Of a stretch of 64,000 nucleotides of DNA, positions 1-64,000 are shown one piece after another; position 1 is the first letter of the stretch; each line of letters starts with the position of its first letter. Below the pieces are notes generated by a model. The model made no database searches, was not told where the DNA came from, and was given only the letters and a program-made list of their open reading frames with translations. The DNA comes from Candidatus Reidiella endopervernicosa (GTDB lineage Bacteria; Pseudomonadota; Gammaproteobacteria; GCF-013343005). Location: the NCBI RefSeq assembly GCF_013343005.1, contig NZ_CP054491.1, positions 2,462,501-2,526,500 on the forward strand, written 5' to 3'. The position numbers were made by a program, and so were the translations under genes.

Positions 1-2
1 AC

Positions 3-1028
3 GGCATCAAACCGAAAAACATTGACGATCTCGCTGAGGGTGTTCTAGAGGTGGTTGCTAGTAGCAGCCACGTCGAACGGTTGCAAGCGCTGCGCAGAGA
101 GCATCCAGGGCTGATGTGGAATGAGAACAGCGAACAGGAGAGTGATGAACTGCTCTATCTGATCTGGCAGCGACTGATCGATTTCACCATCGCCGACTCC
201 AACGAATTTGCCCAGAACCAGCGTTTCTACCCGGAGCTGCGCGCCGCCTTCGATATCAGTGAACCCGAGAAGCTCGGCTGGGCGCTACGCCTCTCTACCG
301 ATGATTCACTCTATGACGAGGTCATCCGGTTTTTTACCACCTTGAAAAAAAGCGGCGAGCTGGAACATCTGCTCGATCGCTATTACGGCCACACCAAACG
401 TTTTGACTATGTCGATACCCGCACCTTCCTCGACCAGAGCGAGGTTCTACTACCCAAATATCAACCGCTGTTTGAAGCGGCCGCCAAGAGATACAACTTC
501 GATTGGCGTCTGCTTGCTGCCACCAGTTATCAGGAATCACACTGGGACCCTAAGGCCAGATCACCGACCGGGGTGCGCGGCTTGATGATGCTGACCCTGG
601 CCACTGCCAAACAGATCGGGGTGAAGAGCCGGCTCGACCCAGAACAGAGTGTGATGGGTGGAGCAAAGTATCTGCGCCAGCTGATCGACCGTCTACCAGA
701 CGGGATCAAAGAGCCCGACCGCACCTGGATGGCACTGGCCGCCTATAACATCGGTTACGGCCACCTTGAGGATGCCGGCACCCTGGCCGAGCGTCGTAAT
801 GACAATCCAACCCTGTGGGTCGATATCAAAAAGAGTCTGCCACTGCTCAACAAACGTAAGTGGTATAGCACCGTCAAATACGGCTATGCGCGAGGTCGTG
901 CCCCACTCCACTATGTAAGGAATATTCGCCGCTACTACGACCTGCTGGTAAAGGCGACCACCGAGGTGAAAGAGCCCGTTCCAGAGGCTGAGCACGACGC
1001 ACTGACCATCACCACACCCACGCTATAG
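3..1028 (+). CDS. mltF: Membrane-bound lytic murein transglycosylase F, 3' part
   Basis: The frame is open to the left edge, so the gene begins outside the window; about 341 residues are visible of the roughly 500 usual for MltF. The first part is the end of a solute-binding-protein-like (SBP_bac_3) domain. From about base 430 an SLT (lysozyme-like) domain follows, with the catalytic glutamate in the Y-Q-E-S-H-W motif and the downstream P-T-G-V-R-G-L-M-M-L-T and A-A-Y-N-I-G-Y-G motifs typical of family 1 lytic transglycosylases. The enzyme cleaves peptidoglycan glycan strands to 1,6-anhydromuropeptides at the outer membrane. It converges on tadA with only 4 bp between the stops. The product family is clear; the N-terminal lipid or signal sequence cannot be seen. 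Confidence 0.92.
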   Translation, partial: GIKPKNIDDLAEGVLEVVASSSHVERLQALRREHPGLMWNENSEQESDELLYLIWQRLIDFTIADSNEFAQNQRFYPELRAAFDISEPEKLGWALRLSTDDSLYDEVIRFFTTLKKSGELEHLLDRYYGHTKRFDYVDTRTFLDQSEVLLPKYQPLFEAAAKRYNFDWRLLAATSYQESHWDPKARSPTGVRGLMMLTLATAKQIGVKSRLDPEQSVMGGAKYLRQLIDRLPDGIKEPDRTWMALAAYNIGYGHLEDAGTLAERRNDNPTLWVDIKKSLPLLNKRKWYSTVKYGYARGRAPLHYVRNIRRYYDLLVKATTEVKEPVPEAEHDALTITTPTL

Positions 1029-1032
1029 AAAA

Positions 1033-1497
1033 CTACGCTCGACGTGCGCGGAAGAAGGCGCGCAGCATCTCACTGCTCTGCTCAGCCATTACACCACCGA
1101 CCACCTCACAACGGTGGTTGAGATTCTCATCCTGAAGAAGATTACAGATCGAACCGGCTGCCCCGGTACGCGGATCAGTAGCGGCAAAGACGACCCTTGC
1201 CACACGTGCATGCACCATTGCACCAGCACACATCGGACACGGCTCAAGCGTCACGTAGAGGGTCGTGCCAGGCAGCCGGTAGTTCTGCTGCTGCTGCGCA
1301 GCAGCGCGTAGTGCCTGAATCTCGGCATGGGCCGTTGGATCGTGACCAGCGATAGTCAGGTTCCACCCCTCTCCGATCACCTCGTCATTCTGGACCACTA
1401 CCGCTCCCACCGGAACCTCACCTTCAGCCTCTGCTCGTCGAGCCAGCGCCAGCGCTCGACTCATCCACTCAATATCTCGCTCTTCATCAGCCATCAA
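1033..1497 (-). CDS. tadA: tRNA-specific adenosine deaminase TadA
   Basis: This 154-residue cytidine/deoxycytidylate deaminase-fold protein converts A34 to inosine in tRNA-Arg(ACG). The zinc site is complete: H-A-E-I (proton-shuttle glutamate) followed by P-C-P-M-C-A-G-A. The N-terminal segment with E-G-E-V-P-V-G-A-V-V-V is characteristic of TadA rather than of other deaminases. Its length is close to the usual 150-170. Two adjacent methionines (MM) begin the frame, and the first is taken as the start. It is convergent with mltF, an association seen widely in gammaproteobacteria. Confidence 0.95.
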   Translation of the reverse strand: MMADEERDIEWMSRALALARRAEAEGEVPVGAVVVQNDEVIGEGWNLTIAGHDPTAHAEIQALRAAAQQQQNYRLPGTTLYVTLEPCPMCAGAMVHARVARVVFAATDPRTGAAGSICNLLQDENLNHRCEVVGGVMAEQSSEMLRAFFRARRA

Positions 1498-1932
1498 TCA
1501 ACATCCAGTCCAAAATTAGATCGTTTGCCATTCTAACAGCCTGTTTAGTGGCAATTTAGAGTGAGTAACGACATGTCGCTTAAAGCCAACCCCGCTGACC
1601 GCCATGGAGAGCGAAGTGAGGGCGGTTAGTCCCCGATAGTCGACGCCGTCTGCCTATTCGTAGTTGAGAGCGCGAGCGAACGACGAAGAAGATGCAGCAG
1701 CGGCTTTATGTCGGCGTAGAGTCACTGAGGGAGTTGTGTAGAGCCGCGAAGAGGTGATTACGCAACGTACGCAGGACGGTCGGGGCGCCGCAGGCATAAA
1801 CGGTCGCGTGAAGTATTTGCCGCTTGCTTGGGCTTGGATGCCCAAAACAAACTTTCGCAAAATAGCGACTCCCGGATTTTCATTCATAATGTCTAGGTTT
1901 TGTTATCACCTATTTGTAAGGGACTCCTCCAG
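1498..1932. other. Intergenic region holding repeat copy 1
   Basis: 435 bp between the tadA start and the permease-fusion start. It is mostly occupied by repeat copy 1 (1593-1873). The rest holds only short AT-rich flanks; the ATG at 1933 is preceded by GGGACTCCTCC, a weak ribosome-binding site. I see no gene here: the overlapping open frames are the spurious frames carried by every copy of the repeat. Confidence 0.6.
1593..1873 (-). repeat. ~280-bp interspersed repeat, copy 1
   Basis: Read on the minus strand this begins GGGAGTCGCTATTTTGCG and ends CCATGGCGGTCAGCG, like the other five copies. It contains a 5' hairpin (TGGGC-atccaa-GCCCA), a central region bounded by GCGGCT and AGCCGC, and a 3' hairpin ACCGCC...GGCGGT. 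It is the only copy in this orientation. It carries the GCGTACGTTGCG variant shared with copies 2 and 3. It lies directly behind the tadA start. Confidence 0.93.
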
Positions 1933-4900
1933 ATGAACATTGGCATCCAGACGCTGAACAAACGCATCATCGTCATCGCTCTATTGATCGCGGTGCTTGC
2001 CGGCTCCTTCTGGGGCGGATCTCGTTATCCGGCGCTCGATGAGAAGGCAACCATGGGTGGTGACACCAACTTGAGGACTCACTCAGCTTCCAGGCACTGA
2101 TTGAGGTTAAAGAGGGTGATCCGGTGATACAACGCATCGGCTATACCACCATCAACTGGATCGATACCAACAAAAAGGGCATGACCTTCGGCGTGCTGTT
2201 TGGTGGTGCCTTTCTCACCTTTCTCGGCATGTTAAAACGACGCAGCCACCGCAACGGCTTCGTCAACAGCCTGCTCGGTTTTGCCACCGGTACACCACTC
2301 GGTGTCTGCGTGAACTGTGCGGCCCCCATCGCTCGTGGCATGCACGATGCGGGGGCACGTATTGAGACCACCCTGGCAACCCTGATCAGCTCACCGACGA
2401 TGAACGTGGTGGTGCTGACGATGCTCTTCTCCATCTTTCCGATCTACGTGGGGCTCATCAAGGTCGCTATGACACTGCTGTTTATTCTGGTAATCATCCC
2501 GCTGTTGGCCCACTACATCTTCCCCGCTGAACGCGATGCGAGTGGTGATAGCGCTGCCTGTTGTCTGGTTCCTCAGCCCGAGTTCCAGGCGAGTGAAGGG
2601 TGGCTACAGGCAACAATAGGCGCACTACACCAATATTTGAAAAATCTCTGGTACATCGTTCGCACCACCGTGCCGCTGATGTTGGTGGCCGGTTTTCTTG
2701 GTTCAGCGATAATCACCCTGGTTCCACTCGAGTCGTTGATCGATAGTGAGATCACCATTCTCGGCGTCTTCATCGTTGCCATTGTGGGTGTCTTCCTACC
2801 AGTCCCGATCGCCTTTGATGTAATCGTCACCGCGGCACTCTTAGCGGCAGGTCTGCCGATGCTCTATGTGATGATTCTGCTGGTAACTCTAGGCACCTTC
2901 AGCATCTACTCCTTCATGATCGTCTGGAACTCGATTTCAAGGCGCGTGGCACTGACCCTCTACGCATCGGTCGCTGCCCTTGGCATCATTACCGGTATAG
3001 CGATCAACAGTTATCATGAGTGGGAACTAGAGCGAATGCTCGATATCTTCGGCAGCGAGGTTGAGGCCGCCGATCGGCCTATAGAGCATCATGGTATTCG
3101 CATCACCCGAGCCCCCTTTGAAGAGCGCTCCGAGAGTAAAGAGATACCCTTTAGCCGTGTTGAGGGGAGCCGATTTGGACTGCAACGGACCAACCACTTC
3201 AGTGTCGCCGACTTCTGGCCCCCCTTCTATAACGGTCGTGGCGTCGCCTCGGGCGATATCGATCGGGATGGCTGGCAGGATCTCGCCTTCGCCACTGAAC
3301 AGGGCGTACTCCTCTATCGCAATGAACGGGGTACGAAGTTCACACCCATTACTCTGGCGATCCCACAGCTGGAGAAGCTCAACACCTTTGTCATCGCACT
3401 GGTCGATATAGATAACGATAGCTGGCTCGATCTCTACCTGACCAGCTATCTCGATGGTAACTACTATGTACTGAACCGCAACGGGCAGTTCAGTACCGAA
3501 CAGCTGCACCGCACGCCCACCAAAGATAATGTACTGAGCTATGCCATCTCTTTTGGTGATATCGACCGAGACGGCGATCTAGATGCCGCCATCGGCAACT
3601 GGTTCTACGGCTTTGCCAAACCGATCCCCCCCGTTGAGGGCACCAACAAGCTCCACCTCAATCAGGGCTCAATCTTCAGTGAGGCGCCACTGGAAGGGCT
3701 AACCGGCGAGACGCTGACTATTCTGCTCTCCGATTTCAACCACGATCAGAAACTCGATCTGATGGTCGGCAACGATTTTATACAGCCAGACGTCTTCTAT
3801 ACCGGCAGTGGTGACGGTGCCTTCGAGCAGATCACCGCACAGGCAGGCACCATTCCCGCCTCTACCAATACCACCATGAGTATCGATACCGCCGACATTA
3901 ATAACGACCTGATCACCGACATCTATGCCGCACAGATCGCTGCCAGCGCCTCCAGCAAGGCGACCAGCATCCGCGTGCGACGTTTGACAAACTACTGCAT
4001 GGACGTCGAAGATCCGGAGCTCAAGGCAGTCTGTCAGCAAAATGTCGATATACGCCAGTTCTTCCACTATCGTGGGCGTCACAAGCCGACCGACCTGAAG
4101 AAGTGCAAGACCATTCCCGATATTCAGGAGCAGCAGGCCTGCTTCTCAATGATGGTGATGAAGACGGCCACACGCGAGCGTAAGCCTGCGCTATGCAAAC
4201 ATATTCCTAAGACACAGGAACAGGCCGCACACCTCTGCCGAAGCTTTTTTAAAAAACCGGTTACCACCACCAAAGAAGAGTATCGTCGCGCCCTGCCCCA
4301 GCGTAAGAATAAAAACGTACTGCTGGTTGGCGGTAACGACGGCATCTTCAGAGATCAGGCACCACAGCTAGGCGTCGATATGAGTGGCTGGAGCTGGAAC
4401 TCAAAGATTGCCGATCTCGACAATGATCAGTGGCAGGATATCTATGTCGTCAACGGTACCTGGCTACGTGGCAGCGCCACCCCCTCCAACTTCTTCTTCC
4501 ACAACCAGCAAGGCAAGCACTTTAACGACAGCACCCAGCAGTTCGGGCTTGATGAGTTCATGCTCTCTTCGGCCTATACCTATGTCGATTTTGATAACGA
4601 CGGTGATCTAGATATTGTCACCACCATTATCAATGGTCCTATCCGTATCTTTATCAACAATCAGAGTGGCAACAACGCCATCCGGTTTGCCCTACGTGAC
4701 AATCAGGGTAATCGTTTCGGTATTGGTAGCCGTATCGTGATCCACTATGGTGAACAGGGTGAACTGCATCAGATGCGTGAGATCAAGGCGGGGGGCGGTT
4801 TTATCTCCTTCGATGCACCACTCGCCCACTTTGGCCTGGGCAAGCATGAGGCGGTTGAGCGCGTCGAAATCTATTGGTCAACGGGAGAGAAGAGCGAACT

Positions 4901-4949
4901 GAGTGGCCCATTCCAGCCGGGTAGATATACGCTGGAACGTGACGCCTGA
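1933..4949 (+). CDS. ArsP/DUF318-type permease fused to FG-GAP repeats and an ASPIC/UnbV domain
   Basis: A raw-frame break near 2066 is repaired by one C (ACC-CAA-CTT), giving 1005 residues and an exact multiple of three. Residues 1-60 form an N-terminal membrane anchor. About 80-360 form a multi-span permease like DUF318/ArsP, including a cysteine pair in G-V-C-V-N-C-A-A-P-I. About 410-620 and 770-880 hold FG-GAP/VCBS-type calcium repeats (D-I-D-R-D-G-W-Q-D, D-I-D-R-D-G-D-L-D, D-F-D-N-D-G-D-L-D). The C-terminus resembles ASPIC/UnbV (CRTAC1). A Cys-rich insert (4000-4245) separates the two propeller parts. ArsP relatives export organoarsenicals or other thiol-reactive solutes; the substrate here is unknown. 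The ectodomain probably lies in the periplasm. No partner gene is adjacent. Confidence 0.8.
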
Positions 4950-4980
4950 CCGACGAGGCTACTTGATTATTGAGAAGTGG

Positions 4981-6984
4981 TTACTGCTCGTTTTGCTGGG
5001 AACCGCTCTTCTCTTCAATTGAGGGGGACAACGGCCATTTTGAGGTGGTAAAGAAGTGCTCTATCTCTGCAGGCGGCAGCGCCTTGCTGATGTGATAACC
5101 CTGTGCGATATCGCATCGCATCCGATAGAGCTGGCGCATAATGTCTTCGTTCTCGACACCCTCAGCCACCACCATCAACCCCAGGTTATGGGCCAGTTCG
5201 ATCGTTGATTTGACGATAATCTCATCGTCCTTGCTCTTGAGCATATCCATCACGAAGGAGCGATCGACCTTGAGTTCGGTCACCGGCAGTTGGCGTAGAC
5301 GGCTCAACGATGAGTGACCCGTACCAAAATCATCAATCGAGAAGTTAAAACCGATCTCCTGCAGCTGACGCAGCACCGTATTCAGCCGCTGATAGTCACT
5401 CATAAAGATATTCTCGGTGATCTCAATGACGATCCCGTTCGCCGTTGGATAGCGATCCACAATGGCATTCAGCTCAGTAATAAATCCAGGTGCCAGGATC
5501 AGGGTGATCGGTATATTGATCGCGATCTTTACCTCATGGCCCTTCTTAAGCCACTGCTGCCGCTGTTTCAGCGCGGTCTCAATCACCCAGTAACTGAAGG
5601 GGGCGATCAATCCGGTCTGCTCCAACGCCGTGATAAACATATCGGGCGGCACCCAACCACGCTGTTTGTGGTGCCAACGCGCCAGGGCTTCGACTCCGAC
5701 AATATTGCCCGAGAAGAGTGCCACCTTTGGTTGGTAGTGGAGTTCGAACTCTTCTCCATCGAGTGCATTTTTCAGATCACGAACCATGCCCAGTCGACCG
5801 CTGTCGATGCTATCGCGATCTTCATCAAAGAGATGGATGGCATGCTGTTCTCGCTTTGCGGTATTCATCGCCGCATCACCATGTTTAATCAGCTCTGAAA
5901 CCGTGCCACCGTGTTGCGGATAGATGGCAATGCCGACTGTCGCAGTTACCACTACCTCCTGCTGCATCACACGTACCGGATCCTTAATTGAATCGAGTAC
6001 TCGTTCGGCCATCTCGACGGCCCGCCTTTCATCGATGTCACAGAGCAACACGGCAAACTCATCACCCGACATGCGACTCAGGGTATGTTTTGAGGTAAGC
6101 GCGTTGAGATAACGCTTGGAGACAATTTTGAGTAGTTCATCACCACCATCCTGCCCCAGTACATCGTTGATATCCTGAAAACGATTAATATCGACTATCA
6201 ACACCGCAAACGGTAGCCCGCCCTTATCATTCACCGCATCAAGATGTTGGCGAACACGATCGAGAAATAGTGAGCGGTTGGGAAGTTTAGTGAGCTGGTC
6301 ATAGAGGCTCAGGTTCTCCAGCTCCTGGTTGGCCATGCTGAGACGCCGATTAAGATTCTGCAGGGCGTGTTGATAATCCTCTGTAGCACGTCGGGCACTC
6401 TCCACCTCTTTTACGGCCATCGCATTTTCAATCGCAATCGCCACATGTCCGGCAAAGAGTTCGAGCAGTTTCAGGTCGCGTTCGGAGAAGTCACCACCAC
6501 CCTGCTTATCGATACCTGCCAGACCACCGAGAAAGTGTTTTCGTCCGATCAGTGGCACCATAATCAGGGTGCCCGCCTCTTTCTCCCAGCGGTTGCGCTC
6601 CTCCTCTGAGAGTTCAGAGAGCATGCCACGCCACCATGCGCGTTTATGACGCCAGACCCAGCCACAGACGCCAAACTCAATAGGGAGCGATTCACCAACG
6701 ATTTCATCAATATCGCGGCCAGAACCGGCCTGGTAGGTATAGAGGCCACACGCCTCATCAAGAATCGGAATCAACAGGGTTTCAGAACGGATCAGCTCAC
6801 GCGCCCGATCGGCGATTATCTGTAGAACGGTATCAAAGTCGAGTTCACTACCAATCGCCTGCGTGGTTTCACGCAGTAGACTGATCTCATACTCTCGCTG
6901 GGCAAGCTCTTCACGAACGGCCTGTAGCGTTTTCTGATCCGAATTCTCACTCTTTTCAGTCATATCTTCTCGATTGCAACCCAT
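4981..6984 (-). CDS. GAF-GGDEF-EAL cyclic-di-GMP signalling protein
   Basis: A cytosolic protein of up to 667 residues with no membrane segment. A short coiled-coil start leads to a GAF domain (about 45-190), a GGDEF domain (about 230-395) and an EAL domain (about 405-650). The cyclase signature is S-G-D-E-F instead of G-G-D-E-F, and no R-x-x-D inhibitory site precedes it. The EAL domain keeps E-A-L-A-R-W, E-I-T-E-N, D-D-F-G-T-G and A-E-G-V-E, so phosphodiesterase activity looks more secure than cyclase activity. Two starts are possible: 6984, or the ATG at 6963, which has GAGAAG a few bases upstream and is my preference. The neighbouring minus-strand uvrA lies behind it and the permease fusion converges on it. 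Confidence 0.9.
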   Translation of the reverse strand: MGCNREDMTEKSENSDQKTLQAVREELAQREYEISLLRETTQAIGSELDFDTVLQIIADRARELIRSETLLIPILDEACGLYTYQAGSGRDIDEIVGESLPIEFGVCGWVWRHKRAWWRGMLSELSEEERNRWEKEAGTLIMVPLIGRKHFLGGLAGIDKQGGGDFSERDLKLLELFAGHVAIAIENAMAVKEVESARRATEDYQHALQNLNRRLSMANQELENLSLYDQLTKLPNRSLFLDRVRQHLDAVNDKGGLPFAVLIVDINRFQDINDVLGQDGGDELLKIVSKRYLNALTSKHTLSRMSGDEFAVLLCDIDERRAVEMAERVLDSIKDPVRVMQQEVVVTATVGIAIYPQHGGTVSELIKHGDAAMNTAKREQHAIHLFDEDRDSIDSGRLGMVRDLKNALDGEEFELHYQPKVALFSGNIVGVEALARWHHKQRGWVPPDMFITALEQTGLIAPFSYWVIETALKQRQQWLKKGHEVKIAINIPITLILAPGFITELNAIVDRYPTANGIVIEITENIFMSDYQRLNTVLRQLQEIGFNFSIDDFGTGHSSLSRLRQLPVTELKVDRSFVMDMLKSKDDEIIVKSTIELAHNLGLMVVAEGVENEDIMRQLYRMRCDIAQGYHISKALPPAEIEHFFTTSKWPLSPSIEEKSGSQQNEQ

Positions 6985-7051
6985 CCATAGGCGGTTTCTT
7001 CTTTTTATTCGATCTGTGGCGCTTACTGTTTGGAGTAACGGGTTTAAATAT

Positions 7052-10000
7052 TTAGCTAAGGAACAGCTTGAGTGCCCTGCCCGTCGCTGAACTGGACTCC
7101 TTTGTCAGCTTCTCAGCTACCCCTTTATAGGTAACAAGGCCACCAGCATCGCCCCCTTCAGGACCCATGTCAATAATCCAATCCGCTTCTGCAACCAGAT
7201 TGAGACTGTGCTCAATCACCACCACCGAATGACCTGCATCGACCAGACGATGTAAGACACGAATTAACTTCTCCACATCGGCCATATGCAACCCCACCGT
7301 CGGCTCATCGAGCACATAGAGGGTCGGTGTAAAACCTCGTCCACCGGGACGCGCCTTGGCCAGTTCACTCACCAGCTTGATGCGCTGCGCCTCCCCCCCA
7401 GAGAGGGTCGGACTCTGCTGACCCAGGGTGAGATAGCCGAGACCGACATCCTGCAATAGTTGCAAGGCGTGGTGCACCTTCGGGTGATGTTCAAAAAAGA
7501 GCACCGCCTCATCAACGCTCATCGCCAGCACTTCACCAATTGAGCGGCCACGATAAGTCACCGCGAGTGTCTCCTGATTAAAACGACTGCCTCCACAGCT
7601 CTCACACAGCACCTTCACATCGGGAAGGAAGCTCATTTCCACTCTGATCATGCCCTGACCCTGACAGCTGTCACAGCGTCCACCACCGGTATTAAACGAG
7701 AAGCGTCCCGCCTTCCAGCCGTGGATGCGTGCATCCTCGGTCTGTGCATAGAGCTTGCGGATCTCATCCCAGAAACCGACATAGGTTGCCGGACAGGAGC
7801 GTGGCGTCTTGCCAATAGGTGTCTGATCCACCTCCAGCACACGCTCTATCGCCTGCCAGCCTTCGATCTTTTCACAACCGTGAAAGCGCACCCGCTTCGC
7901 CTTGTCTGTGCCTCGCTCCTTAGCCAGTAGCTGCCTAAGCGTCTTGACCACCACCTCACGCACCAGAGTCGACTTACCCGAGCCTGAGACCCCACTCACG
8001 CAGACGAGTCGCTGCAGAGGGATATCGACGTCGACCTGTTTGAGGTTATTGAGGTTAGCACCACTAATTTTCAGCAGAGGCGTCTCGTCGGCCATGTCAC
8101 TCTGTTTCTGGCTTCTGCGTTTTGAGGATGGCGCGACGACAACAGGCCGTGCTTCGAAGATGGGGTGCTGCAACGGCTTTGCCAGAAACTGACCAGTGAG
8201 CGAACGTCTGTTCTTCATCAACTGTTTAACACTCCCCGTGTGTACCACCTCGCCGCCGCGGCTGCCGGCACCCGGTCCGATATCGATCACATGCTCGGCA
8301 CTTCGAATCGTCTCCTCATCGTGTTCAACCACCACGATAGTGTTGCCCTTTCCCTTCAACTGTTTGAGCATTTTCAGCAGTAGGGTGTTGTCGCGTGGAT
8401 GTAGGCCGATGGTCGGCTCATCAAGGATGTAACAGACGCCACGCAGATTGGAGCCAAGCTGTGCCGCAAGGCGGATGCGTTGTGCTTCCCCACCCGAGAG
8501 GGTCGGTGCGGCACGATCGAGGGTGAGATAACCGAGTCCTACCTCGTTGAGAAAGGTGAGTCGTGAGCGGATCTCTCCAATCACATCCTTACCGATCGCC
8601 CGTTCACGACCACTCAACTCCAGCTCATCGAAAATGGTCAGTGCCTCTGCCACCGAACAGGCGGCATAGTCGGCAACACTCCAGTCGTGGAAGTAGACCG
8701 CCAGCGCCTCGTTATTGAGTCTTGACCCTTCACAGCCAGGACACGGCTCTGGGCCATCCTCTGCATCGAGCCATTCCCCCTCCTCGCCACTCTGCTCTTC
8801 ATCGAACCCCGTCAGTACACTACCGGTGCCGTAACAGGTAGGACACCAACCATGCTTGGAATTGTATGAGAAGAGGCGTGGATCGGGTTCTTCAAAGCCG
8901 AGACCGCAGCTGGGACAGCTACGATGGGTCGAGAGGGTCAACTCCTCGGCCACTGCACCGCCACGTTTTAGTACTGCAACACGAACCGTTCCCTTACCGT
9001 GATGCAGTGCTAGATCAAGCAGCTCACCAAGCCTCGTCTCTGCCCTGGCAGCAACTCGCAACTCACCTACGGGAAGATCGATCGAGTGTTCGTTGTAGCG
9101 GTCGAGTACAGGCCAGCTCGCTGTGGGTAACAGATCACCATCGACACGCAGCTGCTCAAAGCCGTTCTTCTGCGACCACTTAGCGAGATCGTTATAGATG
9201 CCTTTTCGATTGATGATCAGCGGTGCATAGATCAGCACATGTTTATTTGCGTAGTCACTAATCAGCTGTGCGAGGATCGCATCGCGACTCTTCGGTTCAA
9301 TCGGTACCATGCAGTCGGGACAGTACTGAATACCCAGCTTCACAAACAGCAGCCGTAAATAATGGTGAATCTCGGTCAGTGTACCGACCGTACTTTTATG
9401 TCCACCACGACTGGTACGTTGCTCTATGGCCACCGTTGGCGGGATACCAAAGACGGCATCAACATCGGGACGGGTGGCGGGTTGTACGAACTGCCGGGCA
9501 TAGGCGTTGAGTGATTCGAGATAACGCCGCTGCCCCTCGTTAAAGAGGATATCAAAGGCGATGGTCGATTTACCCGACCCGGAGACGCCGGTGATGACGG
9601 TAAACTTCTCACGCGGAATCGAAAGAGTGACATCTTTAAGATTGTGCTCACGTGCGTGGTTAATCTCGATCGCAGGTCTCTTCAGCTTAGTCGCGACTGC
9701 AGCGACCCTGTTGGGTAGAGCCACCATCTCAGTTAAGGATTCACGATAGTTATGTAACGCCCTGCCGGTATGACTATCTGGCTGATTGGCAACCGCGCCA
9801 GGAGAGCCTTCACAGACCAGCGTTCCGCCCTGCTCCCCACCCTCAGGTCCCAGTTCAATCAACCAGTCACTGGCACCAATAACATCGAGATTGTGTTCAA
9901 TAACCAGCAGTGAGTGGCCATCCTGTAGCAGCCGTCTAAGCGCCTTGAGTAGTACGGCGATATCGGCAAAATGGAGTCCTGTTGTCGGCTCATCGAGCAG

Positions 10001-12627
10001 AAACAACAGCCGGTCACCCGCCTTGCGCTTTTGCCACTCTTGGCGAGATAACCGGCCAACTTTAGGCGCTGCGCCTCACCTCCCGAGAGGGTGGGCACCG
10101 GTTGTCCAAGACGCAGATAATCAAGACCCACTGCCCGCAGCGGTTCAAGCACACGATGAACCTCACGATCATCGGCAAAAAACTCCAATGCTTCATTGAC
10201 GGTCAGCTGCAGCACATCAGCGACTGTTTTTCCGTGAAGCATCACCTCCAGGATCTCATTTCGATAACGCCTGCCATTGCACTCCGGGCAGCGCAGGTAG
10301 ACATCAGAGAGAAATTGCATCTCCACATGCTCAAACCCTGAACCGTTACAGCCGGGGCAGCGTCCATTACCGGCATTAAAACTGAAGGTGCCCGCAGTGT
10401 AATTTCGCTCTACTGAAAGTGGTGCCTTCGCAAAGCGTTTTCGAATCGCATCCCAGCCACCTACATAGCTAACCGGGTTGGAGCGCGAGCTCTTGCCGAT
10501 AGGCGCCTGGTCAAGCATCACCACATCATCAATCAACTCATGACCGACAATCTCATGATATGTGCCCGGCATCTCTTCAGGGTGCCCCTTGATCTTGGAG
10601 AGCGCATTGAAGAGCACTTCGTTAACCAGTGTCGATTTGCCGGAGCCAGAGACCCCCGTCAGGGTGACCATGCAGTTAAGCGGAATGCGTACATCGATCT
10701 GTTGCAGATTGTGCTCAGCGGCTCCACGTATCTCCAGATAGTCTGATTCATCGCCCGGCACTGCACTCGACTGACCATCAGCGACCTGAAGTGCTCCACT
10801 CAGATATTGGGCGGTCAGAGAGGCCGTCTGTTTCGAGCGTTTTCCAGTTCGCATCGACTTCGCAGAGGTCATCAACTGCTTTGGCGTGCCGTAAAAGACA
10901 ACCTCGCCACCCCGCTCTCCGGGGCCAGGGCCGATATCGAGTATTCGGTCTGCAGCGAGCATGATCTGCGGGTCGTGCTCAACCACCAGTAGAGAGTTAC
11001 CGGCATCACGCAGACGCTGTAACACGCCATTAATGCGCTCAATGTCACGTGGATGCAGACCGATGCTCGGCTCATCGAGCACAAACAGCGTATTCACCAG
11101 CGAGGTGCCTAGTGCTGTGGTGAGATTGATTCGCTGTACCTCACCACCGGAGAGGGTACGCGACTGACGATCAAGGGTGAGATAACCAAGGCCCACATCA
11201 CGCAGGTAGCTGAGCCGAGAACGAATCTCCGTCAGCAGCAGATCAAAATCGCCACTACTTGATGGTTCACGTGTAGGAGTCGAAAAGGTCGCGACTCTAT
11301 CGAGTGGCAACTGCATCAGATCAAATAGATTAAGACCGGGTAGTTTTCGATACACAGCACTGTGCATGCTGACACTCGTCGTGCGGAAACGTGCATCGGC
11401 ATCCAGCACACTATCTGCATCACTACGACTACCAACGCGGAAATCGAACACCTCATCCTTTAGCCGCGCCCCATCACAGCTGGGGCAGCTGTCGTAGGCT
11501 CGGTACTTGGAGAGCATGACGCGAATGTGCATCTTGTAGGACTTGCTCTCGAGAAAGTCGAAATACTCCTGTATGCCATACCAGGTCTTGCCGTCCCACT
11601 TGCCATCACCTTCAATAACCCATCGACGATGGGTCTCATCTAGCTCAGCCCATGGTGTGTCGAGCGGAATTCCATTTTACGACCATAGCGCAACAGGTCC
11701 TCCTGACACTCCATCGAGTAGCCACTACGAAAGGGTTTTACCGCCCCTTCACGTAACGTGAGTTTTCATCAGGTATGACCAGGTTCCAGTCGATACCGAT
11801 GGTACGGCCAAAACCCTTGCAGTTTTCACAGGCACCCAGTGCCGAGTTGAAGGAGAATAAATTTGGCTGTGGATCACGGTAGTGAATATCGCAGTCGGGA
11901 CAGTGTAGATCGGAGGAGAAACGCCACGGCTCTCCTGCCTCTCTGTTCTCATCAAGCGGATAGACGGCCATCTTGCCGTGACCACGTTCAAGTGCGATCT
12001 CAATCGCTCTCAATGATTCGCTCTCGCTTCTCATCGGAGGACGTATCCGGTCCTGCACCACCTCTAACCGCGTTTCCGACTCACTCTGCAGGCGGGTATA
12101 CCCCTGCTGCTCCAAAACCTGTTTGATCTCGGTAGCGGTGAAGTTGTGTGGCACATCGATAGCGAAGGTAACGACTATGCGCGGTTCACTCCCAGCCACA
12201 GCCTCGATCAGGTCATCATAAACCTGTTGTGGATCATCGCGATGAACCTCACGACCACAGCCACGACAGAAAAGGTCTGCCGCACGAGCATAGAGCAGCT
12301 TCAGGTGATCATTAAGCTCGGTCATGGTACCGACCGTGGAGCGCGAGGTACGCACCGGATTAGTCTGATCAATGGCTATAGAGGGAGGAATACCTCAATC
12401 GTATCGACCTGCGGACGATCCATGCGATCGAGAAATTGCCGGGCGTAAGGAGAGAAGGTCTCGACATAACGCCGCTGCCCCTCGGCATAGACGGTATCGA
12501 AGGCGAGTGAAGATTTTCCCGAACCGGAGACACCCGTCACCACGATCAACTCACCCAGCGGCAGTTCGAGATCGAGGTTCTTGAGATTATTCTGGCGAGC
12601 GCCTTTGATGCGAATGGTATCGGACAT
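7052..12627 (-). CDS. uvrA: Tandem (double-length) UvrA excinuclease ABC subunit A
   Basis: One gene in four raw frames. Single-base losses near 12393 (G), 11750 (G of G5), 11678 (G) and 10027 (A of A5) explain every break. Restoring four bases gives 5580 nt, or 1859 residues. The product is two UvrA units in one chain. Four Walker A motifs G-V-S-G-S-G-K-S are present (near 12530, 10640, 9570 and 7970), with four L-S-G-G-E signatures and CxxC zinc-finger pairs (C-P-S-C, C-P-G-C/C-P-E-C, C-D-S-C/C-E-S-C). UvrA ATPases recognise bulky DNA lesions and load UvrB in nucleotide excision repair. Double-length UvrA proteins are known in some proteobacteria. The start used is the ATG before [10 protein letters not shown]. 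Confidence 0.9.
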
Positions 12628-12784
12628 GGTTGCTTCGACTGCCACTTTAAATAGATTGATTTGAAGCGCCCATTATAGCGTTCAACAAGCCTCAATTACC
12701 TTCCCAAAACCAACCTACAAAGAACGAGTATTAATACCTTGGCTGGCTCTCTTAATACCAAAACGAATCTAATTGCTCAGGAAA

Positions 12785-12813
12785 TTGTCAATTAACCGTT
12801 CACACTGTATGGT
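12785..12813 (+). promoter_or_regulatory. Possible sigma-70 promoter for the outer-membrane barrel gene
   Basis: TTGTCA (12785-12790) and TATGGT (12808-12813) are separated by exactly 17 bp. They lie about 47 bp upstream of the start at 12860. The -10 element is imperfect; the call rests on spacing and position only. Confidence 0.35.
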
Positions 12814-12859
12814 TTCGATTGTTGACTAATAATGGATAACCAACAAGGAAAAATGGACT

Positions 12860-13397
12860 ATGAAAAACACTTGCCCCAACCCTTCTAACTCTCTCATTAG
12901 CCGTAATTTCTGCTCAAGCCACCGCCTCAGACATCAGTGGCTATCTCGGTGTTGGCGGAGGAATGAGCAGCTATGAAGAGCCTGGTTTTGACGAATCCGA
13001 CACCGCGTTCAAGCTATACGGTGGTATGCGTTTCAATGACAGCCTTGGAATCGAACTCGCTTATCAGGACTGGGGAAAGCCTGAGGGTGATTACTCTGGC
13101 ATGACAGCATCAGTTGATATCAGTTCAGTTGCAGGATATCTGGTCGCATACGCTCCTATCAGTGATCAGGCTGATTTTTTCGCAAAACTTGGCTTTGCGA
13201 CCTGGGATGTTGAAGTCAATATCGTTGGTATTGGCAGTAACGGTAGTGACGGCACAGACTTAGCTTATGGATTGGGTGCTGCATTCAATATCAATGAAAA
13301 CTTCTCTATCCGCGGTGAGTGGGAGGGAATTAGCTTCGAAGATGGTGACGGTGGTGATGGCTCAGCCTTTATGGTCGGCGCGCAACTAAATTTCTGA
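12860..13397 (+). CDS. Small outer-membrane beta-barrel protein with signal peptide
   Basis: The open frame continues upstream of the ATG at 12963, and the N-terminus is recovered at 12860 if the A5 run after ATG is really A7. This gives M-K-K-T-L-A-P-T-L-L-T-L-S-L-A-V-I-S-A-Q-A, a clean signal peptide cleaved near A-Q-A/T-A, and a total of 540 nt (179 residues). The mature part alternates short amphipathic strands with acidic loops (S-D-I-S-G-Y-L-G-V-G-G-G) and ends in a C-terminal phenylalanine (A-Q-L-N-F), the usual signature for BAM-dependent barrels. It resembles the OmpA-like/OmpW-like eight-stranded barrel group, but I cannot name a member. It is single, with a stem-loop following. Confidence 0.72.
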
Positions 13398-13404
13398 TCT
13401 CAAC

Positions 13405-13436
13405 TATCCGGCGTCTGATTCAATAGGCGCCGGATA
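13405..13436. terminator. Stem-loop between convergent genes
   Basis: TATCCGGCG and CGCCGGATA form a 9-bp stem with a 14-nt loop between the barrel gene and the convergent hydrolase gene. There is no clear T-tract on either strand, so intrinsic termination is uncertain. Confidence 0.4.
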
Positions 13437-13483
13437 TCCATTAATTCATATCCGTTTACCAATCATATTTTCACACTAATTAA

Positions 13484-14451
13484 TTACTCACCCGCTAGCA
13501 ACTCTTCCTCAAGTGAGATGAAGACCTGATAGGCATTGCGGCGATTTGCCTCTTCGAAGGCAACCATATCGATATAATCACCCCAGTCGATCGAATCGTA
13601 GGCCTCAGCAAAGGGGATCAGTTCATCAACAGCCGCCCCAAATGCTCACGCATGTAGGCAAGATATTTCGAGGTAAAACCGATCGAGGCGATCGGTGCCT
13701 TTTCACCGTCCATGCCCCGGTACCAGCGCGGCAAGCTCTTTACGTTCCATCTCCTGAAGCACCTTGAGCCAATGTTTGGTGTTGGCGCTTCCGACATATG
13801 GGATACGACCCTCGAAGATCACATCACCCGAGTAGAGCACCCGATCGTTCTCGACATAGACCATCAGGTCTGCATCGGAGTGGGCATCTCCAACCATGGT
13901 TAGCTGGATCGTAACGCCTCCCAACTGAAAACTTTCACCCTTATCGATGTAACGGTCAGGAAAAACGAGACGGGTATCTTCATCAACCCATGGGAAGAGC
14001 GAAACACGACGCTCTTCGAGTCGGTTGGTCGAAACATCTGAGTTGAGATATTTCTCAGAGCCGGTGGGCGCGACAACCTCGGCACCGAGATCCTTATATA
14101 CCTGCAAGCCGAGGATGTGGTCGGCGTGATAGTGGGCAACGATGACCTTAACGATCGGTTTGTCACTGATCTTACGTATTTCACCGAGGAGCTTGTGCGC
14201 CAGCGATGGAGTGCCGAGTGCATCGACAACAACGATACCCTCATCCGTGATCACCACACCGGCGTTGGAGATGAAGCCCTGATTGTCAGTGGCGATCCCC
14301 GGTTTGCCCTTCACATACCAGCTATGTTCAGCAATTTGTTCTAGTTCAAGCGGTACAGTGGCAGGCTCGTACTCAACCGCTTGAACGGTAGATGTGACAA
14401 CTGCGAATAGCGTGGCAGAAATGGAGAGCGTGAAAAACGCAAATTAAACAT
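13484..14451 (-). CDS. Periplasmic metallo-beta-lactamase-fold hydrolase
   Basis: The raw sequence has three frame breaks, all in homopolymers (T near 14444, G-run near 13720, G-run near 13642). Correcting them gives 972 nt, 323 residues. The start at 14451 yields a signal peptide (M-F-N-F-A-F-F-T-L-S-I-S-A-T-L-F-A). The metal site is complete: A-H-Y-H-A-D-H, then G-D-A-H-S-D-A-D, S-G-D-V and V-P-G-H-G. The overall pattern fits exported MBL hydrolases of the SoxH/quinoprotein-relay group rather than a beta-lactamase or glyoxalase. Substrate unknown. It stands alone between the barrel gene and guaA. A link with sulfur metabolism is possible by family only. Confidence 0.78.
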
Positions 14452-14514
14452 GGTATTTTCTCGGTACTAGATTACGCACAGCGTAACCCAATGCCTGATT
14501 CGCTTCAGCCGGGG

Positions 14515-14538
14515 AAAACCCTAAGCACGCTTAGGGTT
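14515..14538 (-). terminator. Stem-loop downstream of guaA
   Basis: On the minus strand AACCCTAAG-CGTG-CTTAGGGTT is followed by TTCCCC. This is a 9-bp stem with a 4-nt loop 11 bp past the guaA stop, and only a short T-run follows. Confidence 0.55.
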
Positions 14539-14548
14539 CCCGACCAAG

Positions 14549-16124
14549 CTACTCCCACTCGATGGTGCCTGGGGGTTTGCCGGTAATGTCATAAACCACG
14601 CGGGAGATACCTGATACCTCATTAACAATGCGGCGACAGACATGATCGAGGAAATCGTAGGGCAGATGGGCCCAGCGGGCGGTCATGAAGTCGATGGTTT
14701 CAACCGCGCGTAGTGCCACCACATATTGATAGCGACGACCATCACCGGTCACGCCAACCGATTTAACCGGCAGGAAGACGGTAAAGGCCTGAGAGGTCTT
14801 GTGGTAGAGATCGTTCTTCAGCAGCTCTTCGATGAAGATGTGATCAGCCAGACGCAGGATGTCGGCGTACTCCTTTTTCACCTCTCCAAGAATTCGTACA
14901 CCCAGCCCTGGTCCTGGGAAGGGGTGGCGATAGACCATGTCGTAGGGGAGTCCCAGCTCAACGCCAAGCTTGCGCACCTCATCCTTGAACAGCTCACGCA
15001 GTGGTTCACACAGTTTGAGGTTCATCCAGTCGGGCAAACCGCCAACGTTGTGGTGTGACTTGATCAGGTGCGCCTTACCGCTCTTGGCCCCCGCTGACTC
15101 GATCACATCGGGGTAGATGGTGCCCTGTGCCAGCCACTTGGCGTTAGAGAGCTTGCTCGACTCCTCCTCGAAGATCTCGACAAAGAGGTTGCCGATGATT
15201 TTGCGTTTCGCCTCAGGATCGCTCTCACCGCTCAATGCATCAAGGAAGCGCTGCTCGGCATCGACACGGATAACCTTCACACCCATGTGCTCGGCGAAGG
15301 TAGCCATTACCTGATCACCCTCTTGGTGGCGCAGCAAACCGTTATCAACAAACACGCAGGTGAGCTGATCGCCGATGGCACGGTGTAACAGTGCTGCGAC
15401 CACGGAGGAGTCAACACCGCCAGAGAGGCCGAGAATCACCTCGTCACTGCCGACCATCTCTCGAACGTGACTGATCTGATCATCGATAATGTTGCCAGAC
15501 GTCCAGAGTCCTTCGCAGCCGCAGATCTGGTGTACAAAGCGCTCAAGAATACGCTGTCCCTGGTTGGTATGGGTCACCTCGGGATGGAACTGCACACCGT
15601 AGAAATGACGTGCTTCATCAGCAATACCCGCAACTGGGGCCGAGTCAGTAGAGGCCATCAGCTTGAAGCCGGGGGCCATCTCAATCACGCGGTCACCGTG
15701 ACTCATCCAGACATCAAGTAGTCCGTAACCCTCGTCGGAGGTGTGATCCTCGATATCCTTGAGCAGCGCGGTGTGGCCGCGGGCGCGGACCTGAGCATAG
15801 CCATACTCATGGTGATCTGCGTTCTCCACCTTACCACCGAGCTGCATGGTCATGGTCTGCATGCCGTAACAGATACCAAGAACCGGGATTTCCATATCAA
15901 ACACACAACTCGGGGCCTGAGGTGCATCCTCAGTCGTGGTCGACTCGGGGCCGCCAGAGAGGATGATTCCGTTGGGATTGAAGGCACGAATATCGGCCTC
16001 CTCCATATCGTAGGCGTTCAATTCGAGTAGACCCCGCCTCACGAACACGGCGGGCAATGAGCTGGGTGTACTGGGAACCAAAGTCTAGAATCAGGATTCG
16101 TTGGGCGTGGATATCGGTCGACAT
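14549..16124 (-). CDS. guaA: GMP synthase (glutamine-hydrolysing)
   Basis: The enzyme makes GMP from XMP, glutamine and ATP. Two missing G residues near 16035 and 16024 split the 5' end. With them restored the gene is 1578 nt, 525 residues, the length usual for gammaproteobacterial GuaA. The N-terminal class I amidotransferase domain has [10 protein letters not shown], the nucleophile in G-I-C-Y-G-M-Q, and F-H-P-E-V. The ATP-pyrophosphatase domain has [10 protein letters not shown]. The C-terminal dimerisation domain ends in P-G-T-I-E-W-E. guaB, its usual operon partner, is about 37 kb away here on the same strand. The gene is essential without exogenous guanine, so the frame breaks are best read as sequencing errors. 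Confidence 0.96.
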
Positions 16125-16454
16125 ACTGCGCGCTCTCTGCAATGCGGTTAAAGCGCAGCAGTATACATTAGGGCAACACGCTCTCACCAACTCCAGGAGC
16201 AATCTCAGCTGTGGCATCGTGATTCAACCAAAGGAAGGAGCTAATTCTTTTACATTTATAAACAACAAGTTAACAACACACACCCATACCAGAGGTCACA
16301 GCCTTTGATTATTAGCAAGACTAATCACCCGCTGGTCGAATTAACATATCAATGCGCTCCCCGTTGACTGCTCCAGCTTTCTAAGACGAGCGATTAGATC
16401 GTCAGTTAACACATGGCCTCTTGAAAGCAGCAAGACCTTGTCATTAATAAACTG

Positions 16455-16735
16455 GGGAGTCGCTATTTTTGCGAAAGTTTGTTTGGGCATCCAAGCCCAA
16501 GCAAACAGCAAAAACTTAACGCGACCGTTTATGCCTACGGCGCCCCGACCGTCCTGCGTACGTTGCGTAATCACCTCTTCGCGGCTCTACACAACTCCCT
16601 CAGTGACTCTACGCCGACATAAAGCCGCTGCTGCATTTCTTTCGTCGTCCGCTCGCGCTCTCAACTACGAATAGGCAGACGGCGTCGACTATCGGGGACT
16701 AACCGCCCTCACTTCGCTCTCCATGGCGGTCAGCG
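16455..16735 (+). repeat. ~280-bp interspersed repeat, copy 2
   Basis: 281 bp, starting GGGAGTCGCTATTTTTGCG and ending CATGGCGGTCAGCG. It lies inside the 3' end of the REC-HD-GYP gene, oriented opposite to that gene. Read on the gene's strand, the flanks would encode A-S-D before it and F-I-N-D-K after it, nearly continuous. It carries the GCGTACGTTGCG variant and one fewer T in the GTTTG-TTT-GGGC run. Confidence 0.94.
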
Positions 16736-16924
16736 GAGGTCACTGGCGAGACCATGCCGCTATTACACTCACTGGGGTTAGCTTCAGGAAGGTCGCGCTA
16801 TCTTCCTCCTCAACTCGCTTATCAAGCAGCCCCTGCATATCGAGCCAAAGGTCGACTATCTCGGGAGCGTAGAGTTTTCCCCGCCACGGGTGATGTACTC
16901 ACGCGCCTCAGCTGCGGAGAGTCC

Positions 16925-17204
16925 GGGAGTCGCTATTTTTGCGAAAGTTTGTTTTGGGCATCCAAGCCCAAGCAAACAGCAAAACTTCACGCGACCGTTT
17001 ATGCCTGCGGCGCCCGACCGTCCTGCGTACGTTGCGTAATCACCTCTTCGCGGCTCTACACAACTCCCTCAGTGACTCTACGCCGACATAAAGCCGCTAC
17101 TGCATCTTCTTCGTCGTTCGCTCGCGCTCTCAACTACGAATAGGCAGACGGCGTCGACTATCGGGGACTAACCGCCCTCACTTCGCTCTCCATGGCGGTC
17201 AGCG
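16925..17204 (+). repeat. ~280-bp interspersed repeat, copy 3
   Basis: 280 bp in the same orientation as copy 2, 189 bp further on, also inside the HD-GYP coding region. The flanks contain GAGAGTC on the left and GAGTCGAGAG on the right, a possible but imperfect target duplication. It is nearly identical to copy 1 (GCGTACGTTGCG, TTCACGCGACCG, CCTGCGGCG). Confidence 0.94.
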
Positions 17205-18250
17205 GTTGAGTCGAGAGCATGCCACTTGCAGTGCGTCGTAATCATTGACCAGAGCCAGGATTCTAGCGCCTAAGGGAATTATCTGCCCTTGAGCTTATCC
17301 GGGAGCCGTTGCCATCAAACTGTTCATGGTGACTGCGGATTAGTTTGCCAGCATCTTGCAGATGATCGAGACTCATCATCAGCCCTCACCGACCATGGGG
17401 TGTTTCATCACCTCCACCTTATCCGCACTCGAGAGTGCATTGTAAGGTTTACCCATCAAACGATCAGGCAACCCTATCTTGCCAATATCGTGCAGTAGTG
17501 CTGCAAAAGCACCTGTCGCGCATCGTCCTCACTCATATCACACTTCTTAGCCAGTACGTGTGCCTGCTCGCGACACGCCGCGAGTGTCCAGCCACACTGC
17601 CCTCACGCATCTCGATGATATTAGAGAAGACCTTGACCGAATTGAGATAACTTCCTTTGAGTGTCTCGTGGGACATCTCTAACATTCCCATCGCCTGCCT
17701 CAACTCTTCGGTACGCGCCTTAACCCTGTCTTCAAGACTTGCATTCAGACTTGCAGATCTTCATTCTGTTTTTGTCAGCTTTAGTAGGCGTTTGTGATCT
17801 TGCTCGAGAAATTTCTGTTTCAGTGCATATTTCACCCCAGTGTGATGTCGTTATCTTCCCAGGGTTTACTAAAGTATTTATATATTTTTCCCTGATTGAT
17901 CGCCGATATAGTCGATTCCATATCAGCGTATCCGGTCAGAAGAATTCGCATGGTGTCGGGCCAGCGTTCCGCTGCCTTAGCGAGAAAGGTTGCACCATCC
18001 ATCACCGGCATTCTCATGTCTGAGATCACCAGATAGACACTATTCTGTTCAAGTACAGCAAGCCCCTCTTCACCATTGTTTGCAGTCAGTATCTTGTAAC
18101 CTAACGGACGAAACAGACGGCGTAAGGATGAGACGATATTCGGTTCATCATCAACAAATAGTAGTGTGGCTGATTGCAAAACCGGCACATCGTCTGTCAC
18201 GATATCGTTACTACCAACAAGATCATTCATCTATTTATCCAGCCCTAACA

Positions 18251-21086
18251 TCAATCAACCGCCTTCGACTCACTCTGCTTAACAGGCAACCAGATCAGGA
18301 ATCGCGTCCCTTTACCAATCTGACTCTCTACAGTGATCGTACCACCGTGTTTCTGAATAATATTATAGGAGAGCGACATACCGAGCCCTGTACCCTCGCC
18401 AACCGGCTTGGTTGTATAGAAGGGATCGAAAATTCGCGCCTGCGTCTGCTCATCCATTCCTTTACCGTCGTCTTCAAACACAATCAAAACCCCATCCCGA
18501 TCAGTCGTTGTATGGATGGTGATCACACCTCGCTTCTCAATAGCGTGTGCCGCGTTAACCAGGATATTCATAAACACCTGATTGAGCTGCGCGATGATGC
18601 ATTCAACCTGTGGCAGGTAGCCATAATCCTATAACTTCTGCCTTATATTTCAGTTCGTTGTGAACGATATTCAGCGTGCTATCAAGTCCTTTATGTAGAT
18701 CTGCCCACTGCCACTCGACCTCATCAACGTGGGAGAAGTCTTTAGATCCTGTACGATCTTCTTAACACGCGTAACCCCTCCTCAGACTCATCCAGGAGAT
18801 CAACCAGGTCCTTTTTCAGATAATTAATGTCAACCTGCTCTTTTTGTGTCTTAATCGCCTCAACCGTGGCTTCATCATTAATCTTGAGTTCTCCCCGTTC
18901 ATATAGTTCTAACAATTTAAACATGTCAGCCATATATTCACGCAGAGTACTGATATTAGACGTAACATAACCGACAGGATTATTAATCTCGTGTGCCACA
19001 CCCGCTGCAAGCTGACCAATACTCGCCATCTTTTCTGACTGTAGTAGCTGGCTTTGTGCATCATGCAGCATCTCATTTGCTTGTTGCAGTTCAGCAATCG
19101 CTTTAGCCAGATAATCTTCTGAGTTTTGCGCTCTGTAATATCTTGAATCACACCTAACATGCGGACAACTTCACCAGACCCATCACGAACAACATCTCCA
19201 ACAACATGTACCCAACGCTGGGTTCCATCATGCAATATGACTCTCATCTCGTAGTCATACCGAACCCCGTCTTTTGCGCCTTTTCAAGACCATCGTAAAC
19301 AATTTTTCTATCGTCTGGGTGAGTAAGACTGGTGTAGTCTTCCACCGTCACATAACGTGCGACCTGTGGATATCCAAGTATAGATGCGGTCAGATCGGAC
19401 CAATAGACCCTGTTAGTCCTTACATCAAGATCCCACTACCTATATGAGCAAAGCTCTGACTAAAACGGAGTCGCTCTTCACTCAAAACAAGTTCCGCTTC
19501 AATTGTCTTTCTATCCGAAATATCACGCATCGATGCAAAAACAGCAATTCATCGCCAACAAACATATCAGTCACACCAATCTCTACATCCTGTATTTCAC
19601 CATCTTTACGTAGAAATGACGTTCTTTCAGACCAGCATTCACTACAGTACTTTCACCCGTATCTACAAACTGTTCAATGAACGACTGATGGCAGTGCCCT
19701 GATCGTCGAGGCATTAATAGATCAACACTCTTACCCACGATTTCTTCAGAAAGACATCCTGTTATCTCTTCTGCTGCTGGATTAAAACCCGGATATCACC
19801 AGCCCCGTCAATGATCACAATACCGTCTCAGCACTCTCGATGACCGTACTAAGAAAGACACTCTTACGCTGCAACTCATCCTGTCGATCATCAAGCTGCA
19901 TCATCATTTTTAATATTATCCGAGAACCTTCCTATCTCGTCACTACCCGAAGGCAATTCAATACCACCCCTACCTTCGGCGTAATCTGCCACACCTTTTG
20001 ACATTAACAACAATGGCCTAACAAGATACCCGTCAGCAACCAAACCGTAAAACAACCAACATCACAAGAGCAATCACGACCAGAAGGATTTTATCTCGAA
20101 TAGAGATAATATCGGTGAAAAGTGAAACATATGGCGTTGATTGTATGATGCTGATATAGCGTTCCGGCATATTTGGATCAAAGTGGACATGCTGAAGATT
20201 AACGACTGATCTCTCCCGCTTTCAGTACTAATTACTTCAGTCTGACTCACACCAACGTGGCCACCATCTATAAGACCCTCGAACTGCGGCAACTCATCTA
20301 GTTCAGAACGGAGTGACGAATAATCGTCATCTAGGTCAACCCCACGCTCTGAACTCATTAGATAATGTTTAGAGTCAGTCGACAGATAGACAACCGAATC
20401 ATCTCGATCAGTTGCAAGAATATCTCTGAGTAATGGCCTGATATCCATATTTATAACAACGACACCAAATGCCTTTCCATCACTATAAATTGGCACCGCA
20501 GCACGAATGACCAGATCTCTATTATGTGACACATTGCTGCTTTCCTGATTAACCTCTATTTCGAGAGAAACACCTGATTCATAGGTTTGGAAAGCGTTTC
20601 TTGAAAGTAGTCGCGGTGTCCTTTTGTGGAAGCCTTGACTCAACAACTGCCACAATCCCCAGATCCTCGCCTAAACGTTCGATTCTAACAATTTCACGAC
20701 CGCCTTCCGCCACACCGATATAACGAATCTGCTTGTAATCAGGTTTCGCTTCAACAAAACGAACAAATATCTGTTCCAGACGTTCACGCCATTGCTGCTT
20801 CGTTGACCCATCAGAGGGATCTAAATCATTATTTTTGATAGCACGAACCAGACCTTGAATGGGGAGTCTTTGCCAGAAACTGAACATCACGAGTTAGCTC
20901 AGATATTTTACCTTGCAAAAGCGCCTTCCCTATGGGTATCGGCCTCTAGCTTGCCGGCCTCATGCTTAATCAGAGCATCCATAGTACCTAGAAAAAGACA
21001 CCTCCGATTGACGCTGAAGTTATCAACACCAGAACAATCGCCATAAAGGCGACCTTGTGACGAATACCGTAGTTTCTAATCTGCAT
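18251..21086 (-). CDS. Cache-HAMP-PAS-PAS sensor histidine kinase (frame-broken)
   Basis: I reconstruct one kinase over several raw frames. The start at 21086 gives M-Q-I-R-N-Y-G-I-R-H-K-V-A-F-M-A-I-V-L-V-L, a first membrane helix. A dCache-like periplasmic domain follows (P-P-I-Q-G-L-V-R-A, W-R-E-R-L-E-Q-I-F, Q-I-R-Y-I-G-V, G-R-E-I-V-R). Then come a HAMP-like linker, a PAS domain near 19850-19680, a PAS/PAC near 19450-19130, and the kinase core: H-box V-A-H-E-I-N-N-P-V-G-Y, N-box N-I-L-V-N-A-A-H-A-I, D-D-G-K-G-M-D, F-D-P-F-Y-T-T-K-P and G-L-G-M-S. It ends 20 bp before the REC-HD-GYP gene, a likely output partner before that gene was broken. Breaks are dense here (at least six), more than elsewhere, so real decay cannot be excluded. 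Confidence 0.7.
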
Positions 21087-21147
21087 TTATTTCTCTAGAA
21101 ACCCCATCCAAACAAAATCTATAGGCAGCTACTTTTCCATCTACAAC

Positions 21148-23914
21148 TCAATCAGCCATGATGGCATCCGCTTCACTCTCAGACTGTGACTCCGGCAACC
21201 AGATACGAAATTTCGTTCCAGACCCAAGCTCACTCTCGACTGAGATCGTTCCGTTATGTTTCTGAATAATGCTATATGAGCGAAAGACCGAGACCCGTCC
21301 CTTCCCAACGGGTTTAGTGGTGTAGAAAGGGTCGAATATTCGTCGCTGCGTCTCCTCATCCATACCTTTGCCAGTATCCTCAATTTCCACCCATACTCCC
21401 TCACGCTCTGTACCCGTTCTAACCGTGATCGTACCGCGCTCCTCAATCGAGTGCGCTGCGTTTACCAGCATATTCATTATCACCTGATTAAGTTGGACAA
21501 TAATGCATTCTATTCTCGGCAGATCCCCATACTCCTTGATCACTTCAGCTTTGTACTTAACCTCGTTATGAACAATATTCAGCGTGCTATCAATCCCTTG
21601 ATGAATATCTGCCCACTGCCACTCATCCTCACCAGCATGTGAGAAATCCTTCAGGTCCTGGACAATTTTCTTAACCCTAATTACTCCCTCTTCCGACTCA
21701 TTCAATAGATCACGAAGATCCTGTTTAAGTTAGTCAAGATCCAACTCTTTCTTTAGTCTGATTATCTCATCAGCAGATGCATCATCACTGATCATCTGTT
21801 CGCACTGTTCATAGAGTTGCAGCATTTTAAACAGATCATTGAGATAGTTCCGCAGAGCACCAATATTAGATGTGATATAACCGACTGGATTATTTATCTC
21901 ATGGGCAACACCGGCTGCCAGTTGTCCAATACTTGCCATCTTTTCTGATTGTAGTAGCTGCGCCTGTGCCTCTTGCAGCTGTTTTATAAGTGCTGCTTGC
22001 TCCTCCTTTTCATTGATCAGTGCCTTTTCGGCCGCTCTCTGCAGGGTCATTTCACGCATGATGACGGTATACATCGGGTGGCCTGCGATATTTTGCTTTG
22101 ACACACTTGCACCGGCCGGAAACTCACTACCGTCTTTTCGTTTTCCTGCCACTTCAGAGCGAGATTCCATCGATTTATAGTCATCAGTCGATGTAGCAAA
22201 CCGTTCTACATGCTGCCTATGACCAGCAACAAATCGTTGTGGCAACAAAACTTCCAAAGGCTGACCGATCGCTTCATTTCGGCTATAACCAAAGATCGCT
22301 TCAGCCCTTTATTGAAGACCACAACATGCTGACTTTCATCAAAACAATTATCGCCTCTGGCGCAATATCAAGAATACTTCGTAATCTCGACTCACTCTGC
22401 AGATACTCCTCTTTAGTCTCATTAAGTTGGATTATCGTCTGCTTTAAAACCGAATTATTGACAGACAACTCAGACTCTATTCGTTTTCTTCGCGTTATAT
22501 CCTCAACCATGCCCAGCATCTGACGTGCATCACCTTGAGTATCTCGTATTACGTCACCACGCATATGCAACCAGCGCTCGCTCCCGTCAGACCACAAAAC
22601 GCGGTGCTCTTGATCGTACTCAACGCCCTGCGACAGACACTCATCTATACCTGCTAACATCACAGCTCGATCATCTGGATGCAAGGTATTCTGTAAATCC
22701 TCAAGTGTGATGGTAGAGACACCCTGTTGCAGTCCCAACATTGGGGCAACGCGTTCAGAGAGCACGATCACTCCGGTATCAACATCCCAGTCCATCGTGC
22801 CAATATTGGCAAAACCAGACTTATACGAAGCCTCTCTTCACTGAGGATTAGCTCATCTTGTGCCAACTGCAGTTTGTCGAGTAACCGTCGCTCCTCCGCC
22901 TTCTCTGCCTTTAACTCCTCTAGCGCCTCAATACGTTGAGATATATCGGTGTGAGAGCCCGTCAGCCGTACAGAACCACCATCCTGCGCACGACTTGCCA
23001 ATCCACGACAGTGGATCCATGCGTAGTTTCCATCTTTTCGTTTCAGACGATATTCAATTTCAAACTGTTCGCGCTCACCCTCCATATAGTCAGCCCAGAT
23101 AGAGAAAGCGCCCGAGATCGTTAGCGTGCACGAGATCGCGCCAATCGACAAAGCTATTTCTAACTCATCATCCGCATATCCAAGCATCTCTTTCCAGCGT
23201 CTCGAAAAGTAGATCTCGTTAGAAGTAAGATCCCAATCCCAGATACCATCATTGGCTCCTCGCACAGCCAACGAGAAGCGTTCACGGCTCCTCTCAATAC
23301 ACGCTCCGACTCAATACGCTCTTTGTCATATCGCCTCACCACAACAACCACAAAAAGAGAAATAACAGCAACCACCACACAGAACATAAGAATTGCCGAC
23401 ATCTCACGACGCAACTTATAGGTTCGAGACTTATAAGCACCAACCAGTTCATTGCTAGCCTCGGTTAAACGAGCGGTACTTTCTTTGAGATTTTGGTAAG
23501 ACTTTTCTATTTCGATCTTTGATGTGGAATGCATTGAGATATTTTCGATAACTGGTCTTGTCTCTTTCCATATAGCCTTGAGTGCAAGCAAATTGAGCAG
23601 CACCGTGCCTGGTACACGAGTCATCTCAACTGATTCATTAACCACGCCACCGTTCTCGAGAATATTCAGCGTCAACTCATACTCTTCAACCAAGTCCAGC
23701 AACTTTCCTCGTTGACCTGCATGCCCCATAACAATGACCATATGTGCCGTTGTATAGATCTGCTGAGAGAGCATTCGCTGACTCCTGCAAGATTGATAAA
23801 GTCAGCATCGTTGGCGGTATTATTCAGGAATATATTAAAAGCCAAAACGCAAGAAGCGCACCTACACCAGGCAGTAGAAACAGCAAAATTACTGCTCTTG
23901 TTATATTTTTTCAT
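21148..23914 (-). CDS. PilJ/NarX-type sensor, multi-PAS histidine kinase (frame-broken)
   Basis: The start at 23914 (M-K-K) leads into a hydrophobic helix. A periplasmic PilJ/NarX-type domain follows, recognised by F-I-N-L-A-G then, one frame over, Q-R-M-L-S-Q-Q-I-Y-T-T-A, with a second membrane helix near 23400-23330. Three PAS/PAC units follow (near 23270-22930, 22800-22500 and 22400-22050, the last with P-A-G-A-S-V-S). The kinase core has the H-box V-A-H-E-I-N-N-P-V-G-Y, N-box N-M-L-V-N-A-A-H-S-I, D-T-G-K-G-M-D and F-D-P-F-Y-T-T-K-P. Its catalytic part is closely similar to that of the next kinase, so the two are paralogues. PilJ-type sensors bind small ligands such as nitrate in NarX; the ligand here is unknown. 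Several frame breaks are present. Confidence 0.7.
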
Positions 23915-24025
23915 TATCGCTGATTACCAGACAGATTATTTTAAGAACAAGAAGCTCTATACACTTAATAGAGGTTTTAATTTCATTACATTTTGAAACC
24001 CTAATTCATTCTGAGCACTAAACAT

Positions 24026-25109
24026 CTACTCAGGAAACTGATGGTAGATCTCCAACACACCATCCATATCTTCAAAAGAGGTTAAGTAGATCAGGATCAA
24101 ACTGCTTTCCGGCACTCTCACGCATCGTACTGACCACCTGATCGATCGGCCACGCCTCTTTGTACGGGCGGTGGCTGAGTAGCGCATCGAATACATCTGC
24201 AATTGCAACAATTCGACCAGACTCTGGAATACTCTTCCCCATGAGCCCATCCGGGTAACCGTTTCCATCGAAACACTCGTGGTGCGTCAGCGCGACCTCC
24301 TCAGCAAGCTGAAGTAACCTGGACTCTGATCCTTCAAGAATCGCAGCACCTGTTCGGGCATGTTTTTAATCTCATCGTACTCTCGTACTGTCAGCTTTCC
24401 CTCTTTGAGAAGAATTGCATCGGCCACCCCTATTTTCCAATATCGTGAAGTTTGGCGGCATCTAGCAACATCTCCACATCCTCATCCGCCCAGCCCACAC
24501 ATCGCGCCAGCAGTGCTGAATAATGGCTCATGCGTTACAGATGGGTAGCGGTACAGCGATCTTTGAATTCAGCGGCCAAACCAAGACGCATCACAGTCTC
24601 TCGATAGGCGAGTTTGTTCTGCTCCCAAGCCTCCTCGACATGCTTCAATGCCCGCTCAAGGTGCTCAGTTCTTTGCTGAACCTTGCGTTCTAACTCACTA
24701 TTAAGATTATTTAGACTTTGTTGATAGAGACTAATGCGCAACAGTGACTTGACTCGTGTTTCCAACTCGGTTGGATCGATAGGTTTAGCAATAAAGTCAT
24801 CGGCACCAAGGTCGATTGCACGACGCCTGCTGGCGCTATCTGACCAGGAGGGCATCATGCACACGGGTATAGATATGTTTTCTCATCGCTGCGAAACTTC
24901 TCCAGAAATTCATACCCATCCATTATCGGCATGCCAATATCGAGCAGGATCAGGTCGATCGATTCACTATCAACAACCTCAAGACCCCGTCGACCATTGT
25001 CGGCCTCCTGAAATCGGTATCCCTGTCGCCTTAGCAGGCGTTTCACGGCACTACGATTAGGTTTTTCATCCTCTACTAAAAGGATCGTTAAGGTCTGTTC
25101 TTCATCCAT
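24026..25109 (-). CDS. REC-HD-GYP response regulator (RpfG-like c-di-GMP phosphodiesterase)
   Basis: The start is M-D-E-E-Q-T-L-T-I-L-L-V-E-D-E. The receiver has the acceptor aspartate in L-I-L-L-D-I-G-M-P and the conserved lysine in F-I-A-K-P-I-D. A coiled coil (E-L-E-R-K-V-Q-Q-R-T) joins it to an HD-GYP domain: A-T-H-L-E-R-M-S-H-Y, H-D-I-G-K, H-H-E-C-F-D-G-N-G-Y-P-D-G-L, and D-V-F-D-A-L. At least three single-base breaks occur, for example A4 instead of A5 directly after the H-D-I-G-K codons near 24440. All metal-binding motifs can be read once corrected, so I treat it as functional. It follows the HDOD gene and precedes the PilJ-type kinase on the same strand, the likely cognate input. Confidence 0.8.
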
Positions 25110-25149
25110 GCATCTCTCTCAGATTGAGCAATCAACATGTGGGCATCAA

Positions 25150-25991
25150 TCAGCCTGTCACAAACTCCGATGCGGCCTCTTCAAGCTCAGCAATAGTCGT
25201 TGTAGTGAAGAGATTATCAACATCCTCCACCTGCATGCCAACATGCGACAAGACCTGAGGCTGTAAATCTGGCACGACATTATCACCACAATCACCAATC
25301 CCTAACCTCCGCGCCATGACATTCGCGACGTTAACTACCGCTGCCAACTTCGGATTGCTACTTAATTCTGGTTCGTGATGAAACTCAATCGCCTCAACAA
25401 TGCTTTCAGGCATTTTCCAGTGTGCGGCAAGCCTTGCACCGATCACTGAATGGTCAAATGAGAGCACCTTTAACTCCGCCTCTCTTAATGAGATGTTGTT
25501 CTCACTGCAACAGTACAACACCTCTCGATATTCACGACTGTAGTAGATATCAAATACCATTTTCCGATATCGTGCAGTAGACCGGATGTAAAGGCCTCTC
25601 CTCTTCGACACCCACATGTTTTGACAGCACCTTTGCGGCACCTGCCACTCCTGCGGAGTGGTGCCATAGTCCAGAGATATCAAGACCACTTCCACGACCA
25701 CTCTTGAGATTACTGATCACACCCAGCGAAGTGACAATATTCCGCGTGGTATGGAGTCCCAAAATCATGCACGCCTGTTTCAGGCTGGATATCTTCCCCA
25801 AAACCGTAGAAGGCTGAATTAGCTACGGCCAGCACGCGTGCGGTTAGTGCCGGATCCTGACAGATTTTCTTCTCAAGCACAGCGAACGAGACGTGATCGT
25901 GACCGAACAGCGCCGTCACTTCTCTGACCGCCTCTGGAAGCGGTGGAAACTCAAGGATCTCACGCTCCACTTTTTTTAATTCGATCGCCAT
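25150..25991 (-). CDS. HDOD domain signalling protein
   Basis: Three raw frames join to 846 nt (281 residues) by adding two A near 25799, one G near 25600 and one A near 25563. The start is M-A-I-E-L-K-K-V-E-R-E, one base after the stop of the upstream REC-PAS gene. HDOD features are visible: L-P-P/P-L-P-E-A-V near residue 15, A-N-S-A-F-Y-G-F, L-K-Q-A-C-M-I-L-G-L, W-H-H-S-A-G-V-A, G-L-L-H-D-I-G-K, and A-I-E-F-H-H-E-P. HDOD proteins are HD-superfamily members, often without catalytic activity, that sit in c-di-GMP and two-component circuits. Tight spacing with the REC-PAS gene suggests co-translation. Confidence 0.82.
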
Positions 25992-25992
25992 A

Positions 25993-26844
25993 TTAGCGCC
26001 CAATTGATCCTCCTACGCTGTGCAGTTGTGCCTTAGGATTTTCAATCAGAACCAGAATCGATCCACGGCCATCCGATGCCTCACCGATTCGACAGCAGTA
26101 GGCTGAAACAGAACCCATCTCACCAAGTTGGAGATGGGTTGGCACTGGGTGATCCACTCGCTCATCTCGAGCAAATAATTTTATCAATTCTGCTGGCATC
26201 ACATCACTCACCGACTGTCCAACCATCCCACTCGGTCTAGATAGCAGCTGATTTGCCTTTACATTCGCGACTGCAATCGTGCCATCGTCACCGATTCCCA
26301 TTACAGCTACCGGAAGTTTCTCCAATATCTCCTGAGTGACATCTAGCGCACGCAGATTGATTTGTAGAGTCTCCATCTGCTCCTCAACATCTCGCAGAAG
26401 CTCTCGGTTCTTCCCCTCAAGTAGTTCATTGGCGTGTTTCAGCTCAGCAGCCAGACGAACATTCTCACTGGCAAGCTCCTGATGCTGAAAGGCATCTTTT
26501 ATGTTTTCTCTCAGCAGGTCGTCTTCCCAGGGTTTACTGAGAAAGCGGTAGATTGAGCCATGATTTATGGCATTGGTGACTGAGGAGAGATCAGTATAAC
26601 CACTTAAAACCATCCGCACGGTCTCTGGATAGAGCTTTCGCACCTCGGCTAAAAACTCAGAGCCCGACATCCCTGGCATGCGCTGATCAGATAGGAGCAC
26701 GCCAACATCATGCTCCCTCAATATATCAAGACCTGCCTTACCACTATCAGCCGTCAGTATTTTGTATCCATCACGTCGCAGTAGTCGAACCAAGGCTCGG
26801 AGGATATTCTCCTCATCGTCGACCAGTAGTAATGTCCTCCCCAT
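25993..26844 (-). CDS. Response regulator with receiver and PAS domains
   Basis: The receiver domain comes first: L-L-V-D-D-E-E, acceptor D in L-L-S-D-Q-R-M-P-G-M, and F-L-S-K-P-W-E-D-D. A coiled coil follows (E-L-K-H-A-N-E-L-L-E-G-K-N-R-E-L-L), then a PAS domain (L-P-V-A-V-M-G-I-G-D-D-G-T-I-A-V-A-N). There is no DNA-binding or enzymatic output, so it probably acts by contacting another protein. The frame opens at 26892, but the ATG at 26844 has GGAGAG about five bases upstream and starts directly before the receiver, so I use it. It is first in the minus-strand signalling run and is followed by the HDOD gene one base after its stop. The L-R-R-D-G-Y-K-I-L-T-A and K-P-W-E-D motifs are shared with the broken REC-HD-GYP regulator, suggesting common descent. 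Confidence 0.85.
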   Translation of the reverse strand: MGRTLLLVDDEENILRALVRLLRRDGYKILTADSGKAGLDILREHDVGVLLSDQRMPGMSGSEFLAEVRKLYPETVRMVLSGYTDLSSVTNAINHGSIYRFLSKPWEDDLLRENIKDAFQHQELASENVRLAAELKHANELLEGKNRELLRDVEEQMETLQINLRALDVTQEILEKLPVAVMGIGDDGTIAVANVKANQLLSRPSGMVGQSVSDVMPAELIKLFARDERVDHPVPTHLQLGEMGSVSAYCCRIGEASDGRGSILVLIENPKAQLHSVGGSIGR

Positions 26845-26892
26845 AGGGCTCTCCGAGTTCATCAAGCTACTCCGCCAAGTATAGTCAATCAA

Positions 26893-27306
26893 CGGGCTAT
26901 CACTAGCCGAAATCTGACGTTAAGAACTGTTCTTGTTATTAACAATCTCGCCACAGCTGTTGTAGCGAATACCCGACACAATTAATAATATATTTACAAC
27001 GACTTATACCACTAAATTAATGTGCACTCTTACCACTATTTTTTGTGTAGTTTTATTGACTACAGCCTTGTAGGTGTAACGACCACGCCTACTAGAGAGA
27101 CAAGCTGACAAGGGTCATCAAAGCGCATCGTATTGGTGCACCCAGAGAACACGGGACGAAACAGACAAATCCTTATCTCAAACCAGTTCTCGTAACGGTT
27201 CTAAGCCACTGTTATTGGTGTAGTATAAGCGTCTAAACTTGCTTCACCCGCTACGCTTACAGGCAATGGAATGCACCAGACAGAACGACATAGGCCGAGT
27301 TGCAGC
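26893..27306. other. Intergenic region between divergent signalling genes
   Basis: About 410 bp, AT-rich between 26920 and 27060, separating the minus-strand signalling run from a plus-strand receptor gene. It should hold both promoters. A small inverted repeat AAGAACTGTTCTT lies near 26920. No gene, RNA or longer palindrome recognised. Confidence 0.5.
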
Positions 27307-30291
27307 GTGAAATCTTCACTAATCATTCTATTAACCCTCATCACTCTCAGCGCAGCCGCCGAACCACTGCAATTGAGTGATAAGGAGCGCTCCTGGCTCA
27401 ACAACCATCCAGTCATTAGCATCGGCATTGACCCCGATTGGGCACCCTTTGAATACCGTGACCAGCGGGGCAACTACAGTGGCATGGCGGCAGATTTTAT
27501 GGCGCTATTACAACAACGACTCGGGGTTAAGATTGAAGCGGCTCGGATAGATAGTTGGTCAGGTGTCATCAAGGCAGCCAAAGATCAGCGCATTGATGGT
27601 CTCGCTGCCGCCATGAAGTCCGAGCAACGCAGCCGTTATCTCAGCTTCACCTCCCCCTACCTCAACTTTCCGATGGTCATCCTGACCCGCGTTGATGCAC
27701 CGTTCCTTGGCGGGATAGATAGCCTGGGAGACATCACCGTCGCGGTGGTCGACGGTTATGTTAGTCATGATTTAATGGAGTCAAACCACCCTGAGCTCCG
27801 TCTCGTCCCCTACAAAACTATTCGTGAAGCACTGGACGCCCTCTCGGTGGGAGAGATCGGAGCCTTTATCGGCAATCTCGCCTCGGCTAGTTACGCTATC
27901 AATCAGCTTGGCCTCACCAATCTCAAAGTAGCTGCCCACACACCCTACGAATTTGAGCTTGGCATCGGTGTCCGAAAGGATTGGCCAGAACTGCGTTCCA
28001 TTCTGGAGAAGGGTCTAGCGAGCATTAACGAAGAGGAACGCAAAACAATTATGCGACGCTGGATTCAGCTACAGGTTGATAAAGGCTTCAATCTGCACGA
28101 GATCCTGATCGTCGCAATACCCATAGGTTCTGGCATCTTTGTGATTTTACTTGTGGTCGTAATCTGGAACCGACGTCTACAGAAAGAGATCATTGATCGT
28201 CAACAGGTTGAAAAGCAACTACGTGAAAGCGAAGAGCAGCTTCTAAGCTCCCAGGCTATTGCTCACATTGGCACATGGGATGTTGACCTCTCTTCAATGA
28301 CAATGCGTTGGAGCGATGAGTGCTTTGCCATACACGGTACATCCGCTGACGCATACCTACCGGCCTTCGGTACATACAGGGAATTTGTCGTCGATGAAGA
28401 TCGCGAACTCTTCATGCTCCGAACAGCAGCGGTGATGAAAGGAGAAAAACATGAGGATTCGATCGAATATCGAATCAAACGTCCCGATGGAACAATTCGT
28501 CTGCTCAAGGCCTATGGCCAGCTTTTCCTTAATGAGAATAAACAACCGCACCGTTTTATCGGTGTGGTACATGACATCACCGATATTAAGATGACCGAGC
28601 AGGCGCTGCGCGACAAATCTCAAACCTTGCAGTCGATACTCGACAACGCACCGATCGGTATCTGGTATCAAAACCGTGACGGCCATCCGCTGTTTGTAAA
28701 CCAGGACTTTTGTAATGCCCTTGGCGTTCCTGAGTCGAAATTTCTTTCCGCCAACCACTACAGCGCGCTGTTTGATGATGAGGTAATGCAACACAGCATC
28801 ATCACCGATGCAGAGGCGTTATCGCTGCCTGGGCCTCACAGTTCGAGTGAAAAGATAAAATTCCGTGATGGTGAACTTCACGACCTGGAACTCACCAAGA
28901 TTCGCACCACTGACGAAAAAAACAACGTCACCGGATTGATCGGTCTGAGCATCGATGTCACCGAAAAACGCAAAAACGAGGCACTTCTTCGCAAGCAGGC
29001 CTACTTCGATGAGCTAACCGGGCTGCCGAACCGTACTCAACTGATGCAGCAGCTCAACAAGTCACTTTCACAGGCGCGTCGTCACGATGTTTATTCAGCC
29101 CTGCTCTTCTTTGACCTCGACAATTTCAAGATCATTAACGATTCACTCGGTCACCACGCCGGTGACGAATTACTGATCGAAATCGGTGAGCGACTGAAAA
29201 ATATCGTGCGTGAGGAGGATACCGTCGCCCGCCTCGGTGGTGATGAGTTTGTCATTATCGCCAGCGAGCTGGAGCGCGATCCTCAGGTCTCTGCTGATCA
29301 GGCGCAACAGGTGGCCCTCAAAGTCCAGGAAATTCTGCAGCAGCCCTTTATGCTCAGCGAGCACGAACACCATCTCACCTTCAGTATTGGTATCAGCATG
29401 TTTCCGATCGAAAACGAGGATATCAACGACATCCTCAAGCATGCAGATACCGCTATGTACCGCGCCAAAGAGCTGGGTAAAAACCGTATCAGCTTCTTCC
29501 TGCCCAGTATGCAGCAGGCTGCTGAAGAGCGTCTCTACCTACAGAATCAACTTCGACAGGCAAGTATCAAGAATCAGCTGAGCTGGTATATCAACCTCAG
29601 TTCAACGTTGACCACCAACTAATCGGTGCCGAGAGCCTGCTGCGCTGGAATCACCCTGAGATGGGGGGGCATCTCTCCCGCTCGATTTATCCCGCTCGCT
29701 GAGGAGTCGGGACTAATTATCGATATCGGGATTTGGGTACTTCGTGAGGCGTGTTGCAGACTCAAACAGTGGAACATCGATGGCATTCGGCTGCCAATGG
29801 TGTCGGTCAACGTCAGTCCACGCCAGTTCCACCAGAGTGATTTTGTCGACCAGATCAAGTCAATCATCAAAGAGAGCGAGATCGATCCACGCCTGTTGGA
29901 GCTGGAGCTCACTGAAGGAATACTGGTCGAGAATGCCACCGAGGTCTCGGCGAAGATGCAGACACTCAAGCGTATGGGCGTACGCTTTGCCATCGATGAC
30001 TTCGGCACCGGCTACTCCTCACTGGCCTACCTCAAACGGATGCCTCTAGACCGGCTTAAGATCGACCAATCCTTTGTACGTGATATCACTACTGACACCA
30101 GCGATGCTCTGATCGTCGAGACCATTATCTCCATGGCGAGTCATCTCGAATTAGAGGTTATCGCGGAGGGGGTAGAGTACGAAAATGAGTTAAATTTCCT
30201 GCGTGACAAGGGGTGTCTCAACTATCAGGGCTACTACTTCAGCAAGCCCCTCTCTCGCGCTGACTTTGATCAGCTACTCAATGAGAGCTAA
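27307..30291 (+). CDS. Periplasmic binding domain-PAS-GGDEF-EAL receptor
   Basis: The GTG at 27307 gives a signal-peptide-like start (K-S-S-L-I-I-L-L-T-L-I-T-L-S-A-A-A-E-P); an ATG 36 bases upstream is the alternative. An SBP_bac_3 domain (about 20-260; D-P-D-W-A-P-F-E-Y, Y-S-G-M-A-A-D-F) is followed by a membrane helix (I-V-A-I-P-I-G-S-G-I-F-V-I-L-L), two PAS/PAC units, a GGDEF domain (R-L-G-G-D-E-F, preceded by the R-E-E-D inhibitory site) and an EAL domain. Two opposite homopolymer errors, a lost G near 29580 and an extra G in the G7 run near 29665, split the EAL part; correcting both gives 994 residues. The EAL signature is E-S-L-L-R-W; the other motifs (E-L-T-E-G, D-D-F-G-T-G, A-E-G-V-E) are intact. 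Probably converts an amino acid or other small-ligand signal into c-di-GMP change. Confidence 0.88.
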
Positions 30292-30336
30292 AGTAGCCTC
30301 CATTTTTCAGCAATAGTTTCAATTCGGAGTCCATTC

Positions 30337-31179
30337 GTGAAATATATCGGAGCCCATGTGAGCGCCAGCGGCGGTGTTGAGAATGCACCGCTTAATGCCG
30401 AGAAGATCGGAGCAAAGGCCTTTGCCCTCTTCACCAAGAACCAGCGTCAGTGGAAGGCCAAGCCTCTCACTGAGAAGAGCATCAACGCCTTCAAAGAGAA
30501 CCTCGACAAAGTCGGTATCGCCCCCGAGCATGTACTGCCGCACGACAGCTACCTGATCAACCTGGGCCACGCCGAACCTGAAGCGCTAACCAAGTCGCGC
30601 GACGCCTTTCTTGATGAGATGCAACGCTGCGAACAGCTCGGACTCAAACTGCTCAATTTCCACCCCGGCGCCCACCTGGGAAAGATCAGCGAAGAGCAGA
30701 GCCTTGCCATCGTCTCAGAGTCGATCAACGTCACACTGGAACAGTCAAACGATGTCGTGGCCGTAATTGAAAACACCGCCGGTCAGGGCACCACACTCGG
30801 CTACAGCTTCGACCATCTCGCTGCGATCATTGATGGCGTTGAGGATAAGTCACGTGTTGGTGTCTGTCTCGATACCTGTCACACCTTCACCGCCGGTTAC
30901 GACCTGCGTACCGAAGAGGCGTGTGAGAAGACCTTTAACGAATTCGACAAACTGGTCGGTTTTAAATATCTACGCGGCATGCACCTCAATGACTCCAAAC
31001 CAGAACTCGGTTCACGTGTCGATCGCCACCACAGCCTTGGTATGGGTCACATCGGCTGGGAGTGTTTCCGCTACATCATGAACAACGATAACTTCAATGA
31101 TATTCCTATGGTTCTGGAGACGATCGATGACACCATCTGGGATCAGGAGATTCGCGAGCTCTACGCCCTTGAGGCCTGA
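30337..31179 (+). CDS. nfo: Endonuclease IV (AP endonuclease)
   Basis: 280 residues, close to the usual 280-285. It cuts 5' of abasic sites and trims damaged 3' ends in base-excision repair. The TIM-barrel zinc motifs are all present: [33 protein letters not shown], and H-L-N-D-S-K followed by [10 protein letters not shown]. The start is GTG at 30337, with TTCGGAGTCC ten or so bases upstream. It is 12 bp ahead of cmoA on the same strand. Confidence 0.97.
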
Positions 31180-31191
31180 CAGCTACCGCTC

Positions 31192-31920
31192 ATGAGTCAG
31201 CGCGACGCTATATTTAACCAACCGCAATCGATGATCGTCGACTTTCAATTCGACGAGAATGTCGCTTCGGTCTTTCCCGATATGATTCGCCGCTCGGTCC
31301 CTGGCTATGGGGAGATTATTGCCCTGCTCGGCCTCTTCGCCGAGCAGTACGTTACCGATGGCAGCAAGATCTACGATCTCGGCTGCTCGCTCGGAGCAGC
31401 GACACTTTCACTCCGTCGACGTATCAAGGCGAGTGACTGTCGAATCATCGCCATTGATAACTCTGAGGCGATGACCGAACGATGCCATGAGAATGTTGAT
31501 CATGATCTGGCTGCGACACCGGTGGAGATTCACTGTGCCGACATTCGTCAAGTCGAGATCAACAATGCCTCACTGGTAGTGATTAACTTCACCCTGCAGT
31601 TCCTCCCCCCAGATGAGCGACTTGAGCTGTTACAGAAGATCCACCGGGGACTCAACCCGGGCGGCGTTCTGGTTCTATCCGAAAAGCTCCATTTCAATGA
31701 GAGCGAGATTGCACGTTTTCATGAACAGATGCATATCGCCTTTAAACGCGCCAACGGCTACTCGGAGCTTGAGATCAGTCAAAAACGCGCCGCACTGGAA
31801 CAGGTATTGATTCCTGACACCTTTGAGCTTCACCAACAGCGACTTTCTACGGCAGGCTTTAGTTGCAGCGAGCAGTGGTTTCAAGCCTTTAACTTCACCT
31901 CTCTGATTGCCTTCAAATGA
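31192..31920 (+). CDS. cmoA: Carboxy-S-adenosyl-L-methionine synthase
   Basis: 242 residues of the Rossmann-fold methyltransferase-like CmoA family, which makes carboxy-SAM from SAM and prephenate for tRNA wobble uridine modification. Characteristic segments are D-E-N-V-A-S-V-F-P-D-M-I-R-R-S-V-P-G-Y, the nucleotide-binding Y-D-L-G-C-S-L-G-A-A-T, and L-Q-F-L-P-P-D-E-R. Its stop overlaps the cmoB start (ATGA), so the two are translationally coupled, matching their joint role. Confidence 0.96.
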   Translation: MSQRDAIFNQPQSMIVDFQFDENVASVFPDMIRRSVPGYGEIIALLGLFAEQYVTDGSKIYDLGCSLGAATLSLRRRIKASDCRIIAIDNSEAMTERCHENVDHDLAATPVEIHCADIRQVEINNASLVVINFTLQFLPPDERLELLQKIHRGLNPGGVLVLSEKLHFNESEIARFHEQMHIAFKRANGYSELEISQKRAALEQVLIPDTFELHQQRLSTAGFSCSEQWFQAFNFTSLIAFK

Positions 31921-32891
31921 ATTTTTCACCGTTCGGTTATGAACACCTGTTTGCGTGGATGGCAGACTCATCACTTGCGCACTGGCTCGATAGCGTGCCA
32001 CAGAAGTCTGAGGATAAATTAGCCCGTCACGGTGACCTGCCACGCTGGTTGGCCGCACTGGAGGCGCTACCCAAACTCTCCCCTTCACACATCGATCTGA
32101 GCAAAGCCTGTATCGAGATCGGTTACGGCAATGAGTTGACTGAAGCGACTCGAAAGGAGATTCGCGAAACGTTGCTGGCATTCCATCCATGGCGCAAAGG
32201 TCCCTTCTGCCCCTACGGCATCCATATCGACACCGAGTGGCGCTCGGACTGGAAGTGGGCGCGCATTGAGGATGCAATCGACCTCAAAGAAAAAACCGTG
32301 CTTGATGTCGGCTCCGGCAACGGCTATTACGGTTGGCGCATGCTGGGTGCCGGGGCCGAGCGAGTGATCGGCATCGATCCAACCATCAGTTACGTGATGC
32401 AGTACACCGCCATGCGCCATTTTATTGGTGAACGGGCAATGCACATATTACCGCTTAAACTTGACGAGATACCCGAAGGCAACAAGAGCTTCGACACTGT
32501 CTTTTCGATGGGCGTTATCTATCATCGCAAAGATCACATGGAACACATCGAGCAACTCATACAGCACCTTAAACCAGGCGGCCAGTTAATCATTGAGGGA
32601 CTGGTAATTGAATGTCATCAAGGTGAGTTGCTCCACCCCAACGGACGTTACGCCAAGATGAAAAACGTCCACACTCTACCCTCCCCTGCCACATTGATGT
32701 TATGGCTGGAGAAGGCTGGGCTCTCAAACATAGAGCTCATTGATGTCAGTCCCACCACGGCTGATGAGCAGCGTCGTACCGAGTGGATGCACTTTGAATC
32801 GATGGCCAACTATCTCGATCCAGACAATCCAAACAAAACCGTAGAGGGCCATCCAGCACCAATTCGTGCCATCGTTTCCGCCTCGCTTTAA
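31917..32891 (+). CDS. cmoB: tRNA U34 carboxymethyltransferase
   Basis: 324 residues, the usual CmoB length. It transfers the carboxymethyl group from carboxy-SAM to 5-hydroxyuridine-34, giving cmo5U. The SAM-binding core is D-V-G-S-G-N-G-Y-Y-G-W-R-M, and the family-specific W-R-S-D-W-K-W, G-I-D-P-T and F-S-M-G-V-I-Y-H-R-K are present. It overlaps cmoA by four bases. No terminator is visible after it. Confidence 0.97.
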   Translation: MNFSPFGYEHLFAWMADSSLAHWLDSVPQKSEDKLARHGDLPRWLAALEALPKLSPSHIDLSKACIEIGYGNELTEATRKEIRETLLAFHPWRKGPFCPYGIHIDTEWRSDWKWARIEDAIDLKEKTVLDVGSGNGYYGWRMLGAGAERVIGIDPTISYVMQYTAMRHFIGERAMHILPLKLDEIPEGNKSFDTVFSMGVIYHRKDHMEHIEQLIQHLKPGGQLIIEGLVIECHQGELLHPNGRYAKMKNVHTLPSPATLMLWLEKAGLSNIELIDVSPTTADEQRRTEWMHFESMANYLDPDNPNKTVEGHPAPIRAIVSASL

Positions 32892-32955
32892 TCATACAAA
32901 TACCCTTGCTCACATCACGGCAGATTTATTCCAATTCCAAATCGTATATACCCTA

Positions 32956-32992
32956 ATTGACAAAAACATCCGATCGGTAGATGTTGGTCAAT
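32956..32992. promoter_or_regulatory. Long inverted repeat upstream of the DUF411 gene
   Basis: ATTGAC...AACATC-cgatcggta-GATGTT-g-GTCAAT forms an interrupted dyad of 6+6 bp arms over 37 bp. It sits about 190 bp upstream of the DUF411 start in the 289-bp gap after cmoB. It could be an operator (metal regulators use such dyads) or a simple hairpin; there is no T-tract. No other feature was seen in 32892-33180. Confidence 0.35.
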
Positions 32993-33180
32993 ATGCTTCA
33001 ATTAATGAACAAGATAGTCACCACCACCGATTATCAGCAGTCACACATGTGTGATTTTTTCTCCACACAAAGGGTTGATAGAGCTGCAATACGTATCTCT
33101 TACAGCTCCACCACAGACTCTAACCATTTCGACATACTTCTACCTATCTGAAGGTAACCCCGTCGACTCGAGGAACAGAC

Positions 33181-33662
33181 ATGAATCGGAACAAAGCTTC
33201 ACGCATTTTTTTCTATGTTTTATTCAAATTAATATCATTATTGTTGCGACAGTAATGTTTCTTCTCTCTTCGTCACTACTCACCACAGCAGAGGCCACAG
33301 AAATCAACATCTACAATAGTCCAAGCTGTGGTTGCTGTTACGGCTGGTCTGCACATATGGAAAATAATGGCTATACCGTCACCAGCCACAACCAGCACAA
33401 TATGCAGCCGATAAAAAATGTGCTTGGCATACCGACTGAAGTCCAGTCGTGTCATACGGCCAAGATTGGAGGCTATATTATTGAAGGGCATGTGCCCGCG
33501 AGCGACATCAAACGTTTGTTAGTAGAGCGTCCAGAGATTCGCGGACTCGCCGTACCAGGAATGCCGATGGGCTCTCCTGGCATGGAGGGCAGTAGAAAAG
33601 ATGCCTATAACGTAGTCACCATTGAGAAAAACGGAGAGAGCCGTATATACGCCAGCCACTAG
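33181..33662 (+). CDS. DUF411 metal-binding protein
   Basis: The family is clear from S-P-S-C-G-C-C near the mature N-terminus, then C-H-T-A, E-G-H-V-P-A, I-K-R-L-L, and G-L-A-V-P-G-M-P-M-G-S-P-G-M. DUF411 proteins are small exported proteins with conserved cysteines and methionines, linked to copper handling. The start at 33181 requires one extra T in the T7 run near 33212, giving M-N-R-N-K-A-S-R-I-F-F and then a hydrophobic helix ending T-T-A-E-A. An ATG at 33255 would give a very short signal peptide. No copper transporter or oxidase is adjacent. The gene stands alone between cmoB and sppA. Confidence 0.8.
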
Positions 33663-33726
33663 CAATCGATGGAGCTAGTCGACTATGTTTCTGAATATAG
33701 GCTCATCAACAGGTGAGGCGCATTAT

Positions 33727-33761
33727 AAAAAAGCCACGATAGAGACGGTCTCTATCGTGGC
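33727..33761 (-). terminator. Intrinsic terminator of sppA
   Basis: GCCACGATAGAGAC and GTCTCTATCGTGGC form a near-perfect stem of up to 14 bp around a very small loop. On the minus strand it is followed directly by TTTTTT. It lies 26 bp beyond the sppA stop. Confidence 0.85.
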
Positions 33762-33786
33762 CTAGTTGGACTACTTATAACGAGTT

Positions 33787-34755
33787 CTACTGAAGCTTCA
33801 GACCACCTACCTGATTAGTGATGGCATTAGCCATAGAGCTTCCAAGACGATCACTGAAGCGCTTTAACAGCGTCTCCTTGGGTGTGAAGTCAACAATATC
33901 TGCCTCGCCAATCACCTCGCGTGCCACATAACCCGCGCTACCAAGCTTATCAACCAGTCCCATCTCAACCGCTTGAGCACCGGTCCAGAGTAGACCCGAG
34001 AAGAGTTTATCGTTCTCTTTCAGACGCTCACCGCGCCCCGTTTTCACCGTGTCGATAAACTGACCGTGAATATCGGTCAGTAGTGTCTCTATATGAGCCA
34101 CCTCATCCTCATTCTCAGGAGAGAAGGGATCGAGGAAACCTTTATGCTCGCCAGCAGTATAGAGTCGGCGTTCAACACCAAGATTGTCGAGCGTGTTCAC
34201 AAAACCAAAGCCGTTCATGATCACACCGATCGATCCAACAATGCTCGCCTTGTCAGCGTAAATCTCATCTGCAGCTACGGCAACGTAATAGCCTCCCGAG
34301 GCACAGATATCGGAAATAACCGCATAGAAGGGAGTATCGGGGTACTTCTCGCGTAGGCGCACGATCTCATCGTTGATATAACCCGACTGTACCGGGCTGC
34401 CACCGGGACTGTTGATACGCAGAATCACACCGGCGGTGTTCTCATCCTCGAAGGCATCACGCAGTCCGGTGACGATGTTGTCGGCACTCGCCTTGCTACC
34501 CGCCGCGATCACACCCTCTAGCTCTACCAGAGCGGTATGCTTCTCGTCTTTTAGCGTAGCGCCCTCCTGCAACGATGGTACCGAGAGGAACAGTAGCCCC
34601 ACCAGATAGAGCACCAACAATAGTTTGAAGAAGATCCCCCAGCGTCTGGCACGTCGCTGCTCATTGATCGATGCAAAGGCGAGACGATTGAGCAGATCCC
34701 GCTCCCACCCCTCACTATTCTGATCCGCCACGTTCTTCTCGATCTTGTTAAACAT
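33787..34755 (-). CDS. sppA: Signal peptide peptidase SppA, short form
   Basis: 322 residues of the S49 family, the single-domain type of about 36 kDa. A membrane helix at about residues 45-62 anchors it in the inner membrane. The catalytic serine lies in I-C-A-S-G-G-Y-Y and the general-base lysine in Y-A-D-K-A-S-I-V-G-S-I-G, with I-N-S-P-G-G-S preceding them. It degrades cleaved signal peptides in the membrane. A strong terminator follows. The HAD phosphatase and rluC lie upstream on the same strand, 42 bp away, so one transcript is likely. Confidence 0.95.
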   Translation of the reverse strand: MFNKIEKNVADQNSEGWERDLLNRLAFASINEQRRARRWGIFFKLLLVLYLVGLLFLSVPSLQEGATLKDEKHTALVELEGVIAAGSKASADNIVTGLRDAFEDENTAGVILRINSPGGSPVQSGYINDEIVRLREKYPDTPFYAVISDICASGGYYVAVAADEIYADKASIVGSIGVIMNGFGFVNTLDNLGVERRLYTAGEHKGFLDPFSPENEDEVAHIETLLTDIHGQFIDTVKTGRGERLKENDKLFSGLLWTGAQAVEMGLVDKLGSAGYVAREVIGEADIVDFTPKETLLKRFSDRLGSSMANAITNQVGGLKLQ

Positions 34756-34797
34756 TAGCTTTCCTTGAAATCAATATTTTAGAAATTGGATTGTTTC

Positions 34798-35466
34798 TCA
34801 GGCACTCTTACTCAGCTCATCAGAGAGCCACGAATGGAGATCGGCAACACGATCGAGGCATCCGAGTGGATTATGGCTCACCAGTCGATCACAGCTGTGA
34901 ACACCATGACTGACGCCCACCGAGCCGACTCCGGCACGGTTAGCCATGTCTAGATCGAACTCGCTATCGCCAATCATCAACGTCTGCTCAGGCAGACAGT
35001 CAAGTTCGTTCATAATTTGTTCCAGCATCAACGGGTGGGGCTTTGAACGGGTTTCATCAGAACAGCGTGTGGTGTGAAAGTGCGCGCCCATGCCGGTCTC
35101 ATTGAGTACTTTATCGAGACCTGTTCGTCCCTTACCTGTCGCCACGGCCAGCAGATAGCCACTAGAGCGGAGCTGCTCAAGCAGAATATCAACATCGTCA
35201 AAGAGATCAGCCACCGTCACATCGGCAGAGAGGAAATGGTGTCGATAGCGATCAGCCATCACCTGCGCAAATTCAGGTTCACGACCGGGATAGAGCGTCT
35301 CGACCGCTTCATGCAGCCCTAGACCAATAATGTCCCTGATCTGTTGACCTGTACGCGGCTCTAATTCGAGATCGCCGATGGCGGCCCTCATGCAGTAGAG
35401 GATCTGGTCAACGGAGTCCATCAAGGTTCCGTCCCAGTCAAATATTAGAAGTTTGTAACTATTCAT
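34798..35466 (-). CDS. HAD-superfamily phosphatase (phosphoglycolate phosphatase-like)
   Basis: 222 residues with the HAD nucleophile motif F-D-W-D-G-T-L-M-D-S, the motif II/III region A-T-G-K-G-R-T-G-L-D, and motif IV G-D-S-E-F-D-L-D-M-A. The helical cap is of the Gph/PGMB type. The start is the ATG at 35466, overlapping the rluC stop by eight bases (ATGAATAG), so translation is coupled. The same arrangement of an rluC neighbour phosphatase and sppA occurs in many gammaproteobacteria. The substrate is not certain; phosphoglycolate or a similar small phosphate ester is likely. Confidence 0.88.
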   Translation of the reverse strand: MNSYKLLIFDWDGTLMDSVDQILYCMRAAIGDLELEPRTGQQIRDIIGLGLHEAVETLYPGREPEFAQVMADRYRHHFLSADVTVADLFDDVDILLEQLRSSGYLLAVATGKGRTGLDKVLNETGMGAHFHTTRCSDETRSKPHPLMLEQIMNELDCLPEQTLMIGDSEFDLDMANRAGVGSVGVSHGVHSCDRLVSHNPLGCLDRVADLHSWLSDELSKSA

Positions 35467-36415
35467 CGTCATTGAGTCTATCAACCAGCTGCTGTAGTTC
35501 ACCATCCAGTGGTGCTTCGATTGTGATCGGCTTCTCATCATCACCGAGCGTAAAACTCAGTCTGTAGGCGTGCAGAAAGAGTCGTTTAAGCCCCCGCTCA
35601 CGCAATGCACCATTAAACGTCTCATCGCCATACTTCGTATCACCCGCGATAGGGTGGCCCACATGGGCGGCGTGGACCCTGATTTGATGGGTACGACCGG
35701 TTCCCAGTTCAACCTCTACCAGGCTAGCCCTCTGCATAATCTGCCGCGGGATAAAGCGACTATCGGCCGCCTTGCCCTGCGGATCGACCCGTACCACCCG
35801 CTCACCACTCTTGAGGCTATTTTTCAGTAGCGGTGCATCGATCTTCCGTGCCCCACCCCGCCACCGTCCCATTAGCAGGGCCAGATAACGTTTATCGATG
35901 CCACCCGTGCGCATTAGCTCATGGAGTCGGCGCAGCGCTGAGCGCTTCTTCGCGATCAGCAGACAGCCTGAAGTCTCACGATCGAGCCGGTGTACCAGCT
36001 CCAGATAAGGGGCATCGGGTCGTATTGCGCGTAGCGCTTCAATCACACCGAAACTAAGACCACTGCCCCCATGAACCGCCATGCCGCTCGGTTTGTTGAG
36101 CACCAGCACCCGCTTATCTTCGAACAGCACACGTCCTTCGAGCCAGTCGAGACTTCCCGGTTTGATCTTCGTCTCGCCCTCTTTACTGCTAGTTCGAATA
36201 GGCGGAATACGCACAATATCACCGACGTTCAGACGATATGTCGGCTTGATGCGGCCTTTATTAACTCGCACCTCACCCTTGCGCAGGATTCGGTATATAC
36301 GGCTTTTGGGTACTCCCTTGAGCTCACGCAACAGATAATTGTCGATGCGCTGCCCCGCCTCCTCCTCGGAAACGGTCTGCTCTCGGACTCGATTATGGAC
36401 AACCTCGCTATTCAT
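35459..36415 (-). CDS. rluC: 23S rRNA pseudouridine synthase RluC
   Basis: 318 residues. An N-terminal S4 RNA-binding domain (I-D-N-Y-L-L-R-E-L-K-G-V-P-K-S-R-I-Y-R) is followed by the RluA-family catalytic domain with the active aspartate in H-R-L-D-R-E-T-S-G-C-L and the G-R-T-H-Q-I-R-V-H-A motif. RluC modifies U955, U2504 and U2580 in E. coli numbering. The gene is divergent from rne, as in many gammaproteobacteria, which supports RluC rather than RluD. Confidence 0.94.
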   Translation of the reverse strand: MNSEVVHNRVREQTVSEEEAGQRIDNYLLRELKGVPKSRIYRILRKGEVRVNKGRIKPTYRLNVGDIVRIPPIRTSSKEGETKIKPGSLDWLEGRVLFEDKRVLVLNKPSGMAVHGGSGLSFGVIEALRAIRPDAPYLELVHRLDRETSGCLLIAKKRSALRRLHELMRTGGIDKRYLALLMGRWRGGARKIDAPLLKNSLKSGERVVRVDPQGKAADSRFIPRQIMQRASLVEVELGTGRTHQIRVHAAHVGHPIAGDTKYGDETFNGALRERGLKRLFLHAYRLSFTLGDDEKPITIEAPLDGELQQLVDRLNDDE

Positions 36416-36920
36416 CGCGCCGATAATAGCAGCTTCAACCCTCCCATTTCATCGGAATATTAGAAATCTAATTTCACAATAGCTTAGAGATACCCCCATC
36501 CATTGATGCCCTTTCATATCGCTGATATAGTGGGTCGCGTTTGTTCTAAAAGCCCTAGACCAGCACGCCAACCAAGGCGCGGTCTTCAGCCAAGACAAGC
36601 TTTCCCGGATTGGGTCCTGCACAAGCTTTTATCAGGTGCCGGTTCCAATCCATCAACAAGGTGATTCGGAACACCAAAAAATTCGTAACCGAGAATGATA
36701 TCCGCCCATGCCAGAAGGCATCGGCAACAAACTATATATATGTACAGCTACGCTCCCCTATTTATCGCACTGCTCCACCGGCTAGGGCTCTTTATTGAGA
36801 CCGGCATCGCTACGCATTGTCATCGGGTCGACGAGATCGTCCCAGTGCTGCCGTGTCACGAAGCCCCAAGCCTGAGAAGCCTGCGCCTGAACAGGGTTGA
36901 GCATCTAAGAGATCCTGAAT
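36416..36920. other. Divergent region and long rne leader
   Basis: 505 bp between rluC and rne without a credible gene. In E. coli the rne mRNA has a long structured leader that RNase E itself cleaves for autoregulation; the length and position here fit that. Two CAAGCTTT(T/C) motifs lie at about 36596 and 36625. I could not define the hairpins reliably by eye. Confidence 0.45.
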
Positions 36921-39591
36921 ATGAAACGATTACTGGTGAATGCCACGCAGCCCGAAGAGCTGCGCGTGGCCATCGTGGATGGCCAACGTCTTTACGACCT
37001 CGATATCGAGACCGCAACAAGGGAACAGAAAAAATCGAATATCTACAAGGGTAGAGTTACCCGAGTAGAGCCCAGCCTTGAGGCTGCGTTTATCGATTAC
37101 GGCGCTGAGCGCCACGGCTTCCTCCCCCTCAAAGAGATCGCACGCAGCTACTTCGCTGAAGAAGCCACCTCGGGTGGTGGGCGCGTCAACATTAAGGATG
37201 CGATCAAAGAGGGGCAGGAAGTTGTTGTCCAGATCGAAAAAGAGGAGCGCGGCAACAAGGGCGCTGCGCTAACTACCTTTATTAGTCTTGCGGGCCGTTT
37301 TCTGGTCCTGATGCCCAACAATCCCCGTGCGGGCGGTGTCTCACGCCGTATCGAAGGTGAGGATCGCAGCGAACTGCGCGATGCGATGAGTCAGCTTGAA
37401 ATTCCAGAAGGAATGGGACTGATCGTGCGCACCGCCGGTGTTGGACGTTCTGCCGAGGAGCTGCAGTGGGACCTCGACTACCTGATCAATCTCTGGACTG
37501 CGATCGAGAAGGCCGCTTCTGAGCGCGCCGCCTCATTCCTGATCTATCAGGAGAGCAACGTCATTATCCGCGCGCTGCGTGACAACATGCGTGGTGATGT
37601 GGGTGAGATTCTGGTCGACGACCAGGCCACCTACGACGAGGCACATGAGTTCATGTCCCACGTCATGCCGAACAACCTCTCCAAACTCAAGCTCTATCAG
37701 AATGCCGTCCCCCTCTTCACGCGCTATCAGATCGAGTCACAGATCGAGACCGCCTTCAATCGTGAGGTTCGTCTCCCTTCGGGCGGCTCCATCGTCATCG
37801 ACCCGACCGAGGCACTGATCTCTATCGATATCAACTCGGCTCGCGCCACCAAAGGTAGCGATATCGAGGAGACGGCCCTCAATACTAACGTCGAAGCGGC
37901 CGATGAGATCGCCCGTCAGCTACGACTGCGCGATATTGGCGGCCTGATCGTTATCGACTTCATCGACATGAGCCCAACCCGTAACCAACGTGAGGTTGAG
38001 AATCGCCTCCGTGACGCACTGAAGATGGACCGCGCACGCGTGCAGGTCGGTCGTATCTCACGCTTCGGTCTGCTGGAGATGTCACGTCAACGTCTGCGCC
38101 CCTCACTGGGTGAATCGAGTCAGGATGTCTGCCCGCGCTGTAGCGGTCAGGGTACGGTACGTGGCGTTGAATCACTGGCTCTCGCGGTGCTGAGACTCTT
38201 TGAAGAGAACGCGATGAAGGAGAAGACCGGGCAGTTACAGGCGCAGCTACCAGTCGACGTTGCCACCTTCCTGCTCAATGAGAAGCGTGATGCAATCAGC
38301 ACTGTTGAAAAGCGTTACGGCGTTGCATTACTGATTATTCCTAATCCCAATATGCAGACACCACAGTACGAGGTGACCCGCATCCGCAGCCACGAGATGC
38401 CTGAGCAGAGCGATGCTAGCTATAAAATGGCAACCGCTGCTGAAGAGGAGGCCCCGGTCGCCAAGCGAGTCGAGGAGAAGGTCACTCTCGAAGAGCCTGC
38501 AGTCAAACGAATCAATCAGACAGCACCCAAACCAGAAGCGAAGAAGATCGAACCTGTCGAACAACCGAGCAGCCCCGGCATTATTCGTCGTCTCTTCTCC
38601 AACCTCTTCTCACCCGCCAAACCCGAGGTAAAAGAGGAAGAGGAGAAGAAGAGTCGCCCAAGCAGAAATCGTGGCGGCCGACGTAACTCAGGCCGAGGCG
38701 AAGGTGATTCTGGACGCGGCCAGCAGCGCAACCGCGGCCAGGGTGGCAATCGTAACAAGGGTGACGAGAAGCGTGGCCAGGGTAAACCGCAAGGACAGAG
38801 GGATAACAAGGAGAAGCAGAGCGCGAAGAAAGTAGAGAGCGCCGATGGCCAGCCAAAAAATGACGCACAGAACGAAGCTCGTCCACAGAAGGAGGGCTCC
38901 GGCTCACGTCGTGGTCGTCGCGGAGGACGTCGTCGTCGTGGCGGTGGTGGAAACACCCAGAACAAGAACGAAGAGAACAGCCAGAGCAGCGAGAACAGTA
39001 ACGAGCAGCCACAACAATCGTCGAATAAACCTGCCGACACTGAGAAACCAGCTCGCGACAATAAACCCAAGCGTAACGACAGCGCCGCCGGAATCAAACA
39101 GGAGAGCGAGCAATGCTGCCGCAGCAAGGTAGGTAGAAGCACGTAGCTCACCCCTCAGGCACAGCGCTGCGAGTAAGCGCAGCAGCGTGAAAACGTGATG
39201 AGAAACCGAAGGAGCAGGCACCACAGCCAAAGGCCGCCGAGAAACCAGCTCCAACGGAATCGAAACCTGAGGTAGCTCCAGCAAAACCAAAGCAGGAGAG
39301 TGAAAAACCTAAACCTGCCGCTGAAGCGCCGAAGGTAAGCACTCCAAAGAGTGAAGCTCCAAGGCCGACACACCTAAAGCTGACACTCCCAAGAGCACGA
39401 CACCTAAGGCTGAGCCAGTTAGAGTGAAGCACCAAAGGCAGAGACAGCCAAGAGTGAGAAACCAGCTGTTGCACCTTCCCCTTCTGCAGCACCGACATCA
39501 GGCAGAGATAAGGGCGAAGCTAACCTCAATAGGAACGACAAAGCAAAAGCCAGCGTAAACCAAACGCGGGCTTTTCACCATATCTATTGAC
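36921..39591 (+). CDS. rne: Ribonuclease E
   Basis: The catalytic half is intact: an S1 domain in the first 120 residues ([10 protein letters not shown]), the DNase I-like and AU-rich catalytic core ([17 protein letters not shown]), and the zinc-link C-P-R-C-S-G-Q-G. The C-terminal half is Arg/Gly-, then Lys/Pro/Glu-rich and disordered, as expected for a degradosome scaffold. The raw frame stops at 39146 after a break near 39120. Other frames downstream continue with [16 protein letters not shown] and P-K-A-D-T-P-K repeats to a stop at 39591, giving about 890 residues, normal for RNase E. The exact path through 39120-39200 is unsure. Confidence 0.92.
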
Positions 39592-40074
39592 GAGCTACCA
39601 CTTCCGACGCGATTATAGATATCCTTTAACAATCCCTCACTCGCCGCCTCAACCAGGTCGAGCATGCTCAAAACCGCTGTGACCGCCGTAGTAGGGATCA
39701 GGCACCTCAGTTTCACTCACCTGGGGTGCAAACTCGAGAAACATCTTGACCCGGTGTTCCTGACCGGCAGGACAGATCGCAATCAAGTCATCGTAGTTAC
39801 TGCTATCCATCGCCAGGATGTAGTCGAACTGGTGAAAGTCATCCGGCTTCACCGTTCTCGCCCTGAGCGGACTGAGATCAAAACCTCGTCTACCTGCCGC
39901 CTCCTCGGCTCGCCCATCGGGTCCCTTACCAACGTGATAGGCATGCGTGCCCGCAGAGTCGATCTCAATTGACTCCTCTTGGCCATCACGACTCACCTAA
40001 TGAAGGAGCACTTCGCCGTTGGTGAACGACGATTTGCCCATACATACAAACAGTACTTCTTTACAACTTTTCAT
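39498..40074 (-). CDS. Low-molecular-weight protein tyrosine phosphatase (frame-broken)
   Basis: The body is clear: I-D-S-A-G-T-H-A-Y-H-V-G, R-A-R-T-V, F-D-Y-I-L-A-M-D-S-S-N-Y, V-P-D-P-Y-Y-G-G. The N-terminus starts at 40074 with E-V-L-F-V-C-M-G, but the P-loop that should read C-x-G-N-I-C-R-S is scrambled by several missing bases around 40010-40040. S-F/S-P-T can be seen in two frames. A further break near 39680 leads to L-D-L-V-E-A-A-S-E-G-L-L. The family is about 155-160 residues, so the true stop may be near 39585 rather than at 39498, where it would overlap the rne end. The enzyme removes phosphate from protein tyrosine or arginine; there is no exopolysaccharide kinase gene nearby. Confidence 0.7.
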
Positions 40075-40279
40075 ACAACCTATATAATGCGGTTCATCTT
40101 CATGGCCGATCAACATGAGGTTTTGCAACCATGCATCGGACGCACTGCCTCATCTCACCTGATGCTTTCAACGATGGTTTATCAACCAGCGCGGTAGCGC
40201 AAAGTAACCACAGGATGCTGCACCGTTGGTTTCCAATGGCGACAGCAACTATACCAGTTACTTGAGCCGTTAAAACGCA

Positions 40280-40732
40280 TCAACAGCCTGAGGTAGTGCG
40301 GGATATTGCAGGGTAGTTGCCTGGTGTTGAATCGTCATAGACGTAGGTAGCCTGACAGTCACCAGGGGTAGGCGCCCCCTTTTTCTGGAATGAGATGGTG
40401 TCTGCAACAGTTGTGACGATATCAAAACCACTCAGATCGACAATCGTTGTACCGATTCCTGCAGAAGTAGGCTGTGCAAACCCATTGCTCACATCAATAG
40501 TGCTGGGCCCAATATCCAGAGTTGTCGAGGCACCGGTTGTCTCTTTTGCCAGAGCCAGCGCATGAACCATGTCGGATGAGGCCCTCAAACTTCCCTCCAA
40601 TCCCTCTACAACCGAAATCCGCGCCTCTTTGTCGAGTTCCATATATTTGGGCACTGCATAGGCCGCCAATATTCCCAAAATAACAATCACAATCACTAAC
40701 TCGATCAAAGTGAAACCAGTCTGCCTGCTCAT
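40280..40732 (-). CDS. Type IV pilin-like protein (MshA-like prepilin)
   Basis: The start M-S-R-Q-T-G places the prepilin peptidase site at G/F-T-L-I-E-L-V, followed by the hydrophobic N-terminal helix (V-I-V-I-L-G-I-L-A-A-Y-A-V-P-K-Y). An upstream in-frame start (40768) would give an implausibly long leader. The mature chain is about 145 residues. It has two C-terminal cysteines (D-C-Q-A-T-Y and T-S-G-C), likely a disulfide-bonded D-region. The A-V-P-K-Y and C-terminal layout is closest to MSHA-type pilins. No pilus assembly genes lie nearby, so it is an orphan copy here. Confidence 0.85.
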   Translation of the reverse strand: MSRQTGFTLIELVIVIVILGILAAYAVPKYMELDKEARISVVEGLEGSLRASSDMVHALALAKETTGASTTLDIGPSTIDVSNGFAQPTSAGIGTTIVDLSGFDIVTTVADTISFQKKGAPTPGDCQATYVYDDSTPGNYPAISRTTSGC

Positions 40733-40768
40733 GACATTTCCCCCAATTAATAGCAACGTAATAAACAC

Positions 40769-41193
40769 ACACTCCCTATATGTATATTAGCAGCTGACCA
40801 CCTGTTTGGGAGAGCAGGCTATTGATACTGTGAGGCATCGAGGCAGCCATGCCTACCACTGAGCGCTACCGCATCTCTCCAATCTGACGCGTCAAAATTT
40901 TCAACTCAGCTTCGACCGCCTCGGTTCATTTCATTCGCTCGTTGCGCACCTCCACTTCGCAGACGCTGTTTCATATGGCATCGTCATACCAGGTTGGCAT
41001 TCCGACTGCGACACACTCCGCATCAGGGTTCGCACCTTGAAACCCACCGCTACCGTAAACGATACTCACTTAACGAATGTTGATGCCCCCTCATGGACTC
41101 GTACACATTTCAGCCTCTAGCCCTCTAAACTCGCTGAGCGATAGCCATAAATACGACCGGCCAGCAGCATTTGTTCCCACTCTGTTTTCTGAC
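40769..41193. other. Gene-free stretch upstream of norC
   Basis: About 425 bp without a credible reading frame on either strand. Composition is mixed, and no tRNA, CRISPR or repeat copy was seen. It ends at the FNR/DNR-type box that precedes norC. It may be a decayed gene, but I could not recognise one. Confidence 0.4.
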
Positions 41194-41211
41194 CATTGAC
41201 GTAGGTCAATG
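41194..41211 (+). promoter_or_regulatory. FNR/DNR-type binding site upstream of norC
   Basis: CATTGAC-GTAG-GTCAATG is a perfect 7-4-7 dyad containing TTGAC-N4-GTCAA, the half-site pattern of CRP/FNR-family NO and oxygen regulators (FNR, ANR, DNR, NNR). A GATAAA -10-like element lies at 41232-41237, which would place the box near -41.5, the class II activator position. The norC ATG is 77 bp from the box centre. Confidence 0.8.
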
Positions 41212-41279
41212 CCCTTTGCACGTTGAAAAGGGATAAAGCAGCCTAGCAAAAACAAACGACACTAGAGGGGTGCCAATCA

Positions 41280-43119
<1,840 letters not shown>

Positions 43120-43173
43120 GTTACTTTGGGACGCGAAGGCCCTCCCCATTTTATCTTAAAGCAGTAATCCCTA

Positions 43174-43752
43174 ATGTTTTGGCATCACACTACTCGCCAG
43201 CGCTCACCTGCAGAGCAACTCGAACTCTTGACTTCGCATCTGATTTTCATTTGACGCGCTACTGGTTTTGGCGTCTTTTCCGCCTAGCCTTACTCGACTA
43301 GGCAAATCGAACCTTCCACCTACCAACAGCAGCTCAATCAGAGCGCCGGCCTGATCAATACCCTGGCGCTGATCACCAGTAGCTACTTTGTGGTACGTGC
43401 CGTTGCTGCGATCCGTGAGGGATCAGCGCAACACTGCAGCCGCTGGCTGTTGGCCGCTATCGCAATGGGTGGAGTGTTTATTGCCGTAAAGGTATTCGAG
43501 TATGCACACCACATATCCGAGGGCATCAACCTCAGCACCAATACCTTCTACATGTTCTACCTCTCGCTCACCTTCTTCCATTTCATGCATGTCATCATGG
43601 GGATGGTGATACTCGCTGCCGTGCTGCTTAAGGCGCGTCGTGGCGGTTACAGTGCCGATGAACATACCGGTGTCGAAACCGGCGCATCCTACTGGCACAT
43701 GGTCGATCTGGTCTGGCTGATCCTCTTCCCGCTCATCTATGTGATGCGCTGA
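43174..43752 (+). CDS. norE: NorE-like subunit (cytochrome c oxidase subunit III family), 5' part frame-broken
   Basis: The intact frame from about 43288 encodes membrane helices with R-Q-I-E-P-S-T-Y, L-I-T-S-S-Y-F-V-V-R-A-V, F-E-Y-A-H-H-I, M-F-Y-L-S-L-T-F-F-H-F-M-H-V-I-M-G and Y-W-H-M-V-D-L-V-W-L-I-L-F-P, the NorE/CoxIII pattern. Upstream, a plausible start is M-F-W-H-H-T-T-R-Q at 43174, but at least two or three small indels between 43220 and 43292 break the frame. From that start the gene would be about 193 residues, right for NorE. NorE is not catalytic but aids NO reductase activity. The damage may be sequencing error, because the following genes are intact. Confidence 0.78.
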
Positions 43753-43756
43753 GCCG

Positions 43757-44029
43757 ATGATGTCTATACTCAAACCACGCCCCTGTACCGTGATCTGGCT
43801 ACTGCTGATGGTGTTGACGCTGATCACCTACTCGGCTGCCCCATTCGGCCTGAGTAGCCAGCAGCTGGTACTGGCCGTACTGCTGATTGCGCTGCTCAAG
43901 GCGCAGCTGGTGGTCGATTTCTTTATGGGCGTGCGCCACGCGCGTGCTGGCTGGCGACTGCTCATGGGTGGCTACCTACTGCTGCTTGGTGCACTGATCA
44001 CCAGCGCCTTTCTACTGACAACCGCTTAA
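43757..44029 (+). CDS. norF: NorF-like small membrane protein (COX4_pro type)
   Basis: 90 residues with three predicted membrane helices (V-I-W-L-L-L-M-V-L-T-L-I-T-Y, L-V-L-A-V-L-L-I-A-L-L-K-A-Q and a C-terminal one). K-A-Q-L-V-V-D-F-F-M-G-V-R-H is the signature stretch of prokaryotic subunit IV/NorF-like proteins. It follows norE by 4 bp and precedes norQ by 9 bp, with AAGGAG between. It probably assists assembly or stability of the NO reductase. The family call is better supported than the gene name. Confidence 0.78.
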   Translation: MMSILKPRPCTVIWLLLMVLTLITYSAAPFGLSSQQLVLAVLLIALLKAQLVVDFFMGVRHARAGWRLLMGGYLLLLGALITSAFLLTTA

Positions 44030-44038
44030 GGAGTAACG

Positions 44039-44860
44039 ATGGAAGCCGGTGTTGTTAAGACCCAGGATGAGATCGCACAGGATGATCTGCCCTTCTATAA
44101 ACATCAGGGCGATGAGGTACGGCTCTTTGAGCACGCCTACAAACATCAGCTACCGGTCCTTATCAAGGGACCGACCGGTTGTGGCAAGACGCGTTTTGTC
44201 GCTCACATGGCAGCGCGTCTTGGACGTCCACTCTACACCGTCGCCTGCCACGATGATCTCACCGCCGCCGATCTGGTCGGTCGCTATCTGATTGGTGAGG
44301 GCAGCACCTACTGGAGCGACGGCCCCTTGACCCGCGCCGTACGCGAAGGGGCGATCTGCTATCTCGACGAGGTGGTCGAGGCGCGCAAGGACACCACCGT
44401 GGTGCTGCATCCCCTCTCCGATGATCGTCGCATCCTGCCGATTGAGCGCACCGGCGAAACACTCGAGGCACCGCCCGGTTTCATGCTGGTGGTCTCCTAC
44501 AACCCCGGCTACCAGAACCTGCTCAAGGGGATGAAACCCTCCACCCGGCAGCGCTTTGTCGGCATGCGTTTCAGCTATCCCGCTGCCGAGCATGAGAAGG
44601 AGATCCTGATCGGCGAGACCGGTATTGATGCCCTGCTCGCCACCCGCCTGGTGGCACTGGCCAACGCACTTCGCTCACTCAAGGATCACGATCTTGAGGA
44701 GGCCGCCTCGACCCGTCTGCTGGTCTACACCGCCACCCTGATCAAGGGTGGTTACGAGCCACTGGAGGCGTGTCGCGCCGCACTGGTCGAGCCACTGACC
44801 GATGATCTCGAAACCGTCGATGCACTGATGGAAGTGGTCTATGCCACATTCGGACGCTAA
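44039..44860 (+). CDS. norQ: MoxR-type AAA+ ATPase NorQ
   Basis: 273 residues of the NirQ/NorQ/CbbQ group. Walker A is G-P-T-G-C-G-K-T, Walker B I-C-Y-L-D-E-V-V-E, then V-S-Y-N-P-G-Y and the CbbQ/NorQ C-terminal region (A-S-T-R-L-L-V-Y). With NorD it forms a chaperone that inserts the non-haem iron (FeB) into NorB. It overlaps the next gene by 20 bases. Confidence 0.95.
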   Translation: MEAGVVKTQDEIAQDDLPFYKHQGDEVRLFEHAYKHQLPVLIKGPTGCGKTRFVAHMAARLGRPLYTVACHDDLTAADLVGRYLIGEGSTYWSDGPLTRAVREGAICYLDEVVEARKDTTVVLHPLSDDRRILPIERTGETLEAPPGFMLVVSYNPGYQNLLKGMKPSTRQRFVGMRFSYPAAEHEKEILIGETGIDALLATRLVALANALRSLKDHDLEEAASTRLLVYTATLIKGGYEPLEACRAALVEPLTDDLETVDALMEVVYATFGR

Positions 44861-45263
44861 CGAAGCGCTTACTCCCGACACCTCAGCGCGACGCCTTGCG
44901 GTCCTTGCTGAGGTGCTCTATCTATCCAACCTGCTGATCCTGCCCGGCATCGCCTTTCTCTGGCTGCTTTCGCTCTATCTAAAGCACCGCAACTCAGCAG
45001 TCCCACTGGCCCGCTGCCACCTGTCGCAGACACTGCGCGCCAGCATCTGGGCCGGACTGCTGCTGGTAATCGTCAGCGTCGCCGTCTTCGCACTGGGTGG
45101 TTTTTCTAGCGGTTATACCTGGATGGTAGTGATCCTCTATGTGACCACCTGCCACACCACGCTGGTGCTGCTCGGCATGATCGGTCTCGCCAAGGCAATG
45201 GCGGGACGCAACTTCCGCTATCCGCTGATCGGTACAGCCTGTGATGAAGAGGTTGGATCGTGA
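44841..45263 (+). CDS. Small membrane protein of the nor cluster, function unknown
   Basis: 140 residues with three hydrophobic helices (L-L-I-L-P-G-I-A-F-L-W-L-L, I-W-A-G-L-L-L-V-I-V-S-V, and W-M-V-V-I-L-Y-V-T-T-C-H). It overlaps norQ by 20 bases and the next gene by 4 (GTGA), so it is translated as part of the cluster. A polar stretch with R-C-H-L-S-Q-T lies between helices 1 and 2. The layout is similar to DUF4870-like proteins, but I do not recognise a named family. Its position between NorQ and the Fe-S protein suggests a role in NO reductase maturation or electron supply (inference only). Confidence 0.72.
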   Translation: MPHSDANEALTPDTSARRLAVLAEVLYLSNLLILPGIAFLWLLSLYLKHRNSAVPLARCHLSQTLRASIWAGLLLVIVSVAVFALGGFSSGYTWMVVILYVTTCHTTLVLLGMIGLAKAMAGRNFRYPLIGTACDEEVGS

Positions 45264-46228
45264 CCCTGCAGCAGAAGCGACTGGCCGTTCGCACGGCATT
45301 TTTCGTGCTGTTCGTGGTGGCACCGCCACTCGACATCTTTCGCTTCGACCTGACACTCAACCACTTCATCCTCTTCGGTCAGCCATGGACGCTCGGCCTC
45401 ACCGCCTTCGTCAATGGCGAGATAGGTGCAGGCGAGGCGGCGTTCAACATCGTAGTGCGCGGCTTTCTGCCAATCGTCATCGGTGCGGTACTGCTGATCG
45501 GAACCGCCTGGCGCTACGGTCGGCTCTACTGTGGCTGGCTCTGCCCCCACTTCTCGGTAGTGGAGATGATCAACTCACTGATGCTCAAAGCGAGCGGTAA
45601 GCCCACCCTCTGGGAACCAAAATCGCTGCCTGAACAACAACTCAACGGATCACTACTCACACCCGATCAGAAGTACTGGATTCTGGTGATCGTTGCCGTG
45701 GTCGGCTTCGCCTTTCTCTGGGCAGTGAGCCTGCTCACCTATCTGCTTCCACCCAAAGAGATCTATACCAACCTGTTTAACGGTGAGCTGACGCGCAATC
45801 AGTCGATCTTCATCTTCGCGGCAACCACCGTACTGGCGCTGGAGTTCCTTCTCGCCCGTCACCTCTTCTGTCGCTTCGGCTGTGCCGTGGGGCTGTTTCA
45901 GAGTCTCGCCTGGATGGGAAATCGCAAGGCGATGGTGGTCGGCTTCGATAGCCAGAAGGTCTCCAACTGTATCGACTGCAACGCGGCCTGTGATAACGCC
46001 TGCCCGATGCGCCTCAAACCGCGCTCAATCAAACGTAAGATGTTTACCTGTACCCAATGCGCCCAGTGTATCGACGCCTGTGATCAGGCACAGGGAAGTC
46101 GCGGCAAGGATAACCTGCTGCTCTGGCTTGAGAACGACTGCGCACGTCACATCTCTGAACACGAGTTTGGTCACGCCCCCGATCTACCACGAGACTGTTT
46201 CAACAAAAACGACCAGGAGAGCAACTAG
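45260..46228 (+). CDS. Membrane-bound 4Fe-4S protein (NapH/NosR/CcoG-like) in the nor cluster
   Basis: 322 residues. Four or five membrane helices occur in the first 210 residues, with C-G-W-L-C-P-H after the second and F-C-R-F-G-C-A-V-G later, the CxxxCP-type motifs of the NapH/NosR/CcoG family. Two 4Fe-4S clusters follow in the cytosolic tail: C-I-D-C-N-A-A-C-D-N-A-C-P and C-T-Q-C-A-Q-C-I-D-A-C. Such proteins carry electrons across the membrane or mature metalloenzymes. It starts with GTG and overlaps neighbours by 4 bases and 1 base. It is not a canonical nor gene, and a role in maturation or re-reduction is inferred from position. Confidence 0.85.
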   Translation: MTLQQKRLAVRTAFFVLFVVAPPLDIFRFDLTLNHFILFGQPWTLGLTAFVNGEIGAGEAAFNIVVRGFLPIVIGAVLLIGTAWRYGRLYCGWLCPHFSVVEMINSLMLKASGKPTLWEPKSLPEQQLNGSLLTPDQKYWILVIVAVVGFAFLWAVSLLTYLLPPKEIYTNLFNGELTRNQSIFIFAATTVLALEFLLARHLFCRFGCAVGLFQSLAWMGNRKAMVVGFDSQKVSNCIDCNAACDNACPMRLKPRSIKRKMFTCTQCAQCIDACDQAQGSRGKDNLLLWLENDCARHISEHEFGHAPDLPRDCFNKNDQESN

Positions 46229-48063
46229 TGGAAGAGCACGTCGGTGCACTCTGGCACCGTTTTATCACCCGCGCTGCCTACACCGGTTATCCCGATGCCG
46301 CCGTTACACTGAACGAAGTAGCGCGTACGGTCAGCGTACTGTTTCGCGCCCTGGGTGGTGATGGTGCACTGCGTGTCGAGGCGGCCGAGGAGAGCACCAG
46401 CAACGCGCGTCGCGGCTGGCTGCAACGTATCGCCAAGGGTGAGGAGAAGATCACCCTGGCGTGGCGTGATGAGCAGGCACTACGTCTGCCCGCCATCATC
46501 GATCTCTTTCCCAAACGTGAACTGAATCGAAAACTCTACAGCTGGCTGGCCGCACTGGCAGCGGCCGATGATGAACTCAACAACAGCAACTGGCTACAGC
46601 ATAATCAGCAGCTGACGCTCAAGACCCTGCAGCGCTATCCCGGCATGCTCGACTACTACACCGAGCTGGTCGCTGCACACATACAACTTCGTCCCGGCAT
46701 CGACAAACTCCCCCACGAAGAGGCGCAGGTAGAGCAGCTACTACGCCGTGCCTTGCTCGAGCCCGGTAGTGTTGAGTCGCTGCCGGATGAACTGCGTGAG
46801 CCTCACCCGGTCCCGCTCTGGCTCCACCCCAACCCACCTCTGACTAATAGCACCACACAATCACCGCGAAGTGATGCCGGAGATGAGAGCAGTGGCGATA
46901 GTGAGAAGGCTAAGGGCGAGCAGAAGCGCAAAGCGAAACGAACTGACATGCCGGAGAAGAACCGCGGCCTGATTGCGATGCGCTGGGAGGCGATCTTCGC
47001 CCACTCCGAATTTATCAAGGTCGATCGCAGCACCGACGAAGAGGATGATCTTGAGAGCGCTGAACAGATCGCCGATGATCTCGATGAGCTGAGTATCTCC
47101 CAGGATAAAACCACCAGCAGCAAACGGATCAAGTTCGATCTAGACCTCCCCTCAGAGGCAAGCGACGACATCAAGCTGGGTGACGGTATCAAGCTGCCAG
47201 AGTGGAACTATAAAAAGCGTGAACTACGCGATGATTATTGCCTACTGCAACCAATGGTTGCTGCTGAGGCAGAACCCTGTGAATTACCCCAACATCTACG
47301 CCGCAGTGCACGACGGGTTAAAAACCGTTTTCAGCTGCTGGCACCGAGTCGAGTCTGGTTACGGGGGCAGCCCGATGGCAGCGAGATCGATCTCGACGCC
47401 TATGAGCGCTTTGCAGCACAGCTCGCCTCAGGCCATGCACAAGGCGACGCTCGCCTCTATCGCGACATGCGCAATGGCGGTCGTGATCTGGCATGTCTAC
47501 TACTCGCCGATCTCTCACTCTCCACCGATAGCTGGATCGATACCAACCTGCGTATCGTCGATGTGATTCGCGACACCCTGTTCCTCTTCTCTGAAGCACT
47601 CAGCTCGATGGATGATCGCTTCGCCCTCTACGGCTTCTCCTCACGCCATCGAGACCATGTCCGTTTGCACACATTCAAAACCTTCGATGAGCGATACAGT
47701 CCAAAGATTCGCGGTCGCCTGGCAGCCATCAAGCCTGGATTCTACACCCGTATGGGTGCCGCGATACGCCACGCCAGCAATCTACTCGAACCACAACCAT
47801 GCAAGCAGAAACTGCTCCTGCTGCTGACTGACGGAAAGCCGAACGACCTCGATCAGTACGAAGGGCGTTACGGTATCGAAGATACACGCATGGCGATTAT
47901 CGAAGCACGTCGCAAGGGGCTACGCCCCTTCTGTGTCACCATCGATGAACAGGGAAATGACTACCTGCCCCACCTCTTCGGCCAGGGGGGCTATGTTGTT
48001 ATTCGCAAGGCCTCTGAACTGCCACAGCGCCTACCCCAGCTCTACCTCAATCTCACTCAATAA
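46228..48063 (+). CDS. norD: NO reductase activation protein NorD
   Basis: 611 residues. The first 250 form a helical region; an acidic, charged linker (residues about 210-300, for example S-D-A-G-D-E-S-S-G-D-S and S-T-D-E-E-D-D-L-E-S) joins it to a C-terminal von Willebrand A domain with the MIDAS motif D-L-S-L-S-T near residue 430 and the downstream T-D-G-K-P-N-D. NorD with NorQ inserts FeB into NorB. The start is a GTG whose first base is the last base of the preceding stop. It is the last gene of the nor cluster. Confidence 0.94.
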   Translation: MEEHVGALWHRFITRAAYTGYPDAAVTLNEVARTVSVLFRALGGDGALRVEAAEESTSNARRGWLQRIAKGEEKITLAWRDEQALRLPAIIDLFPKRELNRKLYSWLAALAAADDELNNSNWLQHNQQLTLKTLQRYPGMLDYYTELVAAHIQLRPGIDKLPHEEAQVEQLLRRALLEPGSVESLPDELREPHPVPLWLHPNPPLTNSTTQSPRSDAGDESSGDSEKAKGEQKRKAKRTDMPEKNRGLIAMRWEAIFAHSEFIKVDRSTDEEDDLESAEQIADDLDELSISQDKTTSSKRIKFDLDLPSEASDDIKLGDGIKLPEWNYKKRELRDDYCLLQPMVAAEAEPCELPQHLRRSARRVKNRFQLLAPSRVWLRGQPDGSEIDLDAYERFAAQLASGHAQGDARLYRDMRNGGRDLACLLLADLSLSTDSWIDTNLRIVDVIRDTLFLFSEALSSMDDRFALYGFSSRHRDHVRLHTFKTFDERYSPKIRGRLAAIKPGFYTRMGAAIRHASNLLEPQPCKQKLLLLLTDGKPNDLDQYEGRYGIEDTRMAIIEARRKGLRPFCVTIDEQGNDYLPHLFGQGGYVVIRKASELPQRLPQLYLNLTQ

Positions 48064-48148
48064 CTTAATTAGCAAGTAATAAATTACTAACTATCATTCA
48101 TGCGTCAGCATGACGAAAAGCCTATATATACAGTCTCATCCCAACAAC

Positions 48149-48170
48149 AAATAGGTCATATGACCTATTT
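48149..48170. promoter_or_regulatory. Perfect 22-bp palindrome upstream of fccAB
   Basis: AAATAGGTCAT followed directly by its reverse complement ATGACCTATTT. It lies about 200 bp before fccA, past the end of norD, in a position suitable for an operator. It is too AT-rich and lacks a T-tract for a terminator. The half-site GGTCAT recurs at 48206-48221. Confidence 0.6.
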
Positions 48171-48205
48171 ATCGTTTATTATTTTGCTCTTGTAAAAACA
48201 CTTTG

Positions 48206-48221
48206 AAATGACAGGTCATTT
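48206..48221. promoter_or_regulatory. 7-2-7 dyad AAATGAC-AG-GTCATTT
   Basis: Perfect 7-bp arms with a 2-bp spacer. The GTCAT half-site matches that of the palindrome at 48149-48170 but in the converging arrangement. It is about 150 bp upstream of fccA. Confidence 0.55.
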
Positions 48222-48237
48222 TGTTTTAGACTCCATA

Positions 48238-48261
48238 GTCATTAGGGACATCCCTAACGAC
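48238..48261. promoter_or_regulatory. 24-bp dyad with TTAGGGA-CA-TCCCTAA core
   Basis: GTC-a-TTAGGGA-CA-TCCCTAA-c-GAC: perfect 7-bp arms with 2-bp spacer, extended by three further matched pairs after one mismatch. A third, sequence-distinct palindrome about 110 bp upstream of the fccA ATG. Confidence 0.55.
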
Positions 48262-48361
48262 ATGAAGGAGCGTAACAACTCACCATACAAACAATAACAA
48301 TCGATCGATCTGTAGAACCATCAAGTAATAATAATCAACATAAATAATTGACGGAGGATCT

Positions 48362-48952
48362 ATGGTTTCTAAAAAAACCATTCTTACCCCACTACTCGCT
48401 GCTGGCGCACTATTAGCCAGTTCATCTGTATTTGCCGCTGGACCAACAGCAGAAACGCTGGCCGGCACCTGTTCAGCCTGTCACGGCTATCAGGGCAACA
48501 GCGTCGGCATCATGCCCTCAATCGCTGGTTCTACAGCTGAGTACTTCACCGACACCATGAAGGCGTTCAAGAGCGGCGAACGTAAAGCGACAGTAATGGG
48601 GCGTGTTGCCAAGGGTTATAGTGATGAGGATATCGGCAAGATGGCCGGTTACTTCTCCCAGCAAAAACCAGTCGGTATGAAGCAGAGCTTCGATCGTACT
48701 GATGCAGCGCTGGGTAAGAAGCTTCACGATGAGTATTGCGAAAAGTGCCATGAAGATGGCGGCCGCAACAATGAAGAAGGTCCGGTTCTCTCCGGACAAT
48801 CGAAGCTCTACCTCACCTACTCAATGGAAGACTTCAAAATGAGCCACCGCGAGGGGCCGAAGAAGATGTCCAAGAAAGTTAAGAGCATGGTTGAGAAGCA
48901 TGGCAAAGGCGGCGTTGATGCCGTTCTCAACTACTACGCCAGCCAGCAGTAA
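48362..48952 (+). CDS. fccA: Flavocytochrome c sulfide dehydrogenase, dihaem cytochrome subunit
   Basis: 196 residues. A signal peptide (L-L-A-A-G-A-L-L-A-S-S-S-V-F-A-A) is followed by two cytochrome c4-like domains, each with one haem site: C-S-A-C-H and C-E-K-C-H. It lies 15 bp upstream of the flavoprotein subunit gene, which identifies it as FccA rather than a free cytochrome c4. It accepts electrons from the flavin during sulfide oxidation in the periplasm. A good ribosome-binding site (ACGGAGGATCT) precedes the ATG. Confidence 0.93.
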   Translation: MVSKKTILTPLLAAGALLASSSVFAAGPTAETLAGTCSACHGYQGNSVGIMPSIAGSTAEYFTDTMKAFKSGERKATVMGRVAKGYSDEDIGKMAGYFSQQKPVGMKQSFDRTDAALGKKLHDEYCEKCHEDGGRNNEEGPVLSGQSKLYLTYSMEDFKMSHREGPKKMSKKVKSMVEKHGKGGVDAVLNYYASQQ

Positions 48953-48967
48953 GGAGAGCTAAAGATT

Positions 48968-50269
48968 ATGAGTAATTTCAATCGTCGTGATTTTCTTAAA
49001 ATTTCCGGTGGCCTCGCCGTCGGCGCTACTGTTGTCGGCTGTGCAACCAATCTTGGTGGCGCTGCCAAGGCTCGCGTTGTCGTTGTAGGTGGTGGTGTCG
49101 GTGGTGCAACCGCTGCCAAGTACCTCCGCATGATGGATCCAGCAATCCACGTCACCCTTATCGAACCCAACAAGCACTACCACACCTGTTTTATGAGTAA
49201 CGAGGTACTCTCGGGTGATCGCAGCATCAAGGATATCGAGTTCGGCTACGCCGGTCTCGCTGGCCATGGTGTCAACATCGTGCACGATACCGTTACCGGC
49301 ATCGATGCCGAGAAACGGATGGTCAAGACCGCCGATGGTGACAGCTTCATGTACGATCGCTGCATCGTCTCACCCGGCATCAGCTTCACATGGGGTGCCA
49401 TCGAGGGCTATGACGCCAAGGTCGCCGAGAAGATTCCCCACGCCTGGAAGGCGGGTCCTCAGACTGTCACCCTGCGTAAGCAGCTTGAGGCGATGCGCAA
49501 CGGCGGCACCGTGGTCATCGCTGCACCGACCAATCCGTTCCGCTGTCCTCCTGGGCCCTACGAGCGTGCAAGTCTGATCGCCAAGTACCTGAAGACGCAC
49601 AAACCGAAGTCGAAGATCATCATTCTCGATCCCAAGGATAAGTTCGCCAAGAAGGGACTGTTCACCCAGGGTTGGAAACGCCTCTACGGCTACGGCACCG
49701 ACAACAGCCTGATCGAGTGGGTTGGCGGCGCGGCTGGCGGTAAGGTGGAGAGTGTCGAGGCCAACAACATGGTGATCAACTCTCAGGTCGAGAGCATCAA
49801 GGCCGATGTGATGAACGTCATCCCACCACAGAAGGCTGGCAAGATCGCCTTCAGTGCTGGGCTGGTCAACAAGAAGGGTTGGTGCCCTGTCGATGTGGCG
49901 ACCTTCGAGTCACACATCCACAAGGGTGTACATGTACTCGGTGATGCCAGCATCGCTACCAAGATGCCGAAGTCTGGCTACAGTGCCAATATCCAGGCCA
50001 AGGCGTGTGCTTCGGCGATTGTTGCCATGCTCAACGAGAAAGAGCCCGGTGTTCCCTCCTACCAGAACACCTGCTACAGCATCGTTGGCGAGAACTACGG
50101 TATCTCGGTCGGCATGATCTACAAGTACAGCAAGGCGAAGAACCTGGTTACCCCGATCAAGGGTTCCGGTGGCGTCACTCCAAAGGATGCATCGATGGAG
50201 ACACTCAAGCGTGAGGCACACTATGCTCACGGTTGGTTCGACAACATTACCCACGATATCTTCGGATAA
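48968..50269 (+). CDS. fccB: Flavocytochrome c sulfide dehydrogenase, flavoprotein subunit
   Basis: 433 residues. A Tat signal (N-R-R-D-F-L-K-I-S-G-G-L) shows export after folding. The FAD-binding Rossmann motif is V-V-G-G-G-V-G-G-A-T. Active cysteines lie in H-T-C-F-M-S-N-E and in R-C-P-P-G-P-Y-E-R, the redox disulfide pair that takes sulfide sulfur. A second dinucleotide-like region and G-D-A-S-I-A-T-K-M-P-K-S-G-Y-S-A are conserved across FCSD and SQR relatives. The C-terminal FCSD-flavin-binding domain is complete. It oxidises sulfide to polysulfide or sulfur, reducing FccA. A strong terminator follows, ending the two-gene operon. Confidence 0.96.
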   Translation: MSNFNRRDFLKISGGLAVGATVVGCATNLGGAAKARVVVVGGGVGGATAAKYLRMMDPAIHVTLIEPNKHYHTCFMSNEVLSGDRSIKDIEFGYAGLAGHGVNIVHDTVTGIDAEKRMVKTADGDSFMYDRCIVSPGISFTWGAIEGYDAKVAEKIPHAWKAGPQTVTLRKQLEAMRNGGTVVIAAPTNPFRCPPGPYERASLIAKYLKTHKPKSKIIILDPKDKFAKKGLFTQGWKRLYGYGTDNSLIEWVGGAAGGKVESVEANNMVINSQVESIKADVMNVIPPQKAGKIAFSAGLVNKKGWCPVDVATFESHIHKGVHVLGDASIATKMPKSGYSANIQAKACASAIVAMLNEKEPGVPSYQNTCYSIVGENYGISVGMIYKYSKAKNLVTPIKGSGGVTPKDASMETLKREAHYAHGWFDNITHDIFG

Positions 50270-50288
50270 GGCCGCAACAGCAGTAATG

Positions 50289-50316
50289 AGCGGGGCTATA
50301 TGCCCCGCTTTTTTTT
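50289..50316 (+). terminator. Intrinsic terminator of fccAB
   Basis: AGCGGGGC-TATAT-GCCCCGCT, an 8-bp GC-rich stem with a 5-nt loop, followed by seven T. It lies 20 bp beyond the fccB stop. Confidence 0.93.
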
Positions 50317-50570
50317 GCCCAAAACCTCACTCCTGCCAGCTCAGTCGAGCACTCACCTACCATCACCATCCTCCAAAACAACCAACGTAAAGATTGATAG
50401 TTAACCACATGATTAACTTACTTAATCAGTAAGCTTTTCACTCATTATCTACCTACGAGTGAGGATACTAATTTGACTCATTCTCACCTATGATCTGGTG
50501 ATTAACATTGGTAATTATGTACACCACATCTCGAGAGCTGCTTTAGCCGCAACGACGGTCTGATTGCTGT
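50317..50570. other. Intergenic region upstream of the haem-c GGDEF/EAL gene
   Basis: About 250 bp without a coding frame, AT-rich near 50400-50520 where the promoter of the next gene probably lies. I cannot define its elements. Confidence 0.4.
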
Positions 50571-53537
50571 ATGGGAAAACTGCTTTTTAAAATCAAAGGC
50601 TGGGCCTGGATCCTCACTGCGGTGTGGTCGGTCGTTATACTCGTCAGCTACTTCTGGAACTCCCATCAGGTTCAATCCCTACTGCTCGATCAGGCCCGCA
50701 CTGAACTACGTGCCAACTTCTTTAAGGATCAGACCTTCCGTCTCTGGGCCACAAAACACGGTGGCGTCTACGTTCCAGTCACCGAGACACAGAAACCCGA
50801 CCCCTACGTCGAGTTCCTGCCTGAGCGTGATATTGTCACCTCCTCTGGAAAGACCCTCACCCTGATAAATCCCGCCCTGATGGTGCGCCAGTTCAATGAA
50901 CTGGCCAAATCCAAGTTCGGAGCCGAGGGACATATCAGTGGAATCAAACCACTCAATCCAATCAATACCGCTGATGAGTGGGAATTCAAGTCTTTCGATA
51001 TGTTCAAGCGTGGCGCTAAGGAGTTCACTGAAGTCACCAGCATGAACAACGAACCCTACCTACGACTGATTCGTCCCATGCATATGGCGGCCCCCTGCCT
51101 CAAGTGTCACGCCCAACAGGGATTTACGGTCGGCGATCTGGCCGGCGGTGTTAGTGTCTCGGTTCCATTGACCCCCATTGAACGCCTCAGAGAGATGCGC
51201 ATGATCACTCTGGGTGCGGGTCACACATTCATCTGGGTACTGGGTCTAACCGGCATCGGCATCGCCAGACGACAAATCATCACACGGGTGGAAGAACGCG
51301 AGCAGATATTTGATTCACTACAGGAGAATGAGGCACGAACCCGTGCCATCGTCTCCAGCTCGCTCGATGCAATTATCACCGCCGACGCCAACGGCATCAT
51401 CACCGGCTGGAACGAGCAGGCTTCAACCATCTTTGGCTGGTCCGAACAGGATACACTGGGCGAGGTACTCTCCAATCTGATCGTACCCGAACGGCTGCGA
51501 GAGGCTCACAACCACGGATTACAGAGAGCCGCAGCAAGCAGCCAGGTACATGAACTCAACCGTCGTGTTGAGGTGGTTGGACTCAACCGCGATGGGCAGG
51601 AGTTTCCCGTCGAACTCTCCATCACCACCTTCTATATCGATGGTGAGATCGCCTTTACTGCCTTTATTCGCGACATCTCGGACCGCAAGGCGGCTGAGGA
51701 GAAGATCGAACGCGACTACGCATCGCAACAACTAATTGCTTCAGTGCTGGAAACCTCCCTTCAACCCGCCCCCTTTGAGCAACGCCTAGAACAGATTTTA
51801 CATCAGCTTCTGGCCACCTCCTGGTTAAACCTGCAGGGCAAGGGGGCGGTTTATCTCGTTAATGACAGTGGCGACACACTGGAGATGGCAACCCAGTCCG
51901 GCATGCCTGCCAAGACTGTCGAGAAGTGTGCTACCGTTCCTCTCGGAGTCTGTCTTTGTGGTCAGGCTGCCGCCACTGGCGAGGTCATCTACAAGGCGTG
52001 CGTCGATGATGACCATCACCGGATCGACTCCGGCTCAGAACAGCATGGTCACTACTGCCTGCCGATCAAGAGTAGTGACCGACTGCTCGGCATACTCACC
52101 CTCTACCTCGATCACGACCATCAGCGAAGTGAGGAGGAGATCCAGCTGCTCTCAACCATCAGCCACACCATCGGAGGCATGATTCAACGTAATGAGGCCG
52201 AACAGAGCCTGCTGCACAACGCCTACCACGACGACCTGACGGGGCTACCCAATCGGTTACTCTTCATGGATCGCCTTGCGCAGGCGATGGCTCGCCATGA
52301 ACGCAATCAAGACTACAAATTTGCCGTACTGTTTCTCGATCTCGATCGTTTTAAGGTGATCAACGACAGCCTGGGTCATAGCTTCGGTGACAAACTTTTG
52401 GTCAAGGTAGCCAAACGCCTTGAGAGCTGTAGCCGACCAACTGACACCGTTGCACGCCTCGGTGGCGATGAGTTCACCATGCTAATCGAAGGTCCTGAAT
52501 CGGAACTCGATATCTCACGTGTCACCAGTCGCATCCACTCCGAACTGCGCAATCCCATCGATCTGATTGGTCACGAGATCTTTGCCCCCTGTAGTATCGG
52601 TATCGCCTTTGGCAACAGCGACTATAAAGAACCAGAGGAGATCCTTCGAGACGCCGACACCGCGATGTATCGTGCCAAATCGGAGAGCAGCATTCAGACC
52701 GTCTTCTTCGATGAGGCGATGCACACCTCTGCCCTCTCCCGCCTCACCATGGAGACCGACCTGCGCCGCGCCTTCGAGAACCAGGAGCTCTCGGTCCACT
52801 ATCAACCCATTGTCGCCGCAGCCACCGGAGAGATCGAGGGCTTCGAAGCACTGGCACGTTGGCAACGCAGTGATGGCAGCATGGTCTCACCGGTTGAGTT
52901 CATACCAGTGGCTGAGGAGACAGGGCTGATCAACGAACTGGGTATGTGGGTACTGCATCAGGCCTGTAAACACACCAAACAGTGGCGCGAAGCACACCCG
53001 AAATTCAAAGACCTCTACATCAGCGTCAATCTCTCCGGCAAACAGCTTCTTCAGGCCGATCTGTTTAACTGCATTGAGACGATCTTGTTGGGTGTCGGCT
53101 TCGATCCAAGCTGCCTGAGACTGGAGATAACCGAAAGCACCCTGATGGCCGACACCACCGCCAATAACAATCTGCTGACCAAGTTCCGTGACCGTGGATA
53201 TCGCTTCTATATCGATGATTTCGGCACCGGTTACTCATCACTCAGCTATCTGCACAGCTTCCCCTTTGAGGCGCTCAAGATCGACCGCTCCTTTGTGCTC
53301 AATCTCGATCAGGGCAGTGAGCATATCGACATGGTGGAGACCATCGTCGCCATCGCACACAACTTTGGTATGGAGGTAATTGCCGAGGGGGTCGAGACCG
53401 AGGCACACCTCAAACAGCTACGAGATCTCGGTTGTGAACGCCTGCAGGGTTATCTCTTCTCTCGTCCACTGCCGCCCGAAGCAGTTTCAGAGCTACTGGC
53501 CAATCCGGAAAAGATTGCCATTAAGCAAACCGATTAA
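50571..53537 (+). CDS. Haem-c-binding (DUF3365)-PAS-GAF-GGDEF-EAL protein
   Basis: 988 residues in one intact frame. An N-terminal membrane helix precedes a DUF3365/Tll0287-like sensor domain (about 35-205) with the haem c motif C-L-K-C-H-A near residue 176. A second helix (I-T-L-G-A-G-H-T-F-I-W-V-L-G-L) is followed by PAS (about 258-375), GAF (about 395-545), GGDEF (about 555-715) and EAL (about 730-980). The cyclase has R-L-G-G-D-E-F preceded by the R-P-T-D inhibitory site. The phosphodiesterase has F-E-A-L-A-R-W, E-I-T-E-S, D-D-F-G-T-G, K-I-D-R-S-F and A-E-G-V-E. It probably senses redox state or a gas at a periplasmic haem and adjusts c-di-GMP. It sits directly after fccAB. Confidence 0.9.
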   Translation: MGKLLFKIKGWAWILTAVWSVVILVSYFWNSHQVQSLLLDQARTELRANFFKDQTFRLWATKHGGVYVPVTETQKPDPYVEFLPERDIVTSSGKTLTLINPALMVRQFNELAKSKFGAEGHISGIKPLNPINTADEWEFKSFDMFKRGAKEFTEVTSMNNEPYLRLIRPMHMAAPCLKCHAQQGFTVGDLAGGVSVSVPLTPIERLREMRMITLGAGHTFIWVLGLTGIGIARRQIITRVEEREQIFDSLQENEARTRAIVSSSLDAIITADANGIITGWNEQASTIFGWSEQDTLGEVLSNLIVPERLREAHNHGLQRAAASSQVHELNRRVEVVGLNRDGQEFPVELSITTFYIDGEIAFTAFIRDISDRKAAEEKIERDYASQQLIASVLETSLQPAPFEQRLEQILHQLLATSWLNLQGKGAVYLVNDSGDTLEMATQSGMPAKTVEKCATVPLGVCLCGQAAATGEVIYKACVDDDHHRIDSGSEQHGHYCLPIKSSDRLLGILTLYLDHDHQRSEEEIQLLSTISHTIGGMIQRNEAEQSLLHNAYHDDLTGLPNRLLFMDRLAQAMARHERNQDYKFAVLFLDLDRFKVINDSLGHSFGDKLLVKVAKRLESCSRPTDTVARLGGDEFTMLIEGPESELDISRVTSRIHSELRNPIDLIGHEIFAPCSIGIAFGNSDYKEPEEILRDADTAMYRAKSESSIQTVFFDEAMHTSALSRLTMETDLRRAFENQELSVHYQPIVAAATGEIEGFEALARWQRSDGSMVSPVEFIPVAEETGLINELGMWVLHQACKHTKQWREAHPKFKDLYISVNLSGKQLLQADLFNCIETILLGVGFDPSCLRLEITESTLMADTTANNNLLTKFRDRGYRFYIDDFGTGYSSLSYLHSFPFEALKIDRSFVLNLDQGSEHIDMVETIVAIAHNFGMEVIAEGVETEAHLKQLRDLGCERLQGYLFSRPLPPEAVSELLANPEKIAIKQTD

Positions 53538-53563
53538 ACGGACGCATACAAACTCCACACAAT

Positions 53564-53588
53564 AAAAAACGGCCCCGAGGGGCCGTTT
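53564..53588 (-). terminator. Terminator between convergent genes, mainly for guaB
   Basis: AAACGGCCCC-GA-GGGGCCGTTT forms a 10-bp stem. On the minus strand it is followed by a T-run (TTTATT); on the plus strand only TCTATT follows. It lies between the stops of the GGDEF/EAL gene and guaB, so it may serve both. Confidence 0.8.
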
Positions 53589-53611
53589 CTATTCCCAAAC
53601 TAGTGACGTCG

Positions 53612-56603
<2,992 letters not shown>

Positions 56604-56611
<8 letters not shown>

Positions 56612-57413
56612 AGCCCTACTATTTATTGTCACACTCAGCTTTACCACCCTGCTCAGTGCTGCCTCTCTGCCCAAGTCACTGTCGGTACCCGGCGGTGTGG
56701 CACTGATCGATATAGCTGCGGCCACCAGCGCCAAGCCCTATGTGAGCTATGCCAAGCGTCGCACCATGGTGGTCGAGTCTGAGGGACGCTGGATGGCTGT
56801 AGTCGGTATTCCTCTTTCGGCCAAACTCGGTCAACACAAGGTCACCATCAAGGGCGGCGGCAGCAAAAGCTTCGATGTCTCCCACAAGGAGTATCGCAGC
56901 CAGCACCTGACGGTGAAGAACAAGCGCCACGTCAATCCCAACCAGAAGGATCTCGACCGCATCTGGAAAGAGTCGAAGCTGATGAAGGCCGCCTTCACCC
57001 ACTGGCTCGATCAGGATCAGATTCCGCTCAACTTCGCAGCCCCGGTCGATGGGCCGCGCAGCAGCAGCTTCGGCCTGCGCCGCTTCTTCAACGGTGAACC
57101 GCGCAATCCCCATAGCGGTATGGATATCGCAGCGCCCGAAGGCACACCGATCAAGGCGCCCGGCGCAGGTGAAGTAGTACTCACCGGTAACTACTTCTTC
57201 AATGGCAACACCGTACTGATCGACCACGGTCAAGGGCTGGTCACCCTCTACTGCCACCTCTCACGTATCGACGTCAAAGCGGGCCAGTGGCTCGGTGAAG
57301 GTGATCTGATCGGTGCCGTCGGCAAGACCGGCCGTGTAACCGGCCCCCATTTACACTGGAGCGTCAGCCTCAACAACAACCGCATCGACCCGGCGCTGTT
57401 TCTTACCGACTAA
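56604..57413 (+). CDS. Exported M23 family peptidase (LytM domain)
   Basis: 269 residues with a signal peptide (A-L-L-F-I-V-T-L-S-F-T-T-L-L-S-A-A). A small N-terminal beta domain (about 30-120) is followed by a LytM/M23 domain with zinc ligands in H-S-G-M-D-I-A and H-L-H-W-S-V, and G-L-V-T-L-Y-C-H-L. All catalytic residues of the M23 family are present, so it should be an active endopeptidase acting on peptidoglycan cross-links rather than an EnvC-like activator. It is translationally coupled to xseA. Confidence 0.92.
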
Positions 57414-57536
57414 GCCAGTCAAACAGCACCGCTAAATGGCGCTAAGCCAGTAGTGGCGGGGGCTGGCGGTTTGGCTTACCTCCAATATCAGCGTATGCTG
57501 TTCGACTTTCTTTAATCACTATTTACGGATCACTAC

Positions 57537-58037
57537 ATGCAAATCGCCAACAATATGGTCGTCAGCTTCGAGTACACCCTTACCGACAAGGAAGGTAACG
57601 TCATCGACTCATCCGAGGGTCGTGAGCCCCTCGCCTACATCCACGGCACCGGCAGCATCATCCCCGGTCTGGAGAAAGAGATGGAAGGCAAGAGCGTCGA
57701 CCACGAGATGAAGGTCACCGTCTCACCCGAAGAGGGCTACGGCGAGCGTGACGATCAGGCGATTCAGGACATCCCTCGTGATCGTTTCGAGAACGCAGAC
57801 GAGATCACCGTCGGCATGCAGTTCCACACCCAGAACGAGCAAGGCGTACAGATCGTCACCGTCATCAGCACCACCGATGAGTCAATCCAGGTAGACGCCA
57901 ACCACCCCCTCGCCGGTGAGACCCTCAGCTTCGATGTGAAGATCGTAGAAGTCCGCGAAGCCAGCCAGGAAGAGCTCGACCACGGCCACATCCACGGACC
58001 AGGTGGTCACGATCACGGCGAAGAGGCCGAAGGTTGA
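57537..58037 (+). CDS. slyD: FKBP-type peptidyl-prolyl isomerase, SlyD-like
   Basis: 166 residues. An FKBP fold with an inserted IF/chaperone flap (about 70-130) has A-Y-I-H-G-T-G-S-I-I-P-G-L-E and G-Y-G-E-R-D-D. The C-terminus is His-rich (D-H-G-H-I-H-G-P-G-G-H-D-H-G-E-E), a metal-binding tail like that of SlyD, which supplies nickel to hydrogenase in E. coli. The tail is shorter and has no cysteines, so it is SlyD-like rather than certain SlyD. A strong terminator follows. Confidence 0.88.
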   Translation: MQIANNMVVSFEYTLTDKEGNVIDSSEGREPLAYIHGTGSIIPGLEKEMEGKSVDHEMKVTVSPEEGYGERDDQAIQDIPRDRFENADEITVGMQFHTQNEQGVQIVTVISTTDESIQVDANHPLAGETLSFDVKIVEVREASQEELDHGHIHGPGGHDHGEEAEG

Positions 58038-58068
58038 TAACAGCCTGATCAAAAAGCAGTAACCAAGA

Positions 58069-58092
58069 CACCCCTTTATTGGGGTGTTTTTA
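58069..58092 (+). terminator. Intrinsic terminator of the FKBP gene
   Basis: ACACCCC-tttatt-GGGGTGT, a 7-bp stem followed by TTTTTATC. It lies 32 bp past the stop. Confidence 0.88.
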
Positions 58093-58359
58093 TCTAAAGA
58101 AAGGCAACAGGTGACAGGCTAGATGCAAAACTCAAGATCTGATCCCGTGCTTTCCCAGAGGCTTTGTTGTTTATGGCCTCCAAGAGGCAGACTCCACTCT
58201 CAAACTTGCAAACACCCACATCACTGGGTAATTTCCACATAACCCTGCCAGCCTTAAGGGATGAGACCCAATTGAATGGATGCAGCAAACCACCACTTCG
58301 TACTTTGGCCGAATATCACAATAAATGTGCAGATCACATAATCATCTGTTAGCTTTTCC
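58093..58359. other. Gene-free stretch between the FKBP gene and repeat copy 4
   Basis: About 270 bp with only short unconvincing frames on both strands. Composition shifts here from the GC-rich housekeeping run to an AT-rich accessory patch. Confidence 0.4.
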
Positions 58360-58639
58360 GGGAGTCGCTATTTTTGCGAAAGTTTGTTTTGGACATCCAA
58401 GCCCAAGCAAACAGCAAAACTTCACGCGACCGTTTATGCCTGCGGCGCCCCGACGTCCTGCGTTCGTTGCGTAATCACCTCTTCGCGGCTCTACACAACT
58501 CCCTCAGTGACTCTACGCCGACATAAAGCCGCTGCTGCATCTTCTCCGTCGTTCGCTCGCGCTCTCAACTACGAATAGGCAGACGGCGTCGACTATCGGG
58601 GACTAACCGCCCTCACTTCGCTCTCCATGGCGGTCAGCG
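58360..58639 (+). repeat. ~280-bp interspersed repeat, copy 4
   Basis: 280 bp from GGGAGTCGCTATTTTTGCG to GGCGGTCAGCG. It carries GCGTTCGTTGCG (shared with copies 5 and 6, not 1-3) and a G-to-A change in the 5' hairpin (GGACATCC). The AAGGAGAG that serves as ribosome-binding site of the membrane-protein gene at 58651 begins at its last bases, so an insertion here abuts that gene's start. Confidence 0.94.
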
Positions 58640-59041
58640 AAGGAGAGAATATGCTTTCTCGTATAAATGGATTTCTGGGTAAGAAAATAGAACTATCTGA
58701 TAGCATTGAGACCGATGGTTATTCTCTAATCATTCGAGGAATCCTTTACTTCATAACCGCATCATGGATAGCTTTTATCCTGCCTATCTATTGCTGATTC
58801 ACATGAATGTTGAGAAATTCTTTTCATATGACGTATATGTGGGTGGAATATTTGGAGTTAAGTCTTTCCTATTTCTAGTTTTTATACTCATCACCATATC
58901 TGCTCTATATATGTGGGGATTCGTACTAATATTCAGGAACGCTGTAATATCAAAATCTAAGGAAATGTGGGTTTTGGGTGGCGCTTTTGTACTGGTATCG
59001 CTATTTTTTCACTTGATATGTTTTTAGTGGTCTTTCGTCAG

Positions 59042-59047
59042 GAAAGA
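59042..59047. repeat. Direct repeat GAAAGA (left), putative target duplication of copy 5
   Basis: GAAAGA here recurs at 59333-59338 at the other end of copy 5. Joining the flanks at one GAAAGA gives the codons F-R-Q-E-R-I-L-W-L-S without a frame break. On this reading the inserted segment is 59048-59332, 285 bp. Confidence 0.6.
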
Positions 59048-59053
59048 CCGTCG

Positions 59054-59333
59054 GGGAGTCGCTATTTTGCGAAAGTTTGTTTTGGGCATCCAAGCCCAAG
59101 CAAACAGCAAAAACTTAACGCGACCATTTATGCCTACGGCGCCCCGACGTCCTGCGTTCGTTGCGTAATCACCTCTTCGCGGCTCTACACAACTCCCTCA
59201 GTGACTCTACGCCGACATAAAGCCGCTGCTGCATCTTCTTCGTCGTTCGCTCGCGCTCTCAACTACGAATATGCAGACGGCGTCGACTATCGCGGACTAA
59301 CCGCCTTCGCTTCGCTATCCATGGCGGTCAGCG
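59054..59333 (+). repeat. ~280-bp interspersed repeat, copy 5
   Basis: 280 bp, GGGAGTCGCTATTTTGCG to GGCGGTCAGCG, inside the membrane-protein gene. It carries GCGTTCGTTGCG like copies 4 and 6, and shares CGCCTTCGCTTCGCTATCC near its 3' end only with copy 6. It has its own variants (GACCATTTATG; TATCGCGGAC). Confidence 0.94.
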
Positions 59334-59338
59334 AAAGA
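59333..59338. repeat. Direct repeat GAAAGA (right), putative target duplication of copy 5
   Basis: Partner of 59042-59047; see that entry. Confidence 0.6.
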
Positions 59339-59636
59339 ATATTGTGGCTATCTGTATTGGGCTTAATCTTTGCAGTGGCGGTTTCGTCCTATATGGCTAA
59401 TCCACTTAATAATATTGTTTCAAATTGGATTACACCTCTTTTGGTATTGTCGCAAGTGCAACGCTGCCTATTTTCTTTACCGAGATAACCTCCGATATAG
59501 TCAAAACAGGACTCGAAAATTTCAGGGTTGGTGGGAGTGTTCAAGCTTCAGTTCATAAAGTAGACAATGGGAAGTAATAAAATCCGAAAGCTTCTTTTGC
59601 TTACTCCGCAATATGCTTACCTACGAGAGGATGTCG

Positions 59637-59902
59637 GGGAGTCGCTATTTTTGCGGAAGCATGTTTTGGGCATCCAAGCCCAAGCAAGCGGCAAATACTT
59701 AACGCGACCGTTTATGCCTACGGCGCCCCGACTCGTCTGCGTTCGTTGCGTAATCACCTCTTCGCGGCTCTACACAACTTCCTCACTGACTCTACGCCGA
59801 CATCTTCTTCGTCGTTCGCTCGCGCTCTCAACTACGAATAGGCAGACGGCGTCGACTATCGGGGACTAACCGCCTTCGCTTCGCTATCCATGGCGGTCAG
59901 CG
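59637..59902 (+). repeat. ~280-bp interspersed repeat, copy 6 (internally deleted)
   Basis: 266 bp. It is the most divergent copy (GCGGAAGCATGTTTT at the 5' end; GACTCGTCTGCG). It lacks 16 bp (ATAAAGCCGCTGCTGC) in the middle, removing one arm of the central inverted repeat. 16 is not a multiple of three, which speaks against a conserved peptide. It lies 59 bp after the end of the broken membrane-protein gene. Confidence 0.93.
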
Positions 59903-60087
59903 ATAGTGGATATATTTCTATTTCCAGAAATAGCGACATGTATGTATCTGTGCAGTAAAAAGTTAACAGTCACATCAATTGGGACTGGTATTTCTAGCGG
60001 CTTCAAACCAGCCCATTACGCGGGCATTATGCGCAAGAGAACACACGAACACCAACGGAGATGCTATGACGGTTGAGTGACTGGTTA

Positions 60088-60676
60088 ATGATATTAGCGG
60101 TGCTTCTAAGCTCCCTCATTTGCTGTTCAGGTGCAAAATGGCTCGAACATCACGAGAAGATCGAGAAAGAAAAATACGCATCTTCAAGACATTAATGGCA
60201 ACTAGAGCGGCTACTGTTTCAGCGGATCATGTTCAGGCGTTAAACATGATCGACCTAGAGTTTGACGACAAGAAATACAAGAACATCAAGCTGGCTTGGA
60301 AGACGTACTTGGATCATCTTGGCAGCTTCCCAAAGAGGATGAGAAAGTGCAGCCTTTATGGTCCGACAAGATGGTCGATTTGTTGGCAAAACTCTTACAA
60401 GAAATGGGTAAGTCATTAGGATATGAATTCGATGAGGTTCATATCAAAAAGGCATATACTCCCCAGAGGCACACGCAAGAGTTGAAGATGAAAATAATTT
60501 ACTAAGAAGAGGATTGCTTGAGACTGCTATATGGTGATGGAACTCTAAAGATGGACATTCAAAGCCTACCGATTGGTGAAGAAGAAGCAAAAGAACAAAA
60601 GGCTATTCGACAGGGATTAAAAGACATCCTAGATGGAAACAAACAATTTCCTGTTTCAGTCAAGGAACAGGAGTAG
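60088..60676 (+). CDS. DUF6680 family membrane-anchored protein (frame-broken)
   Basis: The start M-I-L-A-V-L-L-S-S-L-I-C-C gives a short N-terminal helix, then W-L-E-H-H-E-K-I-E-K-E-K. The conserved DUF6680 body follows in several frames: R-I-F-K-T-L-M-A-T-R-A, D-H-V-Q-A-L-N-M-I-D-L-E-F, A-W-K-T-Y-L-D-H-L, E-D-E-K-V-Q-P-L-W, E-M-G-K-S-L-G-Y-E-F-D, H-I-K-K-A-Y, L-Y-G-D-G-T-L-K-M and P-V-S-V-K-E-Q-E. At least four single-base breaks are needed, more than in the housekeeping genes, so it may be decaying. The function of the family is unknown; it is common in accessory regions of proteobacteria. AT-rich like the membrane-protein gene before it. Confidence 0.72.
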
Positions 60677-60749
60677 CGCATAACAATACGTTCATAGCAT
60701 GATAATTGCCTGTAGAGCCAGCGACATAACTGAGGCAGAGACAGCAAGC

Positions 60750-60817
60750 AGCCCGGATGTAGTGAAACGAAATCCGGGACTTTTCCCTCCCGGATTACGC
60801 TTTGCTCCATCCGGGCT
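60750..60817. repeat. REP/BIME-like palindromic element
   Basis: AGCCCGGATG...CCATCCGGGCT surround an inner pair, AATCCGGGA and TCCCGGATT. Two facing REP-like units of the type TAGCCCGGATGGAGC-(N)-GCGTAATCCGGG, common between genes in gammaproteobacteria and moved by REP-associated (RAYT) transposases. No RAYT gene is in the window. Confidence 0.8.
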
Positions 60818-61119
60818 ACAAATGATTGCCAATCCGAATTCTTATCACCTTAGATGCTATCCAGTCTGATTAGTGATGAACATCGTCACCGGGATTGGAA
60901 CCTAGCCGACTACTGTGAATAATAAGATTGGCTCTGGCACCTTTCCTGTACAAATTGCTACACCCTGACTTGCCTTACTTCCACTAATCGGTGCACCTAG
61001 CAACAGCTCATCCACACAGACATTAAAAATGCTTATCAACATCGGCAGCGCACCGCCTGCTGCGACGATCTTTCCATTATCACCACCCATACCGATCAGC
61101 CCACTGTGGTGTCGTGGTC
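60818..61119. other. Stretch with one unrecognised short minus-strand frame
   Basis: A 62-residue frame on the minus strand (61090-60902) reads M-G-G-D-N-G-K-I-V-A-A-G-G-A-L-P and ends P-E-P-I-L-L-F-T-V-V-G. It has two cysteines and a glycine-rich start. No ribosome-binding site is evident, and I recognise no family. It could be the remnant of a longer gene or chance. Confidence 0.3.
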
Positions 61120-61177
61120 GGCGTCAAGCCTGTAAGTTACTTTGTAGTTACCCACCCACGTTAGGAGGCTTGACGCC
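61120..61177. repeat. 12-bp inverted repeat with 34-nt loop
   Basis: GGCGTCAAGCCT (61120-61131) and AGGCTTGACGCC (61166-61177) match perfectly. The loop holds GTAAGTTAC and GTAGTTAC. It has the form of a transposon end or a structured repeat, with no T-tract. It lies between the REP element and the der terminator. Confidence 0.6.
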
Positions 61178-61198
61178 GCCCCATTGAATATTCAACGT

Positions 61199-61223
61199 AA
61201 AAAAAAGGGGCTCAAAGAGCCCC
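61199..61223 (-). terminator. Intrinsic terminator of der
   Basis: GGGGCTC-TTT-GAGCCCC on the minus strand (with flanking AAGGGG/CCCCTT pairs) is followed by eight T. It lies 20 bp beyond the der stop. Confidence 0.85.
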
Positions 61224-61243
61224 TTTTTCATCAAACAACAATC

Positions 61244-62629
61244 CTACTTCTTTCTATACTTCTCTATCCGTTTATTCTTCTTACCAAATTTTTCTCTTGG
61301 TGGTTTCTTCTTATCCTTGAAGGGGTTTTCACCCGACTTGAAGTCGACCCTAATCGGTGTGCCTTTCAACTTAAGAATCTTGCGGAATTTGTTCATCAGG
61401 TAGCGTTGATAGCTATCCGGAACTGCCGCAGTCTGGTTGCCATGAACAACGATCAATGGTGGATTCTGACCGCCCTGGTGTGCGTAACGCAGTTTGATAC
61501 GACGTCCCTTCACCAGTGGTGGCTGGTGGGCGGAGACGGCATCTTCGAGGATACGAGTCAGATCCGGGGTGTTTAACTTACGGGTCGCCGACTCGTAGGC
61601 GTCCTGAATGGAGTCGAACAGGTTACCGACGCCACTGCCGTGCAGTGCTGAGATAAAGTGGGTGTCTGCAAAATCGAGGAACATTAATTTGCGTTCAAGT
61701 TCACGCTTGATCCAGTCACGCTCATCCGACGCAAGACCGTCCCACTTATTAACCGCCACCACCATCGCGCGGCCACTATCGACCGCATGTCCGGCGAGCC
61801 AGGCGTCCTGATCGCTGATCTCTTCGTGGGCGTCGAGCACCAGGATGACGACGTTGGCCTCGTTGATCGCCTGCAGCGCCTTGATGGCACTGAACTTCTC
61901 TATTGTCTCCTTCACCTTCGCCTTACGGCGCACACCGGCGGTATCGATCAGGACATACCGCTCATCGTCACGCTCGAAGGGGATGAATATCGAGTCGCGG
62001 GTGGTGCCGGGCATGTCGTAGGCGAGTACCCGCTCCTCGCCGAGAATACGATTGACCAGCGTCGACTTACCGACGTTGGGGCGTCCAACTACGGCGATGC
62101 GTATCCCCTTCTGCTCGGCACTGTCGCCCTCCTCCTCGGGTGGCAAGGCGTCAAATACCATCTCGATCAGATCGGCAACGCCGCTTCCGTGCGCCGATGC
62201 AACGGGCAGAGGCTCTCCGATACCGAGTGCAAAGAATTCGGCCGAGACGACATCGATATTCAGACCTTCACTCTTGTTGAGCGCCAGGTAGATTGGTTTG
62301 TTACAGCGACGCAGCATATTGGCAATGGCCTGATCGGCCGAGGTCATGCCATCTCGAGCATCGACCAGAAACAGCACTGCATCGGCCTCATCAATCGCCT
62401 GCATTGCCTGCTGCTCCATCAGCGCATCAACACCCTCGGCATTACCGCTTAGACCGCCGGTATCGACGACCAGATAGGGACGCTCGCCAACACGACCGGC
62501 ACCATAGAGACGATCACGGGTGACACCAGGCATATCGGCGACCAGTGCATTACGTGTACGGGTGAGGAAATTAAACAGGGTCGACTTGCCCACATTGGGG
62601 CGGCCGACCAGTGCGATTACAGGGAGCAT
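61244..62629 (-). CDS. der: Ribosome biogenesis GTPase Der (EngA)
   Basis: 461 residues with two consecutive GTPase domains: [12 protein letters not shown] with D-T-G-G and N-K-S-E, then [12 protein letters not shown] with D-T-A-G and N-K-W-D. A C-terminal KH-like domain and a basic tail ([11 protein letters not shown]) follow. Der is needed for 50S subunit assembly. It is downstream of bamB, the standard gammaproteobacterial order hisS-yfgM-bamB-der. Confidence 0.97.
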
Positions 62630-62656
62630 GGGGTTCTACTTAATTCCGAAGGACGA

Positions 62657-63811
62657 CTACTCGGCAATCTTGTAGGCAGCGAGATCGCCACCACGGCCGA
62701 GTACAAACAACATCTCATTTTCAACAATCGGCGCTGCAGAGATACCACTGCTACCGACACGGGTGCGTGCGACCAGGTGACCATCGGTACGATCCATCCA
62801 GTGCAGGTAACCCTCGTAATCACCGACCACGACGTAGTTACCGACCACCGCTGGGGTACTGACCGAGCGGTTGGTCAACTTGTCCTGCTTCCAGATGGAA
62901 CGACCGTTGGCCCGCTCCAGTGCCCAGACGTGGCCACTGTCATCGGTCACATAGATCTGACCATAGTCACCACCGAGACCGGCGCGAGAGGGTAGCTCAC
63001 GCACCCAGCGCAGCTTTCCGCTGAGCAGATCGACCGCAGCGACACGACCTTGATAGGTGGAGACGTAGATCTCGTTGCCCATTACCAGTGGATCGGCATC
63101 GATATCGACCATGCGTTCCAGCTCTGAACGACCGCTCGGTACGCTGATACGACGCTCCCAGAGTGGCTTGCCGTCCTTGAGGCTAATGGCGGTCAGCTTG
63201 CCGCTGGCAAAGCCACTGATCACCAGACCGGGTGCGAGTACCGGTGAGCTGGTACCACGCAGGGTCAGGGTCGGTACAGTACGATCGTAGATCCAGAGAC
63301 GCTTACCATCTTTGGCATCGAGGCCAAACATCTTGCCGTCGATGGTCTGGGTAACAACCACGCCTTCGGCTGCGCGCGGTACCGAGAGAACCTCGCTGCT
63401 CACCTTGGAGCGCCACAGTTCATCACCGTTCTCGACTGAGAGTGCTACCACCTCGGCATCGCTCGTGCCAACCAGCACCAACCCCTCTCCTACACCGACG
63501 CCACCACCGATGGTGCTATCGGTATCGTGGATCCAGACTCGATCACCATTGTTGGCGTCAAACGCCATCACGTCACCATCGAACTCTGCTGCGTAGACAC
63601 GCTCACCACTCAGTGCCACAACCAGGTTGGCACGATCACCACGACTACCGGAACCGGCACTGCGTTCCCAGATTTCATCGACCTTAACGGTGGTATCAAA
63701 ATCGGTCAGTTCTGCAGCAGGTGCGGTGTTGTCTTCACCCAGAAACATACTGCCGCAGCCCTGCAGCAGCAGAACGCTCAGCAACAGGGGTGCGAATCGG
63801 AACTTACTCAT
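62657..63811 (-). CDS. bamB: Outer membrane assembly lipoprotein BamB
   Basis: 384 residues. A lipoprotein signal (P-L-L-L-S-V-L-L-L-Q-G-C-G-S) has a good lipobox, so the mature N-terminus is a lipidated cysteine. The rest is an eight-bladed PQQ-like propeller with repeated D-G-x-x-L-W and G-R-V-A-A-V-D blades. BamB is part of the BAM complex inserting outer-membrane barrels. Its ATG overlaps the yfgM stop (ATGA). Confidence 0.96.
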   Translation of the reverse strand: MSKFRFAPLLLSVLLLQGCGSMFLGEDNTAPAAELTDFDTTVKVDEIWERSAGSGSRGDRANLVVALSGERVYAAEFDGDVMAFDANNGDRVWIHDTDSTIGGGVGVGEGLVLVGTSDAEVVALSVENGDELWRSKVSSEVLSVPRAAEGVVVTQTIDGKMFGLDAKDGKRLWIYDRTVPTLTLRGTSSPVLAPGLVISGFASGKLTAISLKDGKPLWERRISVPSGRSELERMVDIDADPLVMGNEIYVSTYQGRVAAVDLLSGKLRWVRELPSRAGLGGDYGQIYVTDDSGHVWALERANGRSIWKQDKLTNRSVSTPAVVGNYVVVGDYEGYLHWMDRTDGHLVARTRVGSSGISAAPIVENEMLFVLGRGGDLAAYKIAE

Positions 63812-64000
63812 TTCGCATCTCCTGCGGCGAGATCATCATGCTTCATCTGCAGGAAGGAGCTAGTACCATTGGTCGCCAGTGCGATGGAGTACGCTGCTCG
63901 CGCCTTATCTGCTTCACCCTTGGCAGCGTAGATATCACCCTTCAGCTCAGAGTAGGCCGAGGCGAAACCCTCAGAGGGTACGGTTTCAAGCTTGGCCAGC
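63808..64000 (-). CDS. yfgM: YfgM family protein (C-terminal part)
   Basis: The last 63 or so codons are in the window; the gene runs off the right edge. The frame reads L-A-K-L-E-T-V-P-S-E-G-F-A-S-A-Y-S-E-L-K-G-D, then A-R-A-A-Y-S-I-A-L-A. This is the C-terminal TPR region of the tetratricopeptide protein YfgM, an ancillary SecYEG translocon and periplasmic chaperone component. The position before bamB and the four-base overlap support the call. Confidence 0.88.
   Translation of the reverse strand, partial: LAKLETVPSEGFASAYSELKGDIYAAKGEADKARAAYSIALATNGTSSFLQMKHDDLAAGDAK

Follow-up and report, generated by a model that had tools for sequence, protein, structure and literature searches.

Insertion sequences of the IS200/IS605 type insert as single strands into the lagging-strand template; they have hairpin ends and a tetranucleotide beside the left end (PMC6006769). 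Members such as IS608, ISDra2 and their non-autonomous derivatives leave no target duplication, lack terminal inverted repeats, carry subterminal hairpins at both ends and show a flank constraint at the left end only, where a tetra- or pentanucleotide is fixed. The REP, BIME and REPIN sequences, which are mobilised by RAYTs, are non-autonomous hairpins of 20-65 nt with a GTAG/CGTC tag, and are present in hundreds of copies per genome in Gammaproteobacteria. The elements of HEARO or omega RNA (IscB) and of reRNA (TnpB) consist mostly of a large structured RNA, occur as stand-alone copies and also leave no target duplication. IStrons couple a group I intron to mobility of the IS605 type.

Here we describe a repeat of about 283 bp (281-284 bp) from Candidatus Reidiella endopervernicosa, six copies of which lie in the window (the whole 64-kb stretch of DNA that was analysed). 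The repeat resembles IS200/IS605 elements in leaving no target duplication, in lacking terminal inverted repeats, in its subterminal hairpins at both ends, in a flank constraint at the left end only and in its lagging-strand bias. However, it fixes one target base instead of four or five, its conserved fold spans its full length, and neither tnpA nor tnpB lies inside or adjacent to it. It resembles REP and REPIN sequences in its copy number and in the RAYT-type Y1 genes of its host, but it is far longer, its left end has a CGCTG hairpin and no GTAG/CGTC tag, it freely interrupts genes, and it does not flank the RAYT genes seen. It shares a largely RNA-like fold, stand-alone copies and the lack of target duplication with HEARO, omega and reRNA elements, but differs from them in fold and ends, in having no Rfam match and in the lack of a TnpB zinc ribbon in 11 carriers. 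Like IStrons, it combines a structured, RNA-like fold with IS605-type mobility; unlike them, it has no group I core and lies in both orientations relative to genes. We consider it a probable non-autonomous element of the single-strand type, whose targeting is unusually relaxed and whose conserved fold is elaborate. It appears to be undescribed in Rfam and in the literature searched, a search that included the element's own sequence and had subscription journals mostly outside its range; an earlier description elsewhere is possible. The passages found in the paper on the closed Endoriftia genome do not describe it.

An HD-GYP gene split by two copies of the element

The interrupted gene encodes an HD-GYP response regulator, lies on the minus strand and is read from position 18230. 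Its receiver domain (17832..18230) is an open reading frame and is 66% identical over 110 aa to that of L040, an uninterrupted orthologue of 449 aa from another gammaproteobacterium that adjoins the same type of histidine kinase. The receiver domain is followed, all on the minus strand, by the frameshifted linker and HD-GYP pieces (17205..17831), an element copy of 283 bp (16922..17204), an HD-GYP segment of 186 bp (16736..16921), an element copy of 284 bp that splits the HD-GYP C-terminus (16452..16735), and the C-terminal piece of the gene (FINDKVLLLSRGH...LIC*; 16341..16451). The copies were located by blast to the element core. The linker, the HD-GYP pieces and the middle segment were identified by tblastn with L040 and L041, and the last piece is an open reading frame that aligns to the L040 C-terminus. 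In tblastn, the L040 matches follow the order receiver domain, linker, HD-GYP pieces, with the copies between them, which agrees with the order given in the initial annotation. Two paralogous histidine-kinase genes (18631-19069 and 21539-21979; 73-80% DNA identity) adjoin the HD-GYP gene.

For the junction test, the ends of the copies were fixed independently, from the genome of the Escarpia symbiont. When copy 16452-16735 is skipped, the flanks read in one frame as GLASDL^FINDKVLLL, where the orthologue has LSRDLVHFDGMLLL. When copy 16922-17204 is skipped, they read as CSRLN^LSAAEAREYI, where the orthologue has LVDGTFTDEEARTYL. Both restored joins align with L040, and the near-continuous passage from A-S-D to F-I-N-D-K that had been noticed earlier is thus a true in-frame join. 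The initial annotation had also proposed that the element inserted into a once-intact gene, and had suggested a comparison with the orthologue of a relative lacking the repeats. L040 carries no insertion, and this orthologue together with the in-frame joins supports the proposed insertion. Exact gene interruptions of the same kind occur in an independent genome, that of the Escarpia symbiont. Insertion of a copy would be expected to inactivate the host gene that it interrupts.

The two copies have the same orientation and are about 97% identical to each other, and their flanks are different. The structured strand of copy 16452-16735 is the minus strand, where it reads 5'-C(CTC)|CGCTGACCGCC...; its right flank is GAGG. 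The right flank of copy 16922-17204 is GTTG. Both flanks are thus NNNG, and both copies obey the site rule of the family, a G at +4. As they stand only 186 bp apart, the element can indeed land twice within 200 bp, as had been suggested.

Outside the repeats, the HD-GYP gene contains more frameshifts; guaA (14549-16217 of the window) is also frameshifted, near its N-terminus, with single bases missing. These frameshifts suggest that the assembly probably carries single-base indels. Thus, the left end of each copy in the Reidiella genome is uncertain by 1-2 bases.

Copies and carriers

The other four copies in the window lie at 1593..1876 on the plus strand, in the opposite orientation to the remaining five, and on the minus strand at 58357..58639, at 59051..59333 and at 59634..59902. 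All four were found by blast to the core. The last is divergent (88% identical, 266-268 bp). To estimate the copy number in Reidiella, we extrapolated from a systematic sample of 464 kb, which contained 45 full-length copies and no truncated ones; this gives about 334 copies per 3.45 Mb. Related elements were found in 32 of the 369 Gammaproteobacteria genomes sampled. Their carriers include the endosymbionts of Lamellibrachia and Escarpia tubeworms, Thiocapsa, Thiorhodococcus, Ca. Thiodiazotropha and other Chromatiales. Matches on plasmids of Methylobacter and Methylomonas are partial; viral contigs gave two matches, and the phage records searched gave none. The repeat, which splits genes and makes up 2.7% of this bacterial genome, extends from deep-sea tubeworm symbionts to purple sulfur bacteria and methanotrophs.

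In the symbiont of Escarpia laminata, a 281-bp version occurs in at least 40 copies, with 100% identity among them. This identity suggests a recent burst of activity. A reduced genome of about 1.0 Mb (G314) has at least 40 copies of the left-end hairpin region of a related element (loci L241 and L244).

Ends, target site and precision of insertion

In the Escarpia symbiont, the element extends from CAAGTGAGTC to GGCAGCG, and the left flanks of its copies are unrelated to one another. The two ends, C(A/C)(A/G)... and ...CAGCG, do not form an inverted repeat. Past the right end, position +4 is G in 29 of 29 copies from the Escarpia symbiont, in 83 of 84 diverse copies and in 45 of 48 Reidiella copies, and the fifth base is seldom G. 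On the structured strand, this rule reads as C at -4, ahead of the left end (5'-CNNN|CGCTG...). The three bases between the fixed C and the element vary, even among identical copies.

The initial annotation had expected a target duplication, and this part of it did not hold: none was found in the 48 Reidiella copies when every flank offset was compared, and none between the identical Escarpia copies. Because assembly indels blur a joined-ORF test in Reidiella, we used the accurately assembled genome of the Escarpia symbiont instead. When the flanks were joined at offsets of 0, +3 or -3, at least 45 codons were open on both sides in 17 of 29 cases, compared with only 5-10 of 29 at other offsets. 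As judged from these flanks, the restored frames show that the element inserts precisely, with no bases duplicated, added or lost, and that its sole strong site requirement is a C at -4.

The interrupted genes of the Escarpia symbiont lie in the same orientation as the element in about 11 cases and in the opposite orientation in 6. One of them is lpxC of the Escarpia laminata symbiont, which is split by an identical copy (L249/L077, about 4935-5215) and has an intact frame when joined. By eye, we take other joined Escarpia and Lamellibrachia proteins to be an RND efflux pump, an agmatinase and, in the Lamellibrachia barhami symbiont, the product of a restriction specificity gene.

Orientation and replication strand

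GC skew usually marks replication direction, and we took the direction from skew rather than from a mapped origin. In Reidiella, the sign of the skew switches near 0.5 and 2.2 Mb. In the regions of negative skew, 24 sampled copies are on the plus strand and 4 on the minus strand; in those of positive skew, the numbers are 2 and 15 (P = 1.2e-6). Among the best-matching Reidiella copies listed, they are 25/4 and 0/14 (P = 4e-8). In the Escarpia symbiont, the bias has the same direction (7/2 vs 4/14; P = 0.011). The bias persists whichever strand carries the interrupted gene (9:1 and 5:1). Thus, with replication direction given by skew, the structured strand, 5'-CNNN|CGCTG, preferentially lands as the lagging-strand template.

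A model for mobilisation of the element

Based on these results, we propose that this repeat of about 283 bp is mobile but non-autonomous, and that it is probably moved as single-stranded DNA by a putative tyrosine HUH enzyme of the IS200/IS605 type. Precise insertion with no duplication, a flank rule on one side, hairpins at both ends and a lagging-strand bias are together the signature of Y1 HUH transposition. In our model, a Y1 HUH enzyme would mobilise the element in trans, and a single-stranded DNA circle would be the intermediate. This circle would then insert, as the structured strand, into the lagging-strand template directly after CNNN. Repeated insertion of this kind would have filled the genome with the roughly 330 copies that it has now, including the two inside one HD-GYP gene. 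Taken together, the strand bias and the one-base rule would mean that single-strand DNA transposition also operates on an element almost without site specificity.

Y1 genes were found in 19 of the 20 genomes searched, and Reidiella has three, all of the REP-associated type. Its genome contains neither a reverse transcriptase (RVT_1) nor an IS91-type (Y2) transposase, and the TnpB zinc-ribbon domain was found in 0 of 11 carriers, Reidiella included, in a search with positive controls. However, none of the Y1 genes is linked to the element or has its ends, and no IS200 TnpA is recognisable in the Reidiella genome. Carrier G143 gave no Y1 match, and the three Y1 matches of carrier G314 are all fragments. 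Other points also count against Y1 mobilisation: the single fixed target base, the replication direction read from skew, and the interior, which is conserved well past the ends and folds more elaborately than a transposon end requires. Finally, one REP-associated Y1 gene of Reidiella is itself split by an element copy (L047:1017-1300), at what appears to be an in-frame join, within the 1-2-base uncertainty of the left end.

A conserved fold and the possibility of a functional RNA

The left-end hairpin of copy 16922-17204 (CGCTGACCGCC...GGCGGTTAGTC on the structured strand; 17166..17204, minus strand) has a stem of 10 bp with three compensatory pairs. These three middle pairs covary across 24 sequences, with 96% of cells paired. 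CGCT sits between the putative cleavage point and this hairpin, and subterminal covarying hairpins are present at both ends of the element. In a consensus fold built on 16 diverse full-length elements, nine helices contain 53 pairs; 25 of these pairs have compensated two-sided changes, and 96% of cells are paired. None of 500 shuffles was equally good, and slid registers came nowhere near. Three parts make up the fold: the hairpin at the left, a large middle that branches and is closed by CCCC-GAU/GGUCGGGG, and a hairpin at the right end that is branched as well. At several positions, G-U pairs are fixed in 12-16 of the 16 sequences. These nearly fixed pairs argue that the fold is selected on the structured strand and not on its complement, and the single-sequence fold agrees (z = -2.4 for the structured strand, -1.1 for the other).

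Conservation of the interior beyond the ends fits an RNA that has a job, as in IscB and TnpB elements, and the fold possibly reflects an RNA-guided partner. It is therefore conceivable, though we hold it only tentatively, that the element carries a functional structured RNA, a guide or scaffold like omega RNA or reRNA, and that an unrecognised RNA-guided protein acting in trans aids its spread or persistence. The pairs conserved across the whole element and the fixed G-U pairs of one strand both speak for this. There is also a precedent, as RAGATH-18 RNA proved to be the guide RNA of TnpB (PMC11061315). However, Rfam gave no match at either gathering or permissive thresholds, HEARO and group I and group II introns included, and no promoter-like site was found in the element copies. 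The lack of a TnpB zinc ribbon in the carriers is a further point against it. A search of 10 carriers for RRXRR (IscB) gave no matches, but its controls were silent as well. We also regard as unlikely the bolder idea that the repeat represents an undescribed class of mobile structured RNA, a multi-domain RNA of about 280 nt, shared and conserved among Gammaproteobacteria, whose gene would copy itself into single-stranded DNA at the replication fork with one-base specificity and the help of an unrecognised, possibly RNA-guided partner. A covarying fold confined to one strand raises the question of which protein uses it.

Other explanations

A retroelement is improbable. Group II introns are also known to show a lagging-strand bias and to insert without target duplication, and the complex covarying fold would suit a degenerate group II intron, or something similar, that enters DNA by reverse splicing at replication forks. 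However, the genome lacks RVT_1, Rfam recognises no group II intron in the element, and identical copies lie at unrelated targets. An ordinary MITE that depends on a DDE transposase would likewise be short, non-coding and present in high copy number, with its target duplication hidden by decay. This is very doubtful, and refuted as far as sequence allows, because even recent copies that are 100% identical have no duplication, the ends are not inverted repeats and the strand bias is strong.

Self-splicing was considered because of the split lpxC, which is usually an essential gene and is interrupted exactly and without loss. An intron or IStron that is harmless inside genes could explain this, but an intron works in one orientation only. 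The copies lie within genes in both orientations, an arrangement that a spliced RNA would not tolerate, and group I and group II matches are absent. Moreover, reading through 281-284 bp would put the frame out or introduce stops. We therefore rejected this explanation as highly improbable. That both HD-GYP copies were misplaced in an assembly with many single-base indels is scarcely credible, because the two differ in sequence and in flanks, both follow the site rule, and the orthologue's frame is restored at both junctions.

Arrangements of copies at other loci

We note two further arrangements of copies. Two genomes of different families (L032 and L033) share an RND-pump region that contains one element copy, which suggests that the region moved horizontally together with the element. 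At L013:1505-2069, two copies lie head to tail with zero spacer (CAGCG|GGGGAGTC), as if one copy had inserted precisely where the other ends.

Follow-up and report, generated by a model that had tools for sequence, protein, structure and literature searches.

The genome of Candidatus Reidiella endopervernicosa (the source genome; 3.45 Mb in a single contig) carries a 284-bp element without a gene of its own in about 358 copies, amounting to about 3% of the chromosome. Our data showed that this element has been mobile recently, that it inserts precisely and without target duplication, that its right flank reads NNNG and that its orientation is linked to replication. With confidence slightly above even, we consider it a non-autonomous transposon that an HUH enzyme mobilises in trans, in the form of single-stranded DNA. 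No description of the element was found in the open-access literature or in the Rfam release used, and within these the family appears to be undescribed.

The window, meaning the whole analysed stretch of 64,000 nucleotides, holds six copies (Table 1). A sequence-only reading had placed six copies here with common ends and unrelated flanks; all six were present at those positions and aligned over their full length, end to end, between unrelated flanks. Its right ends stood, whereas its left ends had been set about 3 bases too short; the true left end was fixed from empty sites in relatives together with the family alignment. Copy 1 was the sole window copy off the NNNG right-flank rule, and copy 3 (16922..17204) served as the query in genome searches. 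The view that this is a structured mobile element with many genomic copies was borne out by these searches of the genome and its relatives, which returned hundreds of sharp-ended copies, plus related elements in other genera. The copies were spread genome-wide rather than confined to one region, and similarity stopped at the element ends. The window also encodes large GGDEF and GGDEF-EAL sensor proteins of cyclic-di-GMP signalling (27271-29622 and 50571-53537).

Table 1. Element copies in the window and terminal hairpins of copy 3
Feature	Position	Strand	Details
Element copy 1	1593..1876	(-)	284 bp; right flank GGGT
Element copy 2	16452..16735	(+)	284 bp; right flank GAGG
Element copy 3	16922..17204	(+)	283 bp; right flank GTTG
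Element copy 4	58357..58639	(+)	283 bp; right flank AAGG
Element copy 5	59051..59333	(+)	283 bp; right flank AAAG
Element copy 6	59634..59902	(+)	269 bp, internal deletion around AAAGCCGCTGCTG; right flank ATAG
Left-end hairpin, copy 3	16926..16997	(-)	GTCGC...GCGAC outer stem, TTTTGC/GCAAAA, GTTTG/CAAAC, TTGGGC/GCCCAA
Right-end hairpin, copy 3	17161..17204	(-)	bottom strand CTGACCGCC...GGCGGTTAG, 2 nt from insertion point

Across the genome, the 5'-end pattern gave 271 matches versus 1 for its reversed-pattern control and the 3'-end pattern gave 358 versus 2, so that a chance origin of the repeat family was excluded. In a sample of 40 evenly spread genome stretches plus the window (864 kb, about a quarter of the genome), the 5' pattern found 57 matches, the 3' pattern 73 and nhmmer 73; the agreement of the last two makes 358 the better copy number. 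The same 864 kb contained no internal partial copies beside 72 full ones. Private substitutions were absent in 61 of 91 copies in the source genome, indicating that the copies are young and the activity recent. At one locus (L029:1501-2065; genome 781286-781850), two copies followed each other head to tail, their matched stretches being one base apart, a tandem insertion that would be explained by the GGGG left end of the element, which itself satisfies NNNG.

The insertion rule was read from empty sites, for which the flanks of symbiont copies were joined and then looked for in the fetched sequence. Empty homologues were recovered for 52 elements in Bathymodiolus symbiont genomes, these being paralogous copies of repeated DNA in draft assemblies. 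The inserted segment was NYGGGGAGTCGC...CAGCG; the target was not duplicated, and nothing was deleted except at one site, where 8 nt were lost at the left junction; a target-duplication signal was likewise absent from 93 copies in the source genome. An empty-site comparison within the source genome gave the same geometry: at L073:11437-11716, a copy lies inside a REP beside an intact RAYT gene, with the bottom-strand junction CAAT^CCGG. A G at right-flank position +4 was found in 126 of 126 copies in relatives and in 92% of 91 copies in the source genome; it was the only strong target requirement, and other preferences were weak.

These sites bear on two other readings. A MITE or another passenger of a DDE transposase would be short, non-coding and high in copy number, as is the element, but terminal inverted repeats are missing and about 50 empty sites revealed no target duplication; we regard this origin as so improbable as to be nearly negligible, and the earlier remark that the repeat is not a typical MITE was supported. 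Alternatively, the element could be a structural or regulatory chromosomal repeat kept by selection and not currently a transposon, comparable to the host roles of BOX, ERIC and REP sequences. Its sites show a moderate non-coding bias that would suit such a role, with long open reading frames spanning 36% of the sites once joined, within a range of 36-51%, versus 70% of random sites; insertion is thus biased toward, yet not confined to, non-coding DNA. The precise insertions with empty counterparts, the near-identical copies, the many copies within genes and the presence on plasmids speak against it, leaving it very improbable; as a sole explanation it is contradicted by the empty sites, and secondary host roles are possible. 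Serine or tyrosine site-specific recombination was rejected because the two junctions have no core in common. In-frame selfish insertion, as with the Rickettsia palindromic elements, was rejected as well, since an open frame runs through only some copies and the lengths are not multiples of 3.

The Bathymodiolus japonicus symbiont carries two sister families, B and C, with modal lengths of about 261 and 281 bp. Their right two thirds are common with the element described so far (family A), and their left end, CAGGCGCGCCATGCTACC, is unrelated. About 89 copies of B and C were present in the fetched loci (L112, L110, L219 and many other loci of this symbiont), 87 of 89 having G at right +4, and a less strict alignment yielded empty homologues for 33 further elements. 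Both families insert without extra bases; a random extra base considered at their junction was rejected because it belongs to the target itself. One site, aaacg^gttg, had received both a family A and a family C element. In bottom-strand orientation, the target reads CNNN^, and the element has CCRN (A) or CCTG (B and C) as its 3' end. A C at -4 therefore precedes both cuts despite the unrelated left ends of A versus B and C, as expected if one enzyme makes both.

Relatives of the element were located in Methylococcales, the B. japonicus methanotroph symbiont included, in Methylophaga and in Sideroxydans. When 35 further genomes of the class were sampled, a related stretch turned up in only 3. 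In the left-end scan of named genomes, the matches listed were mostly methanotroph symbionts of Bathymodiolus, together with Methylicorpusculum, Methylomagnum, Methylobacter, Methylomonas, Methylocucumis, Methyloglobulus and Methyloprofundus, one Methylophaga MAG and one Sideroxydans MAG (single copy). Under a stricter pattern, family A left ends numbered 233 in the source genome; the symbionts of B. japonicus and B. platifrons had 525 and 101, Methyloprofundus had 37, and each remaining genome had 1-12. Plasmids of Methylobacter and Methylomonas matched the first 90-104 nt of the element. In two different genomes (G015 and G035; loci L061 and L062), one and the same copy sits beside the same efflux-pump genes, an arrangement which suggests that this copy may have travelled within a larger mobile segment.

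Both terminal hairpins of the sequence-only reading (5', TGGGC/GCCCA; 3', ACCGCC/GGCGGT) were real, and its central inverted repeat was conserved within the source genome, although the middle of the element differs among lineages. The covariation test it had proposed gave a strong result for the right-end stem and a weak one for the left. At the right end, 98.3% of cells were paired in 26 sequences, 5 of 9 pairs had changed on both sides, and the stem occurred in distinct classes (ACCGCC/GGCGGT, AAAATC/GATTTT and CCAGC/GCTGG); the covariation score was reached by 0 of 500 shuffles, and slid controls collapsed. These data showed that the right-end hairpin is under selection. At the left end, 96% of cells were paired, with a bottom-strand DNA fold z of -2.5, and covariation was weak because the stable hairpin varies little. 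Pair 11-54 of the right hairpin was G-T on the bottom strand in 26 of 26 sequences, which on the top strand is an A-C mismatch. Folding of the whole element with RNA parameters gave a mean z of -2.64 for the bottom strand versus -1.79 for the top, the bottom being lower in 20 of 27; the 280-nt DNA fold of copy 3 alone was unexceptional. The invariant G-T pair and the folding energies suggest that it is the bottom strand that folds. The alignments contained no motif common to the 5' sides of both hairpins on the bottom strand, while on the top strand GGGGA precedes each of them. The string GGAG was confined to the left end, where it stands before a 65-nt hairpin, and neither a GTAG nor a CGTC tag was present. 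The element had no Rfam covariance-model match.

The orientation of the copies was linked to replication. GC skew placed the origin of the source genome at about 0.6 Mb and its terminus at about 2.3 Mb, and copy orientation followed the skew in 58 of 72 cases in the 864 kb sampled (p=1.6e-7). The top strand thus lies on the G-poor strand in these 58, which makes the bottom strand part of the lagging-strand template. Transcription does not account for this bias, as the 31 sampled copies that interrupt genes were split 16 to 15 by orientation.

We propose a mechanism in which the element ends would act as recognition sites for an enzyme supplied in trans, the element having no gene of its own. 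The active strand would be the bottom one, exposed in single-stranded form where it serves as the lagging-strand template. There, an endogenous transposase of the HUH single-strand class, most probably a TnpA/RAYT-like Y1 enzyme, would read both terminal hairpins and cleave each end three bases past a C (5'-CNNN^CGCTGA...hairpin...CCNN^-3'). It would then insert the element at a new CNNN^ site, the target DNA being single-stranded as well, so that the element would behave like a PATE or a REPIN-type passenger of an IS200/IS605-like system. Counting against the HUH reading are the failure to find an autonomous copy, the truncated state of the only RAYT gene seen beside a copy in the source genome, the essentially one-base target rule and the lack of a guide-like tetranucleotide shared by the hairpins on the bottom strand.

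The left end of family A is not predicted by plain cut-and-join. Its two outermost bases were non-consensus in 20% and 19% of copies, versus 0-1% in the next ten columns. Among 389 pairs of copies with identical 292-nt interiors, the end bases differed in 199 and agreed in 190, a split as expected at random, so that they are uncoupled from the interior haplotypes. No consistent link of the variable bases to target bases was found in family A. Because one interior haplotype dominates, these figures demonstrate hypervariability and not strictly a change at every transposition.

The variable bases speak most strongly for a step that involves RNA or end processing. They also fit a bacterial SINE-like retroelement whose structured RNA would be copied by a reverse transcriptase primed at a nick or at a replication fork, in the manner of target-primed reverse transcription. 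The exact right end would then be the RNA 3' end, and the fuzzy left end would consist of untemplated bases ending cDNA synthesis. Besides the exact right end and flank and the two hypervariable left bases detached from interior haplotypes in family A, the 8-nt deletion at one left junction and the structured nature of the element are in keeping with this account, as is its replication-strand bias, which is also known for group II intron retrotransposition. However, the source genome has no RVT_1 gene despite the recent activity seen in 61 of 91 copies, and a reverse transcriptase was present in just 5 of 13 element-bearing genomes. Moreover, 5'-truncated copies were absent beside 72 full ones, families B and C lack extra bases, and the C at -4 of the element's own end would be left unexplained. 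We therefore judge a retroelement to be rather improbable.

For the favoured HUH reading, the source genome contains three PF01797 (Y1) loci, comprising a truncated RAYT, a frameshifted gene and an intact one (L067), and a second intact RAYT with its own REPs at L073. The intact Y1-type genes (L067 and L073) each appear to have their own REPs. The truncated 137-aa RAYT gene (L066:1453-1866) is the only RAYT coding region in the source genome seen adjoining an element copy (L066:1017-1299), with about 155 bp between that copy and the gene's 3' end; this pairing could be chance or the relic of a cognate pair. Y1 genes were present in 12 of 13 element-bearing genomes (the source and 11 of 12 others), a co-occurrence that is weak evidence since Y1 genes are common in Gammaproteobacteria. 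No autonomous copy with the family ends around a transposase gene was found; Y1 genes were present, none of them so bounded. Matches to the 5' end only were rejected as autonomous copies, since they were truncated, internally deleted or disrupted by an IS110 insertion. A copy in the B. platifrons symbiont (L217:1265-2018) that seemed to contain a Y1 gene was likewise explained by an IS200-type element with a 154-aa Y1 transposase, inserted mid-copy. In a Methylococcaceae MAG (L107:4137-5493), an IS110-family element lies within the left-end hairpin loop of a copy; members of IS110/IS1111 similarly insert into REP palindromes.

Y2 transposases were found in 4 of the 13 element-bearing genomes and were absent in the other 9, the source genome included, for which reason an IS91/Helitron-like Y2 element was rejected. 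TnpB had no match in the source genome in a search whose positive controls responded; IscB/RRXRR had none there either, a weaker negative because no control gave a match in that search. An omega-RNA passenger with NNNG as its TAM was rejected on the lack of a TnpB or IscB match in the source genome. On a plasmid of Methylobacter sp. YRD-M1 (L089:3000-4455), a copy is followed after about 55 bp by the start of a TnpB-like gene (371 aa), which looks like mere neighbourhood.

The enzyme could also belong to an unrecognised class, neither Y1 nor reverse transcriptase, that recognises the two hairpins and cleaves single-stranded DNA at CNNN^. The intact Y1-type genes appear tied to REPs of their own, and the remaining pair consists of a truncated and a frameshifted gene; in addition, we know of no family that the insertion rule and end heterogeneity fit exactly. 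Yet nearly all tested features are common with HUH transposition, save the short target motif and the end heterogeneity, and no candidate enzyme of such a class was found. We hold this to be unlikely, though less so than a retroelement.

Comparison with known systems placed the element close to two of them and inside neither. IS608 and ISDra2 target the lagging-strand template and recognise subterminal structures, as described in PMC6006769. The element resembles the IS200/IS605 systems (IS608, ISDra2, PATE) in lacking terminal inverted repeats and target duplications, in its subterminal hairpins, in a lagging-strand-template bias and in being inserted precisely, on one strand, 3' of a short motif (PMC6006769, for IS608 and ISDra2). 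It differs in its target, which is a C at -4 (CNNN^) and not a tetra- or pentanucleotide as in IS608, in that no tnpA with the element's ends was found and no guide precedes both hairpins on the presumed active strand, and in the variable terminal bases of family A. It is also high-copy, non-autonomous and hairpin-based in hosts that carry RAYT genes, as are the REP/REPIN-RAYT systems, in which TnpA-REP may mobilise REPs and cleavage has been reported at CT (or CA) dinucleotides (PMC8266576). Unlike REPs, which are 20-40-bp palindromes, it is a single unit of 260-300 bp with defined ends; it has no GTAG tag and also inserts in genes, and its rule differs from the CT/CA cleavage of TnpA-REP (PMC8266576). 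As its target is not a tetranucleotide and the REP tag is lacking, the element was assigned to neither IS200/IS605 nor REP. MITEs are likewise short, non-coding and high-copy repeats, but the element has neither their terminal inverted repeats nor their target duplications. Group II introns and bacterial retroelements are comparable in being structured, in replication-strand bias and in having one end exact and the other variable; in contrast, the element has no Rfam intron match, no reverse transcriptase in its source genome and no target of the exon-binding type.

A broader interpretation, which we put forward as a tentative possibility, is that these repeats form an undescribed superfamily of gene-less elements, with at least three families that have exchangeable left ends and obey a one-base CNNN^ rule for insertion into single strands exposed by replication. 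They would be moved by an unrecognised enzyme class or an untypical RAYT, and family A would gain its terminal bases at transposition.

The element is among the most abundant repeats of these genomes. Its many empty sites define an unusually clean insertion rule, and the search for its enzyme is directly testable. To our knowledge, the spread of REPs is still poorly understood. If no RAYT moves the element, a new transposition system would be yet to be found; if a RAYT does, the element would provide a concrete substrate and a target rule for RAYT-driven transposition.
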